Shown here piece after piece: positions 1 to 64,000 of a stretch of 64,000 bases of DNA. The translations under genes and the position numbers were made by a program. This stretch comes from Beroe forskalii. Taxonomy: Eukaryota; Ctenophora; Nuda; Beroida; Beroidae. The notes under the pieces are model-generated. The model was not told the origin of the DNA and ran no database searches. It saw only the letters and a list, made by a program, of their open reading frames with translations. Location of the stretch: contig WFMF01000115.1 in NCBI GenBank assembly GCA_011033025.1, forward strand, positions 310,001-374,000. The letters are read 5' to 3'. The stretch's first letter is position 1. Each line of letters begins with the position of its first letter.

Positions 1-410
1 GTCATTATGAATCAGTTTAGTAAAGCTTGAGGTGTTTGGTACAGGTGGTTACATTATTTAATTAACAATATTTCATATTATTAGATACTTCATTTTAATT
101 TTAATTGTGTTATTTTACATTTTAAATCTTCTTAAATTATATTATTACATTTCCAAGTTCTTCACTCTGTACTTTTATCACTGTTGTACCAACTCCAACA
201 TGATATATGTTAATTGATATTGATTATCAATGATGTTCGGAATATTGAAACCATGAAGGAATGAAATTACATATCAAAATCAACACAGCTGCACTGAATG
301 TTTCATTATCTTTTCATACAGTACTTGAGAAAAGATATACATCATTACATCGTTTTAGTAAAGAATAGTAACATGCACTATCAATTTATATTTATTTTGA
401 GCCCTAAGTA
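1..410. other. AT-rich upstream DNA of WDR4
   Basis: No coding segment is recognisable. An in-frame TAA lies at 405-407, two codons before the WDR4 ATG at 411, so the coding region cannot extend upstream without an intron. No TATA box or other core promoter element could be assigned. Confidence 0.6.
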
Positions 411-3080
411 ATGGCAGTGGTGTACTACGACAAGTTCGCTGGTAAATTCCTTGCCGGAGTTGGTTGTAATCTATATCAGATAGAAAGCACCCAGAGCAAA
501 CACTTAGTGAAATGTGGAGAAGTGTCCACCACTGATCAAGCAGATAGCAAGTCTAAGGTCGAGGGTTCTGCCTTCGTTGGAGGTATAGCTTCCAGTGAGC
601 AGTCAGTGGTTGTAATCAACAATAACAAGGTTGTGGAGGTCTTTCAGAGGGATTTCCAGAAGGCAACTGCATCGACAGTGGTATGTTTAAAGTAATGAAA
701 TTCGTACTGATTTAGCTGAAATTCGAAACATGAATGATGTCAATCCCCCTCTGGATGTTGAAATAACTCAGCCATATAATTCATCCTACTGCAGGCCATC
801 AAAAGACCGACATCAGTGCAAGTGACTTCCAGTAAAGTCCTGATCAGCGATAAGTCGGGTGATGCGTACAGCTACGACTTGGATCTGACCAATCAGAAGT
901 ATCTCCTGGGTCACGTGAGTGTGATTATGGACATGGTGATAACAGCGGACAACAAGTTGCTGGTTACATGCGACAGGTAAAGTGTTGTGATAAGATTCAT
1001 CAGACCTTGGTTATTTTCCAATCGAATTTTGAATCAAGATGAATTTGATGACGATGCTTGAAATGTTGTGCTCAGACGCTTTTTATTGTTTATTGCCATC
1101 TAGCCACGAGTTACATACGATATAGTTCTCTGTGAGTATAATTACTTTACTTTTCTTTCCTGTGTGAGTGTGGAGTGACATTCTATATTCACTGGAGATA
1201 AATAAAACCTTTCTTTCTCTCAAACTTTTCTTCGCAGAGATGAGAAGGTCCGGGTATCCCACTTCCCCAACTGCTATAACGTGGAAACCTACCTGCTTCA
1301 TCACACTGAGTATGTGTTGCGGGTTCTACTTCTATCAGAGACTCTTCTACTCTCACTTGGCGGTAAGTTCATAACACAGTACACATAAATCATTCAATAC
1401 CCTAGCGATTAGTTAGTCCTTCGCACACTAAGAGCTGTCGCACCCAAAAATGGTGAATCTAGTCATTGGTCAGGTGACATTACTACCTTAGTACTTCGTG
1501 CACTGAGAACAATGCAAGACATTACTGATTGCGATCGAAGTAATTCAAACTGCATATTTTTCGATCATCACCAGTCAGACTCATGACCATTAAAAACCAA
1601 AAAGTTTGTCGTTTGTACTTATATACATTTACATCATGTATTTGAAAAGGGAGACTCAAAAATACACTGAAAAAAGGGAATGAATGTTAATTTTTAATCA
1701 AAAACTAAAATAAACTAAGTACGGGATGCACACGTAGCATAGCTCCACATAACCCCTAAATGCAGCAGAGGTTGTGGTTTCTGTTTTGGGGTTCTCAGTG
1801 ACATCCACTAAATACGGGTAAATGGACCTGTAATAATGTATTGAATTAAACTGGAGTTTTAGGAAATGTCAGAAGTTTTACTTTTAATCATCTTATTGAA
1901 TCGGCTGAACTCGGTGTTTGATTTTAGAAGAGAAAGGACGAAAACTGAACAATATTACCTGAAGACGTTACATAGATCGGTCATACAAGTTTGGCAGTTA
2001 AAGAGATTAGCCCCGTCTTCTCTTGGACAAATACCACACCCATATCCTTCCCAAGTCTGATCATAATGATTATACCGGGTACTGAAATGTAATATTACAT
2101 CAATTAACTTGTACAAATGAAAGAGCATGTTAGAAAGCAAGTGTGTTCGAGAGCCTAGATTCAAGGGAGAGCCTAGAAAAGGAAAGAAATTTAAGAAATA
2201 TGACACCACGTAAATAGGCACTTTAGTTTACACTCTACTATTATTACCTATAGCAGTAGTTGCTATGACATTTCACAGTGAAGGGTGACTGTCTGTGTAG
2301 CACTTTAATGTTACAGCGGAGGGGATCAACGTAAGAATCAGTGCTACCAACATTCTTGAGATACAAAATTAGCCACGCAATTTCCGGATAATCTAGTTAG
2401 ATCATAACAAACTGTACAATGATTTTCTGAAAGTTATGGCAGTCAAACGCTGTACTTCTGCCGTCTGCGTTACAGAATATTACAGATAATTTTGTGAATT
2501 TACATTGTTTGACAACGTGATTTGTGTCTTTGTGTATTTCATCACTTCATCTCCCTCAGGTGACAATCAGATGGTGCTGTGGAACCTCCACAACGCTACT
2601 CCTCTCCAAACACTCAGCCTGGAAACCGGCCACTACACTGCAGCTACCTTCACATCACCCTTCCTTATCACTTCGTCCTCACGTGCTGTGAAGTCAGATC
2701 ACGTGACTTCGACCAAAGATCACGTGACTTCGACTCAAGGTCACGTGACAGTTTACAGACTCACAGACTCCACTCTAACGCAAGTATCAGAACTGCCGCT
2801 GCCTCACGAAATCATCAGTTGCGCTGCCTCGAGCTGCGAGTTGTTGGTCCTAACCAGTGAACCTAACTTGTTGGTATTCGATTTGGTGGATGGAGTGTTG
2901 TCCAATCAAAGGGCGGTGGAAGGCGACCATGATTTTAAGGATATTGTGTTGCCTGTTCGACCTGATAGCACTAAAGTTAGCAGGACTGCAGGGTTTGCCG
3001 AGTATTTCGAGAGGAAAAAGAAGAGAATCGAGGAGGAAAACTTGAAGGAAGAAGTGAAATCGCTTCAAGTTAAAAGTTGA
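411..3080 (+). CDS. WDR4: WDR4 / Trm82-type tRNA (guanine-N7) methyltransferase non-catalytic subunit
   Basis: Four exons: 411-680, 795-976, 1238-1362 and 2560-3080. Junctions are GT-AG (donors GTATGT, GTAAAG, GTAAGT; acceptors CTGCAG, TCGCAG, CCTCAG) and the phases agree (0, 2, 1), giving 365 residues. The family forms a beta-propeller that supports the METTL1/Trm8 catalytic subunit in making m7G46 in tRNA. Visible family landmarks are KVLISDKSGDAYSYD in exon 2 (human VLVADKSGDVYSF), a GH..VIMDM..T.DNKLLVTCDRDEKVRVS run across exons 2-3, HHTEYV followed by GGDNQMVLWNL across exons 3-4, and a basic C-terminal segment YFERKKKRIEEE. The human protein is 412 residues, so this one is a little short, mainly at the tail. 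An in-frame stop just upstream supports the start. Intron 3 is long (1.2 kb) and holds only AT-rich DNA. SARNP follows 405 bp downstream on the same strand. The identification is firm; exon limits are read from consensus and frame only. Confidence 0.9.
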
Positions 3081-3485
3081 TGACTTCAGATTTTCAACTT
3101 TTTTCAACTTTTTAAGATCGAACGGAATGCTTTGATTGATGCTTTGTTTTAAATGTAAAACATATTGTAGTCTGTTTTAGCATTTTGATCGAGATTTTCA
3201 TATTCAAACCGTTTTAGTGTTTTAAATTATCGTTATTGGGCAGTTCAATTTTACCTTGATTATATTGGGACTGATTTTATTCATCATTGCGTTTCATTTC
3301 CCTTTTAACCAAGATAACTCTTCACCAACACTGCCATTAATTTTCATACTTTCATACTGCAGTCCTGACTCGGACTCCCGAGTTTACTGTTCGTTGAATT
3401 TCGTTCGTTTTAATTCTTGTATTTTTGACACCGGCTGTGTAGAGTATCGTACTAATATTTTTCTGCTAAATCTGAGGTAGCAACC
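3081..3485. other. Intergenic spacer between WDR4 and SARNP
   Basis: About 400 bp must hold the WDR4 3' end and the SARNP promoter and leader. It is T-rich and I saw no AATAAA in it. The two genes are co-oriented and close enough to share transcriptional context. Confidence 0.5.
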
Positions 3486-4478
3486 ATGTCAGAAGTTGAA
3501 GCCACCCCCGACCTGACAGCAACAGAACAGCAACCTCCAGCGGAAGAGGAAGTAGAAGCTGCTGCTGAAGGAACAGCAGAGGAGACCCCTGTTGAAGAGG
3601 AGAATGTTGAAGAAGTCGAGGAAGTGAATGAGGAAGATCTGGAAGCAGAGGAGGTCGAGGCGGAAGAAGATGAGGAGGAAATGACCGTTGATTTGGATGC
3701 TCTTCCGAAGATGAAGGTATCGGAGTTGAAGGATATTCTCAAAGCACTCGATCTGCCGACATCCGGGATTAAGACGACGCTGATTGAGCGAATACAGGAT
3801 CATTTCGCGGAGGAGGATAAGCAGGAAGAAGGGGCAGGACATGAAGTACAGGATGAAGTAGAGGAGACGGAAAAAGTGGAGGAGACTGACGAGAAAGAGT
3901 TGCTCAAGGAGGAAACATCCGTCGAGCCGGCCCCAGAATTCATTGAAGTCAAGAAGCCTGGTGAAGAGAAAGTCGAACTGGCACAAACTAAAGTGACTGG
4001 TGGTGAAGCTGAGAAAACTGATGAAGAAAAGAAGAAGGAAAGGGCTGAGAAGTTTGGTATTATGAGTGATGACGATAAGAAGGAGCAGCGAGCGGCTAAG
4101 TTCAGCCTCGATACGGACAAATCAGTAGAATCCAAGAAGGAAGAACGAGCAGCTAAGTTCGGAATTGACACTGATAAATCACTCGCAGACAAGAAGGCTG
4201 ATAGAGCCGCACGATTTGGCACGGGCAATTCAAACGCTAAACTTTCTGTGTCGAGTGACGATAAGAGCTTGGACGACGAGAAATTGAAGAAGCGTAAAGC
4301 TCGATTTAATTTAGACTCGGAACCCACAGCTAAAAACGCTAAGCTCGTGAAACTCAGTGACATTTCAGAGAAGTTGAAAGAAAAAATCGAGTCTGGCTCT
4401 ACCCAGGTTAATCTCAGTGCTGCAACGCTTTCTCTAGAAGAGAAGAAAAAGTTGCGTGCCCTCAAATTTGGGGCTTAG
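3486..4478 (+). CDS. SARNP: SARNP (CIP29/Tho1) homologue, SAP-domain mRNA-export factor
   Basis: Single-exon coding region of 330 residues. Residues 1-66 are strongly acidic (runs of E and D). A SAP motif lies at about 74-108: PKMKVSELKDILKALDLPTS followed by GIKTTLIERIQ, the helix-turn-helix that binds DNA or chromatin. The second half carries repeated basic R-A-x-(K/R)-F-(G/S/N) boxes: ERAEKFGIM, QRAAKFSLD, ERAAKFGID, DRAARFGTG, KKRKARFNLD and a terminal LRALKFGA. This is the Tho1/MOS11 C-terminal pattern of human SARNP (RAERFNV, RAARFGI, KRKERFGI). The family binds the helicase DDX39B/UAP56 and works with TREX in nuclear mRNA export. Human SARNP has 210 residues; the extra length here is the acidic N-terminus, a longer acidic linker and more RFG-type boxes. 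The ATG at 3486 has favourable context (caaccATGt). No introns are needed. Confidence 0.9.
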   Translation: MSEVEATPDLTATEQQPPAEEEVEAAAEGTAEETPVEEENVEEVEEVNEEDLEAEEVEAEEDEEEMTVDLDALPKMKVSELKDILKALDLPTSGIKTTLIERIQDHFAEEDKQEEGAGHEVQDEVEETEKVEETDEKELLKEETSVEPAPEFIEVKKPGEEKVELAQTKVTGGEAEKTDEEKKKERAEKFGIMSDDDKKEQRAAKFSLDTDKSVESKKEERAAKFGIDTDKSLADKKADRAARFGTGNSNAKLSVSSDDKSLDDEKLKKRKARFNLDSEPTAKNAKLVKLSDISEKLKEKIESGSTQVNLSAATLSLEEKKKLRALKFGA

Positions 4479-4938
4479 ACTGCCCGTGTTGTGTTCATCA
4501 CTCTATGTTATTTTAACTGTTTAAGACATGTTTTAAAATTTGAAGCTGCTGATGCTAATATCATTACTGACAGAACCGTACTAAGAACATGCAGAGAAAA
4601 TTACTCTGTATGCACTTCCTAACAGAATTTCCATTATATATCAGATTAAAGGATTAGAACTGTTATTTCATTTTATAATGTACGGTTTCATAGCATGGAA
4701 TTTACAAAATTCTAGTGTTTCCAATTTTGATTGGACATCTGTACCACAGAAAACGCGAGAATTATGTCGTGTATGGAGGGCGCGAAGCAATTGTTGAGTA
4801 CAGAAAACTTTTTGTCATTTAATCACGTACGATCTAAAGCCGCGCATTGTAGCTTTCTTGAAATTCGTTCGCCACCATGATATGCAGGCCAGCAGTGCGC
4901 CGCGCACTCCTCCGACTTGTCCAGGAGGAAAGAGTTTG

Positions 4939-4997
4939 CCCTAACCAGGACCCTGGTTACGCGCACGGAGTGCGCGGCGCGACGCCCCTGGTTAGGG
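4939..4997. repeat. GC-rich inverted repeat
   Basis: CCCTAACCAGG at 4939-4949 is matched by its reverse complement at 4987-4997, with an inner ACCCTGGTTA directly after the left arm and a smaller palindromic GCGCAC...GTGCGC between. The surrounding 150 bp (CGCGCA-rich) is much more GC-rich than its neighbours. It looks like a piece of a foldback or MITE-type element. No target duplication was seen. Confidence 0.5.
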
Positions 4998-5818
4998 GAA
5001 GGAAAAAGTGTGCCGCGCATTCTTCTTTCTTTTTCAGGATCGGACTTGTTCGATCTTTAATCAGATCTCTGCTTGGCTCAGCGTAGCTCGCTCTTTTGTC
5101 AAATGGGAAGTCAAATGTAATACCAAATTGCCTTCTTTGAGCGTGCGCTGCCGTCTTGTAGAGCGAAGCATCTGGTGGAGTGGACTTTATGCTAGCTATA
5201 GCATAAACAATTGTTTTTCCAAAAGTCGACCTTAGGTAGAGTATTCGAACCATATAGCCAACTTTTTGACAATTTTCTTCACAAAAATCTCCATATCTAT
5301 ATCAAAACTCTAGTGTAACACCAAGAACCAAATCAACATTGCATTAAGTACTGGTAGACTGTAGAGGTACTGGTATATTGCTTTCGAACTTATACTAATG
5401 CAAATACTATATTACTATCAATGTGGCATGTAGTTTGATATAGAACTTACAACACAACACATTTAATTAACTATTTTTATGTGGGAGAATGATTACATTC
5501 ATGCATGAAGATAATTGACACTTTTTTATGAAATGAGTGTTGATGTCAAATCAAAACATTTTATTTTATTCTTTTATTTTCCTGAAGACAGAATATCTTA
5601 ACTTACAAACTGTCAGTAGATTAGCTATAGCACCAGTCGTCCAGTCAAATCAAATTGCACAATCTCACATTCTCACAATAAACTGCAAAATAGTACTGCA
5701 CATTTTATCACTTTCCTGCCTGACTTTTGGCTATTTGTTTTATTCTGGCCAATGGCTGATCTAGAACATAGCTGCTACTTTTGCTTCCATGATATTTTAA
5801 TGAGCCCTAATTTAACAC

Positions 5819-5968
5819 ATGTGTGCAGACCACTCGATTCACAGAGGCCTCGATAAAGATGCATGGATTTCCTCTGTGCACTTCAACTTTCTATACAAAT
5901 TCCATGAAAAGCGCACAATTTTGTGTGCCTTTATCGAGCCCTTTTTCAATTGAGCGGTCTGTACACAT
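5819..5968. mobile_element. MITE-like element, about 150 bp
   Basis: Terminal inverted repeats: ATGTGTGCAGACC at 5819-5831 pairs with GGTCTGTACACAT at 5956-5968 (12 of 13). Similarity continues inward, with CTCGATAAAG on the left against CTTTATCGAG on the right. No coding capacity. Target duplication not resolved. Probably a non-autonomous DNA transposon copy. Confidence 0.55.
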
Positions 5969-6389
5969 ATGAGTTATACATATGTGTGCTCACTGCTAAA
6001 TTACAGGAGGGCTTGAAAAATACACATGGCTCTACACTTCAATCATCAACTTTCTACATAGATTCTGTCAAAAGAATGTCTGTCATGCATTTTTTCTGTA
6101 ATGATTCAGTAATGAAGCAGTCTGCCTACATATTATGTGCTACCTAGCGCTGAATTTGTTTTATCTACCCAAATTTAAAGTTGCCCACAAGAGCTCTGTT
6201 TGACATTTCACATTCTTATGAAATAGAAAACAATGCAAAGGAAGTTCTTCAAAAAAAACTCAACAAAAATTCATTGAGAAGCTTTTTTGATTTCAAATAT
6301 TCCCAAAATATTATGAAGAGATGTATTGAATGAAAATCATTTCAATCTAATATTGACATGCTTCTTAATAATCTTAGAGATTGATAGTC

Positions 6390-9300
6390 ATGGATGAAGA
6401 TGAATGTCATTCAGACTCAATTGCAAACATAATACAGAAGTTCGAGAATTTACAGCATGGGATGGTGGGCCCACCAGAAGATATGCCACCAAGGCCCATT
6501 ACTGCTCCTCCAGTGATGAGTGGGTCAAAACCTGCCAAAACCTGTATTGTACAGAGGTGAGTAACAAGTTTTCAGTTTAAATGAAATCACTTGATGTACA
6601 TTCTACCACTAGATGTTCATTCCACCACTAGATGTTCATTCTATCACATGGCATTGGTATAGTAAGTTTTAATTCAACTTTCCTGTGGAATAATTTGAAC
6701 CATTTCAGGAAAGATGAACTTATTACCAAGCTCTGTGAAGAAGTGTGTTATCTCAATAATGCAATAGTTGAACTTAATGATAACAAGCCTGAAACCAAAT
6801 TCATTCAAGACATGTTAGTATCACAGTTTTAAATGTACTGTAGTCAATTTTGAAATTGTCCAAATAGTAGAATAGTAGGTAGGTATTTTGGTTATTGTGC
6901 CAGCTGCCTTTCGCACTGCATATGCAAAACAATCTTAACAGTGATGATCATAATATGCAGTACTTCAACTCAACAACTTTTATAAATATTTTCATGTATT
7001 CATCCAATTGTTTCCCTTCAGGAAATATGGAGAACCTGTTTTTGAGGACAACTACTTTAATATTTCTGGATCTGTCTCTCCATTTGAGCCAGAGGTAGGT
7101 ACAAAACACTTATATCTTATTAACTTAGAGCATTCCACAATGCATATATTTGTGTGCACTATATTTGTATTATCGAATTGTTTTCTTTTGTATTTTTGAT
7201 AGCAGAATGATTGATAATTTAATTAACAGAAGTGCTTAGAAATATAAAATATCCATCATGTTATGATAGTTAACACTGAAATGTATTTCATTCAACCAGG
7301 AACATGGTATGATCATAATAATAATAGGTTGGTACAACAAATATGATTGTATGAAACATGTTGATTGTGTTTCTTTCAAAAAACGTGACTTATTTTCAGT
7401 TTTCTGCCAATTTTTCCACAGCATCAGAGAAACATCTTAACGGCAAAGATATGCCAAGGGAGGGCAGTACTGAAAATACTGAAAGGTAAGTCGTCAAACC
7501 TTATCACTTGGTTTAGCTCAAATAATCATAATGTTTTTCAGGCTGGGTCATATAAATTAAACCTGTTTATTTACTTAGGTATCCATTGCATCTTGTAAAG
7601 ACAGATCAAGCTTTTCAAGATCCATAATGTAAAGTTCAAAGATCGTACTGTATTATGTTTACCCAATTTGTTTATCATCCTATTTTGGATTTGCATTTGC
7701 ATTCAGTTCACGTTCTTTGAAGGTTCCCAAGAAAATTATGGCAAGATGTTTCATGTTAGTCACATTACAAACTTTTTATTTTTTGTTGTGAATAAGTATA
7801 AAGTATTTTATTAGACAGTCAAGACATCCGTCTTCCGATTTAAACGAACTATAAATAAGTATTGACGGGATTGGCGCCAGCTTGGCTGTAAAAGAATGTA
7901 ATGTACATCATAATATGTGATAGTGTTCTTAGGATTACTTATATTTCTGAGATATGACACGTTTGAATATTATGTTCTTCATTTCAAATAAAAGATATGT
8001 TAGGTATTTGCTCGTTGTTTGTTGAAACGGACTTTGAGTTTATAAATAGCAGTTGCATCGCTTACAGCCAACTGTTTTCAGAATTGGAAGCGCCATAACT
8101 ATTTCGTTATTTTGTGTCACTCATATCCACTTTAATCAAATATTAGTATGCTCAAAAGATGCAACATAATTCAGGTTACAAATTTTGGCAAAGTTCGTCA
8201 AGACGATGATTTTCTCTGGTTTCTTCTCTTTCGATCCTTGAGAATCTCAACAACTAACAAGACCTTATTAATAAAGGGATATGAACAAGACCTCTACTCC
8301 CAGTCCTTGCTGTTGCTTCCGGGTCCGACACGTCTCTAATCCCATTCCTTGAGCTGTTGCTTCGCAGCAAGGAATGGGATTCACATAGATTCTCATAGTC
8401 ATTCTTGTATACTTACCTTGCTCTATCATTCTTGCTGTTGCCTCGCAGTCCAACACAGATTTCTCTCATCTTGCTGTTGCTTTGCAGTCCGACACGGATT
8501 TCTCTCCGCTCCTTCCTGCAGCTCAGCTCTCCGAACATTCTCATTTGTTCTAAAACAAAGAATATGCGATCTGACATCAGCACCTTTCCATTCTAAATCA
8601 TGAAAATATTATACCTCTCTTCCGCCTGTTTATGAAGTGCACTCTATAGTTGCCAGAACCTCAGGAGAGAAACCTCCCAAGTTACTAAAGCTGCAGACTT
8701 GACAACACTCTCGCAATGATATCACCCCTGCTTACCTAATACCTAATGAATCGATGATAAGTTCATATCATGCCACGGCACTTTACAGGATGGGTGATGT
8801 AATATAGGTTGCGTTAGAGTGGGTGGTATGTTGAAATGACAAAACTTCCATATTACCGGCGCTTTCAAATGACATGAGTACTTATTTAAGGGGGTGCAAT
8901 ATCGGGCAATTACTGTAAAATGTATATACCAAGTTTGGTCAAAATAGTTTTCTTTAAATATTTTCAGAAAAATTTGCGAACTCATTTTAACACCTGGTAT
9001 ATAGCTGTTAAGCTGTTATGTTTAAATTCTAGAACAGTTGTTCTTCAAGTCCTGATACATTCATATAACCTCTGTGATATACAATAGTATAAAGGTAAAA
9101 AGGACCAAATTGCATCCTCAATAAGCGAAAAAATAAGAAATTCATGGAAATAAAAATTGTTGCCATATTTTGGGTGCCTGAACAGTGTTCACTGCTCAAT
9201 GTACCAACGTTCATATTAAAGCTGCTCCATTGGGGTGACAAATTTTGCGCCATCCTAGTTCATCTCACGAGATTTTCATTTGATCGATCGTTCTAATTAA

Positions 9301-12300
9301 TCAAGTGGTTGACAATCCTTCTATATCTCAGTGGTGTGACTTCTCTTTACCGAAAACCAGAGATGCACCAATCAATCTTAAATTTTCTGACTTCAATTAA
9401 TACGCTTTCCACCTAGGGGTGCTTGAATTAAATTTCTTACATTCGAATGAAAGGAAATTCATAATACACTCACATGTCTGAATGTAGGTTGAAGAGTAAT
9501 ACGAATCAGATAATTTGTCATTTTGTCATTTTGGAACTCTAAATCGTTTAGGTATTGCAGCTGCCGCGGTACGAAAAGAAACGTATCATTTACTTGGCGG
9601 AATAGCCTATCATTTACTTGAATTATATCTTTTAGCGAAATTGTCAGTTGTTAAGTGGCATTTGCTCCTACAATCATTAGCCATCAAAAATCTACCATTT
9701 GATTTAAAACGCTTATAAATAAAATATCTTTGATCTCTTTGAGCACTGATCTGAAAAATAACCATTCAAAGATTCGAGCGATAAGTACAGTAAAGTTCTG
9801 TGCTTAATTTGATCATTAATGAATGATTGATTATCTGAATGGATTATTCGCACAAAATATTTAACTGCAAATTTATTTTACCAGGATTCAATCACCAAAG
9901 ACCCCTAAGAGCAGCACCAGCAACTACAGCAACAGTGCCACCTCTCTCATCAGCAACATCTGCAATGACAACCTCATCAACGAGCTCAACACTTCTCCAA
10001 AAGTTTCCAACTTGTCCGATGGCTGCACGCTTCTCAACGTGCAACTAAGCCGGGATGATCTTACAGAGAACCCGGGCGATGATCAGGTCACGCGTTACAG
10101 TAACGAGGGGGATTTCACGCGTTGCAATGGCGATGTCACGCGTTACGATAGCAACGGTGAAGTAACGCGTTACGGTGGTAATGAAGAAACGCACTATAGC
10201 AACGTTGAAGTAACGCGTTACGGTAACGATGGTGATGTAACGCGTTACGATAGCAATGATGAAGTAAAGCACTATAGCAACGTTGAAGTAACGCGTTACG
10301 ATAGCAACAGTAAAGTAACGCGTTATGGTGGCAACAATGAAGAATCGCACTATAGCAACGTTGAAGTTACGCGTTACGATGGTGATGTAACGCGTTGCAA
10401 CGGTGACGTAATTTGCTACAACGGCGAGATCACGTGTCACTATAACGGTGACCTCACGTTTCTGCAAGATGACGTCATTAACATTGCGAGTGACAAGTTC
10501 CGGCGGCATAGTGATATCGTTAACAAGTCCGGCAAACACAACTACTTCAACTACTCACAGTCGGATACGGAAAACGAAAGGGCTTTAACACCGGTGAGTC
10601 AACTCTCTTAAAACTAAAAAGTTGTCTGTTGTATTCCCTATTCATAGAAAATGGGATTTTAATTTGGTGAAAATGATGTGACTTCCTTTAAAAAACTGCC
10701 CTGACAAGAGGTAAGAATTCGACTAATTCAATCACATATATATTCTATCATGGACTGGGACGCCACCATGCACCAAATTCAGGGCTACCGTGTACAAATT
10801 GTACGAAAGATAACATGACACCAACCGTTTTACAACTTGTACAATGTATACTTTGTATTATATTTACTACTCATAACTCATTCGAGCAGATCTATATTTA
10901 AAGCTCAGTACATCTCCGAGTTTATGATATGCGTACATGACGTTTTATTGTGTGTCCTAGCTCCGAAATGAAAATATATTTTGTATTCGTATTGTTGTGA
11001 AATAATTTATACGGCTAATTCTGCACGCTCTCTCGAACTGGATTTTGATTTTATCTTTGTTTTCGATATTTTTCATTCATAGGAATTGCCAAACATTTTA
11101 TGTCTGCGAAGTCAAAAAAAGGATTCTTCTAGAATTTAACACACTGAGTTTTGCTTCAAGAATAGTAGAAGTTGTCAGTCCTATTGCGTATTCTTGCGCT
11201 TCTGAGTGCATCATTTGCTACGAGTGTTAGGTGTAACACAGATTGTTATTGCTCCGATTTAAACAGTTTGTTATATACCTAATGGATCTAATTTGGCAAC
11301 TGATGATTGGTAACAATTATCATATTTGGCAGCGATGGTGGTAGTTCGAGCTAGTTCCAGGGATACCGTGCTTTTCAGCGATAATGCATCGTGTGTAGAA
11401 GTCCGGAATTGTTGCCACACATTTGACAGTAAAATGACCGTACATATTACAATATTACATTCCCTCACATTGTTGTGATACATATCATTTTAAAATGATG
11501 CTTCGTCATATCACTGCGCAGAGTTAGACATATTTTTGTTGGACTGTTTGCGCCTCAACTGATCAATAATTCTGGTCCTTCCAGTGTAGATTACCAACAT
11601 AACGTAAATATTACGTTCAAGCAATATCTCCTTAAATATTAATCTTACACCTTCCAAATGGTTAAATCCTTACTACAATAAGACATGTTGTGGTTATAGT
11701 TGACAATGGTAAGATTACATAATGTTGAGGTGACACGTCTGAATATGGATCTAACACCTTTAGATAAACAAATAAGGTGATAATCGGTGACATAGCACCT
11801 AAAAAGGCTCTTAGACATTGGCCCCATATATGTCGTAATCGACTCTGCTAGAGTATGATCATACGTAATGTAACGTTGATCACAATTTCTATAGCACGTA
11901 TAAGCCACTTTATTAAAAATTTATTTGCTTTTCTTAATATTGTAATATATTATCAAGCTTACAAATTACATGTACAAATACGCATTGTATTAAGTATGAG
12001 AATATTATATATATCCATTTGTTCACCGATCGTGTCGATATATATTATATTATTTATTAAATCAAATTTTATTAGAATATACAAAATAATGAGCCATCAA
12101 GACAACCGCTTTTCGTTTGCTATTTGGTCCTCTCTCTCTTTTGATTCTTTTCTGATTATTTGCCCCTCTTTTATTATGATATGAACTTAAGGGGCTGGCT
12201 GTTTCGGTCGTTTCTGTAGGGTATAGGTTTTACCCTGTTCCTAGCCAAAGTCAAAAATTTTTCAAATCACGATTCCGCCTGTAATTATAGCTTTATAGTG

Positions 12301-14573
12301 TAAGCGCCAACGCGATTTGCTGAACTTCAAAATCTACTTCGCACCCCGCCTCTTTAATTGCCAAATGATGGGATATATATTGGACAATTTGAATCATCAT
12401 ACTTTTGAAATTATGCTGTCCCAGAACTTAATAATAATGTAATGATGGAAATAGGGGTTTAATATCAAGTCAACTACTCTGTCAGATCGGAGACGCAGAA
12501 TGTTGTATCTATTCTGGGATATAAGTTTGTCAGAGTTTAAGCTTTATATCAGACTATTCATATTCGGACTACCATGTAATATCTTAAATGCATCAGTTCT
12601 CGTCATATTCATATATAATGGGCTTCTCTCGTTTCTTGTTCTACGAATGCATTCGAATTGAGATTGTTTAATTTCTTTCGTGACCATGATTGACCAATCG
12701 TCTTCATCAGTTTTTTGGCGTTCTCTGCTGTTATGGTGACCTATATGACCTCATCAGATGAAGTACTGCATAGCTTTTTGAAGCGAAAAAATAGTACCCG
12801 AGGTAGGTCCATTTATATACTGACCAAGCATTCAAAGTTCGTTCGGACTGATTGACCAATCGTTAATCAGGCGTTCCTTTTCCAAGAGATTCACAGTTAG
12901 ATGATTATGGTTACCTTTAACCCACCTACCTACTCCTAACTTCCAATGCAATCCTTGTTGATGTTTTACGGTTCATTAATCCTACAAAGCTATATAAAAT
13001 GTGGGCATAAACTCATAAAATCTGCATTTCATCTGTGAATCGTAATGTAAATTTTAATCCAATCAACCTACCGTTAAGTTACAGTTGTAGATTAACAAAA
13101 CATGTGTATAATCGCAAACAGTGACTTGCACTAATCCCGAATATTATATTATTGCGAATGCCTCCCGCAAAATATACTCGTTTTGACATCATTCGTTGAC
13201 TTTGTTAAACTCTGGTAATGACGTGAGATCTACTTGCCTTGTGTTCGTATATATGCCTCTCTGCCACGTTATTGTGGCACGAGGTATCTTTTGTGTGGTA
13301 TGAAATTCTTTGATTTATGAAGGTCTGATTATTGAGCTATGTATGAATAGAAGGGCTGGGTCGTATAATTATTAAATTCTTCCGCTGCTTTTTCATATTG
13401 TCGATTGACCCGCATTGTATTTGAACTAAATGCCGGGAATGCTCTCAACTCAGAGCTCACATGATCATTGCCGTTCGTGTATGTAATCTAGATTAGCCTT
13501 CAGTGTGACACTTTATTGCCCTATTGTATCTAGTCTAATATCCTGCAATATGAAATATTTGATGGATACCATCATGTGGTTGTTCAATCTATGTACATTT
13601 TCTTGTACTGTTCGCGTCTTATTGTTATAGTGCCATGCGTTTGAAGTGACTCTGTTCGCTGCAGTACTCTGAGAGCAAATGGACTTTCCTGACCGTCGTT
13701 GGAGTGCCCCAGCGATCATTGATATTAGTGTTAGTAAATTTTATTGCAGGGCAGTGGAGTTAATGAGATATCAAGGTTTTTGTAATTAGAATACGAATTT
13801 TCTTGCCAAATTTGTATGAAAAAGGACTAGATGTTGATTTACAAATATTCCTTATTTCAAGAACACGCTGTGTTTCGAGTCCCTACAGTTTCTGCAATGC
13901 AGGTGGAAGAGCGTCATACTAATTCACGATGATAATTCAAGGATAAATCAATTCGCAAAATAATTGAACATTTAGTATTTATTAAACGTGCAAGGCAGCA
14001 AGCTTTTCATGTTTGAAGTTTGCAAGCTTCAGTCAAAGTTCTGATTGGAAATTTTATTGGTTCCACGATGGCAGTAATCGATTTTCACCCTGGATTAAAG
14101 TCAAATACTTTCATGCATTTCCAACAGTAGCTTGCAGCTCTATTAAAATGCTATTTGTCACATTGAAACCCAACCTTACCACGTAACCTGTGGTCAAAAC
14201 CACTGTACTGAAACCAATAAAAAGTGAAAACCTTTGACAAAATTTTTCCTAGAATTTGAAGCTGATGAAATTTATACCTACTTCAAATAACTATTACAAA
14301 CATAGATCACTTTGAGTAACATCTAGAAGCCGCATTTTATTGAACATTAAACAAAATCCATTGTTTCAGGATAACAGAGGTGCCGGTAGCCTAACCAGTA
14401 CCGAGTCTCTGGCAATTAGCCAAGAGGTTCTGAGCAGCAAGGGAAAGGATAACAGACGTGGGGGCTTGCAGAGATTCGGGGGGTTTGAGAACCTCTTCTC
14501 AACCAGTCAAGGTTGGCGAAAGTTATATGAATTAGCCTATAAATTATATAACTTAAACGGATTTAATAAATAA
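6390..14573 (+). CDS. Unrecognised six-exon gene with a V-T-R-Y tandem-repeat segment
   Basis: Exons inferred from GT-AG consensus and phase continuity: 6390-6556, 6709-6813, 7022-7094, 7400-7485, 9885-10593 and 14370-14573. The joined frame is 448 codons (447 residues) with no internal stop, strong support for one gene. I do not recognise the family. The N-terminus is acidic (MDEDECHSDSIANIIQKF) with a proline-rich stretch PPEDMPPRPITAPP. Exon 2 has a short amphipathic, possibly coiled-coil segment DELITKLCEEVCYLNNAIVE. The middle is Ser/Asn/Thr-rich. Residues about 212-335 are degenerate 9-11 residue repeats around V-T-R-Y/C. The last exon gives RGGLQRFGGFENLFSTSQ and an aromatic tail. No signal peptide or membrane segment is seen, so a cytosolic or cytoskeletal scaffold is possible but unproven. 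The last exon could instead splice onward at CAAG|GTTGGC near 14510, so the tail is less certain than the rest. Confidence 0.65.
7486..9884 (+). other. Intron 4 of the unrecognised gene
   Basis: 2.4 kb, AT-rich, bounded by AAG|GTAAGT and TTACCAG|G. It holds a degenerate minisatellite and a strong hairpin at 8.3-8.5 kb. Nothing else is recognised; small open frames here lack coding character. Confidence 0.55.
8290..8520. repeat. Degenerate minisatellite with embedded hairpin
   Basis: Repeated CTGTTGCTTCGCAGTCCGAC-like units (about 4 imperfect copies, roughly 40-60 bp apart). Between the first two copies, ATCCCATTCCTTG at 8339-8351 is perfectly complemented by 8368-8380, a 13 bp stem with a 16-nt loop made of the repeat core. 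Confidence 0.55.
10087..10456 (+). repeat. Coding tandem repeat with GTAACGCGTTAC core
   Basis: Within exon 5 of the unrecognised gene. ACGCGTTAC occurs exactly seven times with about three one-base variants, encoding T-R-Y preceded by V and followed by D/G/S and N. The full core GTAACGCGTTAC is a perfect 12 bp palindrome. Spacing varies by whole codons (27-33 bp, with inserted ETHYSNVE-type blocks), so the frame stays open, as expected of a translated repeat. Confidence 0.8.
10594..14369 (+). other. Long intron 5 of the unrecognised gene
   Basis: 3.8 kb, donor CCG|GTGAGT at 10594 and acceptor TTTCAG before 14370, both phase 0. No coding segments recognised. A piece at 12.19-12.35 kb resembles the inverted-repeat element at 48.3 kb. 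Confidence 0.55.
12190..12350. repeat. Fragment related to the 48.3 kb inverted-repeat element
   Basis: Shares GGTTTTACCC, AAAAATTTTTCAAATCACGATT and a C.CCTGTAATTA.AG stretch, in the same order, with the element at 48323-48566. It appears to be a diverged or partial copy. No terminal repeats were found. Confidence 0.4.
14565..14570 (+). promoter_or_regulatory. AATAAA poly(A) signal overlapping the stop codon
   Basis: The last codons of the inferred final exon read AAT AAA TAA, so the hexamer lies within the coding sequence. If used, the 3' UTR would be only about 10-30 nt. If the exon splices onward instead, the hexamer is coincidental in an AT-rich intron. Confidence 0.35.
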
Positions 14574-15068
14574 ATGATAATTTACTTTAGAAAATTCCAT
14601 TGATTGATTTATTGATTGATTCCATCCCTTAGTAATCACTATATTCAAAGTCCATTGTCCATGTTCATTGGTCCAAGATGACCTTTATCACAGCATGTTG
14701 TTTCTCTCACAAAGCATTTCAAACACTACGTTATTCAGAAACATCTGGGACAAAAATCTCTTCACAATAGATTTCAAATCCAAAGTTTTAGATCCATCTG
14801 TTTAATTCTTTTAACATTACCAGGTTCAAGTAGCAAATAAAACAATGCGCGAGGGCGAAGGACAAATTGTCATTATATAAAAGCAAAGTTGGTAGGTCAT
14901 CAGCTATTGAAGTAATTCACACTCTTAAACGCTTTTGGTAGCTTTCCAAGCAAAACACGACGACAGGCAAGCGGCGAAGTGCGAAGTTTTTCCCACTTCG
15001 GTGAAGTTATTCCAGTGCGGAAAATACCGTTTACTGCCAGAAAACTCCGGTGTACTTTATTCTGACCA
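14574..15068. other. Spacer before the large inverted-repeat element
   Basis: AT-rich DNA with no gene recognised. Low-complexity GATTGATTTATTGATTGATT lies at about 14.6 kb. Confidence 0.45.
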
Positions 15069-15359
15069 AACATGGGTGTGAAATAAATCTTAATCTAGGT
15101 TTGAGGGTTGGATCCGATAGCATATAGGTCAAATATATACCAAAAAAAAAGTTTCAAAAATTTTCGATGCGGAAACCCATTTTTGGGCCACGCCCATTTT
15201 GGGCAGTGGCCAAAAATGAATCAACGATATCTCAGCTTCTACTTGAAGAAAAGTTATAAGTGACCGCTCTAACTGACGTAGAATTGGCGGTTTTACTAGG
15301 GTAGAACATGGTTTTAAGGTCCTATCTCATCCCGTTCCCGAGATAATCCCAAATTTGGC

Positions 15360-16160
15360 CATTTTGGCTGTCCGTCAGGCCCAATTTGGGCATATGGGCA
15401 GCTTATGAGATGGAGAACATCAGAACCATGTAACTCGACTGGAAATGATCGGTTTATGAGGGTAGAGCAACGTTTCAAGGCTCAATCTCAACCCGCTCCC
15501 GAGATAATCCCAAATTTGGCCATTTTGGCTGTCCGTCAGGCCCAATTTGGGCATATGGGCAGCTTATAAATGGAGAACATCAGAACCATGTAACTCGACT
15601 GGAAATGGTCGGTTTATGAGGGTAGAGCATGGTTTCAAGGCTCAATCTCAACCCGCTCCCGAGATAATCCCCAATTTGACCATTTTGGCTGTCCATGAAG
15701 CCCATTTTTGGCGTTTCGACAGCTAATGATATTGAGACCGTCAGAACCATGTAAATCGACTGGAAAGGGCCGGTTTATGAGGGTAGAGCATGTTTTTAAG
15801 GATCTATCTTAACCCATCCCGGAGATAATCCCCAATATGGCCATTTTGGCTGTCCATGAGGCCCATTTTGGGCATTTGGACAGTTTATGAGATGGAGAAC
15901 ATCAGAACCATGTAACTCGACCGGAAATGATCGGTTTATGAGGGTAGATCGTGTTTTTAAGGCTCTATCTCAACCCGTGCCCGAGATAATCCCCAATATG
16001 GCCATTTTGGCTGTCCATGAGGCCCATCCTGGGCATTTGGACAGCTTATGGGATGGAGAACATCAGAACCATGTAACCCGACGGGAAATGATCGGTTTAT
16101 GAGGATTGAGGGTAGAGCATTTTTTAAGGCTCTATCTCAACCCGTTCCCGAGATAATTCC
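15360..16160. repeat. Left arm tandem array, about 165-180 bp unit
   Basis: About five copies of a unit containing GAGATGGAGAACATCAGAAC, a G.AAATG.TCGGTTTATGAGG stretch, TCTCAACCCG and CCATTTTGGCTGTCC. The copies differ by scattered substitutions, and the later ones read CCCATTTTGGGCATTTGGAC where the earlier read CCCAATTTGGGCATATGG. Confidence 0.8.
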
Positions 16161-16734
16161 TAAATTTTAAATTTTGGCAGACCTATGGCTCAATTGGTGC
16201 ACTCAGCTGAGGTACTCAATGTAATGACTAGCTTAGTCATCAAGAGATAATCGGTATGTGGTGTAGAAGACTCTAGATCCCAAGTTCTCCGAGGGATAAT
16301 TCTCTCCTGCACTGTGGTTTATGATTTAATGGTGGCTTCAAGACTCGTGATCCGATGAACTCTGACGTTTTAACAGGTGTTATTGAGGTGAGTATATAAT
16401 GAGTTTCTCAATTTCAGATAATCTCAACATTTTCGGCGCATTGTTATCTCAATATAGCCGAATCAGCTTTTGTAACAAATTATAGAACCCTCTGATGTTT
16501 TCATGCGGGTCTATAATATATAGACACTTGCCTGATCGGGTCCATATTGGTTTAGACACTCGCCCTACGGGCTCGGGCCAAAACCGGATACATCCCTCGG
16601 GCTTACGCCCTCGGGCAGTATCCCAAAATGGAGTAATGGACCCCATAGGCGCGTGTCTATGTATTTTATAGATACGTGTCATACTAGCATAGGAAGACGT
16701 CAGTAATGATTCAGTACGATGCAATAGATATAAC

Positions 16735-16877
16735 ACCACCAAAACCGTTGGACGGTTGGTCTAGTAACCCCCCGCTGGTTTGGATGTGATCAGCCCATTT
16801 TGTCTCTTTTCAGGTTCCGTTGTCACATCCAAACCCGCGGGGGGTTACTAGACCAACCGTCCAACGGTTTTGGTGGT
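16735..16877. repeat. Foldback, 55 bp near-perfect stem (copy A)
   Basis: Arms of about 55 nt starting ACCACCAAAACCGTTGG and ending in its complement GGTGGT at 16877, differing at one position, around a 33-34 nt loop that contains CTTTTCAG. As RNA it would form a very stable hairpin. The stem includes CCGCGGGGGGTTAC. Confidence 0.9.
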
Positions 16878-18240
16878 GATATCTTGACAGATGTATGTTT
16901 GAACCCATGTTACTTGCCCAAAGGCAGTTTGGACCCACGTAACTTGCCCTGCCCTCACGTAGTCCGAACCCACGTTATAAGCCCACACGCAAGTCTAACC
17001 CACGTTACTCACCCTGACGAAGTCCAAAACTACGTTATTCTAACTTGGATTTACTAGAATTGACATATTTCTTAATTTCTACAAATCATCCATGTGAACT
17101 CACGTGCTGAAATATAGCAAACAGATCTAATTTCACATGCATCAGTCGTATTTGAACTCATTTCAACGTCACCAAGTCGAAAATCCCGTGTAAATATCAA
17201 TTTCTTCAAGTCCCTAATTTCTACAAAACGGCCGTGTACTCACGTGCTGAAATATAGCAACCAGATCTAATTTCACGTGCATTAGTCGTATTTAAACTCA
17301 TTTCAACGTAATCAAGTCGAAAATCCCATGTAAATATCAATTTCTTCAAAATCCCTAATTTCTACAAAACGTCCGCGTGAACTCACGTGCTTCACTATTC
17401 CATAGTATATTTCCATCCCTAGTCACTGCAAGACATGGAGAAACCATTATCAGTTCACTATCGTATCACAGAATAGGACTACAGTACAATTTTTCGTCAT
17501 AAACGCAATTTCAACCATTTTGCATCTCAATTTTAGAGGCTTCACATGACGACTTTTTCGACCGATCACCTTGAAACTATTTTTATAGCTAAATCTCGAA
17601 GTCTAAAAGCAAAATATCGACGTAAAACATTATCCGATGAAAACTCTCTGAGTTAGAGATGTTCAAAGTAGTGCAAAATAGCGTTTTATCGCAAAATACG
17701 TTATTTTAGTGGTTTTACGCGATTTTGATGACGTCATCACAGCACCAAAATAGGCTCAAACCAATTTCCCATATAGCCTATTAAGCAATTCCGCCTTAGT
17801 AGAACATACTTTGACCGGTCTCATCTCAAGATACTTGGTACATCTCACTCGTTTCAGTTTTGACCTATAATTTGGAAATCGATTTTCACCGTACCTTAGA
17901 AAATCGCGTATATCTCGATGAAAATCGAGATAGCCCGATGATCTGTATGATTTTCTGAAAGCTCTTTAAATTTCCAACCAACGATTTTTCAACATTTTGA
18001 GCTATCTCCATTCCTTCTTGGTGAAAAATGCGCACAAAGATGACCTAAAAGAAATAAAATTTCGCTAAGTTGATGACGTCATAGTGACGTGAAAATGACG
18101 TCACCAGAACTTCTCTTATAGCCTATAACATTTTCCCATCTTAGATCAACAAAAACCTGACCTCGATCATGGCTCTCTACCATTTCCCGTTCTTGAGATC
18201 TCATCGTTTCAAATTTGCTCCCAATTATCATGATATACAT
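16735..18240. repeat. Direct repeat copy A, about 1.5 kb
   Basis: Begins with a foldback (16735-16877) and runs through shared text, for example CACGTGAACTCACGTGCT-like blocks, GATGACGTCATCACAGCACC and CCAATTATCATGATA, to about 18240. Copy B follows directly. Within copy A a roughly 160 bp block around the CTCACGTGCTGAAATATAGC motif is itself repeated. Confidence 0.8.
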
Positions 18241-18250
18241 ATTATATAGT

Positions 18251-18393
18251 ACCACCAAAACCGTTGGACGGTTGGTCTAGTAACCCCCCGCTGGTTTGGA
18301 TGTGATCAGCCCATTTTGTCTCTTTTCAGGTTCCGTTGTCACATCCAAACCCGCGGGGGGTTACTAGACCAACCGTCCAACGGTTTTGGTGGT
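18251..18393. repeat. Foldback, 55 bp near-perfect stem (copy B)
   Basis: Essentially identical to the copy at 16735-16877, including the single stem mismatch and the loop, while the DNA that follows it has diverged clearly. Confidence 0.9.
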
Positions 18394-19630
18394 GATATCT
18401 TGACAGATGTATGGTTTGAACCCATGTAACTTGCCAAAATGCAGTTTGAACCCGTAACTTGCCCTCACGTAGCCCAAACCCACGTTACTAGCCCACGCGC
18501 AAGTCTAACCCACGCAACTTACCCTGACGAAGTCCAAACCTACGTTATTCTAACCTGGAATTACTAGAATTGATACATTTCTTAATTTCTACAAATCGTC
18601 CACGTGAACTCACGTGCTAAAATATAGCGACCAGATGTAATTTCACGTGCATTAGTCGTATTTGAACTCATTTCAATGTAACCAAGTCGAAAATCCCGTG
18701 TGAATATCAATTTCTTCAAATCCCCACTTACAAAACGTCCGCGTGAACTCACGTGCTTCACTAGTCCATCGTATATTTCCCATCCCTATTCACTGCGAGA
18801 CATGGAGAAACCATTATCTGTTCACCATCATATCACAGAATAGGATTACAGTACAAATTTTTTGTCATGAACATAATTTCAATTAATTTGCAGTTCAATT
18901 TTTAGAAGCCTCGCACGACAACAATCTTCGACCAATCGCCCTGAAACTCGTTTTTAAATAAGCAACTGAGGTCTAAAAGCAGCAGATCAAAGTAAAACAT
19001 AGTCCGATGAAAACTCTTTGAGTTGGAGATGTCCAAAGTAGCGCAAAATAGCGTTCCATCGCAAAATACTCTATTTTAGTGGTTTTATGCGATTTTGATG
19101 ACGTCATCACAGCACCCAAATAGGTTCAAACCAACTTCCCATATAGCCTATCACACAATTCCACCTTAGTACAACATACTTTGACCGGTCTCATCTCAAG
19201 ATAGTCGCAGTTCTTAACCTCTCACTCGTATAAGTTTTGTCCTATAATTTGGAAATCGATTTTTCACCGTACCTTAGAAAATCGTATATCTCGATGAAAA
19301 ATCGAGATAGCCGAATGATCCATGATTTTCTGAAAGCTCTTTAAATTTGCTAAAAATCGTTCCGAAAAATCAGAGAGCTATCTCCTTTCCTTCTTGGTGA
19401 AAAATGCGCTCGAAAATGGCCTATTTTCGCTAAAAAAGCAAGAAAATTTCGCTAAGTTGATGACGTCATAGTGACGTGAAAATGACGTCACCAGAACTTC
19501 TCTTATAGCCTATAACATTTTCCTATCTTCGATCAACAAAACCTGACCTCGATCATGGCTCTACCATTTCCCGTTCTTGTTATCTCATCGTTTCAAATTT
19601 GCTCCCAATTATCATGATATTATATATTAT
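18251..19630. repeat. Direct repeat copy B, about 1.4 kb
   Basis: Same order of blocks as copy A with many substitutions and small indels outside the foldback. The foldback (18251-18393) is almost unchanged. Ends at CCAATTATCATGATATTATA near 19630. Confidence 0.8.
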
Positions 19631-19639
19631 ATGTATATC

Positions 19640-21350
19640 TATCACCCTGTGACACTCAAATCTCTAACTTCTAGCCCTGGGGGTCTTCCATGAACGCATT
19701 TTGACACACTTACGAACACTGTCACGTGACATTTACGAATACTCTACAAGAATTTTGTCCATGAAACTCGGACCCTTCTTCTTAAGTGAAGCGATTTGCG
19801 ATTACTCTTGGACATTTACGAGTACTCCCTAAAATCCTTCTTAAGTGTGCGTGATTCACTGCGTGAGGGTGCGTGACCCTAATAAGAGTGTGCGTAAGTC
19901 AAAGAATGCTCCTAAGTCAGTTCGCAAATTATGCCAAGTTACGAAAAATCCTACGACCACTCTGGAGGGGTCTTACGAATACTCTTGACCCATTTCTCCT
20001 TAATGAGCTGATGGTAGCCTTGGACTTTGGCACGGTATTTCATGACACATTTTGAGTTTAGTGGCATAGAGCAGTCCGGCTCCCAAGTCCAACCTCCAAA
20101 TTTACCACATCATCCACATTGAATGATTTTATTCAAAGCAAAATGATTTGGAAATGATGATAAAACGTGAAATGACAGCCTCCTGCGTGATTTGAAACGA
20201 TAATTGTTGACAAAATGACCTGCCCTCGATATGCTTTTATCTATCAAGTCACAATGATCGCCTTTCATTTCTATACTATAATGAGGGTAGTTCAGTCATC
20301 TGTAAACGATCACGAGTAATATGGATCAGTTGTCAAGTGCCTTTGTGAACTACTGGACTATCAAGACAGTGATCATTATTGAACTTAAATGTGTAGTTCA
20401 TACATCTACGACCAAATACTGTACAGGGGTCTCAGGAGCATGAATTTTTCAACCCTGCGATTGAAAATGAATAAAAGAATCGAGCTGCGTTCACACTTCA
20501 CTGAAACTGTAGTGTGTAGTCTGTACAATGTACATCATTGCTCAAGCAAAAACTGTGCCTTTACCATTGCCTCTAAAATCAAACAAAAACATTAGGTACG
20601 CATAACATCACATTAAGATCAAATAGGAAGGTACACGGGCTATAAAAAACAATCGAGGCAATGTCATAATCACGCATGTTTCATGTTATCAATCGGAAAT
20701 AGCCAATATCATGGACAACTCAAACTGTACCTAGACCTACCTATTACAGAACCGAACGTTTCCAAAATCAAGATGTATTTTAGAATCTAGGTACATCACG
20801 GTAGACACCATTGTGCAAATTCAGCTAAATTTAGACGGTGAACGCAGAAATTGAACAAATATTGGTAATAAAGAATTGACAGCTGAATGGAAAATTCAAA
20901 ATTTAACAGCATAAAAGCATGAACATGATGAAGACAGTCGACAGTAGACCCAGAAAACGCTGAACAGTGAAAGAAGCAGCAAACTAATAGGCAACACTAC
21001 AAATAGGTACATGAAATAGCCATACTCAAAACATGTAACACTCATACCACAACAACTTTCCATATAAGGAATAATGAGTGTACTCTCCCGCTCTCAAATG
21101 CAGAGACTGCGTAAGTGCGTGAGAAATACTCGAACCCTATTGGTTGGTGTTCATTACACGTGACTATGTGAGAGAGTATTCGTAAATCAGAGAGTATTCG
21201 TAAATCAGTGTTCGTGGACAGTGCGCGTGATATTTCCGGATCGTCCAAACACGGTCCGAATGTTTCATGTACACTCTTGGAGAGTACTCGTAAAATTGGT
21301 ACCTTATTCGTAAGTGCTACGAGTACTCTTAGACGATTGTTTCATGGAAG
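19640..21350. mobile_element. Inner element with TTACGAATACTC subterminal repeats
   Basis: Outer blocks are inverted relative to each other: GGGGGTCTTCCATGAA at about 19.68 kb against TTTCATGGAAGACCCCC at 21.34 kb. Inside each end are several TTACGA(A/G)TACTC motifs (about 19.73-19.98 kb, and in both orientations at 21.07-21.33 kb). Repeated subterminal motifs like these are typical transposase-binding arrays of cut-and-paste elements. No coding sequence is seen. Confidence 0.5.
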
Positions 21351-21353
21351 ACC

Positions 21354-21508
21354 CCCTGGCCAGTTTTTTTTATTACCGCGGGGGGTTACCGCCCTGGCCA
21401 GGGCGGGAATTATTATTATATCACCCTGTGACACTCAAATCTCTAACTTATACCCCTGGCCAGTTTTCTTTTTACCGCGGGGGGTTACCGCCCTGGCCAG
21501 GGCGGGAA
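21354..21508. repeat. Duplicated palindromic GC block
   Basis: Two copies (21354-21408 and 21454-21508) of a block with CCCTGGCCAG, TTACCGCGGGGGGTTACC and CCCTGGCCAGGG. They share CCGCGGGGGGTTAC with the foldback stems at 16.8 and 18.35 kb. The spacer repeats the ATCACCCTGTGACACTCAAA segment also present at 19.64 kb. Confidence 0.7.
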
Positions 21509-21919
21509 TATATCCCAGTGAATATACATTATGATAAAGTATTAAATGATGGACTTGATATATATCGTGTGAATCACACAATAGAGAAGGATATCCTCCG
21601 TCATACTGTAAACGAAATTGAACTCATTAAAAAGGATGCCATACCCAAAGGGACTCATTGCAGGTGGAAACGAAGATCGCAAAATGTTATTGTTTCCATA
21701 GTTTGAAGAACCCTTTTGTTTTGTGTCTTCTTCAACTGTATACTTCGATAACAGTAACAGGGAGTAACATGTTTATTTTGATATCATGCTGATCTGTATC
21801 TTATTTTATGTTTCATGCCAATTGTATCAAATTTATAAATAAACATTTCTCTGCAGTAAATGTTTATTGTTTGGTAAGATTTATAAACTGAATGCCTCAA
21901 GAGCAAGTAATAGAATGAC

Positions 21920-22790
21920 CAACTCGGTAACGGGTTGAGATAGAGCCTTAAAACCATGCTCCATCCTCATAAAACGACCATTTCCAGTGGAGTTACATGG
22001 TTCCGATGGTCTCCATCTCATAAGCTGTCCAAATGCCCAAAATGGGCCTCATGGACAGTCAAAATGGCCATGTTGGAGATTATTTCGGGCACGGGTTGAG
22101 ATAGAGCCTTAAAAACACGATCTACCCTGATAAACCGATCATTTCCGGTCGAGTTACATAGTTCTGATGTTCTCCATCTCATAAGCTGTCCAAATGCCCA
22201 GGATGGGCCTCATGGACAGCCAAAATGGCCATATTGGGGATTATCTCCGGGACGGGTTAAGATAGAGCCTTAAAAACATGCTCTACCCTCATAAACCGGC
22301 CCTTTCCAGTCGATTTACATGGTTCTGACGGTCTCAATATCATTAGCTGTCGAAACGCCCAAAATGGGCTTCATGGACAGCCAAAATGGCCAAATTGGGG
22401 ATTATCTCGGGAGCGGGTTGAGATTGAGCCTTGAAACCATGCTCTACCCTCATAAACCGACCATTTCCAGTCGAGTTACATGGTTCTGATGTTCTCCATT
22501 TATAAGCTGCCCATATGCCCAAATTGGGCCTGACGGACAGCCAAAATGGCCAAATTTGGGATTATCTCGGGAGCGGGTTGAGATTGAGCCTTGAAACCAT
22601 GCTCTACCCTCATAAACAGATCATTTCCAGTCGAGTTACATGGTTCTGATGTTCTCCATCTCATAAGCTGCCCATATGCCCAAATTGGGCCTGACGGACA
22701 GCCAAAATGGCCAAATTTGGGATTATCTCGGGAACGGGATGAGATAGAACCTTAAAACCATGTTCTACCCTAGTAAAACCGCCAATTCTA
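21920..22790. repeat. Right arm tandem array, inverted copy
   Basis: Reverse-complement counterpart of the left array, with the same order of unit variants: the CATATGGGC type is nearest the outer end and the CATTTGGAC type innermost. Keeping the variant order means the arms were copied after the tandem array had formed and diverged. Confidence 0.75.
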
Positions 22791-22997
22791 CGTCAGTTAG
22801 AGCGGTCACTTATAACTTTTCTTCAAGTAGAAGCTGAGATATCGTTGATTCATTTTTTGGCCACTGCCCAAAATGGGCGTGGCCCAAAATGGGTTTCCGC
22901 ATCGAAAATTTTGAAACTTTTTTTGGTATATATTTGACCTATATGCTATCGGATCCAACCCTCAAACCTAGATTAAGATTTATTTCACACCCATGTT

Positions 22998-25900
22998 CAG
23001 ATATATCAAATACAGCCCTTACTAAACTACTCAAGCTCAACCACGTGACAAACTATCTCTGTCATTATTATTGGGCGTATAGATGCAATAGATCTTCAGT
23101 TTTACACTCTATTTGACAGACCCCGCCCTAAAATTGTACTGAGCGTTATAAAAGTTATTTTCTTGGAAGCTTGGAGTAACATGCTAAGAATGGTTATCAA
23201 TGAACGATCTTCCTGGATCAATATGGCCTTAAAATAGAAGACGGAGTGGTTTTATTCACCAATCCATCAAATATATCTCTTGATAACTCAAACTCTCAAA
23301 AGCTCAAAGAATCTCCCAACGACTTTTTCCCAAGTAAACCCCATCATTGTCAGCCTGATAACACGGCATTCCGCTGCAGTAAATCAGCATGGAATGGTGT
23401 GCGGTGTGTGAGAGACAAGTTGTGTGTGTAGTGACCACGCCCTTCTGCTTTTAATAGAAGTATTGTTAGTATGACGTAATACCATACCGAATGTCGAAAC
23501 TGGAATTTGTAGTTTTGTTGTGGAGTTATTAAAGAACTTCATGACAAGGTACCCAGTATTTATGAAGTTCTCTTCAATAACTCCACTGAAAACTGACCAC
23601 ACCCTTGTAGGACCTTGAATTCTTAGGTAGTTGTTACTCAGGTTCTATATTAGGCAAGTCAGAACCTACTAAAGTTCTAACAGAAGTAGGTAAATAGTGA
23701 TATAGTCAGTATGTCGAAACTACAAGCTGCTTTACACAGGTGTGACCAGTCACAGATACCCGAAACTATTCAAATAAAGGAATAATAGGGATTCAATAGT
23801 GTGACGTTTTAAATTCCTTTCCACCTGAGATCTGACGTCAGGAGGCGTTTAAGAATGCATTTATATAAACTTATCAAGGTGTTTAAAGTATAAAGGCGTT
23901 TATATAAACTTATAAGGGGGGATGGTATGCTGTGCAATTCTTTGCCAGTAAGATCCTACGATTCCCGATCAAACCTTCAAATAACGGAGATTCCGTGAAG
24001 CGGAACCTCATGATCTGCCAATGCTTTCAAAACAGAAGCCGTAGATCCTGTCACTAAACGTCTTGTAACAAATGTATCTCCTTAAAAGTAAAATATAATG
24101 AAGATCATTATATGCTCTTATGTGTAACATATTTTCATTGCATATGTTACATTTTACATATTTGCCTTGGATTTCATGGCAAAGTCATTGTGTACCAAGG
24201 AAGCTCTCTCAGTAGCTCCAAGATTCCGAATCTGGTAGCTCGAACCCTGGATTTACATAGTCACTCAACAGTGATGCTACTACCATGTTTTAAAGTGGTG
24301 AACAATTGACGGTTACCAACCATTTACTACTCGCGCAGCATAGAGCTATATAATTTGGTGGGGGGTGTGCAAATTATATATAGCACTAACGAATGTGATG
24401 GCTACTTGCACTGCCCCCCAAATTATGAATAGCGGAGTAATCCACTACTCCACTGGTGTAAGCTATACTTTGCAGCATTGTTAGGTTGTGCTGGTGTTTA
24501 GTGCTCACAAGATTTCCGGATTGGCCCCGGCCCTCTTTAAGATCCTTTGGATGCTTTAGAGATGTAGTCTTATTAGTTATTACCATGATATTTTGGAGTT
24601 GCGAGTCCAAAATATGACCATTTAGTTTCATATCAACGCAAAATACGTGCTCGAAAATTCTAATTTCCTACACGGGAGTTGCTTTACTAATGTTAATAAT
24701 CATATGACTCTCCAGTAAATACAGTGGACACCTTTACTCTCTCACTTAACCATTATAATTTAGTAAGGGTATAGTATATAATATAGGTATATCCGTTGAT
24801 AATAATTGGGTGTAATTTATAGTCCCATTATCATTAATTCATGTCTCGTGACATTAATTTAGTCTGAACCTCGTTTTTAGGCGTAGGTACTATATTATTC
24901 TAGACTTTCGGTGCAAATTAGTATTATTCCCATCATTATTCACATTTCCCAAATTTTGATGAGGTCTGTCCGTATATATTTTTTTAATAATATTATGTTT
25001 TATGCGAGCTCATCTCTACTCGTCTAATCGTTATACGAAGTTTGTTTACTGGCATTGCTGCTGAAGCTCTAATAATCCCTCACTTCATTGATTAGGGATT
25101 TATCAATTTGTCTTGATTACTCGATTATAATCTTTGGAAACATTTCAAGATTTTATAGTAAGCTACTTTACCCAAAAAGTCTATCGTGCGCACTTCGTCG
25201 CTGTGCATCGTAATAGTTTTTTCGTAACACTTGAAAAAAAACCTCCTCAACTGCATCATATACTCATCCTTCTCAACCATTGGATGGCAACTACCACGAT
25301 GTCAGAAGAGTGTCAGAAGGACGTCAGAACAGGTTTGGGGGAAATTTCACGCGGGAAATCAACACTTCTCTCCCATGTTAATACATTTAGAGCTTCCGAT
25401 TACACATCGTTCTTATGATAATATTTGCACACATTGACGTTATAATATGTTATGGTATATTCATAGCGTGTCGGCGGAATGCTGAGATTATATGAGAGTG
25501 TTTATTTCCTTGTTTTTATAGTAGTAGTAGCTCACGAGAAATGTCGTATATTTTTAGCTGAACTTTTATGGTAAAAAGTTTAAATATTCCCATTATAAAA
25601 AGATTAAACCCATTGACATTTCATATTAACACGGTCTTGTAAAAGTCGTATAAATGTGGCGTGGTCAGCGGGTTCACCAATTCGTGTTGGCTGTAAACAT
25701 GAATATAGTATTAAAACAGACTGTCATATGAAAATAATGTACATGTTGCCTGACAGTGCTTATAAGACATTTATGTCTGAGAAGAGTTTAAATAAAACGG
25801 ACAATTATTCCCATTATTACACTAAACGATAATCCACTTTCACATAATATTACCGTGGTCATGATAATTATGATAATTTTCAGCTATTAATAATAAAATG

Positions 25901-27309
25901 CTGAAAACATGGAAATAGAACAGGAGACCAGGATAATATAAAATGTAAAAGGGCTGCCACACCAGTGAACGTTTATCACCAGCAGATGCCTATCACCAGC
26001 AGATGCCTATCACCAGCAGATGCCTTTTGCAGAGAAAAGCCGTGCATTTGTGGCCTGTATACTTGGATTTGTAGTGCAATATATTCCTGTTAAATAGTTA
26101 TACAGCAACTTTGGAATGGGGTGGACCATTTTTCTTCGAAAAAGCAGAGATTCCGTTTTTCGCGATTTTAAGAGGTTGGCACTGATTTCTCTCTTTAGTC
26201 CGTCTTCTTTTGTGTGTTGAGCTTAGCGTTGGTACAAATGCGATCACGGTAGCTTCTTATTGCATAGTGAATCTATTTGAGGTGGCTTGAGCCCTCTTTT
26301 AGAAGAAGCTATGAAAAAGAGACATTTCGACCACCGAATTCCTCCCCCATGAATGCTCCATCACGATATAATGGTTTATTGTCTTGTTTGAGTGGTTTCT
26401 CAGATGATTCAATATCTGTGGTTATCAAGTCACTGTGGTTTGAGTTGCGGTTATGTGAGTCATTGTATAATGATGGGAAGTTAATAACAAGCAGTGTCTT
26501 TCCATTGTTATAGAGCTATAATTGACTGGAATACGAGATGAAGTACTGCTTCACATCTTGAAAAGATAGACATAAAATTTAATAAGTAGAAACTATAGCT
26601 AGTGTGTCTGATGTTAAATTTGTATCTTTTTCTCACTGATTACGTGATGTTTTCTTCGTCATCCATGCTACTATCACCTCCGCTTTCACAGTTTGCTTGT
26701 TGACAGATCTTTCTGCTTCTTTCATGTGAGATTCTGTATAATTTGCTTTATATCCGTCTTCTGCTGCTGTCAGCTGTCACTCAGCCGCTTTTATATCGTG
26801 TCATGTTGTAATATTTTCTGTTGTGATTTTAAAAGCGAACTTTTGCCGAATTTAATTTACTTTGGATAAAACGATAAAATCCACTGAGCCATCTGGTACA
26901 TATCGATCAGCCGGATGAAATCAAAATACCCGAAATTAATCCAGTTAACCCCAGTAAAATTTAATATTTGAAACCCGATCAGGACCTGATCACTGTAAAT
27001 TTGGTAGCAAACTTAGTTATTCAGTTCACGGTAACTCCTCCATCTCCCACCATGTTCCACTCTATAAGCTAGGTTGAGCTATTCACCTCCACTTCACCTC
27101 TTCTCTAATTGAACACACCCTATTATCAAATATCCTGTTGTCCTCTGCCCTCTTATATAATACTCTCTGCCTCAGTGTCACACTTTGTTCTGTGTCCCTC
27201 TCTAGTTCACCTCAACTTCACCAATCCCTTCACTGTGCCCTGTTTTGTTATGATCCATGTTAAGTTGTTATGCGTTCTTCTAGCTAACTACCATTGTATA
27301 GTGTACACA
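22998..27309. other. Gene-poor region
   Basis: No gene recognised on either strand. It holds a miRNA-like hairpin at 23.52 kb and three copies of the 17 bp unit TATCACCAGCAGATGCC at about 25.974-26.025 kb. Short open frames lack introns, homology or codon structure that I can support. Confidence 0.5.
23520..23586 (+). other. Hairpin, pre-miRNA-sized
   Basis: GTGGAGTTATT and AGAACTTCAT of the left arm pair with ATGAAGTTCT and AATAACTCCAC of the right arm: 11 bp, a 2x4 internal loop, then 10 bp, with a 19-nt loop. Size and shape fit a pre-miRNA, but also a small palindromic element. Strand is arbitrary. Confidence 0.35.
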
Positions 27310-28004
27310 AAGCACACCCCAGTGACAGAACCCTAGCGAGCGAGCGAGCGTCGCTCGACAACCAACAGTCACGTTTGCGGCGACCCAAACGTCCAAACGA
27401 CCGAATTTTTGTTGAAATTAGCATTGAAATTCCCAATGAAATTAGCATAATATAAACGAAACCAAATTGGCAATCAATCACTCACGATACTGCAAAAAGC
27501 CGCCAAATTATAACCGTGAGTCATTTTAAGTATTTCATTGTGTTTGACAAGTGTACAGGCTCATTTATGTCGTGGAGAGTAAGAATCATCCTGACAAAAG
27601 TCTTTAGTACATTTACGATGACTGCCTCAAGCCCTCGCAGCTGTATTGTACCGCAAAACTTGTGATAACGTACTCTAAATATCTAAAAAAATGCGTGGGA
27701 TATTTACTTGTGTTTGAAATAGACTTGTATTAACGATACGTTAATTATTTGTAATATTTGACCACGTGGGGAAACTTCAAAGTAGTCTCGTTCAAATGTA
27801 AGTCCAAATGATAAAGGCATACACAGCTCTAAAATGTGCTGGTCGTCAGAAAAAGCTGAAAAAGCTACGCTCGATATTGGTGGTCGCCACGCTCGACGAC
27901 CACAATACAATTACAGGTAAAATCTCATTCTACGCTCGCTGGTCGTCAGCTGCGCTCGACGACCAGCGAAATAAATACTACAATATTCACTGTGTACACT
28001 GTTT

Positions 28005-28735
28005 TGGCTATAACTTGAGAAGGATCGATATTTTTTCAAAATTCTTTTTCCTCTGGTAGATGAATGATTTACGAAGATTCTAAATATGCTTGAATGTGTT
28101 CCTTATCAATAACAAACTGTTGAAACACAAGGAAATATTTAGTTTACGAAAATCAAGTTTAGCTATAACATTGCATCTGAGCAATATTTTTCAAAATTCT
28201 TTTTCCTCTAGTAGATGTTTGTGTTAGAAAGATTCTAAATGTGTTGATTATTCATAACAAGCTGTTGAAACACAAGGAAATATTCAGTTGATGAAAAAAT
28301 CTAGTTTTGGCTATAACATTGCGCCCGGTCGATATATTTATTAAATTATTTTTTCATTAGTTGATAAATAATACATGAAATTTTTCATAATGCTTCAGAG
28401 GCTGAGTAGCAATGAAAAGCGGTTGAAACACAAGGAAATGTTTAGTTTCTAAAAGCTAACTTTGGCTGAAACATCGCGTCTGATTGATATTTTTTCAAAA
28501 TTATTTTTTCCCTTTGATAGATGAATGTTTTTCGAAGGTTCTAAACATGCTTAAATAAGTTGAGTAATGCCAACCCAATGTTGAAACACAAGGAAATATT
28601 AAGTTTATAAAAACGTAAGTTTTGGCTCTAACACCTCGTCTGATCGTTATTTCTTCCAAATTCTTTTTTCCTCTGGAAGATGAACGTTCTAAACATGCCT
28701 TGATGTGTTCCAAAAAATTTTTCGCCTGTGGCGGG
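28005..28735. repeat. Internal array 1, about 154 bp unit x5
   Basis: Units start GGCTATAAC-like (28006, about 28160, 28312, 28464, 28624) and contain TTTTTCAAAATTCTTTTTCC and GTTGAAACACAAGGAAAT. Diverged copies inside the 27.3-29.45 kb transposon. Confidence 0.8.
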
Positions 28736-28739
28736 CTGT

Positions 28740-29360
28740 TGTGATCAAATAATGTTTCTAAATTTATTTAGACGCAGATTACTGAATTGATTTGGAGACA
28801 GATTCAGATGGGAAATACCATGAAATCTTTCGCTTGTGGCGAGCTGTTGTGATCAAATTGTACATTAACAAATTGATCTCAGAGGCAGAATCAGATGGGA
28901 AATACCATAAAATTTCTCGCCTGCAGCGGGCTGTTGTGATCAAATTGTACATTACCAAATTGATCTTAGAGGCAGATTCAGATGGGAAATACCATAAAAT
29001 CTTTCGCCTGTGGCGGGCGGTTCTTATCAAATTATATATTACCAAATTGATCTAAGAGGTAGATTCAGATGCTTGGATGCGAAATACCATAAAATTTTTC
29101 GCCTGCGGCGGGCTGTTGTGATCAAATTATACATAACCAAATTGATCTTAGAGGCAGATTCAGATGGGAAATACCATGAAATCTTTCGCCTGTGGCAGGC
29201 GGTTCTGATCAAATTATACATTACCAAATTGATCTTAGAGGCAGATTCGGATGGGAAATACCATGAAATTTTTCGCCTGCGGCGGGCTGTTGTGATCAAA
29301 TTATACATTACCAAATTGATCTTTGAGGCAGATTCAGATGGAAATACCATGAAATTTTTC
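28740..29360. repeat. Internal array 2, about 87-93 bp unit x7
   Basis: Units contain GATCAAATT, ACCAAATTGATCTTAGAGG, GATTCAGATGGGAAATACCA and TTTCGCCTGTGGCGGGC. Several units are exactly 87 bp (29 codons), which leaves long repetitive open frames on both strands that are not credible genes. Confidence 0.85.
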
Positions 29361-29684
29361 GACGGATAGAAAATTCTTGAAACGATGGCGACCAAATTGA
29401 GTAGTGAAAATCTGCGCTCGACGACCCACAAGAGGTATTCTGTCACTGGGAAGCACACATTCGAATAATCGAAGTTAGTCTCATTATAGCCCTGATTAGG
29501 TATTATGCTCAATGTTATAGGAGTTGTTATATAGGCCTAAGGTCTTACCATTAATCACACATTGGGGTGTACTGACTACTGAGCCTCGCGTTAGTCAAAC
29601 TTTAAAAAGCTAGTTCGAGCACGCGGCAAAACTCTCAGTTCTCAGGCAATTGGTATTGGGGTCTCAATTTCATAAGGATATCGA

Positions 29685-32600
29685 TGTTGATGTGTGATAT
29701 TTGGAACTTTTAGAGAATGAATTGGAAGTGCTACTTCATAGGTCGTGAGGCTGAGTACGTGCCTTCAACTGAGTAGCAGCTAGAGAGTATAGTTTTAACT
29801 TGTAATATGATTTGAAGAGATAAGAGTTTGAGAATGAGGGAATTGTGAGACCGAGTTTTAACCAGGGTATTGCGTCGTTAAACAGGTTTGGTTTACTGAT
29901 CAGCAGAGAGATAAGAGGTCAAAATAGGCGAGTGAAAGGATGAGCTAAGAGTCAGGTGAGAGGGGTAGCGGAGTTAAAGAGAGGGAAATTACGAGATAGT
30001 GTTTTAACAGTAGAGAATATGGAAGTCACGGGAGAGGACGCCCAAATGGCAAGAGAGTACTTAAGGAGCTGAGGAGTAGAGGAGAGGAGCGGCGATAGGA
30101 GGTGCGGTGTGTGGAGCGCTCAGTGCGGAGGCGGAGAGGACTACAGAGGAAGGAATGCTGTGAGCTGAGTGCGGAGATGTGGATCAGGAGTTCGGGGTTC
30201 TTCAGTTCTGGATTGGATTCTGTTATTCTACTGTTATTCCATTCATTTATTGCAAAGGAAGTGGTTGTACTCTATTGGATCTCTATGGGAAATGGGGATA
30301 ACGGAAGAGAATCTTAAATTAACATAAGTGGAGCCTGGTCAAACGAACCCAACATGTATGGTAAAGAGGACGAGGAGAATGGCAACCATGGAGAATGGGA
30401 GGATGAAAGAAAAGATTGGAACCAGAACAGAGGATGGACGACGACATCACAGGAAGGTGGACCCTAATCAGCAGTCGAAGTGGAATCTTCGAAAAACCCG
30501 GAAGAAGGAAATTCTTCAGCAGTCAATGACCAATCTGCCAGAGTGAAGATTTAATGGAATGATGAATTAAGAAAATAAGAAATTGCGTAGTTTTCTGGCA
30601 GAATCGATGGTTTTCTAGAACCATTATTATCAGGCCGAATTTCCTCCGATGAATAAGTGAGGAAGTTGTGCACCCTCATGGAAATTCGTGTCTCATTAAA
30701 AATTCACATAGGGTAGATTGTGAAAACAAGAACCAGACTAACTACGATTTACGAAACAGCCTTGCCCCTTGGGCTGTATCACTCTCCAGAATGGTCATAC
30801 GGACACGGGCACAAGTTGCGTTTCAGGAGTTCAGCAGACTGTGGTGACGGCGATGATAATGGTCGGAAACTCTGCTAACATGAAAGTTACAGAGATGGGG
30901 ACGGTTACAGAGACAGGGATGAGATGGGGATGACGAAGGAGACGGGGATGTATGGCGAGACGGGGATGTATGGCGGAGACGGGGATGTATGGCGGAGACG
31001 GGGATGGGGACTGATACGGTGATGCGTTACGGATCGAGAAACTGGTAAATGTGGTTGATCGCGATGGCAAGCAACGATGCTGGGGGTAATTAGAACTTTA
31101 GGAATGCGAATAAAATATAGACAATGGACTTAATTTCTAAGTGTTAAAGATTTAGTTTTCTAAATCATGAGGGACATTTTTGAAATATGAGAATTTGGTA
31201 AGTTTTAAATGAATAGGATAGCTGAATACTTTGGAGCTTTGGGAAAGCTGGTTGAAATTTTGAATTATGTGAATTGAAATGGTTTGTAACTAAGTGAGCG
31301 TGCGTGTGAAGTGAACGTGTGTGAATTGGGAGTGCGTGTAAAGTGATTTAGCGAGGGAAGTGATTGTGAGACCGACACTTGAGAGTAGGCAGAGATCAGT
31401 GCAAGAGAGGCTTGACAAAGGTTGGAGTACGAGGTATGTAAGAGTTAATCTTTTGAATGAAAGTTTTTTATGCTGCAATAGCATCATAATAAACTATCAA
31501 AATTTTGGAGGGTGATGTGTTGATGTGTGATATTTGGTACTTTTAGAGAATGAATTGGAAGTGCGACTTCATAGGTCGTGAGGCTGGGTACGTGCCTTCA
31601 ACTGAGTAGCAGCTAGAAAGTATAGTTTAAACTTGTAATATGATTTGTAGAGATAAGAGTTTGAGAATGAGGGATTTGTGAGACTGAGTTTTAACCAGGG
31701 TATTGCGTCGTTAAACAGGTTTGGTTTACTGATCAGCAGAGAGATAAGAGGTCAAAATAGGCGAGTGAAAAGGATGAGCTAAGAGTCAGGTGAGAGGAGT
31801 AGCGGAGTTAAAGAGAGGGAAATTACGAGATAGTGTTTTAACAGTAGAGAATATGGAAGTCACGGGAGAGGACGCCCAAATGGCAAGAGAGTACTTAAGG
31901 AGCTGAGGAGTAAAGGAGAGGGAGCGGCGATATAGGTGGTGCGGTGTGTGGAGCGCTCAGTGCGGAGGCGGAGAGGACTACAGAGGAAGGAATGCTGTGA
32001 GCTGAGTGCGGTGATGTGGATCATGAGTTCGGGGTTCTTCAGTTCTGGATTGGATTCTGTTATTCTACTGTTATTCCATTCATTTATTGCAAAGGAAGTG
32101 GTTGTACTCTATTGGATCTCTATCATCTATGGGAAATGGGAATAACGGAAGAGAATCTTAAATTAACATAAGTGGAGCCTGGTCAAACGAACCCAACATG
32201 TATGGTAAAGAGGACGAGGAGAATGGCAACCATGGAGAATGGGAGGATGAAAGAAAAGATTGGAACCAGAACAGAGGATGGACGACGACATCACAGGAAG
32301 GTGAACCCTAGCCAGCAGTCGAAGTGTAATCTTCGAAAAACCCGGAAGAAGGAAATTCTTCAGCAGTCAATGACCAATCTGCCAGAGTGAAGATTTAATG
32401 GAATGATGAATTAAGAAAATAAGAAATTGCGTAGTTTTCTGGCAGAATCGATGGTTTTCTAGAACCATTATTATCAGGCCGAATTTCCTCCGATGAATAA
32501 GTGAGGAAGTTGTGCACCCTCATGGAAATTCGTGTCTCATTAAAAATTCACATAGGGTAGATTGTGAAAACAAGAACCAGACTAACTACGATTTACGAAA

Positions 32601-33924
32601 CAGTCTTGCCCCTTGGGCTGTATCACTCTCCAGAATGGTCATACGGACACGGGCACAAGTTGCGATTCAGGAGTTCAGCAGACTGTGTGACGGCGATGAT
32701 AATGGTCGGAAACTCTGCTAACATGAAAGTTACAGAGATGGGGACGGTTACAGAGACAGGGATGAGATAGGGATGACGAAGGAGACGGGGATGTATGGCG
32801 AGACGGGGATGTATGGCGGAGACGGGGATGTATGGCGGAGACGTGGATGGGGACTGATACGGTGATGCGTTACGGATCGAGAAACTGGTAAATGTTGTTG
32901 ATCGCGATGGCAAGCAACGATGCTGGGGGTAATTAGAACTTTAGGAATGCGAATAAAATATAGACAATGGACTTAATTTCTTAGTTTTAAAGATGTAGGT
33001 TTCTAAATCATGAGGGACATTTTTGAAATATGAGAATTTGGCAAGTTTTAAATGAATAGGATAGCTGAATACTTTGGAGCTTTGGGAAAGCTGGTTGAAA
33101 TTTTGAATTATGTGAATTAAAAGGGTTCGTAACTAAGTGAGCGTGCGTGTGAAGTGAACGTGTGTGAATTGGGAGTGCGTGTAAAGTGATTTAGCGAGGG
33201 AAGTGATTGTGAGACTGACACTTGAGAGTAGGCAGACATCAGTGCAAGAGAGGCTTGACAAAGGTTGGAGTACGAGGTATTGGTAATCTTTTGAATGAAA
33301 GTTTTTTATGCTGCAATAGCATCATAATAAACTATCAAAATTTTGGAGGGTGATGTGTTGATGTGTGATATTTGGTACTTTTAGAGAATGAATTGGAAGT
33401 GCGACTTCATAGGTCGTGAGGCTGAGTACGTGCCATCAACTGAGTAGCAGCTAGAGAGTATAGTTTTAACTTGTAATATGATTTGTAGAGATAAGAGTTT
33501 GAGAATGAGAGAATTGTGAGACTGAGTTTTAACCAGGGTATTGCGTCGTTAAACAGGTTTGGTTTACTGATCAGCACAGAGATAAGAGGTCAAAATAGGC
33601 GAGTGAAAAGGATGAGCTAAGAGTCAGGTGAGAGGAATAGCAGGGTTAGAGAGGGAAATTACGAGATAGAGTTTTAACACTAGAGAATTTGGAAGTCACG
33701 GGAGAGGACGCCCTTATGGCAAGAGAGTACTTAAGGAACAGAGGAGTAGAGAAGAGGAGCGGCGATAGGAGGTGCGGTGTGTGGAGCGCTCGGTGTGGAG
33801 GCGGAGAGGACTACAGAGGAAGGAGTGCTGTGGGCTGAGTGCGGTGATGTGGATCATGAGTTCGGGGTTCTTCAGTTATTGATTGGATTCTGTTATTCTA
33901 CTTGAAATTCCATTCATTTATTGC
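29685..33924. repeat. 1.83 kb tandem unit in A-B-A-B-A order
   Basis: Unit starts TGTTGATGTGTGATATTTGG at 29685, 31518 and 33356 (periods 1833 and 1838 bp). The third copy stops after about 570 bp at ATTTATTGC (33924). So a block of about 570 bp occurs three times around two copies of a block of about 1.26 kb. The order fits LTR-internal-LTR-internal-LTR: the 570 bp block starts with TG and is preceded by purine-rich GGAGGGTGATG. Copies are roughly 97-98% alike by eye. A basic 72-codon frame (30328-30546 and 32172-32390) is conserved between copies, but the overlapping frame is equally open. No reverse transcriptase was recognised. Confidence 0.8.
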
Positions 33925-36900
33925 TGGTCGCGCACCATGGCTTAGGCAGGTCACTACGTCATCAGTTCACCATTAAAACCCATGATAATGACATAATCCT
34001 GAGCTGTGTATTTCTAGTGCGTGTCTCGAGAGAGACTGTGTTTTGGGAGCCCCGCTTCAAACTCACTTCCGGCTCAAACACACACGTCTTACAGCCGTAC
34101 TAAACGTGTCATTGGTCGTTATAGCGCTGAATTTGTTTTACATCCGATAATGATAATAAATAATATATATTATTGTCGTTTTTCTGATGTTGAACTCCGA
34201 AAAATTATATATTTTAGCCGTGTGTGTTCGTCCAAATCTGGTGTTGAACCCGGTTTTGTGTTGGCTTTGCTTTGTTGTGGAGCTCGAAGTGACGGTTTGT
34301 TTTCGCGCATCAATGATTTTTCACTCCGAGATACTTTTTAAATTGTGGAAAACGTTCATTTTCTGGAGATTTATACTTTTTACGATGCCATCTATATCGT
34401 TTTGTATAGTTTATTTTGAATTTGACGGTTTTCATGATGTGTTCTTAGATTCTCGAATGTTCAAGTGTCAACAATAATTATTGTTCCACAGATGTGGCAT
34501 GAAGCAGTTGTGGTCATTATCGGTTAGAATTATATTTCGACAAAAGCGAAATTTACAGTTAATAAAGCGACGTTTTTGATGATCGATTTGTTATGTTAAT
34601 TAAAAACGCTTATAAAAAACTTTGAGACTTTACTATGCGGTTTATGACTAACAACGTTTGCATTTCATCTTAGAAAAGATCTTAGACTCTCACTCTCTGG
34701 CTTCTCAAGTAGTTCTAATTGAGTGAATGTTTAATTCACACCTACTGTAGAATCCACTTGTTAATGTCGGCGACAGATTGTTCTATCTCCAGGTCACGTG
34801 ATTCTTTATAACTCTGACAGTAAAACTCTCAGTAAAAGTTGTAATCGTGGAACATCAAGGAAAAAGATCAAGGAGAGATTTGTGATGGAGATTGTTTATC
34901 GGATCAGATTCTTTTTAACACGGTAAAGTTTGTCAGCGAACGCTTTAACTTCTAAGTTGTAGATTAGTAAATATTGTTTAAAATTTTGTTGTTGATGGCT
35001 TGGTCTGACTTCTAATTTTAATCATCCCTAGCTTAATAAGGGTTAATTCAAGGCTAAACCGTTAACATATTATGCTAACTGCAGCATTTCCCATCTACCT
35101 ATGAACGACTTAATGAGTGTCTAAAATGTGCCTAAAACGTGTCCAAATAAAAGCGTCTAAATGTGTCTTAAACGTGTCAAAATTGTTTCTTAAACCTTTA
35201 AACGTGTCTTAAACGTGTCAAAGATTGTCCAAACGTGAGTGACTGCGATGTGTAATTGTTTGAAAGTATGATGTATTTAGACCTGGAGGTGCTCACATGT
35301 AATAATGAATGTCAGTTATAGACTGAACTTCATTATTACATGTGGGTAGGTAATGTGTATAGTTTATTTTCAGTGATGAGGAGAGTAGTAGTTGTACTCG
35401 ATACAAGTTGTATACGTACATTTTTACATACAACCAATGTTTTGTCATTGCCATACAATATGCAAGCAGACGTTGAAAAACTGTAATTCGTTTTTAATCA
35501 AGTTCATTATTTTTTTGATTCGAAGTTTTTGGTTCAAACCTTTGCTTGTATGCTTATGCAACTTCATAACATATCATAGATTTTACTTTTTTCTCTTGAC
35601 ACTTTTGTACGAATCCAAGGTATTCAATCTGGGTTTTCATTGAATCAGTTTAAAAACATAGCTGCAACTTGTGCTGATCCCAATAGCTGATGAGTGTGCT
35701 GGGAACATGTTTTAAAACAACAATTCTCTTGACACCCAGCATAATGTAGTTGACAGAACCCCTCTCTTCTGAATTCAGACACAGTGTAAGAGTATAGAAC
35801 GTTGTAGGGGTGTTTAAAGTTTAGATCTATCCTGTCTGTAAACATATTCTTGGAACTAGACATCAGACCTTGTACTATAGTGTAGATATTCCTCCTTGTT
35901 TTACTTCATACTTTCGTATATCTTGCTATAGTTTCTTTAGTGCTTTCCTAAAATGTTGAGTTCTTTCTATGATATGATTTGACTTTCAATGATGAGATTT
36001 CGACAAAATATCCATCTACCTGAGTAGGTAATATCAGTCAGAAACTCACGTTATTCGTAATAAAGCACCAATCAGAGAGGCCGGCCGACAACCTTCAATA
36101 TAATATCCCTTGCTCTAATCATTATTCCGGATTATTCACTGGACAGTTGCTCTGCAGAATAGTTGAGAGGGTCGTCTTAAATACTTTAATATATGTTCCT
36201 CCAGTCTCCTACTGTATTCTTGTCAGATCCCTCTCTCTTCCTTCCATTCCTGAACGTCTGTCAAGTCACTTCATACTAGCAACTGTCAGAGAGGAGAGAG
36301 GACAAGCCATTGTTCCAGAGAGCAAATCATATTAGATTTCCTGCAACAGAATACCACCGTTTTGTAATATTGTAATAGTCTGAACTCTGAATTGTGTTTT
36401 AGAAGGTTGGAACTTCCAACATACTGTGTGGACATCGCATTGTAGCATTGTCTATGGTTGTCATTTCCAGTTTGTTTCTAGTAGCTTAGTGGAGCTTTTT
36501 TGAAATCTAGATTCTAGGTATCAATATTATTGGTACCTTGAGCAAAACCTCATCAACTTTTCCATCAGACTTTGACTCCTTGTAACTTTGTAACATTTGT
36601 AACATGTATTGCAGAATAGTTGGAAGCATTGCGGATGTGATTCGTTCCCCATTCTCCTCTATAATGTCACTTCATTTACTGACAGATATAGAAATAGAAT
36701 CGATCATAAGCTTTATCTGATAGTAATCAGAATAGTACTGCATGTCTGCAGTTGCACAATATTATGAAAGGGAGTCGTCCATAGATGATAGATCGATAGT
36801 GTTCAATGTCAATCTCATTGAACTTTCCAATATCATCTGCTCTCCTTGCTGAATGTGTGGTATAGTGTACATCAAATCAAGCTATACATTATACAATGTG

Positions 36901-39900
36901 TAGCTTTATGTACTTCAAATCAAGTTATACATTGTAATTTGTCTTCTGGTGGATGTGATGTGCAGCTTGTAAAACATCTCATGCTCGTCTGCAAAATTTA
37001 TTTTAATTTATTTTTCGGATAATATTAGAATCTCTAGCAGGTTATCATGCAATATGATGCACAATGTGCACATGCTTGGATAAAATTTATCTAAGAAATA
37101 GTTACAGGTCGACAATCGTGTATCTGAAATTAAATGGGGATTAATTTTTGGTTATTGATTATTGATCAACAAAAGATTAGGGTTACGAAGTTAATAACGT
37201 GACGTAATATGGGTGTAGGTTATTTATGAAAATCATGCTCATTTCCACCCTTAAACCATTGCTCCATCGGTTCTTAGCGAAGGTTAAGTGTCTTTCGTCA
37301 ACTCAGTTGTTGATGGCGGTTTTCCAATCAGCGAATTTATTCTATTTTGAGAACTCGAGCACTCAGAATTTTTGTAGGGCAGATCAAAGGAAACTGCAAA
37401 ATATCCATTCTTTCCTTTACTTCTTTGTGATTTTGTGAGTAAAAGGAAAACATCGTAGCCCATGTAATTATCACTTTTTGTTTTGACCTGATACAATCAT
37501 TACTAAACAGAGCATATTATGTACGTGTTACACATTGTACACTGTTGCAACATATCCCATGTGGGTGGAGTAAATATTATATTGGGAGGTAGGAGTAGGT
37601 ACCTAACAATATAGTCTAAATATCCGTGCGTGAAAAATAGGCGGTTATTTTCAAAAATTTGGCAGCGTGTATAGTGTTTATGGCGTCATTTCGCCCGCCT
37701 ATTTACTCTGAACGTACGTACACTTTGCACCTTGTCAACAGCAAACTAACACTACTGTACTCCTTTAACGGTAATTACACGCCGTCCAATGTACGAGTAA
37801 AAATAAATAATTTACTTGTAAATATTATGTTTTGCTTGGCATCAGTTTTGTGGAAAAGAAAACAACTTAATAAGGCATGGATGTGATCGGAAGTTGCGAT
37901 AATCAATTCCTAATTTCCTATGACTCTATGAAAGGCATAACTTTTTCAAAAGTTCATAATGGATGCTTAGTCGACCAAATTACAGCAACAAAGGCCTTAT
38001 CAGTTTCAGTGATATATCCGCTGTGTTACTGCCAAAGTTTATTTATACTTTTTTCTCTTTTTTCATTACCTAGCACAATGGCAAAATGTAATGAACGCAC
38101 AAATTTTTGCGTGTCATGCTCCTACGGTCAAAATTATAAAATTACAAATGGCTCTCTTGAAATTATCAAATTGTCCCATGATTACCTTGAAGTTTCTTAT
38201 GAACTCAAGAGTATCAAGTTCTAATACACTTCACTTTCTCTTACCTTAAACATCTGAAGTCCTAAAATTCATTATTTATCTCTGCCATGTCGAATTTGCG
38301 TCAAATTTGTTCCTGGCACATAACTGTTTAAATTGTTTCGAATTACGTACCTTGCTGCACTTGGTCCTCTAGAGAAACCTGAATTATTTCGTATTTTTGT
38401 ATTTTTCAAACTACAATACAGTATTGTAATTGCTTATTTCTGCCACTCTGAAAAAATTCATGAGAATTACCAACTAAGGAAAGAAATATATTCGCTATTT
38501 TATTCATTTTTCAGTCATATAAATTTAATCTATCGAAAACTGGACAAAAGACGATTTATTTAAAAATAAATAATTTGAAAGAGAATCCACCAATGGTATC
38601 CCACATAATAGATATCCCAATATTATGATTGCCACAAGTTCACGTGTGCTCTAATTATAGAAATCACTTTAATATGCCACATGCAACAAAAACTGTCACG
38701 GAGTTGCTTGACACAGTTGCAGATTGCCGTATGATTATATATATATTCAGCCCACGATTAACAATTGACGCTTAGAAATGACGGCATTAGCATGATTAAG
38801 AACAGTGAATTGATGACGTATAAAAATCTCCTATTTTGCTTCTGCACGGGATGCGTATTATGTAATACTGTGAGAATATATACACACGGCGCTCCTACAA
38901 TATAAATATATATATAATACATGTTCTCCATTCTCCAATAGCTGATTGTAATCTGCTGGTAGACGGCAATGAATGAATCATGCTTTTTTGTTGCTGTCTC
39001 GTGAGTTATAATTTATGTGCATGATCGGAGATTTCTATTGCGTACAGTATACATTTTGTGAGTTTTTGCTCTTTTTTCACTCGATCAGAAACAAACTTTA
39101 CTGTCTTCGCGGCACTGTTCTTCTTCAAGAGTCTTTGGTTCTATAGACAGAAGCTTAGTACCCAGTTCATCCTCGTGTACTCTTGTACCCCTAATCCTTG
39201 TGATTACCCTCATCAGCTCGATTGGAGACCATCGAAAGGGCCACCTGATCTTCTTTGTACACTCTCCTCTATTACAAGATACATATCAAATCATATATTT
39301 CATCTTGAGAGAGACTGTGTTTTGTATGGCGGATTTCAAAGCACTGCTGATGGACGGTGAGCAGACAGTTCATGTTAAATGATGCACTTCGTTTATATCA
39401 ATAACAAAATGTGAAGTGTAGTAGTGCGGTGACAGCACCTTTTTAATGATACCAGTGGCGTCTAAATGTGTTTGTATGTGTGCTGTGATAGCCCTGTTGT
39501 TGTTCTAGATGCCTTGGTGGGTTAGACTTTATTAAGGGGATGGCCTATCAAGTTCTAGGTGCGCTAGACTCAATGGTGATTTGATTAGTTCTTCCTGTTT
39601 TACTACTACTTCCTGTTCTAGACTGTTATTGTTGATTTTATTAATTGCCTTATGCTATAAATAAAATCAATTATTGTTCATTTCCTACTTTATGGAGCCT
39701 CATAATGAATCCTCCTATCCCGTGTCCAACAAAGCATCGATAGTTGATGGGTTCTGGCAAAAATGTAAAGTTCTAAAGCGTGAAGGTATACTATATTTAC
39801 ATACCATGAAATGCACATTACTCAGTACATACCTACCTATGTCATACACTTCAAACCCGTCATACAATCTAGTCTCTTCACATGTACACAATGCACATCC

Positions 39901-41218
39901 TCACACGTTAACACAGTACACACTTCATACATTTTCTTATTTTCTAATACATGATACACATAAAAATGAAAAATGTTTTTGCCTGGCGATATTTTTTGCT
40001 GAACAACAAAAATATATGATATTTTTGTGAATATAGAATTTTTCAAACACTGCTGCATTTTAACTATCCCGACATTACCGACGAGTTATTTTTAGACCCG
40101 TATTTTTGACGACACATTGCATATCTCCTACTGAATTGAGACGTACCGCGCACTTTTTGGTGGAACAGATTAACTTATCACTTTCTTAATTATTTTGACG
40201 GCTGCATAGCATGAAGTTTTAGCTCTGGTATAAAAGCCAGGACTGTCAACAACCAGGTCATTAATTGGATTTTTGACATTTTGGAAATTTCAGGAATTCT
40301 TCGTTAGGTGTGGAGTTTTCTTGCTTAAATAATTCTAAGATACACACGCAGCTTCAGTTCACCGGTACGTGCTATAAGAGAATTTAGTGGAGTAGAAGGT
40401 TTTAAGCATGCTCTGACTTGGTTCAGTATTTTTCTGCAGCGCCTAAAATATACTTGACAATAAATATAAAATCGGGGTCCGTCGAAACATGTCGATGGGG
40501 ACCGATTTTCATGCAGTGAAACTGGTGCCAAAGAAATCATAATTAAACCAATCTAGTGCGAAGTGTTTGGCTGAATTTTCGTAAGTTTGAATTATTCTAT
40601 TCATGATAATTATGATGAAACTGTCATAGCAAAACAAGGGTCTTTGATGTGATTTATATTGATATTCGTTTCAAATAATAACATATAGATTGTAATTATA
40701 TGAGAATAATTTACCAAAAATAACTGATTTATTAAAATAACCCACTTCATAATAGAATCTATAGTATATCATCGAGCTAACATCTCAAGATTGAAAACAT
40801 TCAATCATTCATAAATTTAAGTATAACTGTCATTCAATAATCAATTTATCCACGCTTGATTGTATCAATTATACATCTGAAAACAGCTTGGCTCTTGAAC
40901 ACATGTCTCCACTGTATTCATGAAAATTTTCTGTTTTGTTCGGTTCATTCTATTTCATCATTTAGTTGGATGTATTTCATTTTCGAGCAGCTTTGTTTCA
41001 ATTCTTGATAACTTCCATTTAACACAACTTGATCTATTCTGGATCTCTGCCAGAACATTGCTTGATCAGTTGATCTCTCTTTGATCACTGCGTGGCCACT
41101 GCCAGAACACTGCTAAATCTTTGTTTGATCACTGCCTTCAGATTATCTCGTTGTTCATCTTGCTCATCTCACTATACTGAATAAGACATTATGATCTAAT
41201 TATAGTCCGGGGCGGATA
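33925..41218. other. Large gene-poor region
   Basis: 7.3 kb with no recognisable gene on either strand. Longest unassigned frames are about 115 codons (37877-38224 +) and 118 codons (39674-40030 +), without homology, splice support or a downstream poly(A) signal that I can defend. It contains a short strong hairpin at 35.29-35.34 kb. Confidence 0.5.
35294..35344. other. Short hairpin with 23 nt arms
   Basis: CACATGTAATAATGAATGTC.. pairs with its complement ending at 35344 with only a two-base mismatch bubble. The loop is TATAG. It is too short-looped for a typical pre-miRNA and is more likely a miniature palindrome or solo foldback. Confidence 0.45.
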
Positions 41219-41756
41219 CTACACATTATATCTCGGCCTATACTCCCGTACACACGCGTAATACCATTCCTCTGCGTTTGCTTTCACGAAAATGATAATC
41301 GCCCAAATAACGACCATCACAAGTACCGCCACCGGCACCGCCCACAACGACCTCTCCGCCATTTTCTCGTTCCTGGCAAAGTTCTTTTGTTGGTAGTACG
41401 GTACGAATAGGACAGGCGGAGCCATGGTCACTTTCTCCTCGCCTGTTGCGGACATTTCCCAATGTACGCTAGGCATGTTACAGAGCAGCCCCTCACACGA
41501 CTTACAATTCGCACTCGGCTGCGGCTCAGTGTCGTTAGTGTTGCTGTTACAGGCGCCGCACCCGTACCTGTAGTTTGATCTCGCCGGTCGCCAGGTGTGT
41601 GCGGCGCGAGAGGCACTGTGTGTGGCGCATGGAGCCGCATTGCGCCACTTTGAGGTTGTCTATCGTGTGGTCGTTTATTGCAATACCCGTCACACACTTG
41701 AGTCGCTGGGCGGAGAGAGGGCGGAGGAAGAGGTAGATAACTGCGAAGAGTAGCAT
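41219..41756 (-). pseudogene. Ly6/uPAR-type (three-finger fold) type I membrane receptor, frameshifted
   Basis: Reading leftward from ATG 41756: a signal peptide (MLLFAVIYLFLRPLSA), then RLKCVTGIAINDH...VAQCGSMRHTQCLS, open to about 41575. The following part is open one base out of register: YRYGCGACNSN, then the Ly6-type ending CKSCEGLLCN, a juxtamembrane stretch, a membrane helix (SLWAVPVAVLVMVVIWAIII), a short cytoplasmic tail and a stop at 41219. The C-x-x-C-x-x-x-x-C-N ending is characteristic of extracellular Ly6 domains, whose members are GPI-linked or membrane-anchored surface proteins. One nucleotide too many (or two missing) near 41570-41580 separates the halves. It may be a recent pseudogene or a sequencing error. 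An in-frame ATG at 41828 could extend the N-terminus. The region is clearly more GC-rich than its surroundings. The family call is moderate: the second cysteine of the usual L-x-C-x-x-C start is not seen. Confidence 0.6.
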
Positions 41757-41828
41757 TCTAAGGGAAGGAGGGGCGTTAGGAAGAGTGGTAAAAATCACAA
41801 TGGCAATCGATGTGATGAATTTTTGCAA

Positions 41829-44800
41829 TCAATTGTCGAAAATATAGGAAAAAATTTTTTTGCTACCTGCTACAACGAACTTGAAATGTTCAAAGTTTCT
41901 CCATACGTTTTGCCACTAATCGATAATGATTTTTTAGAATCAATCAGTCATAAATCTTACAAGACGTAACAAAATATTTTCAAGAAAAAATGCAAACAAG
42001 CAAATACGCCCGCAGTATAGAGGTTATTTGTGTAAAATAATTTCACTTTTGTGCAAAAACCGGAGCTGCTCAAACTTTCAAAACAAAAAGTCGAAACTAT
42101 TGTCGGTACCTATCGGTTTTAAGTCTGGCTGCATACTCTGAAGAAGTCGAAATTGGCTCTAACAAGGTGCAAACATGGGTTCAGAAAGGCAATTCTGACA
42201 AAATACAATTATGCTAAATACGTATAAATTAACGAAAATAAATATACTTAACTCTAACGAGGTAGATAAATCACAAATTAGGTAGTCTATAAAGATGTAA
42301 ATATAAAACAATATTATTATTATTATTAACCACTGTCTTATGGGCTCCTAAATATAATTATGTAAGAAAGAACATGTTAAATCATATAAAATGCTGTATT
42401 TTACATGTTGTTTGGTGTACTGTTAACGACTCACTATATTATGGCTGCACAAGGGTCGATCACTGTCAAATCATTGAGATTATAATATAGCAGCGTATTC
42501 AGTCATCTGAGATGACGTTTCAAGCAAAGTGACAGCCGGGATTTTATAACACATCCACACGCGCCCATATTTACTCAAAGTCTACATGCGTCATCAGAGT
42601 GTGTGCGTTTCGTGACTTCAGATTATTATATACAGGATCGGACTTTTGCTGTGAAAAACTAATTTTAATTACAATACCCGATTAATTACATGGGAAGAAA
42701 AAAAGCGACATGCGCCAAACTCAACCGGCGAGAATAAGTAGGTCAAAAAACTTAAAATAATGAAAAAACGTCAAGATGATAATGAAAGAAACGTCAAACA
42801 GGGAAAACAGGAAAGCAAAAGACAATCGTAAGGATGCTGGAATATTTCTTAAAGCGGCTAAAAGTTGCATTCCGCGGAATAAATAGGTGTAGTTTTACGA
42901 CACATTATAGTTTAAGTGATGTAATACTATAAGCATAAGGAGTCACCTCAGGCCTCGATATTATGAGGTTATCTTTATTATGTATTTTTAAAACTCATAA
43001 TCACAACTGGAGGAGGGTTTAACACCTGTCAAGGCTGCCACCGAGTCTTCCTTGGATAATTCACAATAATTCTCCTTTTCTTGCAGCCCCCGAAACGATT
43101 AATATTCACGCACGAGTGATGTAATCATGACCTTTTAAAGTGCTCTTTTGATGACGTTAATAAATATATAGCGTATATCTAACTCGCCGCGCGCGCAAGA
43201 TAAAAGATAAATATACAAGTTGCAGGTGATTCCATGAATCATTTCCAATACTAGGCGGGCACTTGGTTGAAACCCTTCATGGCACACTGTCTAACTATAT
43301 CATAGGAAATGTTCAACAACTTAATAAAGTTAATACGTATTATATACGCTAACACAAGTTTTAATTCTAGTATTGGCACTCTGCTAACCTAAGCCAAAGA
43401 GGTGAGCCTTAGTAATAACTAAACTAAGAGACGTGATCAAAACAAAACCGGTTGATGTTCATTTTCAACAAAATTGTTGGTTTAACATCTAAAATGGCAT
43501 GAATCAAAGGAGTAAAACGTAAAATTCGATCAAAATGATTCAAATATTAGGTCAGTAACAGTTAATAAAAGGGTCTTGTTCGCCCTTAAGGGCACTAAAA
43601 GACATTAGTTCACTAGAGACTTCACTGCACATCCTTGCATCTCTTCACAGTTCACTCAAGCCTCTTGCAAAGTCTCCAACAAAATCAAAGAATGTCAGAA
43701 AAAACACATCTATAATTGATACAAAACGAACATTTCCTTTATCAAACAGGAACTAAATAAAAGAACCGGAGGAGAAGCAATAATAAAGAATCACACAAAC
43801 TAAGTACTTGGTGCTCGCACATGTCTTATCAACAAAGATTACAGAAAAGCTTATATATATCGTGTACCGGCTGCAGCTGTGCACTTGATCTCTTGTCTGG
43901 GATGGTGTGTGGGGGAAAATATATACTTTATATATCGGGCAGAGATCACTGGAATACTTTGACAAATCTACTACTAACCGAGGGATCGAATATAGGCAGG
44001 TCATTTTACCTGTGTATTTCAAAAGTTCGTGGTATCAAGAATTTTACATATGGTATGATCTAAATTCTAAATAGTTATGGTATTTGGTATGTTTTTTTTA
44101 TAAATTTTTTGTGGGTCACGTTCTCGAAAAAGTCGAAAGATTGTTATTGAAAAAGAACAATTCAGCGTTTCTATCTATCGCGACCATTTATATTTGGGTC
44201 CCTAGGTGTTCTAAGTCTTTCAAGTTATTCAAGGATTAAAAAATCAGAAAAGAGCACGTAGGAAGGTAGGAAAAGATAAATCAGTCAAAGATTAAGGTTC
44301 AGTGTACTAACTTACTAATAATTTCGATTCAGTCTTCCGCAGAAAATACATGGTGAATACAGGAACGCATCAGTGCATCACGCATGGCAAATAAATATAA
44401 AATTATATTTTGCTCCGAGTACACTGTTGAAAAGGGGAGTCTGTGGCAAATATTTCAAAGACTTGGTTAATTTTCAATATATATTCCTTTCACGACCATC
44501 GTTTGGATCAATAGAAATGCTCCTCTCCAAATTTATGCGGAATCTGCACGCGTTCATTTCATCACGAATAGCGCCAAGTGCTAACTTTTAATAAAATATT
44601 TACGCCATATTGTGTGATATACCAAATATATTGGTCGTATGATATGAATTCAACAAAATTGCCGGGGAGTGGCTCAATAATGAACTGCACAAGCCAAGAA
44701 AAAGCGGAGAAGTTTTTCTCCTGTACAACAGACAATTTATTCGGAGTTTGACAGGTTGAGATAGAGTACAAGTGACAGAGAGTGTCATGTCAGACAATCT

Positions 44801-45697
44801 ATACTTGTATTGTATTGTGTATGAGTTCCTATCTGCGAACTAAGACAAATTTGACAGTCTATATAATAATATTGATCATCGTCTTTTGCAAATCATGTCA
44901 TCAGATTTACGTACAGCTGATTTTGCAGAGGATCTGTAAATTCTGGAAGATTCGCCAATCGCGAATTCGTGACTGATACGAAAACACGCTCAATCGAGAG
45001 AAAGATGCACCCTTATTAATAAAAGGACAAACATCGCGTTGAGAAGATATCGAGCTAAAGAAAGTATGTAAACATTCCCGTTTAGTTTTAAACAAACGAG
45101 AGGGAAAATAGAAGCCTTTTTGATACTCCATGAGATGAGGTGGATCGTGAACTTTGCAGAAAATCAAAAACTCGTTGTTCGAAACTCAGTATAAGGTATA
45201 GTCAAATTGAAGATTTAAAAGTTTACATGACAGACCAACATAGCTACAATATGTGGAAAATTGACAACACGTTTTCGGGATAAAAAGAATCGCTCCATAT
45301 CGTCACTGTTGTCGTCTTTCTTAAAAACTACTATTAACTTATTAACGAATTTCTGTGAATTTCGTCGAGAATGTAAAGCCCTCGGAAGCAACTACCTATC
45401 GCAGAATGACAAAGAAACACAATAAAATGTGTCGTCTTGAAGAATCATACTGATTCAAGGCACCTTTATGAATTCGCCGGACCAGAGTTCTAATGTTATT
45501 AGCACGATATTACCAAATTTGTTTCCGTCTCTGGTATGGCTCTAAAAACATTTAAGCACTTGAAACAAGTTAAAACAACATGCAGTAGATATTTAACAAA
45601 ATCAGAATTTACAGCTGCGAAGCCCGAATTTTTCGCACTTCCCGTTCTATAATTTGATCAGGCTAGTTCTCTTGTGGAACGTCCATTCCCCCTACAA
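41829..45697. other. Gene-poor region
   Basis: AT-rich DNA with no gene recognised. The C-terminal exons of CCDC6 would be expected at or beyond this side of 47.2 kb, but I could not find its conserved [20 protein letters not shown]-like helix here. Confidence 0.45.
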
Positions 45698-45900
45698 GCA
45701 TCAAGCAGAGAAGCCCCCATGAATCAATAAGCACTAAGCAAGGAAGCTCACCCCTATAAGCAGAGAAGCCCCCTAGAAATCAATAAGCACTAAGCAAGGA
45801 AGCTCACCCCTATAAGCGGAGAAGCCCTCTATGAATCAATGAGCACTAAGCAAGGAAGCTCACCCCTATAAGCGGAGAAGCCCCTATGAAGCTATCAGTG
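45698..45900. repeat. Minisatellite, about 57-60 bp unit x3.5
   Basis: Unit contains AAGC(A/G)GAGAAGCCC, ATCAATAAGCACTAAGCAAGG and AAGCTCACCCCTAT. Copies differ at few positions, so the array is young. Confidence 0.8.
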
Positions 45901-46370
45901 GAAGCTTCCTTGTGGGCAGGAAAGCTAATAATATCTAATCAAGTTGAAGTACCAGCATCATAGCAATAGTAATAGAAATTACGTCAAATTACATAATGTC
46001 ATGTCATATTTTCTTGAAAAAAGATTTCAAGAGATTAATAAATTCAAAAGATTGGATGGACACTTATAAAGTTATAAGTAATAGAAAATCAAATAAGGCA
46101 AAGACAGCCATTGCCATGGGTCAGTCAAGTCATAAAGGTAAGTGTGATTTTGATGGCATGTGACTGGAGTTGCCTTCAGTATCAGGTAATTAAAAACAGT
46201 GGTACGGGTTTCATGTTTAAGTGGTGGATTATCAAAATGTCAGGACCTCACACTCTCCTTCATTCATTAATCTTGATTAAACTTGATTATCGTGTCGTCT
46301 TTTTGTTGTTGGTTACTTTGTATGATTTGGTTGAAAAGTTATCCCGGGTATTGGGTTAGCCGATTCCTTT

Positions 46371-46820
46371 TTCCCTTTCGGGAAGAAGGGCCGGGTGAAC
46401 TGTCTCTATACACGGTTAACGTTCGAGACAGTTCCTGATCTCTAGGGGTTTATGGATCAGTTTGCATTTTAAGAGAGAAAGTACACAACGGCTGAAAGCT
46501 TAAGAGACTGGAACCTCACTGGTAGATCTGGAGGATTTTTTTAGTTCTCATCCGGCTGAAAGCACAAAGAACTATTGACTTTAAGAGAAAAGACTAATGG
46601 CTGATACAGCGCTAGTCTGTTAGGTTGCACATTGTTCTTATACTCCAAGAGCATAAGTTGGCAGCCTACTTGTTGCTTCTTGGTCTTAACGCACCATCGC
46701 TGTAGTATTAGCAAGCTAATCTACAGACTACGGCCTCGGGAGCAGCAACGAAGCTCCGTTCCAGGGAATCTCACCGATGTTCTGATTTAACGGTATGGTG
46801 CCCGAATCATCAGAACCTGG
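46371..46820. ncRNA. Candidate structured RNA: dense chain of hairpins
   Basis: Consecutive complementary segments: TTCCC/GGGAA (46371-46384), GAACTGTCTC/GAGACAGTTC (46397-46434), CTGATC/GATCAG (46435-46460), AGTTCT/AGAACT (46543-46573), AGACTA/TAGTCT (46591-46618), TAGGTTGC/GCAGCCTA (46621-46668) enclosing CTTAT/ATAAG, CTGTAGTATTAGC/GCTAATCTACAG (46700-46726), GGAGC/GCTCC (46739-46757) and GTTCTGAT/ATCAGAAC (46779-46816) inside CCAGG/CCTGG. CGGCTGAAAGC occurs twice. No long open frame. I recognise no Rfam family in it; U-snRNA, SRP RNA, RNase P and 7SK signatures were not seen. It may be a structured ncRNA, a retroelement UTR or an organelle-derived insertion. Strand unknown. Confidence 0.4.
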
Positions 46821-46879
46821 AGAGGGGGTTATACAATTATTTTATGGGTCAAACTTTCCTTCAGCCCAGTATGTACCCC

Positions 46880-47190
46880 CAACCAACTCACCGTATCCAT
46901 TACCTCCCCTTCCCCAGAGTATAGTGTATACCCCGACCCACTCACCGTATCCATCAGCGGGGGGGGGGGTAACCCCCTCAAACCCCCAAAAGTGAGGGGG
47001 TTGCCCCCCATTAGCTCCCCCTCCCCAGTGTATACTGTAAACCCCCGACCCACTCACTGACTCACCGTATCCATTAGCTCCCCCTCCTCTTCTGTATACC
47101 CCGACCAACTTACCGTATCCATTAGCTCCCCCTCCTCTGCTGCTCCCCTACTACGTCATACCCCCATTCCCCAACCAACTTACCATATCC
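46880..47190 (-). repeat. Tandem array of five 5' splice sites at the CCDC6 exon 6 end
   Basis: On the minus strand GGATA(C/T)G|GTRAGT recurs with the last exonic G at 47184, 47114, 47066, 46946 and 46892: two GTAAGT and three GTGAGT. Each is preceded by variants of GGGGGAGCTAATGGATA. Units are about 50-70 bp; one is enlarged by a G-rich insertion at 46.96-47.03 kb. Confidence 0.8.
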
Positions 47191-50100
47191 ATTAGCTCCC
47201 CCTCCTCTGCTGCTCCTATTCGAACTGTTACTGATCCTCAGCTGTCGGTTCAGTCTCTGCACTTCATTCTGAAGCTCCTTCACTCGTAACATCAGCTCAG
47301 TGTTGTTCGCACGCAGCATGTTGTCATCCATCTGCGAGCTGCTGGAGTGGCAGGGAGAGGCCGGGGGTGTGCTGTCCTGACCCATCTTAGAGATCAACAC
47401 ACTGAGTGGGAGGAGGGGTTAGAGGGGGTGCTGTCCTGACCCATCTTAGAGATCAATACACTGAGTGGGAGGGATGGGTTAGAGGGGGTGCTGTCCTGAC
47501 CCATCTTAGAAATCAACACACTGAGTGGGAGGGGTGGGTTAAGAGGGGGTGCTGTCCTGGCCATCTTAGAGATCAACACACTGAGTGGGAGGGAGGGGGT
47601 TAGAGGGGGTGCTGTCTGACCCATCTTAGAGATCAACACACTGAGTGGGAGGAGGGGTTAGAGGGGTGCTGTCTGACCCATCTTAGAGATCAACACACTG
47701 AGTGGGAGGGAGGGGTTAGAGGGGTGCTGTCCTCACCCATCTTAGAATCAACACACTGAGTGGGAGGATGGGTTAGAGGGAGTGCTGTACTGACCCATCT
47801 TAGAGATCAACACACTGAGTGGAAGGGAGGGGTTAGGGGGGGTGCTGTCCTGACCCATCTTAGAGATCAACACACTGAGTGGGAGGGAGGGGTTAGAGGG
47901 GGTGCTGTCCTGACCCATCTTAGAGATCAACACACTGAGTGGGAGGATGGGTTAGAGGGGGTGCTGTCCTGACCCATCTTAGAGATCAACACACTGAGTG
48001 GGAGGATGGGTTAGAGGGGGGTGCTGTCCTGACCCATCTTAGAGATCAACACACTGAGTGGGAGGGATGGGTTAGAGGGTGTGCTGTCCTGACCCATCTT
48101 AGAGATCAACACACTGAGTGGGAGGAAGGGTTAGTGGGGGTGCTGTCCTGACCCATCTTAGAGATCAACACACTGAGTGGGAGGATGGGTTAGAGGGGGT
48201 GCTGTCCTGACCCATCTTAGAGATCAACACACTGAGTGGGAGGGATGGGTTAGTGAGAAGTCTTTTTAGGGGGCCGGCGCGGGGGGGGGGGTGGTCCGAG
48301 GTCAATTTCCGGTTTTTTGTTGTTTCTGATAGAGGAAAACAACATCTACCAATGTTTTTACCCCCACGTAAAAATAATGTTACAAGCCGAATTTATAAAT
48401 TTTCTAAATCTCAATTCCACCTGTAATTACAGTGCGCACGCAAACTTACAACGCATTTTGTTCTAGGGGAAATCGCGAAATCACGATTTGAAAAATTTAT
48501 AACTTCGGCAATATTTTTTCATGGGGTAAAAACCTACTGGTAGCTGGCGTTCTCCTCTATCAGAAAAACGAGAGTCGAAAGGCTATTTGCTCTGAGGGGA
48601 ATACAGCGACGAAAAGCTTTTTACTTTTTACATGACATCGATTAATTTGCATCCACAATTCATCAGATATTTACATTTTCTCGTTTTCCAGCTGCTCCAT
48701 TCTCTTCCAAAGTCTGTTGACAAACTGCTCCTGCTCTGCCTCCAAGTGGTTCTCTAGATCTATCTTCTCTTTCCTTAGCTCAACGGATAGAAGCGTATTA
48801 TTGTAATTATCCTAATTAATCTTGATTAGTCTAAATTAATAACTTTAATTGATTTTTATTAATCATTATTGATTTTAATTAATCTAATCAATCTTGTAGG
48901 CTACCTTGATCAGGATTTGAGAAAGATTGTAAAAGCTTCATTGAACGAAGAAATTCTCGACAGTTCTTAGTGCTTAATAACAGTAATTAAGAACTGCTCT
49001 CGTTTTTACACCAGCCAAGCAATTTACTAGTAATTTTAAACGTAGTTGTACAATTAAATGCAGCTGTTAAATTCAGGGGAAGCAGTGGCATCATTGTCAT
49101 TAAGCCATGAATTTGTATTATTTGAAATTTGTGAAATCTCTTCCTAATAAGGCGACCTAATTACGTATTTCCTGTGGCTTCAAGAATGAGTAGAGAATGA
49201 CGAATGGGGATGCTCGGACATCATTAACATAACACTACAAATTGTGCTACTGTATGTGCAAGCAACAGTCGGTCTGACGTAAACACTTCACCATTTAAAA
49301 CCGCTATGATTACGTCACTTTCATTCACGTATCGTTCTGTGACCTACACACGCATACCACACACTCACACTGGGACCTATAATGATGTGTGTTCATGCAC
49401 ATATCTCATCCTGACACAGCCTGTACAGTGTACAAAACGTTAGCTCAATGTACCCCCACTTTGGGGCTACACACTGTCCAAAGTGACGTCATTATCAGGT
49501 ATTAACATGGTGAGTTGTGTACGTCATGCTGGGTCTGGTTCAGGCATATGATGCCAGGATTAAGACCCAAGTCGTGAGTCTATGAAATATTCAGCAGTGG
49601 GGGAGAGCGTTATGTAATAATGCACACATCATTGAATCATGATTCGTGTAATGAGCACAGAACTTCTAAAATACAAACACGATTGTATGAGAAATGTACA
49701 GTTTTATTCCATGTACACACACATAATATAAATATTCAATCAACAAACGGTACGAATTAATATTTTATTCATTCAAGTCACGTCACTTATGAAGCTATGA
49801 TTCAACAGTCATTTCCTAAATTTAGTGCTCGAAGCTGGATACATTGAGGCTTGGTCTAGAGTTTATATTGGAAACATTTCATTAATATCTGTTATAAAAA
49901 ATGGCTACCTTTTGGCTGCAAGTTCATCAAATACCCATATAATACAGTCAAAATTGGATTTTAAAGTGGACAAATTCTACACCAAGCGATTTTGCATGGA
50001 TTCTATAGTTTTTTGCACGAGAAATCGATCTAACAACTTTCCACACCTCTCCGGAGTGTGGAAAGTGCCGAAAATCGATTTTTATTGAGGTGCAGCCGAC

Positions 50101-53100
50101 TGATATATAAAAAATCGTATCTCGGCTCAGGAAGGTCGTAGAGACTTCATCTTGGGCGGAAAATGTGCGCAATGAACATGTTTATAGACAATTGTCAACA
50201 TAAATATGCCCTAAAATGCTCAGGTATGGAGTTACGGGCGAAAAACAGATTTCTTGGGCAGGCGCAAGACCTGCTTAAGGCGAATTTTGTATCTCAGTCC
50301 AGGAAGGTCGTAGAGACTTCAACTTGGGCGGAAAATGTGCGCAATGAACATGTTTCTATACAATTGTCAAGAAAAATATGCCCTGAAATGCTCAGGAACG
50401 GAGTAACGGGCGAAAAACAGTTTTTTTGGGTAGGCGCAAGACCTGATTTAGGCGAATTTTGTATCTCAGAGCATGAAGATCGTAGAGACTTCATCTTGGG
50501 CGGAAAATGTGCGCAATGAACATGTTTCTATGCAAATGTCAACGAAAATATGCCCTAAAATGCTCAGGAATGGAGGTACAGGCGAAAAACTGATTTTTTG
50601 GGCAGGCGCAAGACCTGCTTAAGGCGACTTTTGTATCTCAGTCCAGGAAGGTCGTAGAGACTTCATCTTGGGCGGAAAATGTGTGCAATGGCCATGTTTA
50701 TATACAATTGTTAACAAAAATATGCCCTTAAATGCTCAGGAACGGTGTAACGGGCGAAAAACTTATTTTTTGGCTGCTACAAGACGTTATATTATAGAAG
50801 ATTTTTCTATCTAAGTCCAGAAATTTATTCCAGTCTTGTATGGTGGTTAATAGTTTCCTCGTTTTAGACACATTTCTGTACTCTCTTCCTACTTGCTGAG
50901 TTGAACATTCCAATTATTTTCTGCTCAACCGAAAGTCTCTACGGGTGTACGAAATTTCATGTCAGGAAACTCCCTGTCCTGACCCTAATCATCACCCTAC
51001 AAAAACCTTACCCGGTTTCCTAACTCTTACCCATACGCCTTAACCATAATGCTAACCCAGATCCTTACCTTCGCGTGGAGTTTAAATATTAACAAGATAA
51101 AGTGCCGTGAGATGAAATTTCATAAGATCAAATGTCCGTTACCCGTCTCCTTTCCTTGACGGTGATGATATGAAAATCTTCTCAAACCGTGGCCCAATTT
51201 CATTTTTCGCCCATAACTCTCTTCCTGAGAATTTTAGGGCACATGTTTATCCTTTTATCAGCAAGTCGTACATAATAAACATGGCCGTTGTGCACTTTTT
51301 CCGCCCAAAACGAAACGTCTCTACGACCTTCTCACTTCATGGACTTAACCAGGGCTCGGGAAACCAAATTTTTAGTCAGACGCCCATGACTCCGTTCCTG
51401 AGCATTTTAGGGCACATGTTCATCAACAAGTCGTATACAGATTTGGCCATTGCAATTTTCGACCCAAGATGAATGCTCAACGACCTTTCTGAGCCGAGAT
51501 AGAAAATCGCCGTAATCAGGGGGCGGGCTTGCCATGGTTTTCTCCCCTACCCAAAAATCAGTTTTCTACGACTTTAATGGACTGAGATACAAGATTCGTC
51601 TAAATCAGGTCTTGTACCTGCCCAAAAAATCAGTTTTTAGCCCGTTACGCCGTTCCTGAGCATTTAAGGGCATATTCTTGTTAACAATTGTATATAAACA
51701 TGGCCATTGCACACATTTTCCGCCAAAGATGAAGTCTCTACGACCTTCCTGGACTGAGATACAAAATTCGCCTTAAGCAGGTCTTGCGCCTGCCCAAAAA
51801 ATCAGTTTTTCGCCTGTACCTCCATTCCTGAGCATTTTAGGGCATATTTTCGTTGACATTTGTATAGAAACATGTTCATTGCGCACATTTTCCGCCCAAG
51901 ATGAAGTCTCTACGACCTTCCTGAGCCGAGATACGATTTTTTACATATCAGTCGGCTGCGCCTCGGCTAAAAATCGATTTTTCGGCACTTTCCACACTCC
52001 GGAGAGGTGTGGAAAGTTGTTAGATCGATTTTTCATGCAAAAAACTATAGAATCCATGCAAAATCGCTTGGTGTAGAATTTGTCCACTTTTTAGCCCTTT
52101 TTGAGGCAGATTTGACTGTCTTAATAAACCTAAATATTAAAACCTGAGAAAGCGCACCAATCACCATGTAGAGGGGCTTGCCACCCTCTGTCAACATGTT
52201 ATATGTTCCCAACCCTAGGGTACGGACTGGAGGTTGCAGTCTTCTACAGTCCGTAGTCTGGCAATGTACTATGCAATATGTTCCTAACCCTAAGGTACAC
52301 ACTCGAGTCTTCTACAGTCCGTAGTCTGGCAATGTACTATGCAATATGTTCCCAACCCTAAGGTACACACTCGAGTCTTCTACAGTCCGCAGTCTGGCAA
52401 TGTACTATGCAATATGTTCCCAACCCTAGGGTAGACACACTCGAGTCTTCAACAGTCCGTAGTCTGGCAATGTACTATGCAATATGTTACCAACCCTAAG
52501 GTACACACTCGAGTCTTCTACAGTCCGTAGTCTGGCCATGTACTATGCAATATGTTCCCAACCCTAGGGTAGACACACTCGAGTCTTCTACAGTCCGTAG
52601 TCTGGCAATGTACTATGCAATATGTTCCCAACCCTAAGGGACACACTCAAGTCTTCAACAGTCCGTAGTGTGGCAATGTACTATGCAATATGTTCCCACA
52701 CTCGAGTCTTCTACAGTCCGTAGTGTGGCAATGTACTATGCAATATGTTACCAACCCTAAGGTACACCCTCGAGTCTTCTACAGTCCGTAGTTTGGCAAT
52801 GTACTGTGCAATATGTTCCCAACCCTAAGGTACACCCTCAAGTCTTCTACAGTCCGTAGTCTGGCAATGTACTGTGCAATATGTTCCCAACCCTAGGGTA
52901 CACACTTCGAGTTTCTACAGTCTGTAGTCTGCCAGTGTAATTATGCAATATGTTACCAACCCTAAGGGACACACTCAAGTCTTGTCAGGTCCTGGGTACA
53001 CACCGGGTCCTTTTAAATAGTTGCCTCATAAACCAGGTTTACATACTTGGAAACCCTGCCAACAACCCCTCGAGCCTATTAAAACGGTGTGGTTCTTGGG

Positions 53101-56100
53101 GATCCTGATGAACTCTACTTACATAAAACATGGGAGAGATAGTGACGTCATTATCAGGGCTCAGTGGTACAGCTGATGACGAAACACGACCTTATTACTA
53201 CACATATTACCTCGTTGGAGCCAATACGACCTCCGAATCAAGAGGAATAGCATATATTACATTATTGTTATGCAAATGCAAATGAGGTTAATTGTGTTAT
53301 TATCAAGAATTTCATATGGAACATATAAATGATACCAGAGTACCAAGCGGCAAGGAAACGAGAAGGAGAAGGCAGTATTTGGGGAGCCAGATTGGGTAAT
53401 TAAGGCAAAGTTTTGGTTTCGATGATTGAAGTAAATTCTAATTTTCCTCTAATTGCGACGTACAAGGGAATTAGGTTTCGGAAATAACAAAATGCAGAGC
53501 AGAGAGCAGAGGGTAGACAGAAAAGTGAAGTTTGTCTCTTGGAGATGGCAGCAACACAAACTGAGATGCTTGAAGAAGACTCCGGCTTTCAGTTTTCAGA
53601 CGAATATCTGACAATAAAACATCATGAAACTCCAGGCGTGGATGCCAGCATCTCCAGCGCCCCGAAAAAACTTCACGAAATAAAGCAGAGAGCAGATGGT
53701 TGTATAGCGTACACAGGAAGACGTCACGCTACAGAATCATATTAAACACAGAGTTTACCGGTTAGCAATAGAGCTCTATTACACTATAACAGTAGGTTGA
53801 TGCATCATGAAATTAGGTGGAAGCGCGTAATATCATGAAATATAAACGTGGGGACCACTAGGTCTACGTAAAGAACTGACAAAGAACAGGCAACAACGCA
53901 GAATTAATCTGCTGATTTCAAGAGCAAATCAAATATTAGCGTTTATTAGCTGTCAAGGAGATGACGAATTGAATATAAACAAATAGAACATTTCCTGGCA
54001 TCCTAGACTGCAGACGTCAGACAAAGTAAGAGTCCCCCGATGTAAGATAACCGTGCCCGAAACAGAAGGTCTTGGGAAAGCGAGCTTATCCTTATCAAAA
54101 CGCATAACACCCCCTCTATACTCGACCCAGGGCACCCTAGCTCTATACTCGACCCAGGGCACCCTAGCTACTAAGTGCAGCAGGTGATGACCCTAATGGA
54201 AACTCTCTATCGGAAACAAGAGGGGGATGAGATACTACAGCTCGCAAAGCTCCATTTAATTCGTACTCTAATTCGTAAACCTGTAACTTAATATCATGAG
54301 TTCATGGGATGGAGGACTGATAAAACGTGAAAACACGCGACCTAGAGGACACTGCAATTACAAAGCAATGAGCTGGTTGGAGTGACGCTATTACACCAGC
54401 TTTAAGTATGAATTTGATGACCTGAACCCGCCTATATTTGCTTTACAACTTGACAATACAACTGAAGAACATGATATGCTAACAAAATACTCATGTCTGC
54501 GCACTGAGACATAACAAAAACTATGATATATTGGACGCCAGGTACAATGGTGAAATGAAAACAGGTTTGAAGTTTCATCTATATTTTCTATAAAACTTGT
54601 CAAACAACAATTTTATAAGGAAAATAACGATAATATCGCATTTAAACCTCTGATAATGACGTCACTAAATTAGCCATTTATTATTGGTACACAGCTCTCA
54701 ACATGGACAAGGTTCATTGTAACACTACACTCGACGATAAGATTAAAAGACGTATGTGAATTGTGAGATGGGTGCGGTTGAGCACATTATCACTTGAAGA
54801 GGACTTGAAAAAGCTTTAAACCTTAGGCAATACCATAGTTGTCGCCGAATTTCAGCAATAGTAGGTTACTAAGTTAGTCCAAATCACAAATTTCACGTTT
54901 AAGCGTTTACTTGTTTAGGAAACAAGTGATTCTATCTTGTCAAATATCAAAATAAGTTAGGAAAGGGGGTCAATTTGGAACATTTTCATTTCCTCACAGC
55001 GTGTTCTTGAGTTATGCATCCATATTTTCGTCAATCAGTGAAAATGATACCGTAGTTCTAAGAGAAGAGCAAAAGAAACCAAGTACTCTCACAATTAATG
55101 ACTGATCAGACTAAAATGGTACCCATTTTTCACTTATGCGTGTGGTCCCCCATTTTTAGCCCAAAAGACAGTTAGTATTCTGTACCAAGTGTAGGGGTGG
55201 GTGGTAATGAATCAAGTTTTCAGAAATAGTCAGTTAGTTCACCCTTCGTCATGCACCTGAATCCCCCCTTCCCGGACTGATATGGACATTGGACGTGAAA
55301 AACTGGATAATAAATTTTGAATATCTGCTAAGGATCCATCTACTAATAAATATCAAAGCTACAATCAACGATTAGAATTACAAGTGCGTGCTACTCAAAA
55401 CGGTATTTTGCAGGCGCTTGAAGTTTGGAGTACGCCGTAGATAATTTATACATGTATACAATATACATAAGTATTATTTCGATATAAATAATCTTGAATC
55501 ACTTGAATTCTCATTATTATTCTGGTTATTCTTGACCGATACATATTATGATAATGACCGCGAAGGCAAGTCTCTGGAATGAAATATTCATTTTAATGCT
55601 TAATAATGGTTCTGTCTTCAAACTAACCGAAAATTTCATGGGGTTTCGTCGAAAGATTACCTAACAAGATCATCTAATATTTAAGTTTAATCTGGGTTTC
55701 TGCCAAGTTCGTTAGGTTACAAATTACCTAAATAAGATTACAAGTCCTTACCTTGAATACCTAATGAAGGGAGGTTATACAAGATTTGATAGAATAATTG
55801 AATTAATCTCAGAGAATTAATATTTAATACTACTTGGCATAAGATAAATCGTGCGTCATCCCAGTAGAACAGTTGAATAAATCACGAATTAATTAACAGA
55901 TTAGACTCTGACTGTACCATTGCTGGATTGAAAGAATTGCAGATAACCAACTTACCAAGAACAGGAGAAAGTTTACCGGGTATTATTCTAATCTATCATT
56001 GATAATAATAATCAACACTACCATGATTATATTAATCTTGTAATGTGCAGTCTTGTACACGGTACAACGTACAACGAAGAAAGCTGTCTCGCTATTCACT

Positions 56101-58497
56101 TACATTTATGCTCAATGAAAGGCATCTAAGCTGCATTCGCAGAATTTTCATAAAATTCACAGTATCACATAAAGTACACGACGGTGATAGAATGAAAACA
56201 TTATCAACCATACACGCTATTCCATGACATTCTCACTTCACAACTGGCCCATAATCACAACGGACAGTGAACAAATCACGCGTTACCATCATCACATTAC
56301 GCATTACTTTTGTCACATCACACGTTACCATGGTAACATCACGCGTTACCATGGCCACATCACGCGTTACCATGGACACATCACGCGTTACCATGAACAC
56401 ATCACGCGTTTCCATGAACACATCACGCATAGCCATGGACACATCACGCGTTACCATGGACAGATCAATAGATCATGCGTTACGATGTTCACATCCCGCG
56501 TTATCATGGTCACATCACGCATTACCATGGTCACATCACGCGTAACCATGGACACATCACGCGTTACCATGGTCACATCACACGATACCATGGTCACTGA
56601 ATGACGCTTACCATGGTCACATCACCCGTTTCCTTGACCATATCACGCGTTACCATGAACAATTGAACACATCACGGGTTACCACATCGCGCGTTACCAT
56701 GGTCTCATCATGGATACATCACGCGTTACCATGGTCACATCACGCGTTACCATGGACACATCACGCGTTACCATGGCCACATCACGCGTTACCATGGACA
56801 GTGGACACATCACGCATTAGCATGTTCACATCACGCGTTACCATGGACACATCACGCGTTACCATGGACACATCACGCATTACCATGGTCACATCACGCT
56901 TACCATGGTCACATCACACGTTACCATGGTCACATCACGCGTTACCACATCACGCGTTACCATGGACACATCACGCATTACCATGGTCACATCACGCGTG
57001 ACCATGGTCACATCACGCGTTACCATGGTCACATCACGCGTAACCATGGTCACATCACGCGTTACCATGGACACATCACGCGTTACCATGGTCACATCAC
57101 GCGTTACCATGAACACATCACGCGTTACCATGGTCACATCACGCGTTACCATGGACACATCACGCATTTCCCTGGTAACATCACGCGTTACCATGGTCAC
57201 ATCACGCGTTACCACATCACGCGTTACCACATCACGCGTTACCACATCACGCGTTACCATGGTCATCACGCGTTACCATGGAAACATCACGCGTTACCAT
57301 GGTCACATTACCACATCACGCTTACCAATGTGGTCTCATCTCCCACCTCTATAAGAGCCTCCTGTTTTCGGACCACTTCTGTTTCCAGCTTCAGTATTTT
57401 CTTCTGAAGATGCTGCACTTGAGACATCTGTTCTGATTCCAGGGTCTCCTCCAACTCACGCTTCTCTTTACGCAGCTATAAAAAGGGGGAATATGTCAGG
57501 AAACAGTCAGCACTTCAGAGAAGAAGATATATTTCTCAAAAAGGATGTAATCAATTGTGGCATGAAATGGATTCCTTTGATACCCAATCAACCGACATTT
57601 CCGCGTGCCCAAAGACCAAAGGTAGAAAAAGAAAATATTTTCTCCCGAACCCAAGGTATAAAAAAACAATATTTTCTCCAGAACCCAAGGTATGAAAAGA
57701 CAATGTTTTCTACCTGCATGAGTTTGCGAGAGAGATCATTGGTTAGACACTCTTCTTCCTGCTCGTAGTCCTTAGCAAGCTGCTCCTTATCCTTCTTCAA
57801 CTTCGAGATGGTCTTCATCAGCGTGTTGGAGATAAACTCCTCTTCTTGCTCTGCCTGAGACGAGAGGTGATGTTATATAGGGGTGATTGAGAGCTCCTGT
57901 CTAGAACAGGTCTAAGGTGATCAATTGATTAGATAAATTGAATTTGATTCAGATAACCTTTCAATCTTAGTTGTTAAGTCACCTAAGCAAACAATCCAAC
58001 ATTGATTTTAAATTTATACACTAACCTGCATTTGGATTATTGACACACTAACCTGAACTTGGATAATTGACACACTAACCTGAACTTGGATGTCCACAGA
58101 AGCACGCTTCAGTTGATCCACCTGACTCTCCATACTTTTAACCTTCATCTTCAACAACCCGTTGTCAACTACAGGGGTTATTAAATGAAGCTTAATTACA
58201 TACAGAGTATTGTAACACAAATCGTAAGAAGGCAAATTGTGGTAGCACAAATTTTAGTACCAAAAACCGCCAATAATTGAAGTTCATCATCAATGCAGCA
58301 GTGAGCAGATAAGAAACTTAGATACTTAGATACTGGTAAGTTACGTTTATGGTCATGACGTATAACTAATCTATTCTTCTATTATCCATTATACCCACAC
58401 CAGTGATAATGTCGTCCATACCTTGCAACAAAGTGTTTTCGCCTTTGAGGGCCTCATATCTTGCTAACAGATCCGAGTTTTCTGTATCTGATTCCAT
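47184..58497 (-). CDS. CCDC6: CCDC6 orthologue, exons 1-6 (C-terminal part not found)
   Basis: Exons on the minus strand: 58497-58422, 58168-58080, 57854-57714, 57475-57347, 48778-48675 and 47401-47184, with matching phases (1, 0, 0, 0, 2), giving 252 residues. Nearly all is coiled coil. Landmarks match human CCDC6: [30 protein letters not shown] (human YEKEEEFLTNELSRKLMQ), [20 protein letters not shown] then WKRM, and PPASP followed by [14 protein letters not shown] (human FLKNEVERLKKQLR). Exon 4 encodes exactly 43 residues as in human, and the exon 5-6 junction keeps human spacing. CCDC6 is a coiled-coil, PP4-regulating, DNA-damage-linked protein known from RET fusions. The remaining helix and the Pro/Ser-rich tail are missing here and may lie on exons further left. 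Intron 4 spans 8.6 kb and holds two minisatellites and two inverted-repeat elements. Reading past the exon 6 donor meets a stop at 47122. Confidence 0.85.
47392..48255 (-). repeat. Array of 15 tandem 3' splice sites plus exon starts (CCDC6 exon 6)
   Basis: Minus-strand unit of 57-61 bp: a pyrimidine tract (CCCTCTAACCC.TCC..CCCACTCAG) followed by TGTGTTGATCTCTAAGATGG and GTCAGGACAGCACC. There are 15 copies, and the last (acceptor AG just before 47401) joins the unique part of exon 6. The plus strand is correspondingly G-rich. Each copy has a near-ideal acceptor. Only the exon-proximal one keeps the spacing of human CCDC6. Confidence 0.9.
48323..48566. mobile_element. MITE-like inverted-repeat element, 244 bp
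   Basis: Perfect 14 bp termini TTTCTGATAGAGGA (48323-48336) and its complement (48553-48566), with weaker complementarity over about 80 bp per arm (TTTTTACCCC, AAATTTATAA). The centre holds the palindrome CTGTAATTACAG. Lies in CCDC6 intron 5, between exon 5 and the acceptor array. A diverged relative is at 12.2 kb. Confidence 0.65.
49945..52118. mobile_element. 2.2 kb inverted-repeat element with tandem-repeat arms
   Basis: Ends CAGTCAAA (49945) and TTTGACTG (52118). Inner text such as AAGTGGACAAATTCTACACC and CACACCTCTCCGGAGTGTGG is mirrored on the other side. Each arm holds about four copies of a roughly 170-180 bp unit (CTTCATCTTGGGCGGAAAAT, ATATGCCCTAAAATGCTCAG, GGCGCAAGACCTGCTTAAGG). 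About 0.4-0.5 kb of unrelated DNA separates the arms. No coding capacity; no clear target duplication. Located in CCDC6 intron 4. Confidence 0.75.
52150..52985. repeat. 68 bp minisatellite, about 12 copies
   Basis: Unit contains GGCAATGTACTATGCAATAT, GTTCCCAACCCTAAGGTACA and CACTCGAGTCTTCTACAGTC. Copies differ by small indels. It abuts the inverted-repeat element at 49.9-52.1 kb. In CCDC6 intron 4. Confidence 0.85.
52990..56260. other. Intronic DNA of CCDC6 intron 4
   Basis: About 3.3 kb of AT-rich DNA. A 25 bp unit with CTCGACCCAGGGCACCCTAG is present twice at 54.12-54.17 kb. One small open frame (53539-53745) is listed separately. No exon of CCDC6 is expected here, because exon 4 joins exon 5 without a gap relative to human. 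Confidence 0.5.
53539..53745 (+). CDS. Possible small open frame, 68 codons, unrecognised
   Basis: Begins [20 protein letters not shown], with the inner ATG in good context (ggagATGg), and has a hydrophilic, protein-like composition unlike the surrounding repeats. No homologue is recognised. It lies opposite CCDC6 intron 4. It could be a first exon of a nested gene or chance. Confidence 0.2.
   Translation: MEMAATQTEMLEEDSGFQFSDEYLTIKHHETPGVDASISSAPKKLHEIKQRADGCIAYTGRRHATESY
56265..57320. repeat. 21 bp satellite, about 45-50 copies, with ACGCGTTAC core
   Basis: Unit ACGCGTTACCATGG plus TCACATC (or variants GACACATC, AACACATC), containing MluI (ACGCGT) and NcoI (CCATGG) palindromes. Some units lack the CCATGGTC part (ACGCGTTACCACATC). 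It directly abuts CCDC6 exon 4 on the intron side. Because 21 bp is seven codons, both strands show long V-T-R-D or V-T-M-x-T-S-R frames, which are not genes. Confidence 0.95.
58026..58080 (-). repeat. Triplicated exon 2 donor of CCDC6
   Basis: ATCCAAGTTCAG|GTTAGTGTG occurs three times, with the last exonic G at 58080, 58053 and 58026, exactly 27 bp (nine codons) apart and with no stop between. The third copy reads ATCCAAATGCAG. Homology to human CCDC6 favours the first donor. Confidence 0.85.
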
Positions 58498-59127
58498 GTT
58501 CTCAATTAGTTAATCAATTTCAGATTTAATTGTTATTCAGACTTAAATAGTCGAGTAATTGTATTGCATAAAATGAATTGTTTCATTTTATGATTGTTTT
58601 GAGTGATTGAATAGAATGTTAGTTTCAAACATCATCAATAAAAATCATCACCGTTGTCAACACTGTGAACTCATGAATAAAACTTTCAAAATAGAGATAA
58701 TAGTTAGCTTTTATTTCTTTTTTGAACTTTTGAAGTTCATCAACATCAACATGGTAAAAAGAATGATTCGTTACCTAAATGTAAAATTCAAATTTCATTA
58801 ATTAAATAAAAATCTGAGTCCCCAAATGAGATAAAAAGCTGTCAGATGAATAATAAACTAATAAAAGTTCGTTCAAAGTCGGTGACTGTCAACTGACATT
58901 GTAAGACGATGTTTTTATTGTTAAAAGCCACAAAAGCAATTACTCTCTTGCCTACTTCACCACTTGATCAAGTAGCAACATTCTGACGTATAACCAAATA
59001 GAAGATGACTTCCAGCTCATCATTATCTGGGGAATTGATGGCATCTGGAGCACCACCTCTTTCTTGTCGACTGTGCAAATTGATACTTTTCAAGTTGAAA
59101 CAAATAATCTTTAACAATGCACCAGCC
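58498..59127. other. Spacer between C1D and CCDC6
   Basis: 630 bp, AT-rich. It must contain the C1D 3' UTR and CCDC6 promoter and leader. No specific element could be assigned. Confidence 0.4.
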
Positions 59128-60389
59128 TCAGCTTTCAGAACTTTCAGTTTCTTTAGACTTTTCCTGCATAAGAATGGAATGCATTATTAAAACATGTTAA
59201 ACGTCTTGAATACTACCTTAAGGTATAGAGTGATGGGTAAGTACAAAACATAGAAAAAATAAACGAAAAGTAAGGCAAACCTTTCCTATTCCGCGTTTGA
59301 TGAAGCGTGCAGCAGCATATTTATCAACTGTCTGATGCACTGGAGGGTTGTGCCCTGTGGGTGGTCTCACTCCTTTCATGGCACTTTCTAGTAATTTTAC
59401 CTTCCTCATGTACATCTGTATCCTTTCCATTTCTTTTTTCAGTGGGTGTTGTTCCAATTTAGCTCCCTGGAAGAGATGTTTTTCATAAGATTTGAAACAC
59501 ATATTTTTATGACATGAGGAGTTAGACCCATTACTAAACCAGCAGGTGAACCTCGGAATCACCTTGATAGGGATAGTTCAAATATTAACCCAGATATGCC
59601 AAAGGGGTGCCAAAGGGGTGTCAAAGGGGTAATCAATTGTAAGCCGATTTTAACCCCCTCCCTCCCCCTTGTAATCGAGTTTACAGTAGTTGTTTTTGCT
59701 TCAATAATATGTAATGTAATCATTCTAAACCCCCCTCCCCCTAGGTGATTACGTAATATATGAACGATCCCTTAACAACCTCCTGGAATAAGTCAAGGCA
59801 TCTCTAATATAATTTCGCAACCTCTGTAATATTATTATTATTTTGAACGTCCGTCACATTTTTTGTCCTTTTGTAGACACATTTTAAAGCGGCCACGTGA
59901 AGTATGGATATATGCGTGCGTGTTGCTATGGTTACATATTGCGCGTGCGTTCATTTCTGTTTAATGCTGTTTTGAATACATTGATCCATAATAACTTTTT
60001 ATCTGATTGGAACCTTTTGATGCGGTAAAAATTATTGAGTTGATTTGAATTTTGCAAACGAGGTGCTGCGTAGCAGCGCCAAGTGAGCTGGGTATTAGCA
60101 GGCCCAACGGGCCTGCAAGTAATTGATAAACTGTAGCTGAAAGATGTATACTAATAACAATACAACTTGAAACACACACCTGAGTTGTGAGAAATGACCA
60201 ATACAGTGAGTTGACAGTGTAAGCAGTAATAAGTTCTGACTTAGCCTGCTCTATTGGTGACAAATTGTCATACATCTCATCAAGAGGCATTGCCAGATAT
60301 GGCTCAAGTAGAGATTCAATAAATTTCAGGGACTCATGAAAATTATGAAAAGTATCCACCATCTCATCAGGCAAGGCATCATCAGACAT
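59128..60389 (-). CDS. C1D: C1D / Rrp47-type nuclear exosome cofactor
   Basis: Three exons on the minus strand: 60389-60180, 59466-59281 and 59163-59128, all junctions phase 0, 143 residues (human C1D 141). The Sas10/C1D core is clear: LSPIEQAKSELITAYTVNSL followed by YWSFLTTQ (human LDPLEQAKVDLVSAYTLNSM, FWVYLATQ), then across the splice GAKLEQHPLKKEMERIQMYM (human [20 protein letters not shown]), and DKYAAARFIKRGIGK (human DRGAASRFVKNAL). The last exon adds only EKSKETESSES, matching the short polar tail of the family. C1D/Rrp47 binds the exosome nuclease EXOSC10/Rrp6 and MTR4 in nuclear RNA processing and binds nucleic acid. Donor 2 (AAG|GTTTGC) is weak but keeps the frame. CCDC6 starts 630 bp downstream on the same strand; the UGT lies upstream. 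Confidence 0.93.
60065..60116. repeat. Two perfect small hairpins in C1D intron 1
   Basis: GCTGC-GTA-GCAGC (60065-60077) and GCAGGCCC-AAC-GGGCCTGC (60098-60116) lie 20 bp apart, forming a GC-rich island in an AT-rich intron. Probably the end of a small transposable element. Confidence 0.5.
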
Positions 60390-60904
60390 TTTAAACTCAA
60401 ATCATATTCATTCAATTCAATGAATAAAAAATGAAATGGTACATTTAAACAACTCCAAGTAAAATGATGTTCAAGCCAGTTGAAGAGAAATTGCAGCAAA
60501 CTTGTGATAGGAATTTGCTGCACAATTATTCTTAAAATCATAATTTCAATTTAGTCAATTATAAGACCTCCAATGTAATAAAGGAATATGAAAAAAGTTA
60601 TAAGCAAAATAGAAAAATACCATAAACTAAAAATCTTAACTGAATTTCAAGAGTACATAACTGCATACATTGCCAAAATAAAAACTCAATAAGTATCACA
60701 AAAAACATACTTTAATATTCATACCCAATAAACCTTCATTCTTTAGTAGTTGCCACCTCTAATAGAAATCCTTTACAAAGTAGGTACCCACTGAGAGTAA
60801 AAAAATCAGATTTAAATCATAAAAAAATCAGATTTAAAAACACTTCAAAATTGACAGTTATATAAAAAGCAGCTGACAACTGTTGAGCAGAAGTTAAAGA
60901 TACA

Positions 60905-62483
60905 TCATTCTTTTTTCATCTTAGATCTAATAAGTGTGCTTATTAACTTTCTCATAACATAGAAAACTACTCCTGCAATAATAATAATCATTCCACACAT
61001 GAGCATGATCAGGTCAACACAGTAAATCTCAAACATACTCTGTTGCTTTGATAACATGATTCACCAAATAATCAACTTCGCCATGTTTAGCTAGATATTC
61101 AACATGAAACAGCAATTGCTCCTTCACATTGCCTGGCTCATTCTTCAGTATATCAGATGCTATTTTCATTTTAGATCTGTAAGTGTCTATGTTGACGAGC
61201 ATCTCTTTAAGTTTTTCTTTGCCAATGCTTGGTATATCTTCTTTCAGGAGTACCTCACCAAATCCTTTGTGCTTGATAATCTCAGCAACAGAGAATTGAT
61301 CCCCAAATTGAGGGATACATAATAAAGGAACAGAATAGTAGGTGGATTCTAGTCGCCCATTATTACCACAGTGACTAATGAATAGTTTTATTCTCCCAGA
61401 TCTTAACAGATCTTTCTGAGGAACCCAGTCAAGCATTAAAACAGATTCTTGATTAGATATATATTTAGAGGAATGACTTTTGGCAATAACATTCAAATTG
61501 AGTTCAATAACTATATCAATGAGTTTTGAAAACCAGGGAACTGACTCTATACTTATGTATGTGCCAAAAGACATGTAGATGAGATCTTTACCAGTAGAAA
61601 GTTCTAGAAAACTTTCTATTGTGGGTGTGAAATTAACCTGTTTATGATCTTTTTGTAGATGTAGAAGATTAGCACAGCCAATTGCAATATTGTTAGGGGG
61701 TCGAAGCATAGGAAAAGTAAAAGCAGGATGGTCATTGGAAAGGAATAGTTTTATTGAATTTTGAACATCCATTTGTGAAGAATGTAAACCCCATTTAATA
61801 AGATGTGGTTCTACTGCTTTATCACCATTAGTCACAAATTTCTGCATGTTGAACATTGTCTTGAGTGCATATAGTCGCTCAATTAAAGAAAATGGTTTAT
61901 CATATCCATGATTATAAAACATCGATGGCTGACTAAATAAAAGCATGGGTAGATTGTTATATATCTGAGAAACTGAAATAAACATGCTTGCCTCATAGTC
62001 AACCACAGGAACATTGACAATAGTTCCAAGTATAGCCATGCCAGTCCAACCAACCTTTTCTCCAATAATAACATCATACTTAGTATCTTTGAACATGTCT
62101 ATAACAGCAATGTCACAGTACACATCAGCAGATCTTTTGAATATATCTCCCCAGATCCTAGAGCAATTTGGTTTGAGAACTTGTCCTGGTTCTGATAAAG
62201 GAGCCTTCACAATGTCCTCTATACATTCAGTCCACATTATCTCAGTCTCACCCTTTTTCCATGCAATTGAATTAATATGATGTAGATTTTCATGCACTGG
62301 TTTTCCATCCAGGACACCATCGACAATGTTGATAAAAGTTACATTATGACCTGCATTTGCTAGAATTATTGCAACATCATGAATTGCAGTAAAATGGCTA
62401 CCATCTAACATTGAACCCATGAATATATTAGCTGAATGGGTAACTGAAAACAATGTTGCCAAAATGAGCAGTTTTTCTGTCAT
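60905..62483 (-). CDS. UDP-glucuronosyltransferase-like glycosyltransferase (GT1), C-terminal anchor out of frame
   Basis: Intronless frame from ATG 62483 (an upstream ATG at 62576 would precede the signal peptide with 31 unlikely residues). Signal peptide MTEKLLILATLFSVTHSA, then the acceptor-domain start MGSMLDGSHFTAIHDVA, whose DGSH carries the catalytic His (about residue 30). The donor-domain signature is complete: WVPQKDL, then FISHCGNNGRLESTYYSVPL plus LCIPQFGDQ from about residue 368, fitting the PROSITE UGT pattern position by position. The family transfers a sugar from a UDP-sugar to small lipophilic acceptors in the ER lumen. The open frame stops at 61029 (484 residues). The expected C-terminal membrane helix follows one base out of register: MFEIYCVDLIMLMCGMIIII, then AGVVFYVMRK and a basic KMKKE tail, ending at 60905. 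So the anchor is lost by a 1-nt shift near 61036, or the base is a sequencing error. Confidence 0.88.
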
Positions 62484-62576
62484 GATGTCAGAGTTTGAAG
62501 ACATCATCATGCTGTGAAATAGATTATTCATAATAATAATGATAATTGAAACTTTTAGATTATAGTGGCACATCAA

Positions 62577-63520
62577 CTTAATTAATTACACAGCTGAAAA
62601 CAGAATATTAAGACTATTAAAGTATCAATTATGATTATCCAATAATAAAGAATATATTTGAATTAAAAAGAAATCTTTCTTCAAGACATCAATCTGCAAG
62701 ACTTTTCTCCAACTTTGTACTTGAACACCAACATGATTCCTTTGGGTAATGCAATGTGGAGAGCAGTAGGATCTTAGTGAGACACACCAAGATAAGTGGT
62801 GTGCAGGAATCTTAAGTCCAATACCTACCTCAGCTTTCGGGGTGTTTAAATTGCGAGAGCTTTTTATGAGGTAGGCCCCCAGCAGTCACCCCCTGGTACC
62901 AGGGTATAGCACCGTCAACTGCAGTGACCACCTGCCTGAATGAATCTGAAACTTGCTCTTTGGACTTTGTCTTTACTCCAAGCATCAAGAAATCAAGCAA
63001 CACACTAAGTGACGACTGACGAGATGATTTTTTAAGACATCAATCATCAAGACATTAATTTAATCAGAAATAGGACGAGTAGAGTGGTTACGAACATCTT
63101 CAATTGTAACAATTAAAACGCCGTGTTCTTGTGATATTTCAATGAATATATCATTCATCATAGTCATACATTCTGAGAAGTTAATTGGTTAGAACATACA
63201 ACTGACATAACATATTCATATCACTTACGCTCTTATCTTAACTAAATCTATAACAATTGAATTAAATTAATTTATTAGAAAACGCACTGAACAACATATT
63301 ATACGGCAATCCACTGTCTGCTATTATGTGAAATACAATATACATTATATAAGATACAGCAATTGGTAATGTCAAGGCACGAGCACTGTACACAGTACAC
63401 AGTGACGTAATGACGTATGTGAGCTAGTAGAGAGAGAGAGTTCCCGCTCAAACCCTATGTTTGTCAATACGTCACTGCATACCGACACTTGTTGCTCAGT
63501 GACTCTGTGTCTTGACCTTG
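62577..63520. other. Intergenic region between the UGT and the retroelement fragment
   Basis: No gene recognised. A GC-richer patch at 62.75-62.96 kb contains the perfect palindrome CCCTGGTACCAGGG (62891-62904) and the stem CCTACCTCA/TGAGGTAGG (about 62.82-62.88 kb). It could be a SINE or MITE fragment. Around 63.39-63.43 kb are two close TGACGTA motifs (CRE-like half sites). Confidence 0.45.
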
Positions 63521-64000
63521 TCAATAGCTGGGGAAAATTCTGCCTTTCAGTTGGTCTTGATACGTTGGTAAATTAAATAAGAATAACGGTACTGATTTCA
63601 GTTTATCATTAATTAATGTTCCATCATCGTATTCCTGTATATATAAGCTTTCTTTAATTTTGCGTTTAAACATTTTGCTTTCAAACGTTAGTATATCACA
63701 GTTCTCAAACGTGATTTGGCAACTTGGATTTGCCGCCAAGTGTTTTCCAACTTCGGTCATACCAGTTCCACTTGTCTTTGTGTTCTTCAAACCGTGTTCG
63801 AAGAGCACGACAAGTCTCACCAATATACCGTCGCCCACAACTACAAGTGATCCTGTATACCAAATCATGTTTGAGGTGTTTTGGCTGTCTGTCTTTAAAA
63901 CTGAACTTATGACATAATTTAGAATAACTGTTTAAATAAATTAACTGACATTTCCCCGGTAAATCCTTACTAATACATTGTTTGACTTTCGATGAAATGT
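63521..64000 (-). pseudogene. GIY-YIG endonuclease domain of a retroelement (Penelope-like), decayed, runs off the window
   Basis: On the minus strand a frame is open from the window edge and reads KFSFKDRQPKHLKHDLVYRI, then TCSCGRRYIGETCRALRTRF and EEH: a GIY-YIG nuclease core (LVY ... RYIGET ... R ... H) with the cysteines common in Penelope-like and related invertebrate elements. It terminates near 63.70 kb. The continuation, GMTEVGKHLAANPSCQITFE, CDILTFESKMFKRKIKESLY and a short tail, is in the other frame and stops at 63521. A frameshift at about 63.74-63.78 kb therefore breaks it. The reverse transcriptase would lie beyond 64000. Assignment to Penelope rather than another GIY-YIG element is inference. 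Confidence 0.7.

Follow-up and report, generated by a model that had tools for sequence, protein, structure and literature searches.

The window (the whole 64,000-nucleotide stretch of DNA that we analyzed) contains exons of a CCDC6 gene on the minus strand. Two upstream exons lie at 57705..57866 (human residues ~101-154; 65% identity by tblastn, E = 5.9e-15) and at 57362..57475 (human residues ~152-189; tblastn E = 6.7e-04). Exon 5 (48675..48778; tblastn E = 9.7e-11) ends in phase 2, at ...GAGAAAAT/GTAAAT. It is followed by intron 5 (47402..48674), which by its coordinates is 1273 nt long if the innermost of its acceptors is used and 443 nt long if the outermost is used. From the innermost acceptor to its first donor, exon 6 (47184..47401) has 218 nt and ends in ...GGGANGY. 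(The tblastn query was human CCDC6, and exon numbers 5, 6, and 7 are taken over from the original prediction.) Exon 6 is a weak match to human CCDC6 by tblastn (34%, E = 0.051); a Pfam profile and relatives support the exon. Joined together, exons 5 and 6 match residues 8-103 of the 116 in PF09755, the Pfam family of CCDC6, with E = 4.4e-22, so the original identification of the gene as CCDC6 holds, as does the placement of a repeat array between these two exons.

The array is a mirage-type minisatellite of 15 copies at 47365..48253 on the minus strand, as found by direct reading, by TRF, and by listing the sites. For 47365-48253, TRF reports 15.0 tandem copies with a period of 60, 93% matches, and a score of 1527. 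Each unit contains, in order, a branch-point-like CTAAC, a pyrimidine tract, CAG, and approximately the first 30-33 nt of exon 6. An exon-intron boundary of a coding gene lies within the unit, and the innermost copy runs on into the CCDC6 exon. The pattern CAG/TGT[AG]TTGAT, with the exon start after CAG, occurs at 15 minus-strand sites in the array. (Copies were selected by this pattern, which contains CAG, and the TRF count of 15.0 copies is independent of it.) We numbered the copies from the outermost (copy 1) to the innermost (copy 15). The first exonic base is at 48231, 48172, 48113, 48053, 47993, 47934, 47874, and 47814 for copies 1-8, and at 47755, 47697, 47640, 47580, 47520, 47460, and 47401 for copies 9-15. 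From outermost to innermost, the acceptors are spaced by 59, 59, 60, 60, 59, 60, 60, 59, 58, 57, 60, 60, 60, and 59 nt. The original prediction of 15 tandem acceptor copies on the minus strand, with a spacing of 59 and then 60 from the innermost copy outward, agrees with these measurements, but its unit length of 57-61 bp does not quite, as the measured spacings are 57-60. A search with a 29-base piece of the unit found 14 matches in the window at up to 3 mismatches, versus 0 in 100 shuffles. The single copy missed by this search is copy 9, which has an internal deletion.

The copies bear splice signals of their own: there are 15 CAG acceptors, and the branch-point-like sequence is CTAAC in 14 of the 15 copies and TTAAC in copy 13. 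The branch-point-like A sits 18-20 nt upstream of the exon start. Several copies have private differences. The 27-nt acceptor of the innermost copy is identical in copy 11 and in copies 2, 10, and 12 of a second array on another contig (C401, described below), so the innermost acceptor is indistinguishable by its local signal.

When exon 5 is joined to each of the 15 window acceptors, just one of them (the innermost) gives a frame that stays open, as assembled; it restores the frame after the phase 2 end of exon 5. The other 14 lead to a stop before the body of the exon, at residue 15 to 84 as counted from two codons before the junction. Six of the 14 spacings are not multiples of three. In the assembled sequence, the frames thus bear out the claim that only the innermost acceptor is productive. 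The count of 14 stopped acceptors depends in part on copies 14 and 15 being 59 bp apart: judging from the distances and the positions of the stops, if they were 60 bp apart, then copies 11-14 would read through in frame. A base-level assembly error at the innermost tract is possible. The same tract is seen in further copies on each of the two contigs and so does not resemble an isolated random error.

Relatives of this gene give a view of exon 6 next to other sequence. We had seven protein matches, and two of them (P0001 and P0002) contain exon 6. P0001 matches at 93% over 58% of the query. The other five matches cover exon 5 (four of the five were read). In P0001 and P0002, exon 6 begins with VLISKMGQ or VLIAKMGQ directly after unrelated upstream sequence, and this start agrees with the start of exon 6 in the window. 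The array repeat was not found in the 32 and 50 residues that are visible before exon 6 in these two proteins. Because unrelated and repeat-free sequence precedes the exon start, the array is absent next to exon 6 in P0001 and P0002. The comparison with sister species that the original prediction had suggested was informative in part: two relatives have no array in the visible stretch, but just 2 of the 7 matches bear on the question. In P0001, exon 6 ends with ANGYGANGYG, which we interpret as a small duplication at its donor edge.

The donor edge of exon 6 is repeated in the window as well. At 46874..47216 on the minus strand, there are five copies of a 51-nt piece, and the four other copies are 61-94% identical to the reference. 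Four copies match GGGAGCTAATGGATAYGGTRAGT with at most 1 mismatch, and 0 are expected by shuffling. We also scanned for boundary repeats in 288,614 bases, comprising the window, C401, and 30 kb of a third contig (C274). A filter for acceptors in the consensus of tandem repeats returned three rows, namely the two arrays and C401:170276-170408. At the latter site, on the minus strand, a kelch gene has two tandem copies, 67 bp apart, of an acceptor with ~40 nt of exon. The duplicated piece contains a CTAAC or CTAAA tract, CACTTCAG, and the exon start VETDELITSD. The following exon matches Kelch_1 (E = 2.8e-08); a Pfam search with the duplicated exon itself gave no match. The outer acceptor copy of the kelch gene also leads to a stop. 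Given this two-copy duplication, boundary duplication is not unique to exon 6.

A pair scan of the same 288,614 bases reported 12 clusters of the acceptor type and 39 of the donor type, of which we examined 5 and 5, respectively. Three of the 12 acceptor-type clusters are at identified coding exons (the window array, the C401 array, and the kelch gene on C401), and another 2 of the 12 are both arrays read on the opposite strand. Among the 39 donor-type clusters, the donor edge of exon 6 accounts for 2 (in the window and on C401), and 3 lie inside the acceptor repeats.

Several other tandem repeats were seen in the window. At 8422-8506, a 39-bp unit that includes an acceptor-like TTGCYTYGCAG occurs twice; we identified no coding exon at this site. 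Tandem repeats of 161 bp lie at 15298-16167 and 21923-22771; the consensus unit of one is the reverse complement of the other's, as though the two bracketed one large element. Similarly, upstream of exon 5, the 172-bp tandem repeats at 50117-50773 and 51565-51934 seem to be reverse complements of each other. A pair of tandem repeats (with 19-bp and 17-bp units) at 30938-31346 recurs 1843 bp away, at 32781-33189, suggesting a direct duplication.

C401 carries a second copy of the array and of exon 6; the contig breaks off within the array, where the sequence is degenerate. We listed 15 units in the C401 array, of types that are common to the window array but in a different order; its outermost units, at the contig end, are degenerate. 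Across both contigs, 29 of the 30 listed units have CTAAC and 1 has TTAAC. (All 30 units have AG, but this is no test, because the units were listed by the pattern CAG/TGTRTTGAT.) In exon 6, the shared ATGGAY is preceded by 60 nt on C401 versus 70 nt in the window, and on C401 a unit-like tract replaces 13 residues of coding sequence. As assembled, 0 of the 15 acceptors on C401 are both in frame and free of stops. Copies 1, 6, and 10 are at the right distance, but a stop comes first; copies 12-15 read past the anchor, but in the wrong frame, and meet a stop beyond it.

The exons of the gene are spread across contigs. The exons at 57705..57866 and 57362..57475 are each matched once in the genome (E ≤ 0.001), on C154 (the window's contig), while the exon that follows exon 6 has one genome match, on C401. 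Exon 5 is also present on C274, which carries this one exon and its 5' flank (in pieces within 48647-53786 of the window); the array was not found on C274. The acceptor of exon 5 reads TTGAG in the window versus TTCAG in the C274 copy. Aside from dispersed matches elsewhere, C401 and the window are homologous over 46818-48253 of the window (the array, exon 6, and the donor side of the exon) and not beyond. Beside the donor-edge repeats, at 46400..46820 on the minus strand, genome matches reveal a dispersed high-copy repeat: 40 matches were scored, including the window's own, from 129 candidates, with 93-100% identity. (The query ended at 46820, and the upper edge of the repeat may extend further.) As the homology stops beside this repeat, we do not regard C401 as simply an allele of the window. 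Since the exon after exon 6 turned up on C401 alone and the high-copy repeat reaches 46820, the copy of the gene in the window may be broken or misjoined. In the coding sequence, 3 of 3 differences between C154 and C274 in the 104-nt exon 5 are synonymous, as are 3 of 3 differences between C154 and C401 in the 148 nt that follow ATGGAY in exon 6; this count leaves out the first 60-70 nt of exon 6, which are rearranged on C401. That all 6 of the counted differences are synonymous suggests that the copies have had a coding function for most of their history. A simple reading is that there is one gene on two haplotypes, which was cut at repeats by the assembly.

Repeats near splice sites are known from other systems. 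NAGNAG tandem acceptors have two AGs that are a few nucleotides apart and share one branch point. We ruled out this class for CCDC6, as the CAGs are 57-60 nt apart and each has its own CTAAC or TTAAC. We also ruled out a coding minisatellite (a protein VNTR), as 6 of the 14 spacings are not multiples of three and 14 of the 15 starts run into a stop. Judging by the title of their 2007 paper, Zhuo et al. reportedly described human introns that originated from tandem arrays.

The closest match is in lancelets, where tandem repeats that span exon-intron boundaries are called mirages, as described in excerpts of PMC3087553. In the lancelet globin BflGb6, the 3' end of an intron and the 5' part of the next exon are repeated in tandem; the units are 150-160 bp long and number 6 in one haplotype and 3 in another (PMC3087553, in part). 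The same excerpts state that RT-PCR on BflGb6, along with data for Adh3, suggests regular splicing, but that the repeats could act as cryptic sites. The Adh3 mirage has units of 10-72 bp and shows length and somatic instability (PMC3087553, same excerpts). Further lancelet mirages are in TnC and in PGBD5, which has imperfect repeats of 60 and 108 bp at its 5' and 3' splice sites (PMC3902484, from an excerpt). The CCDC6 array has the anatomical features of these minisatellites. As in the excerpts on BflGb6, an intron end and an exon start were duplicated in tandem into many copies with splice signals; the units are 57-60 bp instead of 150-160 bp, there are 15 copies instead of 6 and 3, and the BflGb6 case comes with RT-PCR data. 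And whereas the BflGb6 haplotypes are reported there to differ in repeat number, for CCDC6 the comparison is with the differently ordered array on C401, which may be allelic or paralogous and inside which the contig ends. Adh3, TnC, and PGBD5, as far as those excerpts describe them, share tandem repeats across splice junctions, in other genes and other animals. The original prediction had stated that no minisatellite with a complete acceptor as its unit had been described; this was wrong, as the lancelet mirages in the excerpts of PMC3087553 and PMC3902484 are of the same kind. In humans, variable internal tandem repeats at exon-intron boundaries change splicing and can form new introns (PMC2812944, in part). 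Those are also arrays at exon-intron boundaries, but they are in paralogs from segmental duplications, and that part of the paper does not describe an array of complete acceptors.

We think it probable that the CCDC6 array is a mirage-type minisatellite that grew by ordinary turnover, and that splicing is mainly to the innermost copy. A segment of ~60 bp across the junction of intron 5 with exon 6 would have been duplicated in tandem, and the turnover of the minisatellite, perhaps by slippage or unequal exchange, would have expanded and reshuffled it to 15 copies. Each copy is seemingly a complete 3' splice site, with a branch-point-like sequence, a pyrimidine tract, AG, and an exon start. The innermost acceptor is most likely favored by exon definition, because it is the only copy with the full body of the exon and a nearby donor behind it; an outer copy would offer ~30-33 nt of exon and then another pyrimidine tract. 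Use of an outer acceptor would add 59 to 830 nt with a stop codon, as assembled. Such transcripts would be expected to feed nonsense-mediated decay, so the use of outer copies would be noise. This reading is backed by the anatomy of the array, by the near-identity of its sites, by the reading frames, and by the array-free stretch that is visible in two relatives. The repeated donor edge of exon 6 and the duplicated acceptor of the kelch gene also count for it, as do the reordered units of common types on C401 and the like anatomy of the BflGb6 mirage. It is less certain insofar as use of the innermost site is inferred from the sequence. The high-copy repeat at the donor side, and the next exon being on C401 only, count against it as well, since the gene in the window may not be intact.

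As to where the unit came from, its intronic half could possibly descend from exon 6 itself: the first 60 nt of exon 6 end in the pyrimidine-rich CCACTCCAG, which resembles the unit's acceptor. When we compared the intronic half of the unit to exon 6, 22, 96, or 187 of 2000 shuffles scored as well, for three variants of the unit, which is weak to moderate. Among 65 background 30-mers that are C-rich and end in CAG, 4 scored as well, and these are the exon itself and array units. We did not find these statistics convincing on their own.

One alternative is that the window's copy of CCDC6 is broken or incomplete, or that the contig is misjoined, in which case the array would not affect a functional gene. 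This is doubtful but by no means far-fetched, and it is compatible with our reading of what the array is. The distribution of the exons (two upstream exons only on C154 and the exon after exon 6 only on C401) would be explained, as would the acceptor of exon 5, which ends in GAG in the window instead of the CAG in C274, and the high-copy repeat that adjoins the donor side of exon 6. However, combining C154 and C401, which both have the array next to exon 6, would give a single gene, and 6 of the 6 counted exon differences are synonymous (leaving out the rearranged start of exon 6). If, instead, the assembler had inflated the array, then a contig end inside the array in degenerate sequence, as on C401, and dispersed repeats adjoining the region would be no surprise. 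But several copies have private differences, and the arrays on the two contigs order their unit types differently, so we consider an assembly artefact very unlikely.

Other alternatives give the array a function. Exon 6 might start at an outer copy, so that the array encodes 20-residue repeats; one 60-bp unit is open in the frame of the exon, and the frame is open from copy 11 through copies 11-13. Yet the spacings often break the frame (6 of 14), all 14 outer starts are stopped before the exon body, and a protein search with the repeat in the query gave 2 matches, neither of which carries the repeat. This seems the least plausible of the alternatives. Or the array might be a working decoy, with the copy number setting the share of CCDC6 transcript that is spliced to a stop and destroyed, which would tune expression. 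We consider this improbable. It would account for 15 near-identical acceptors of which 14 lead to a stop, and for the presence of CTAAC in 29 of the 30 units listed for the two contigs (with TTAAC in 1), but recent turnover would likewise keep these signals intact, and the outermost units on C401, at the contig end, are degenerate. There is no sign of selection, and two relatives lack the array before exon 6 in the visible stretch. The excerpts of the lancelet papers (PMC3087553, PMC3902484) suggest that splicing is undisturbed. More broadly, because both edges of exon 6 and one exon edge of the kelch gene are repeated, we speculate, with little confidence, that tandem duplications arise preferentially at exon edges in this lineage and that the array may be a copy-number-dependent decoy for unproductive CCDC6 mRNA.

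The array is a natural competition experiment, with fifteen near-identical and seemingly complete 3' splice sites in series and, as assembled, a readable outcome only for the last. Knowing which acceptor the cell uses would be a test of how exon definition selects one of several equal sites, and also of the cost that a mirage array imposes on a gene. C401 illustrates a possible danger of such arrays: unit-like sequence has replaced coding sequence in the exon, and the frame is broken as assembled. And if this animal is not a lancelet, then mirages are not a peculiarity of lancelets.
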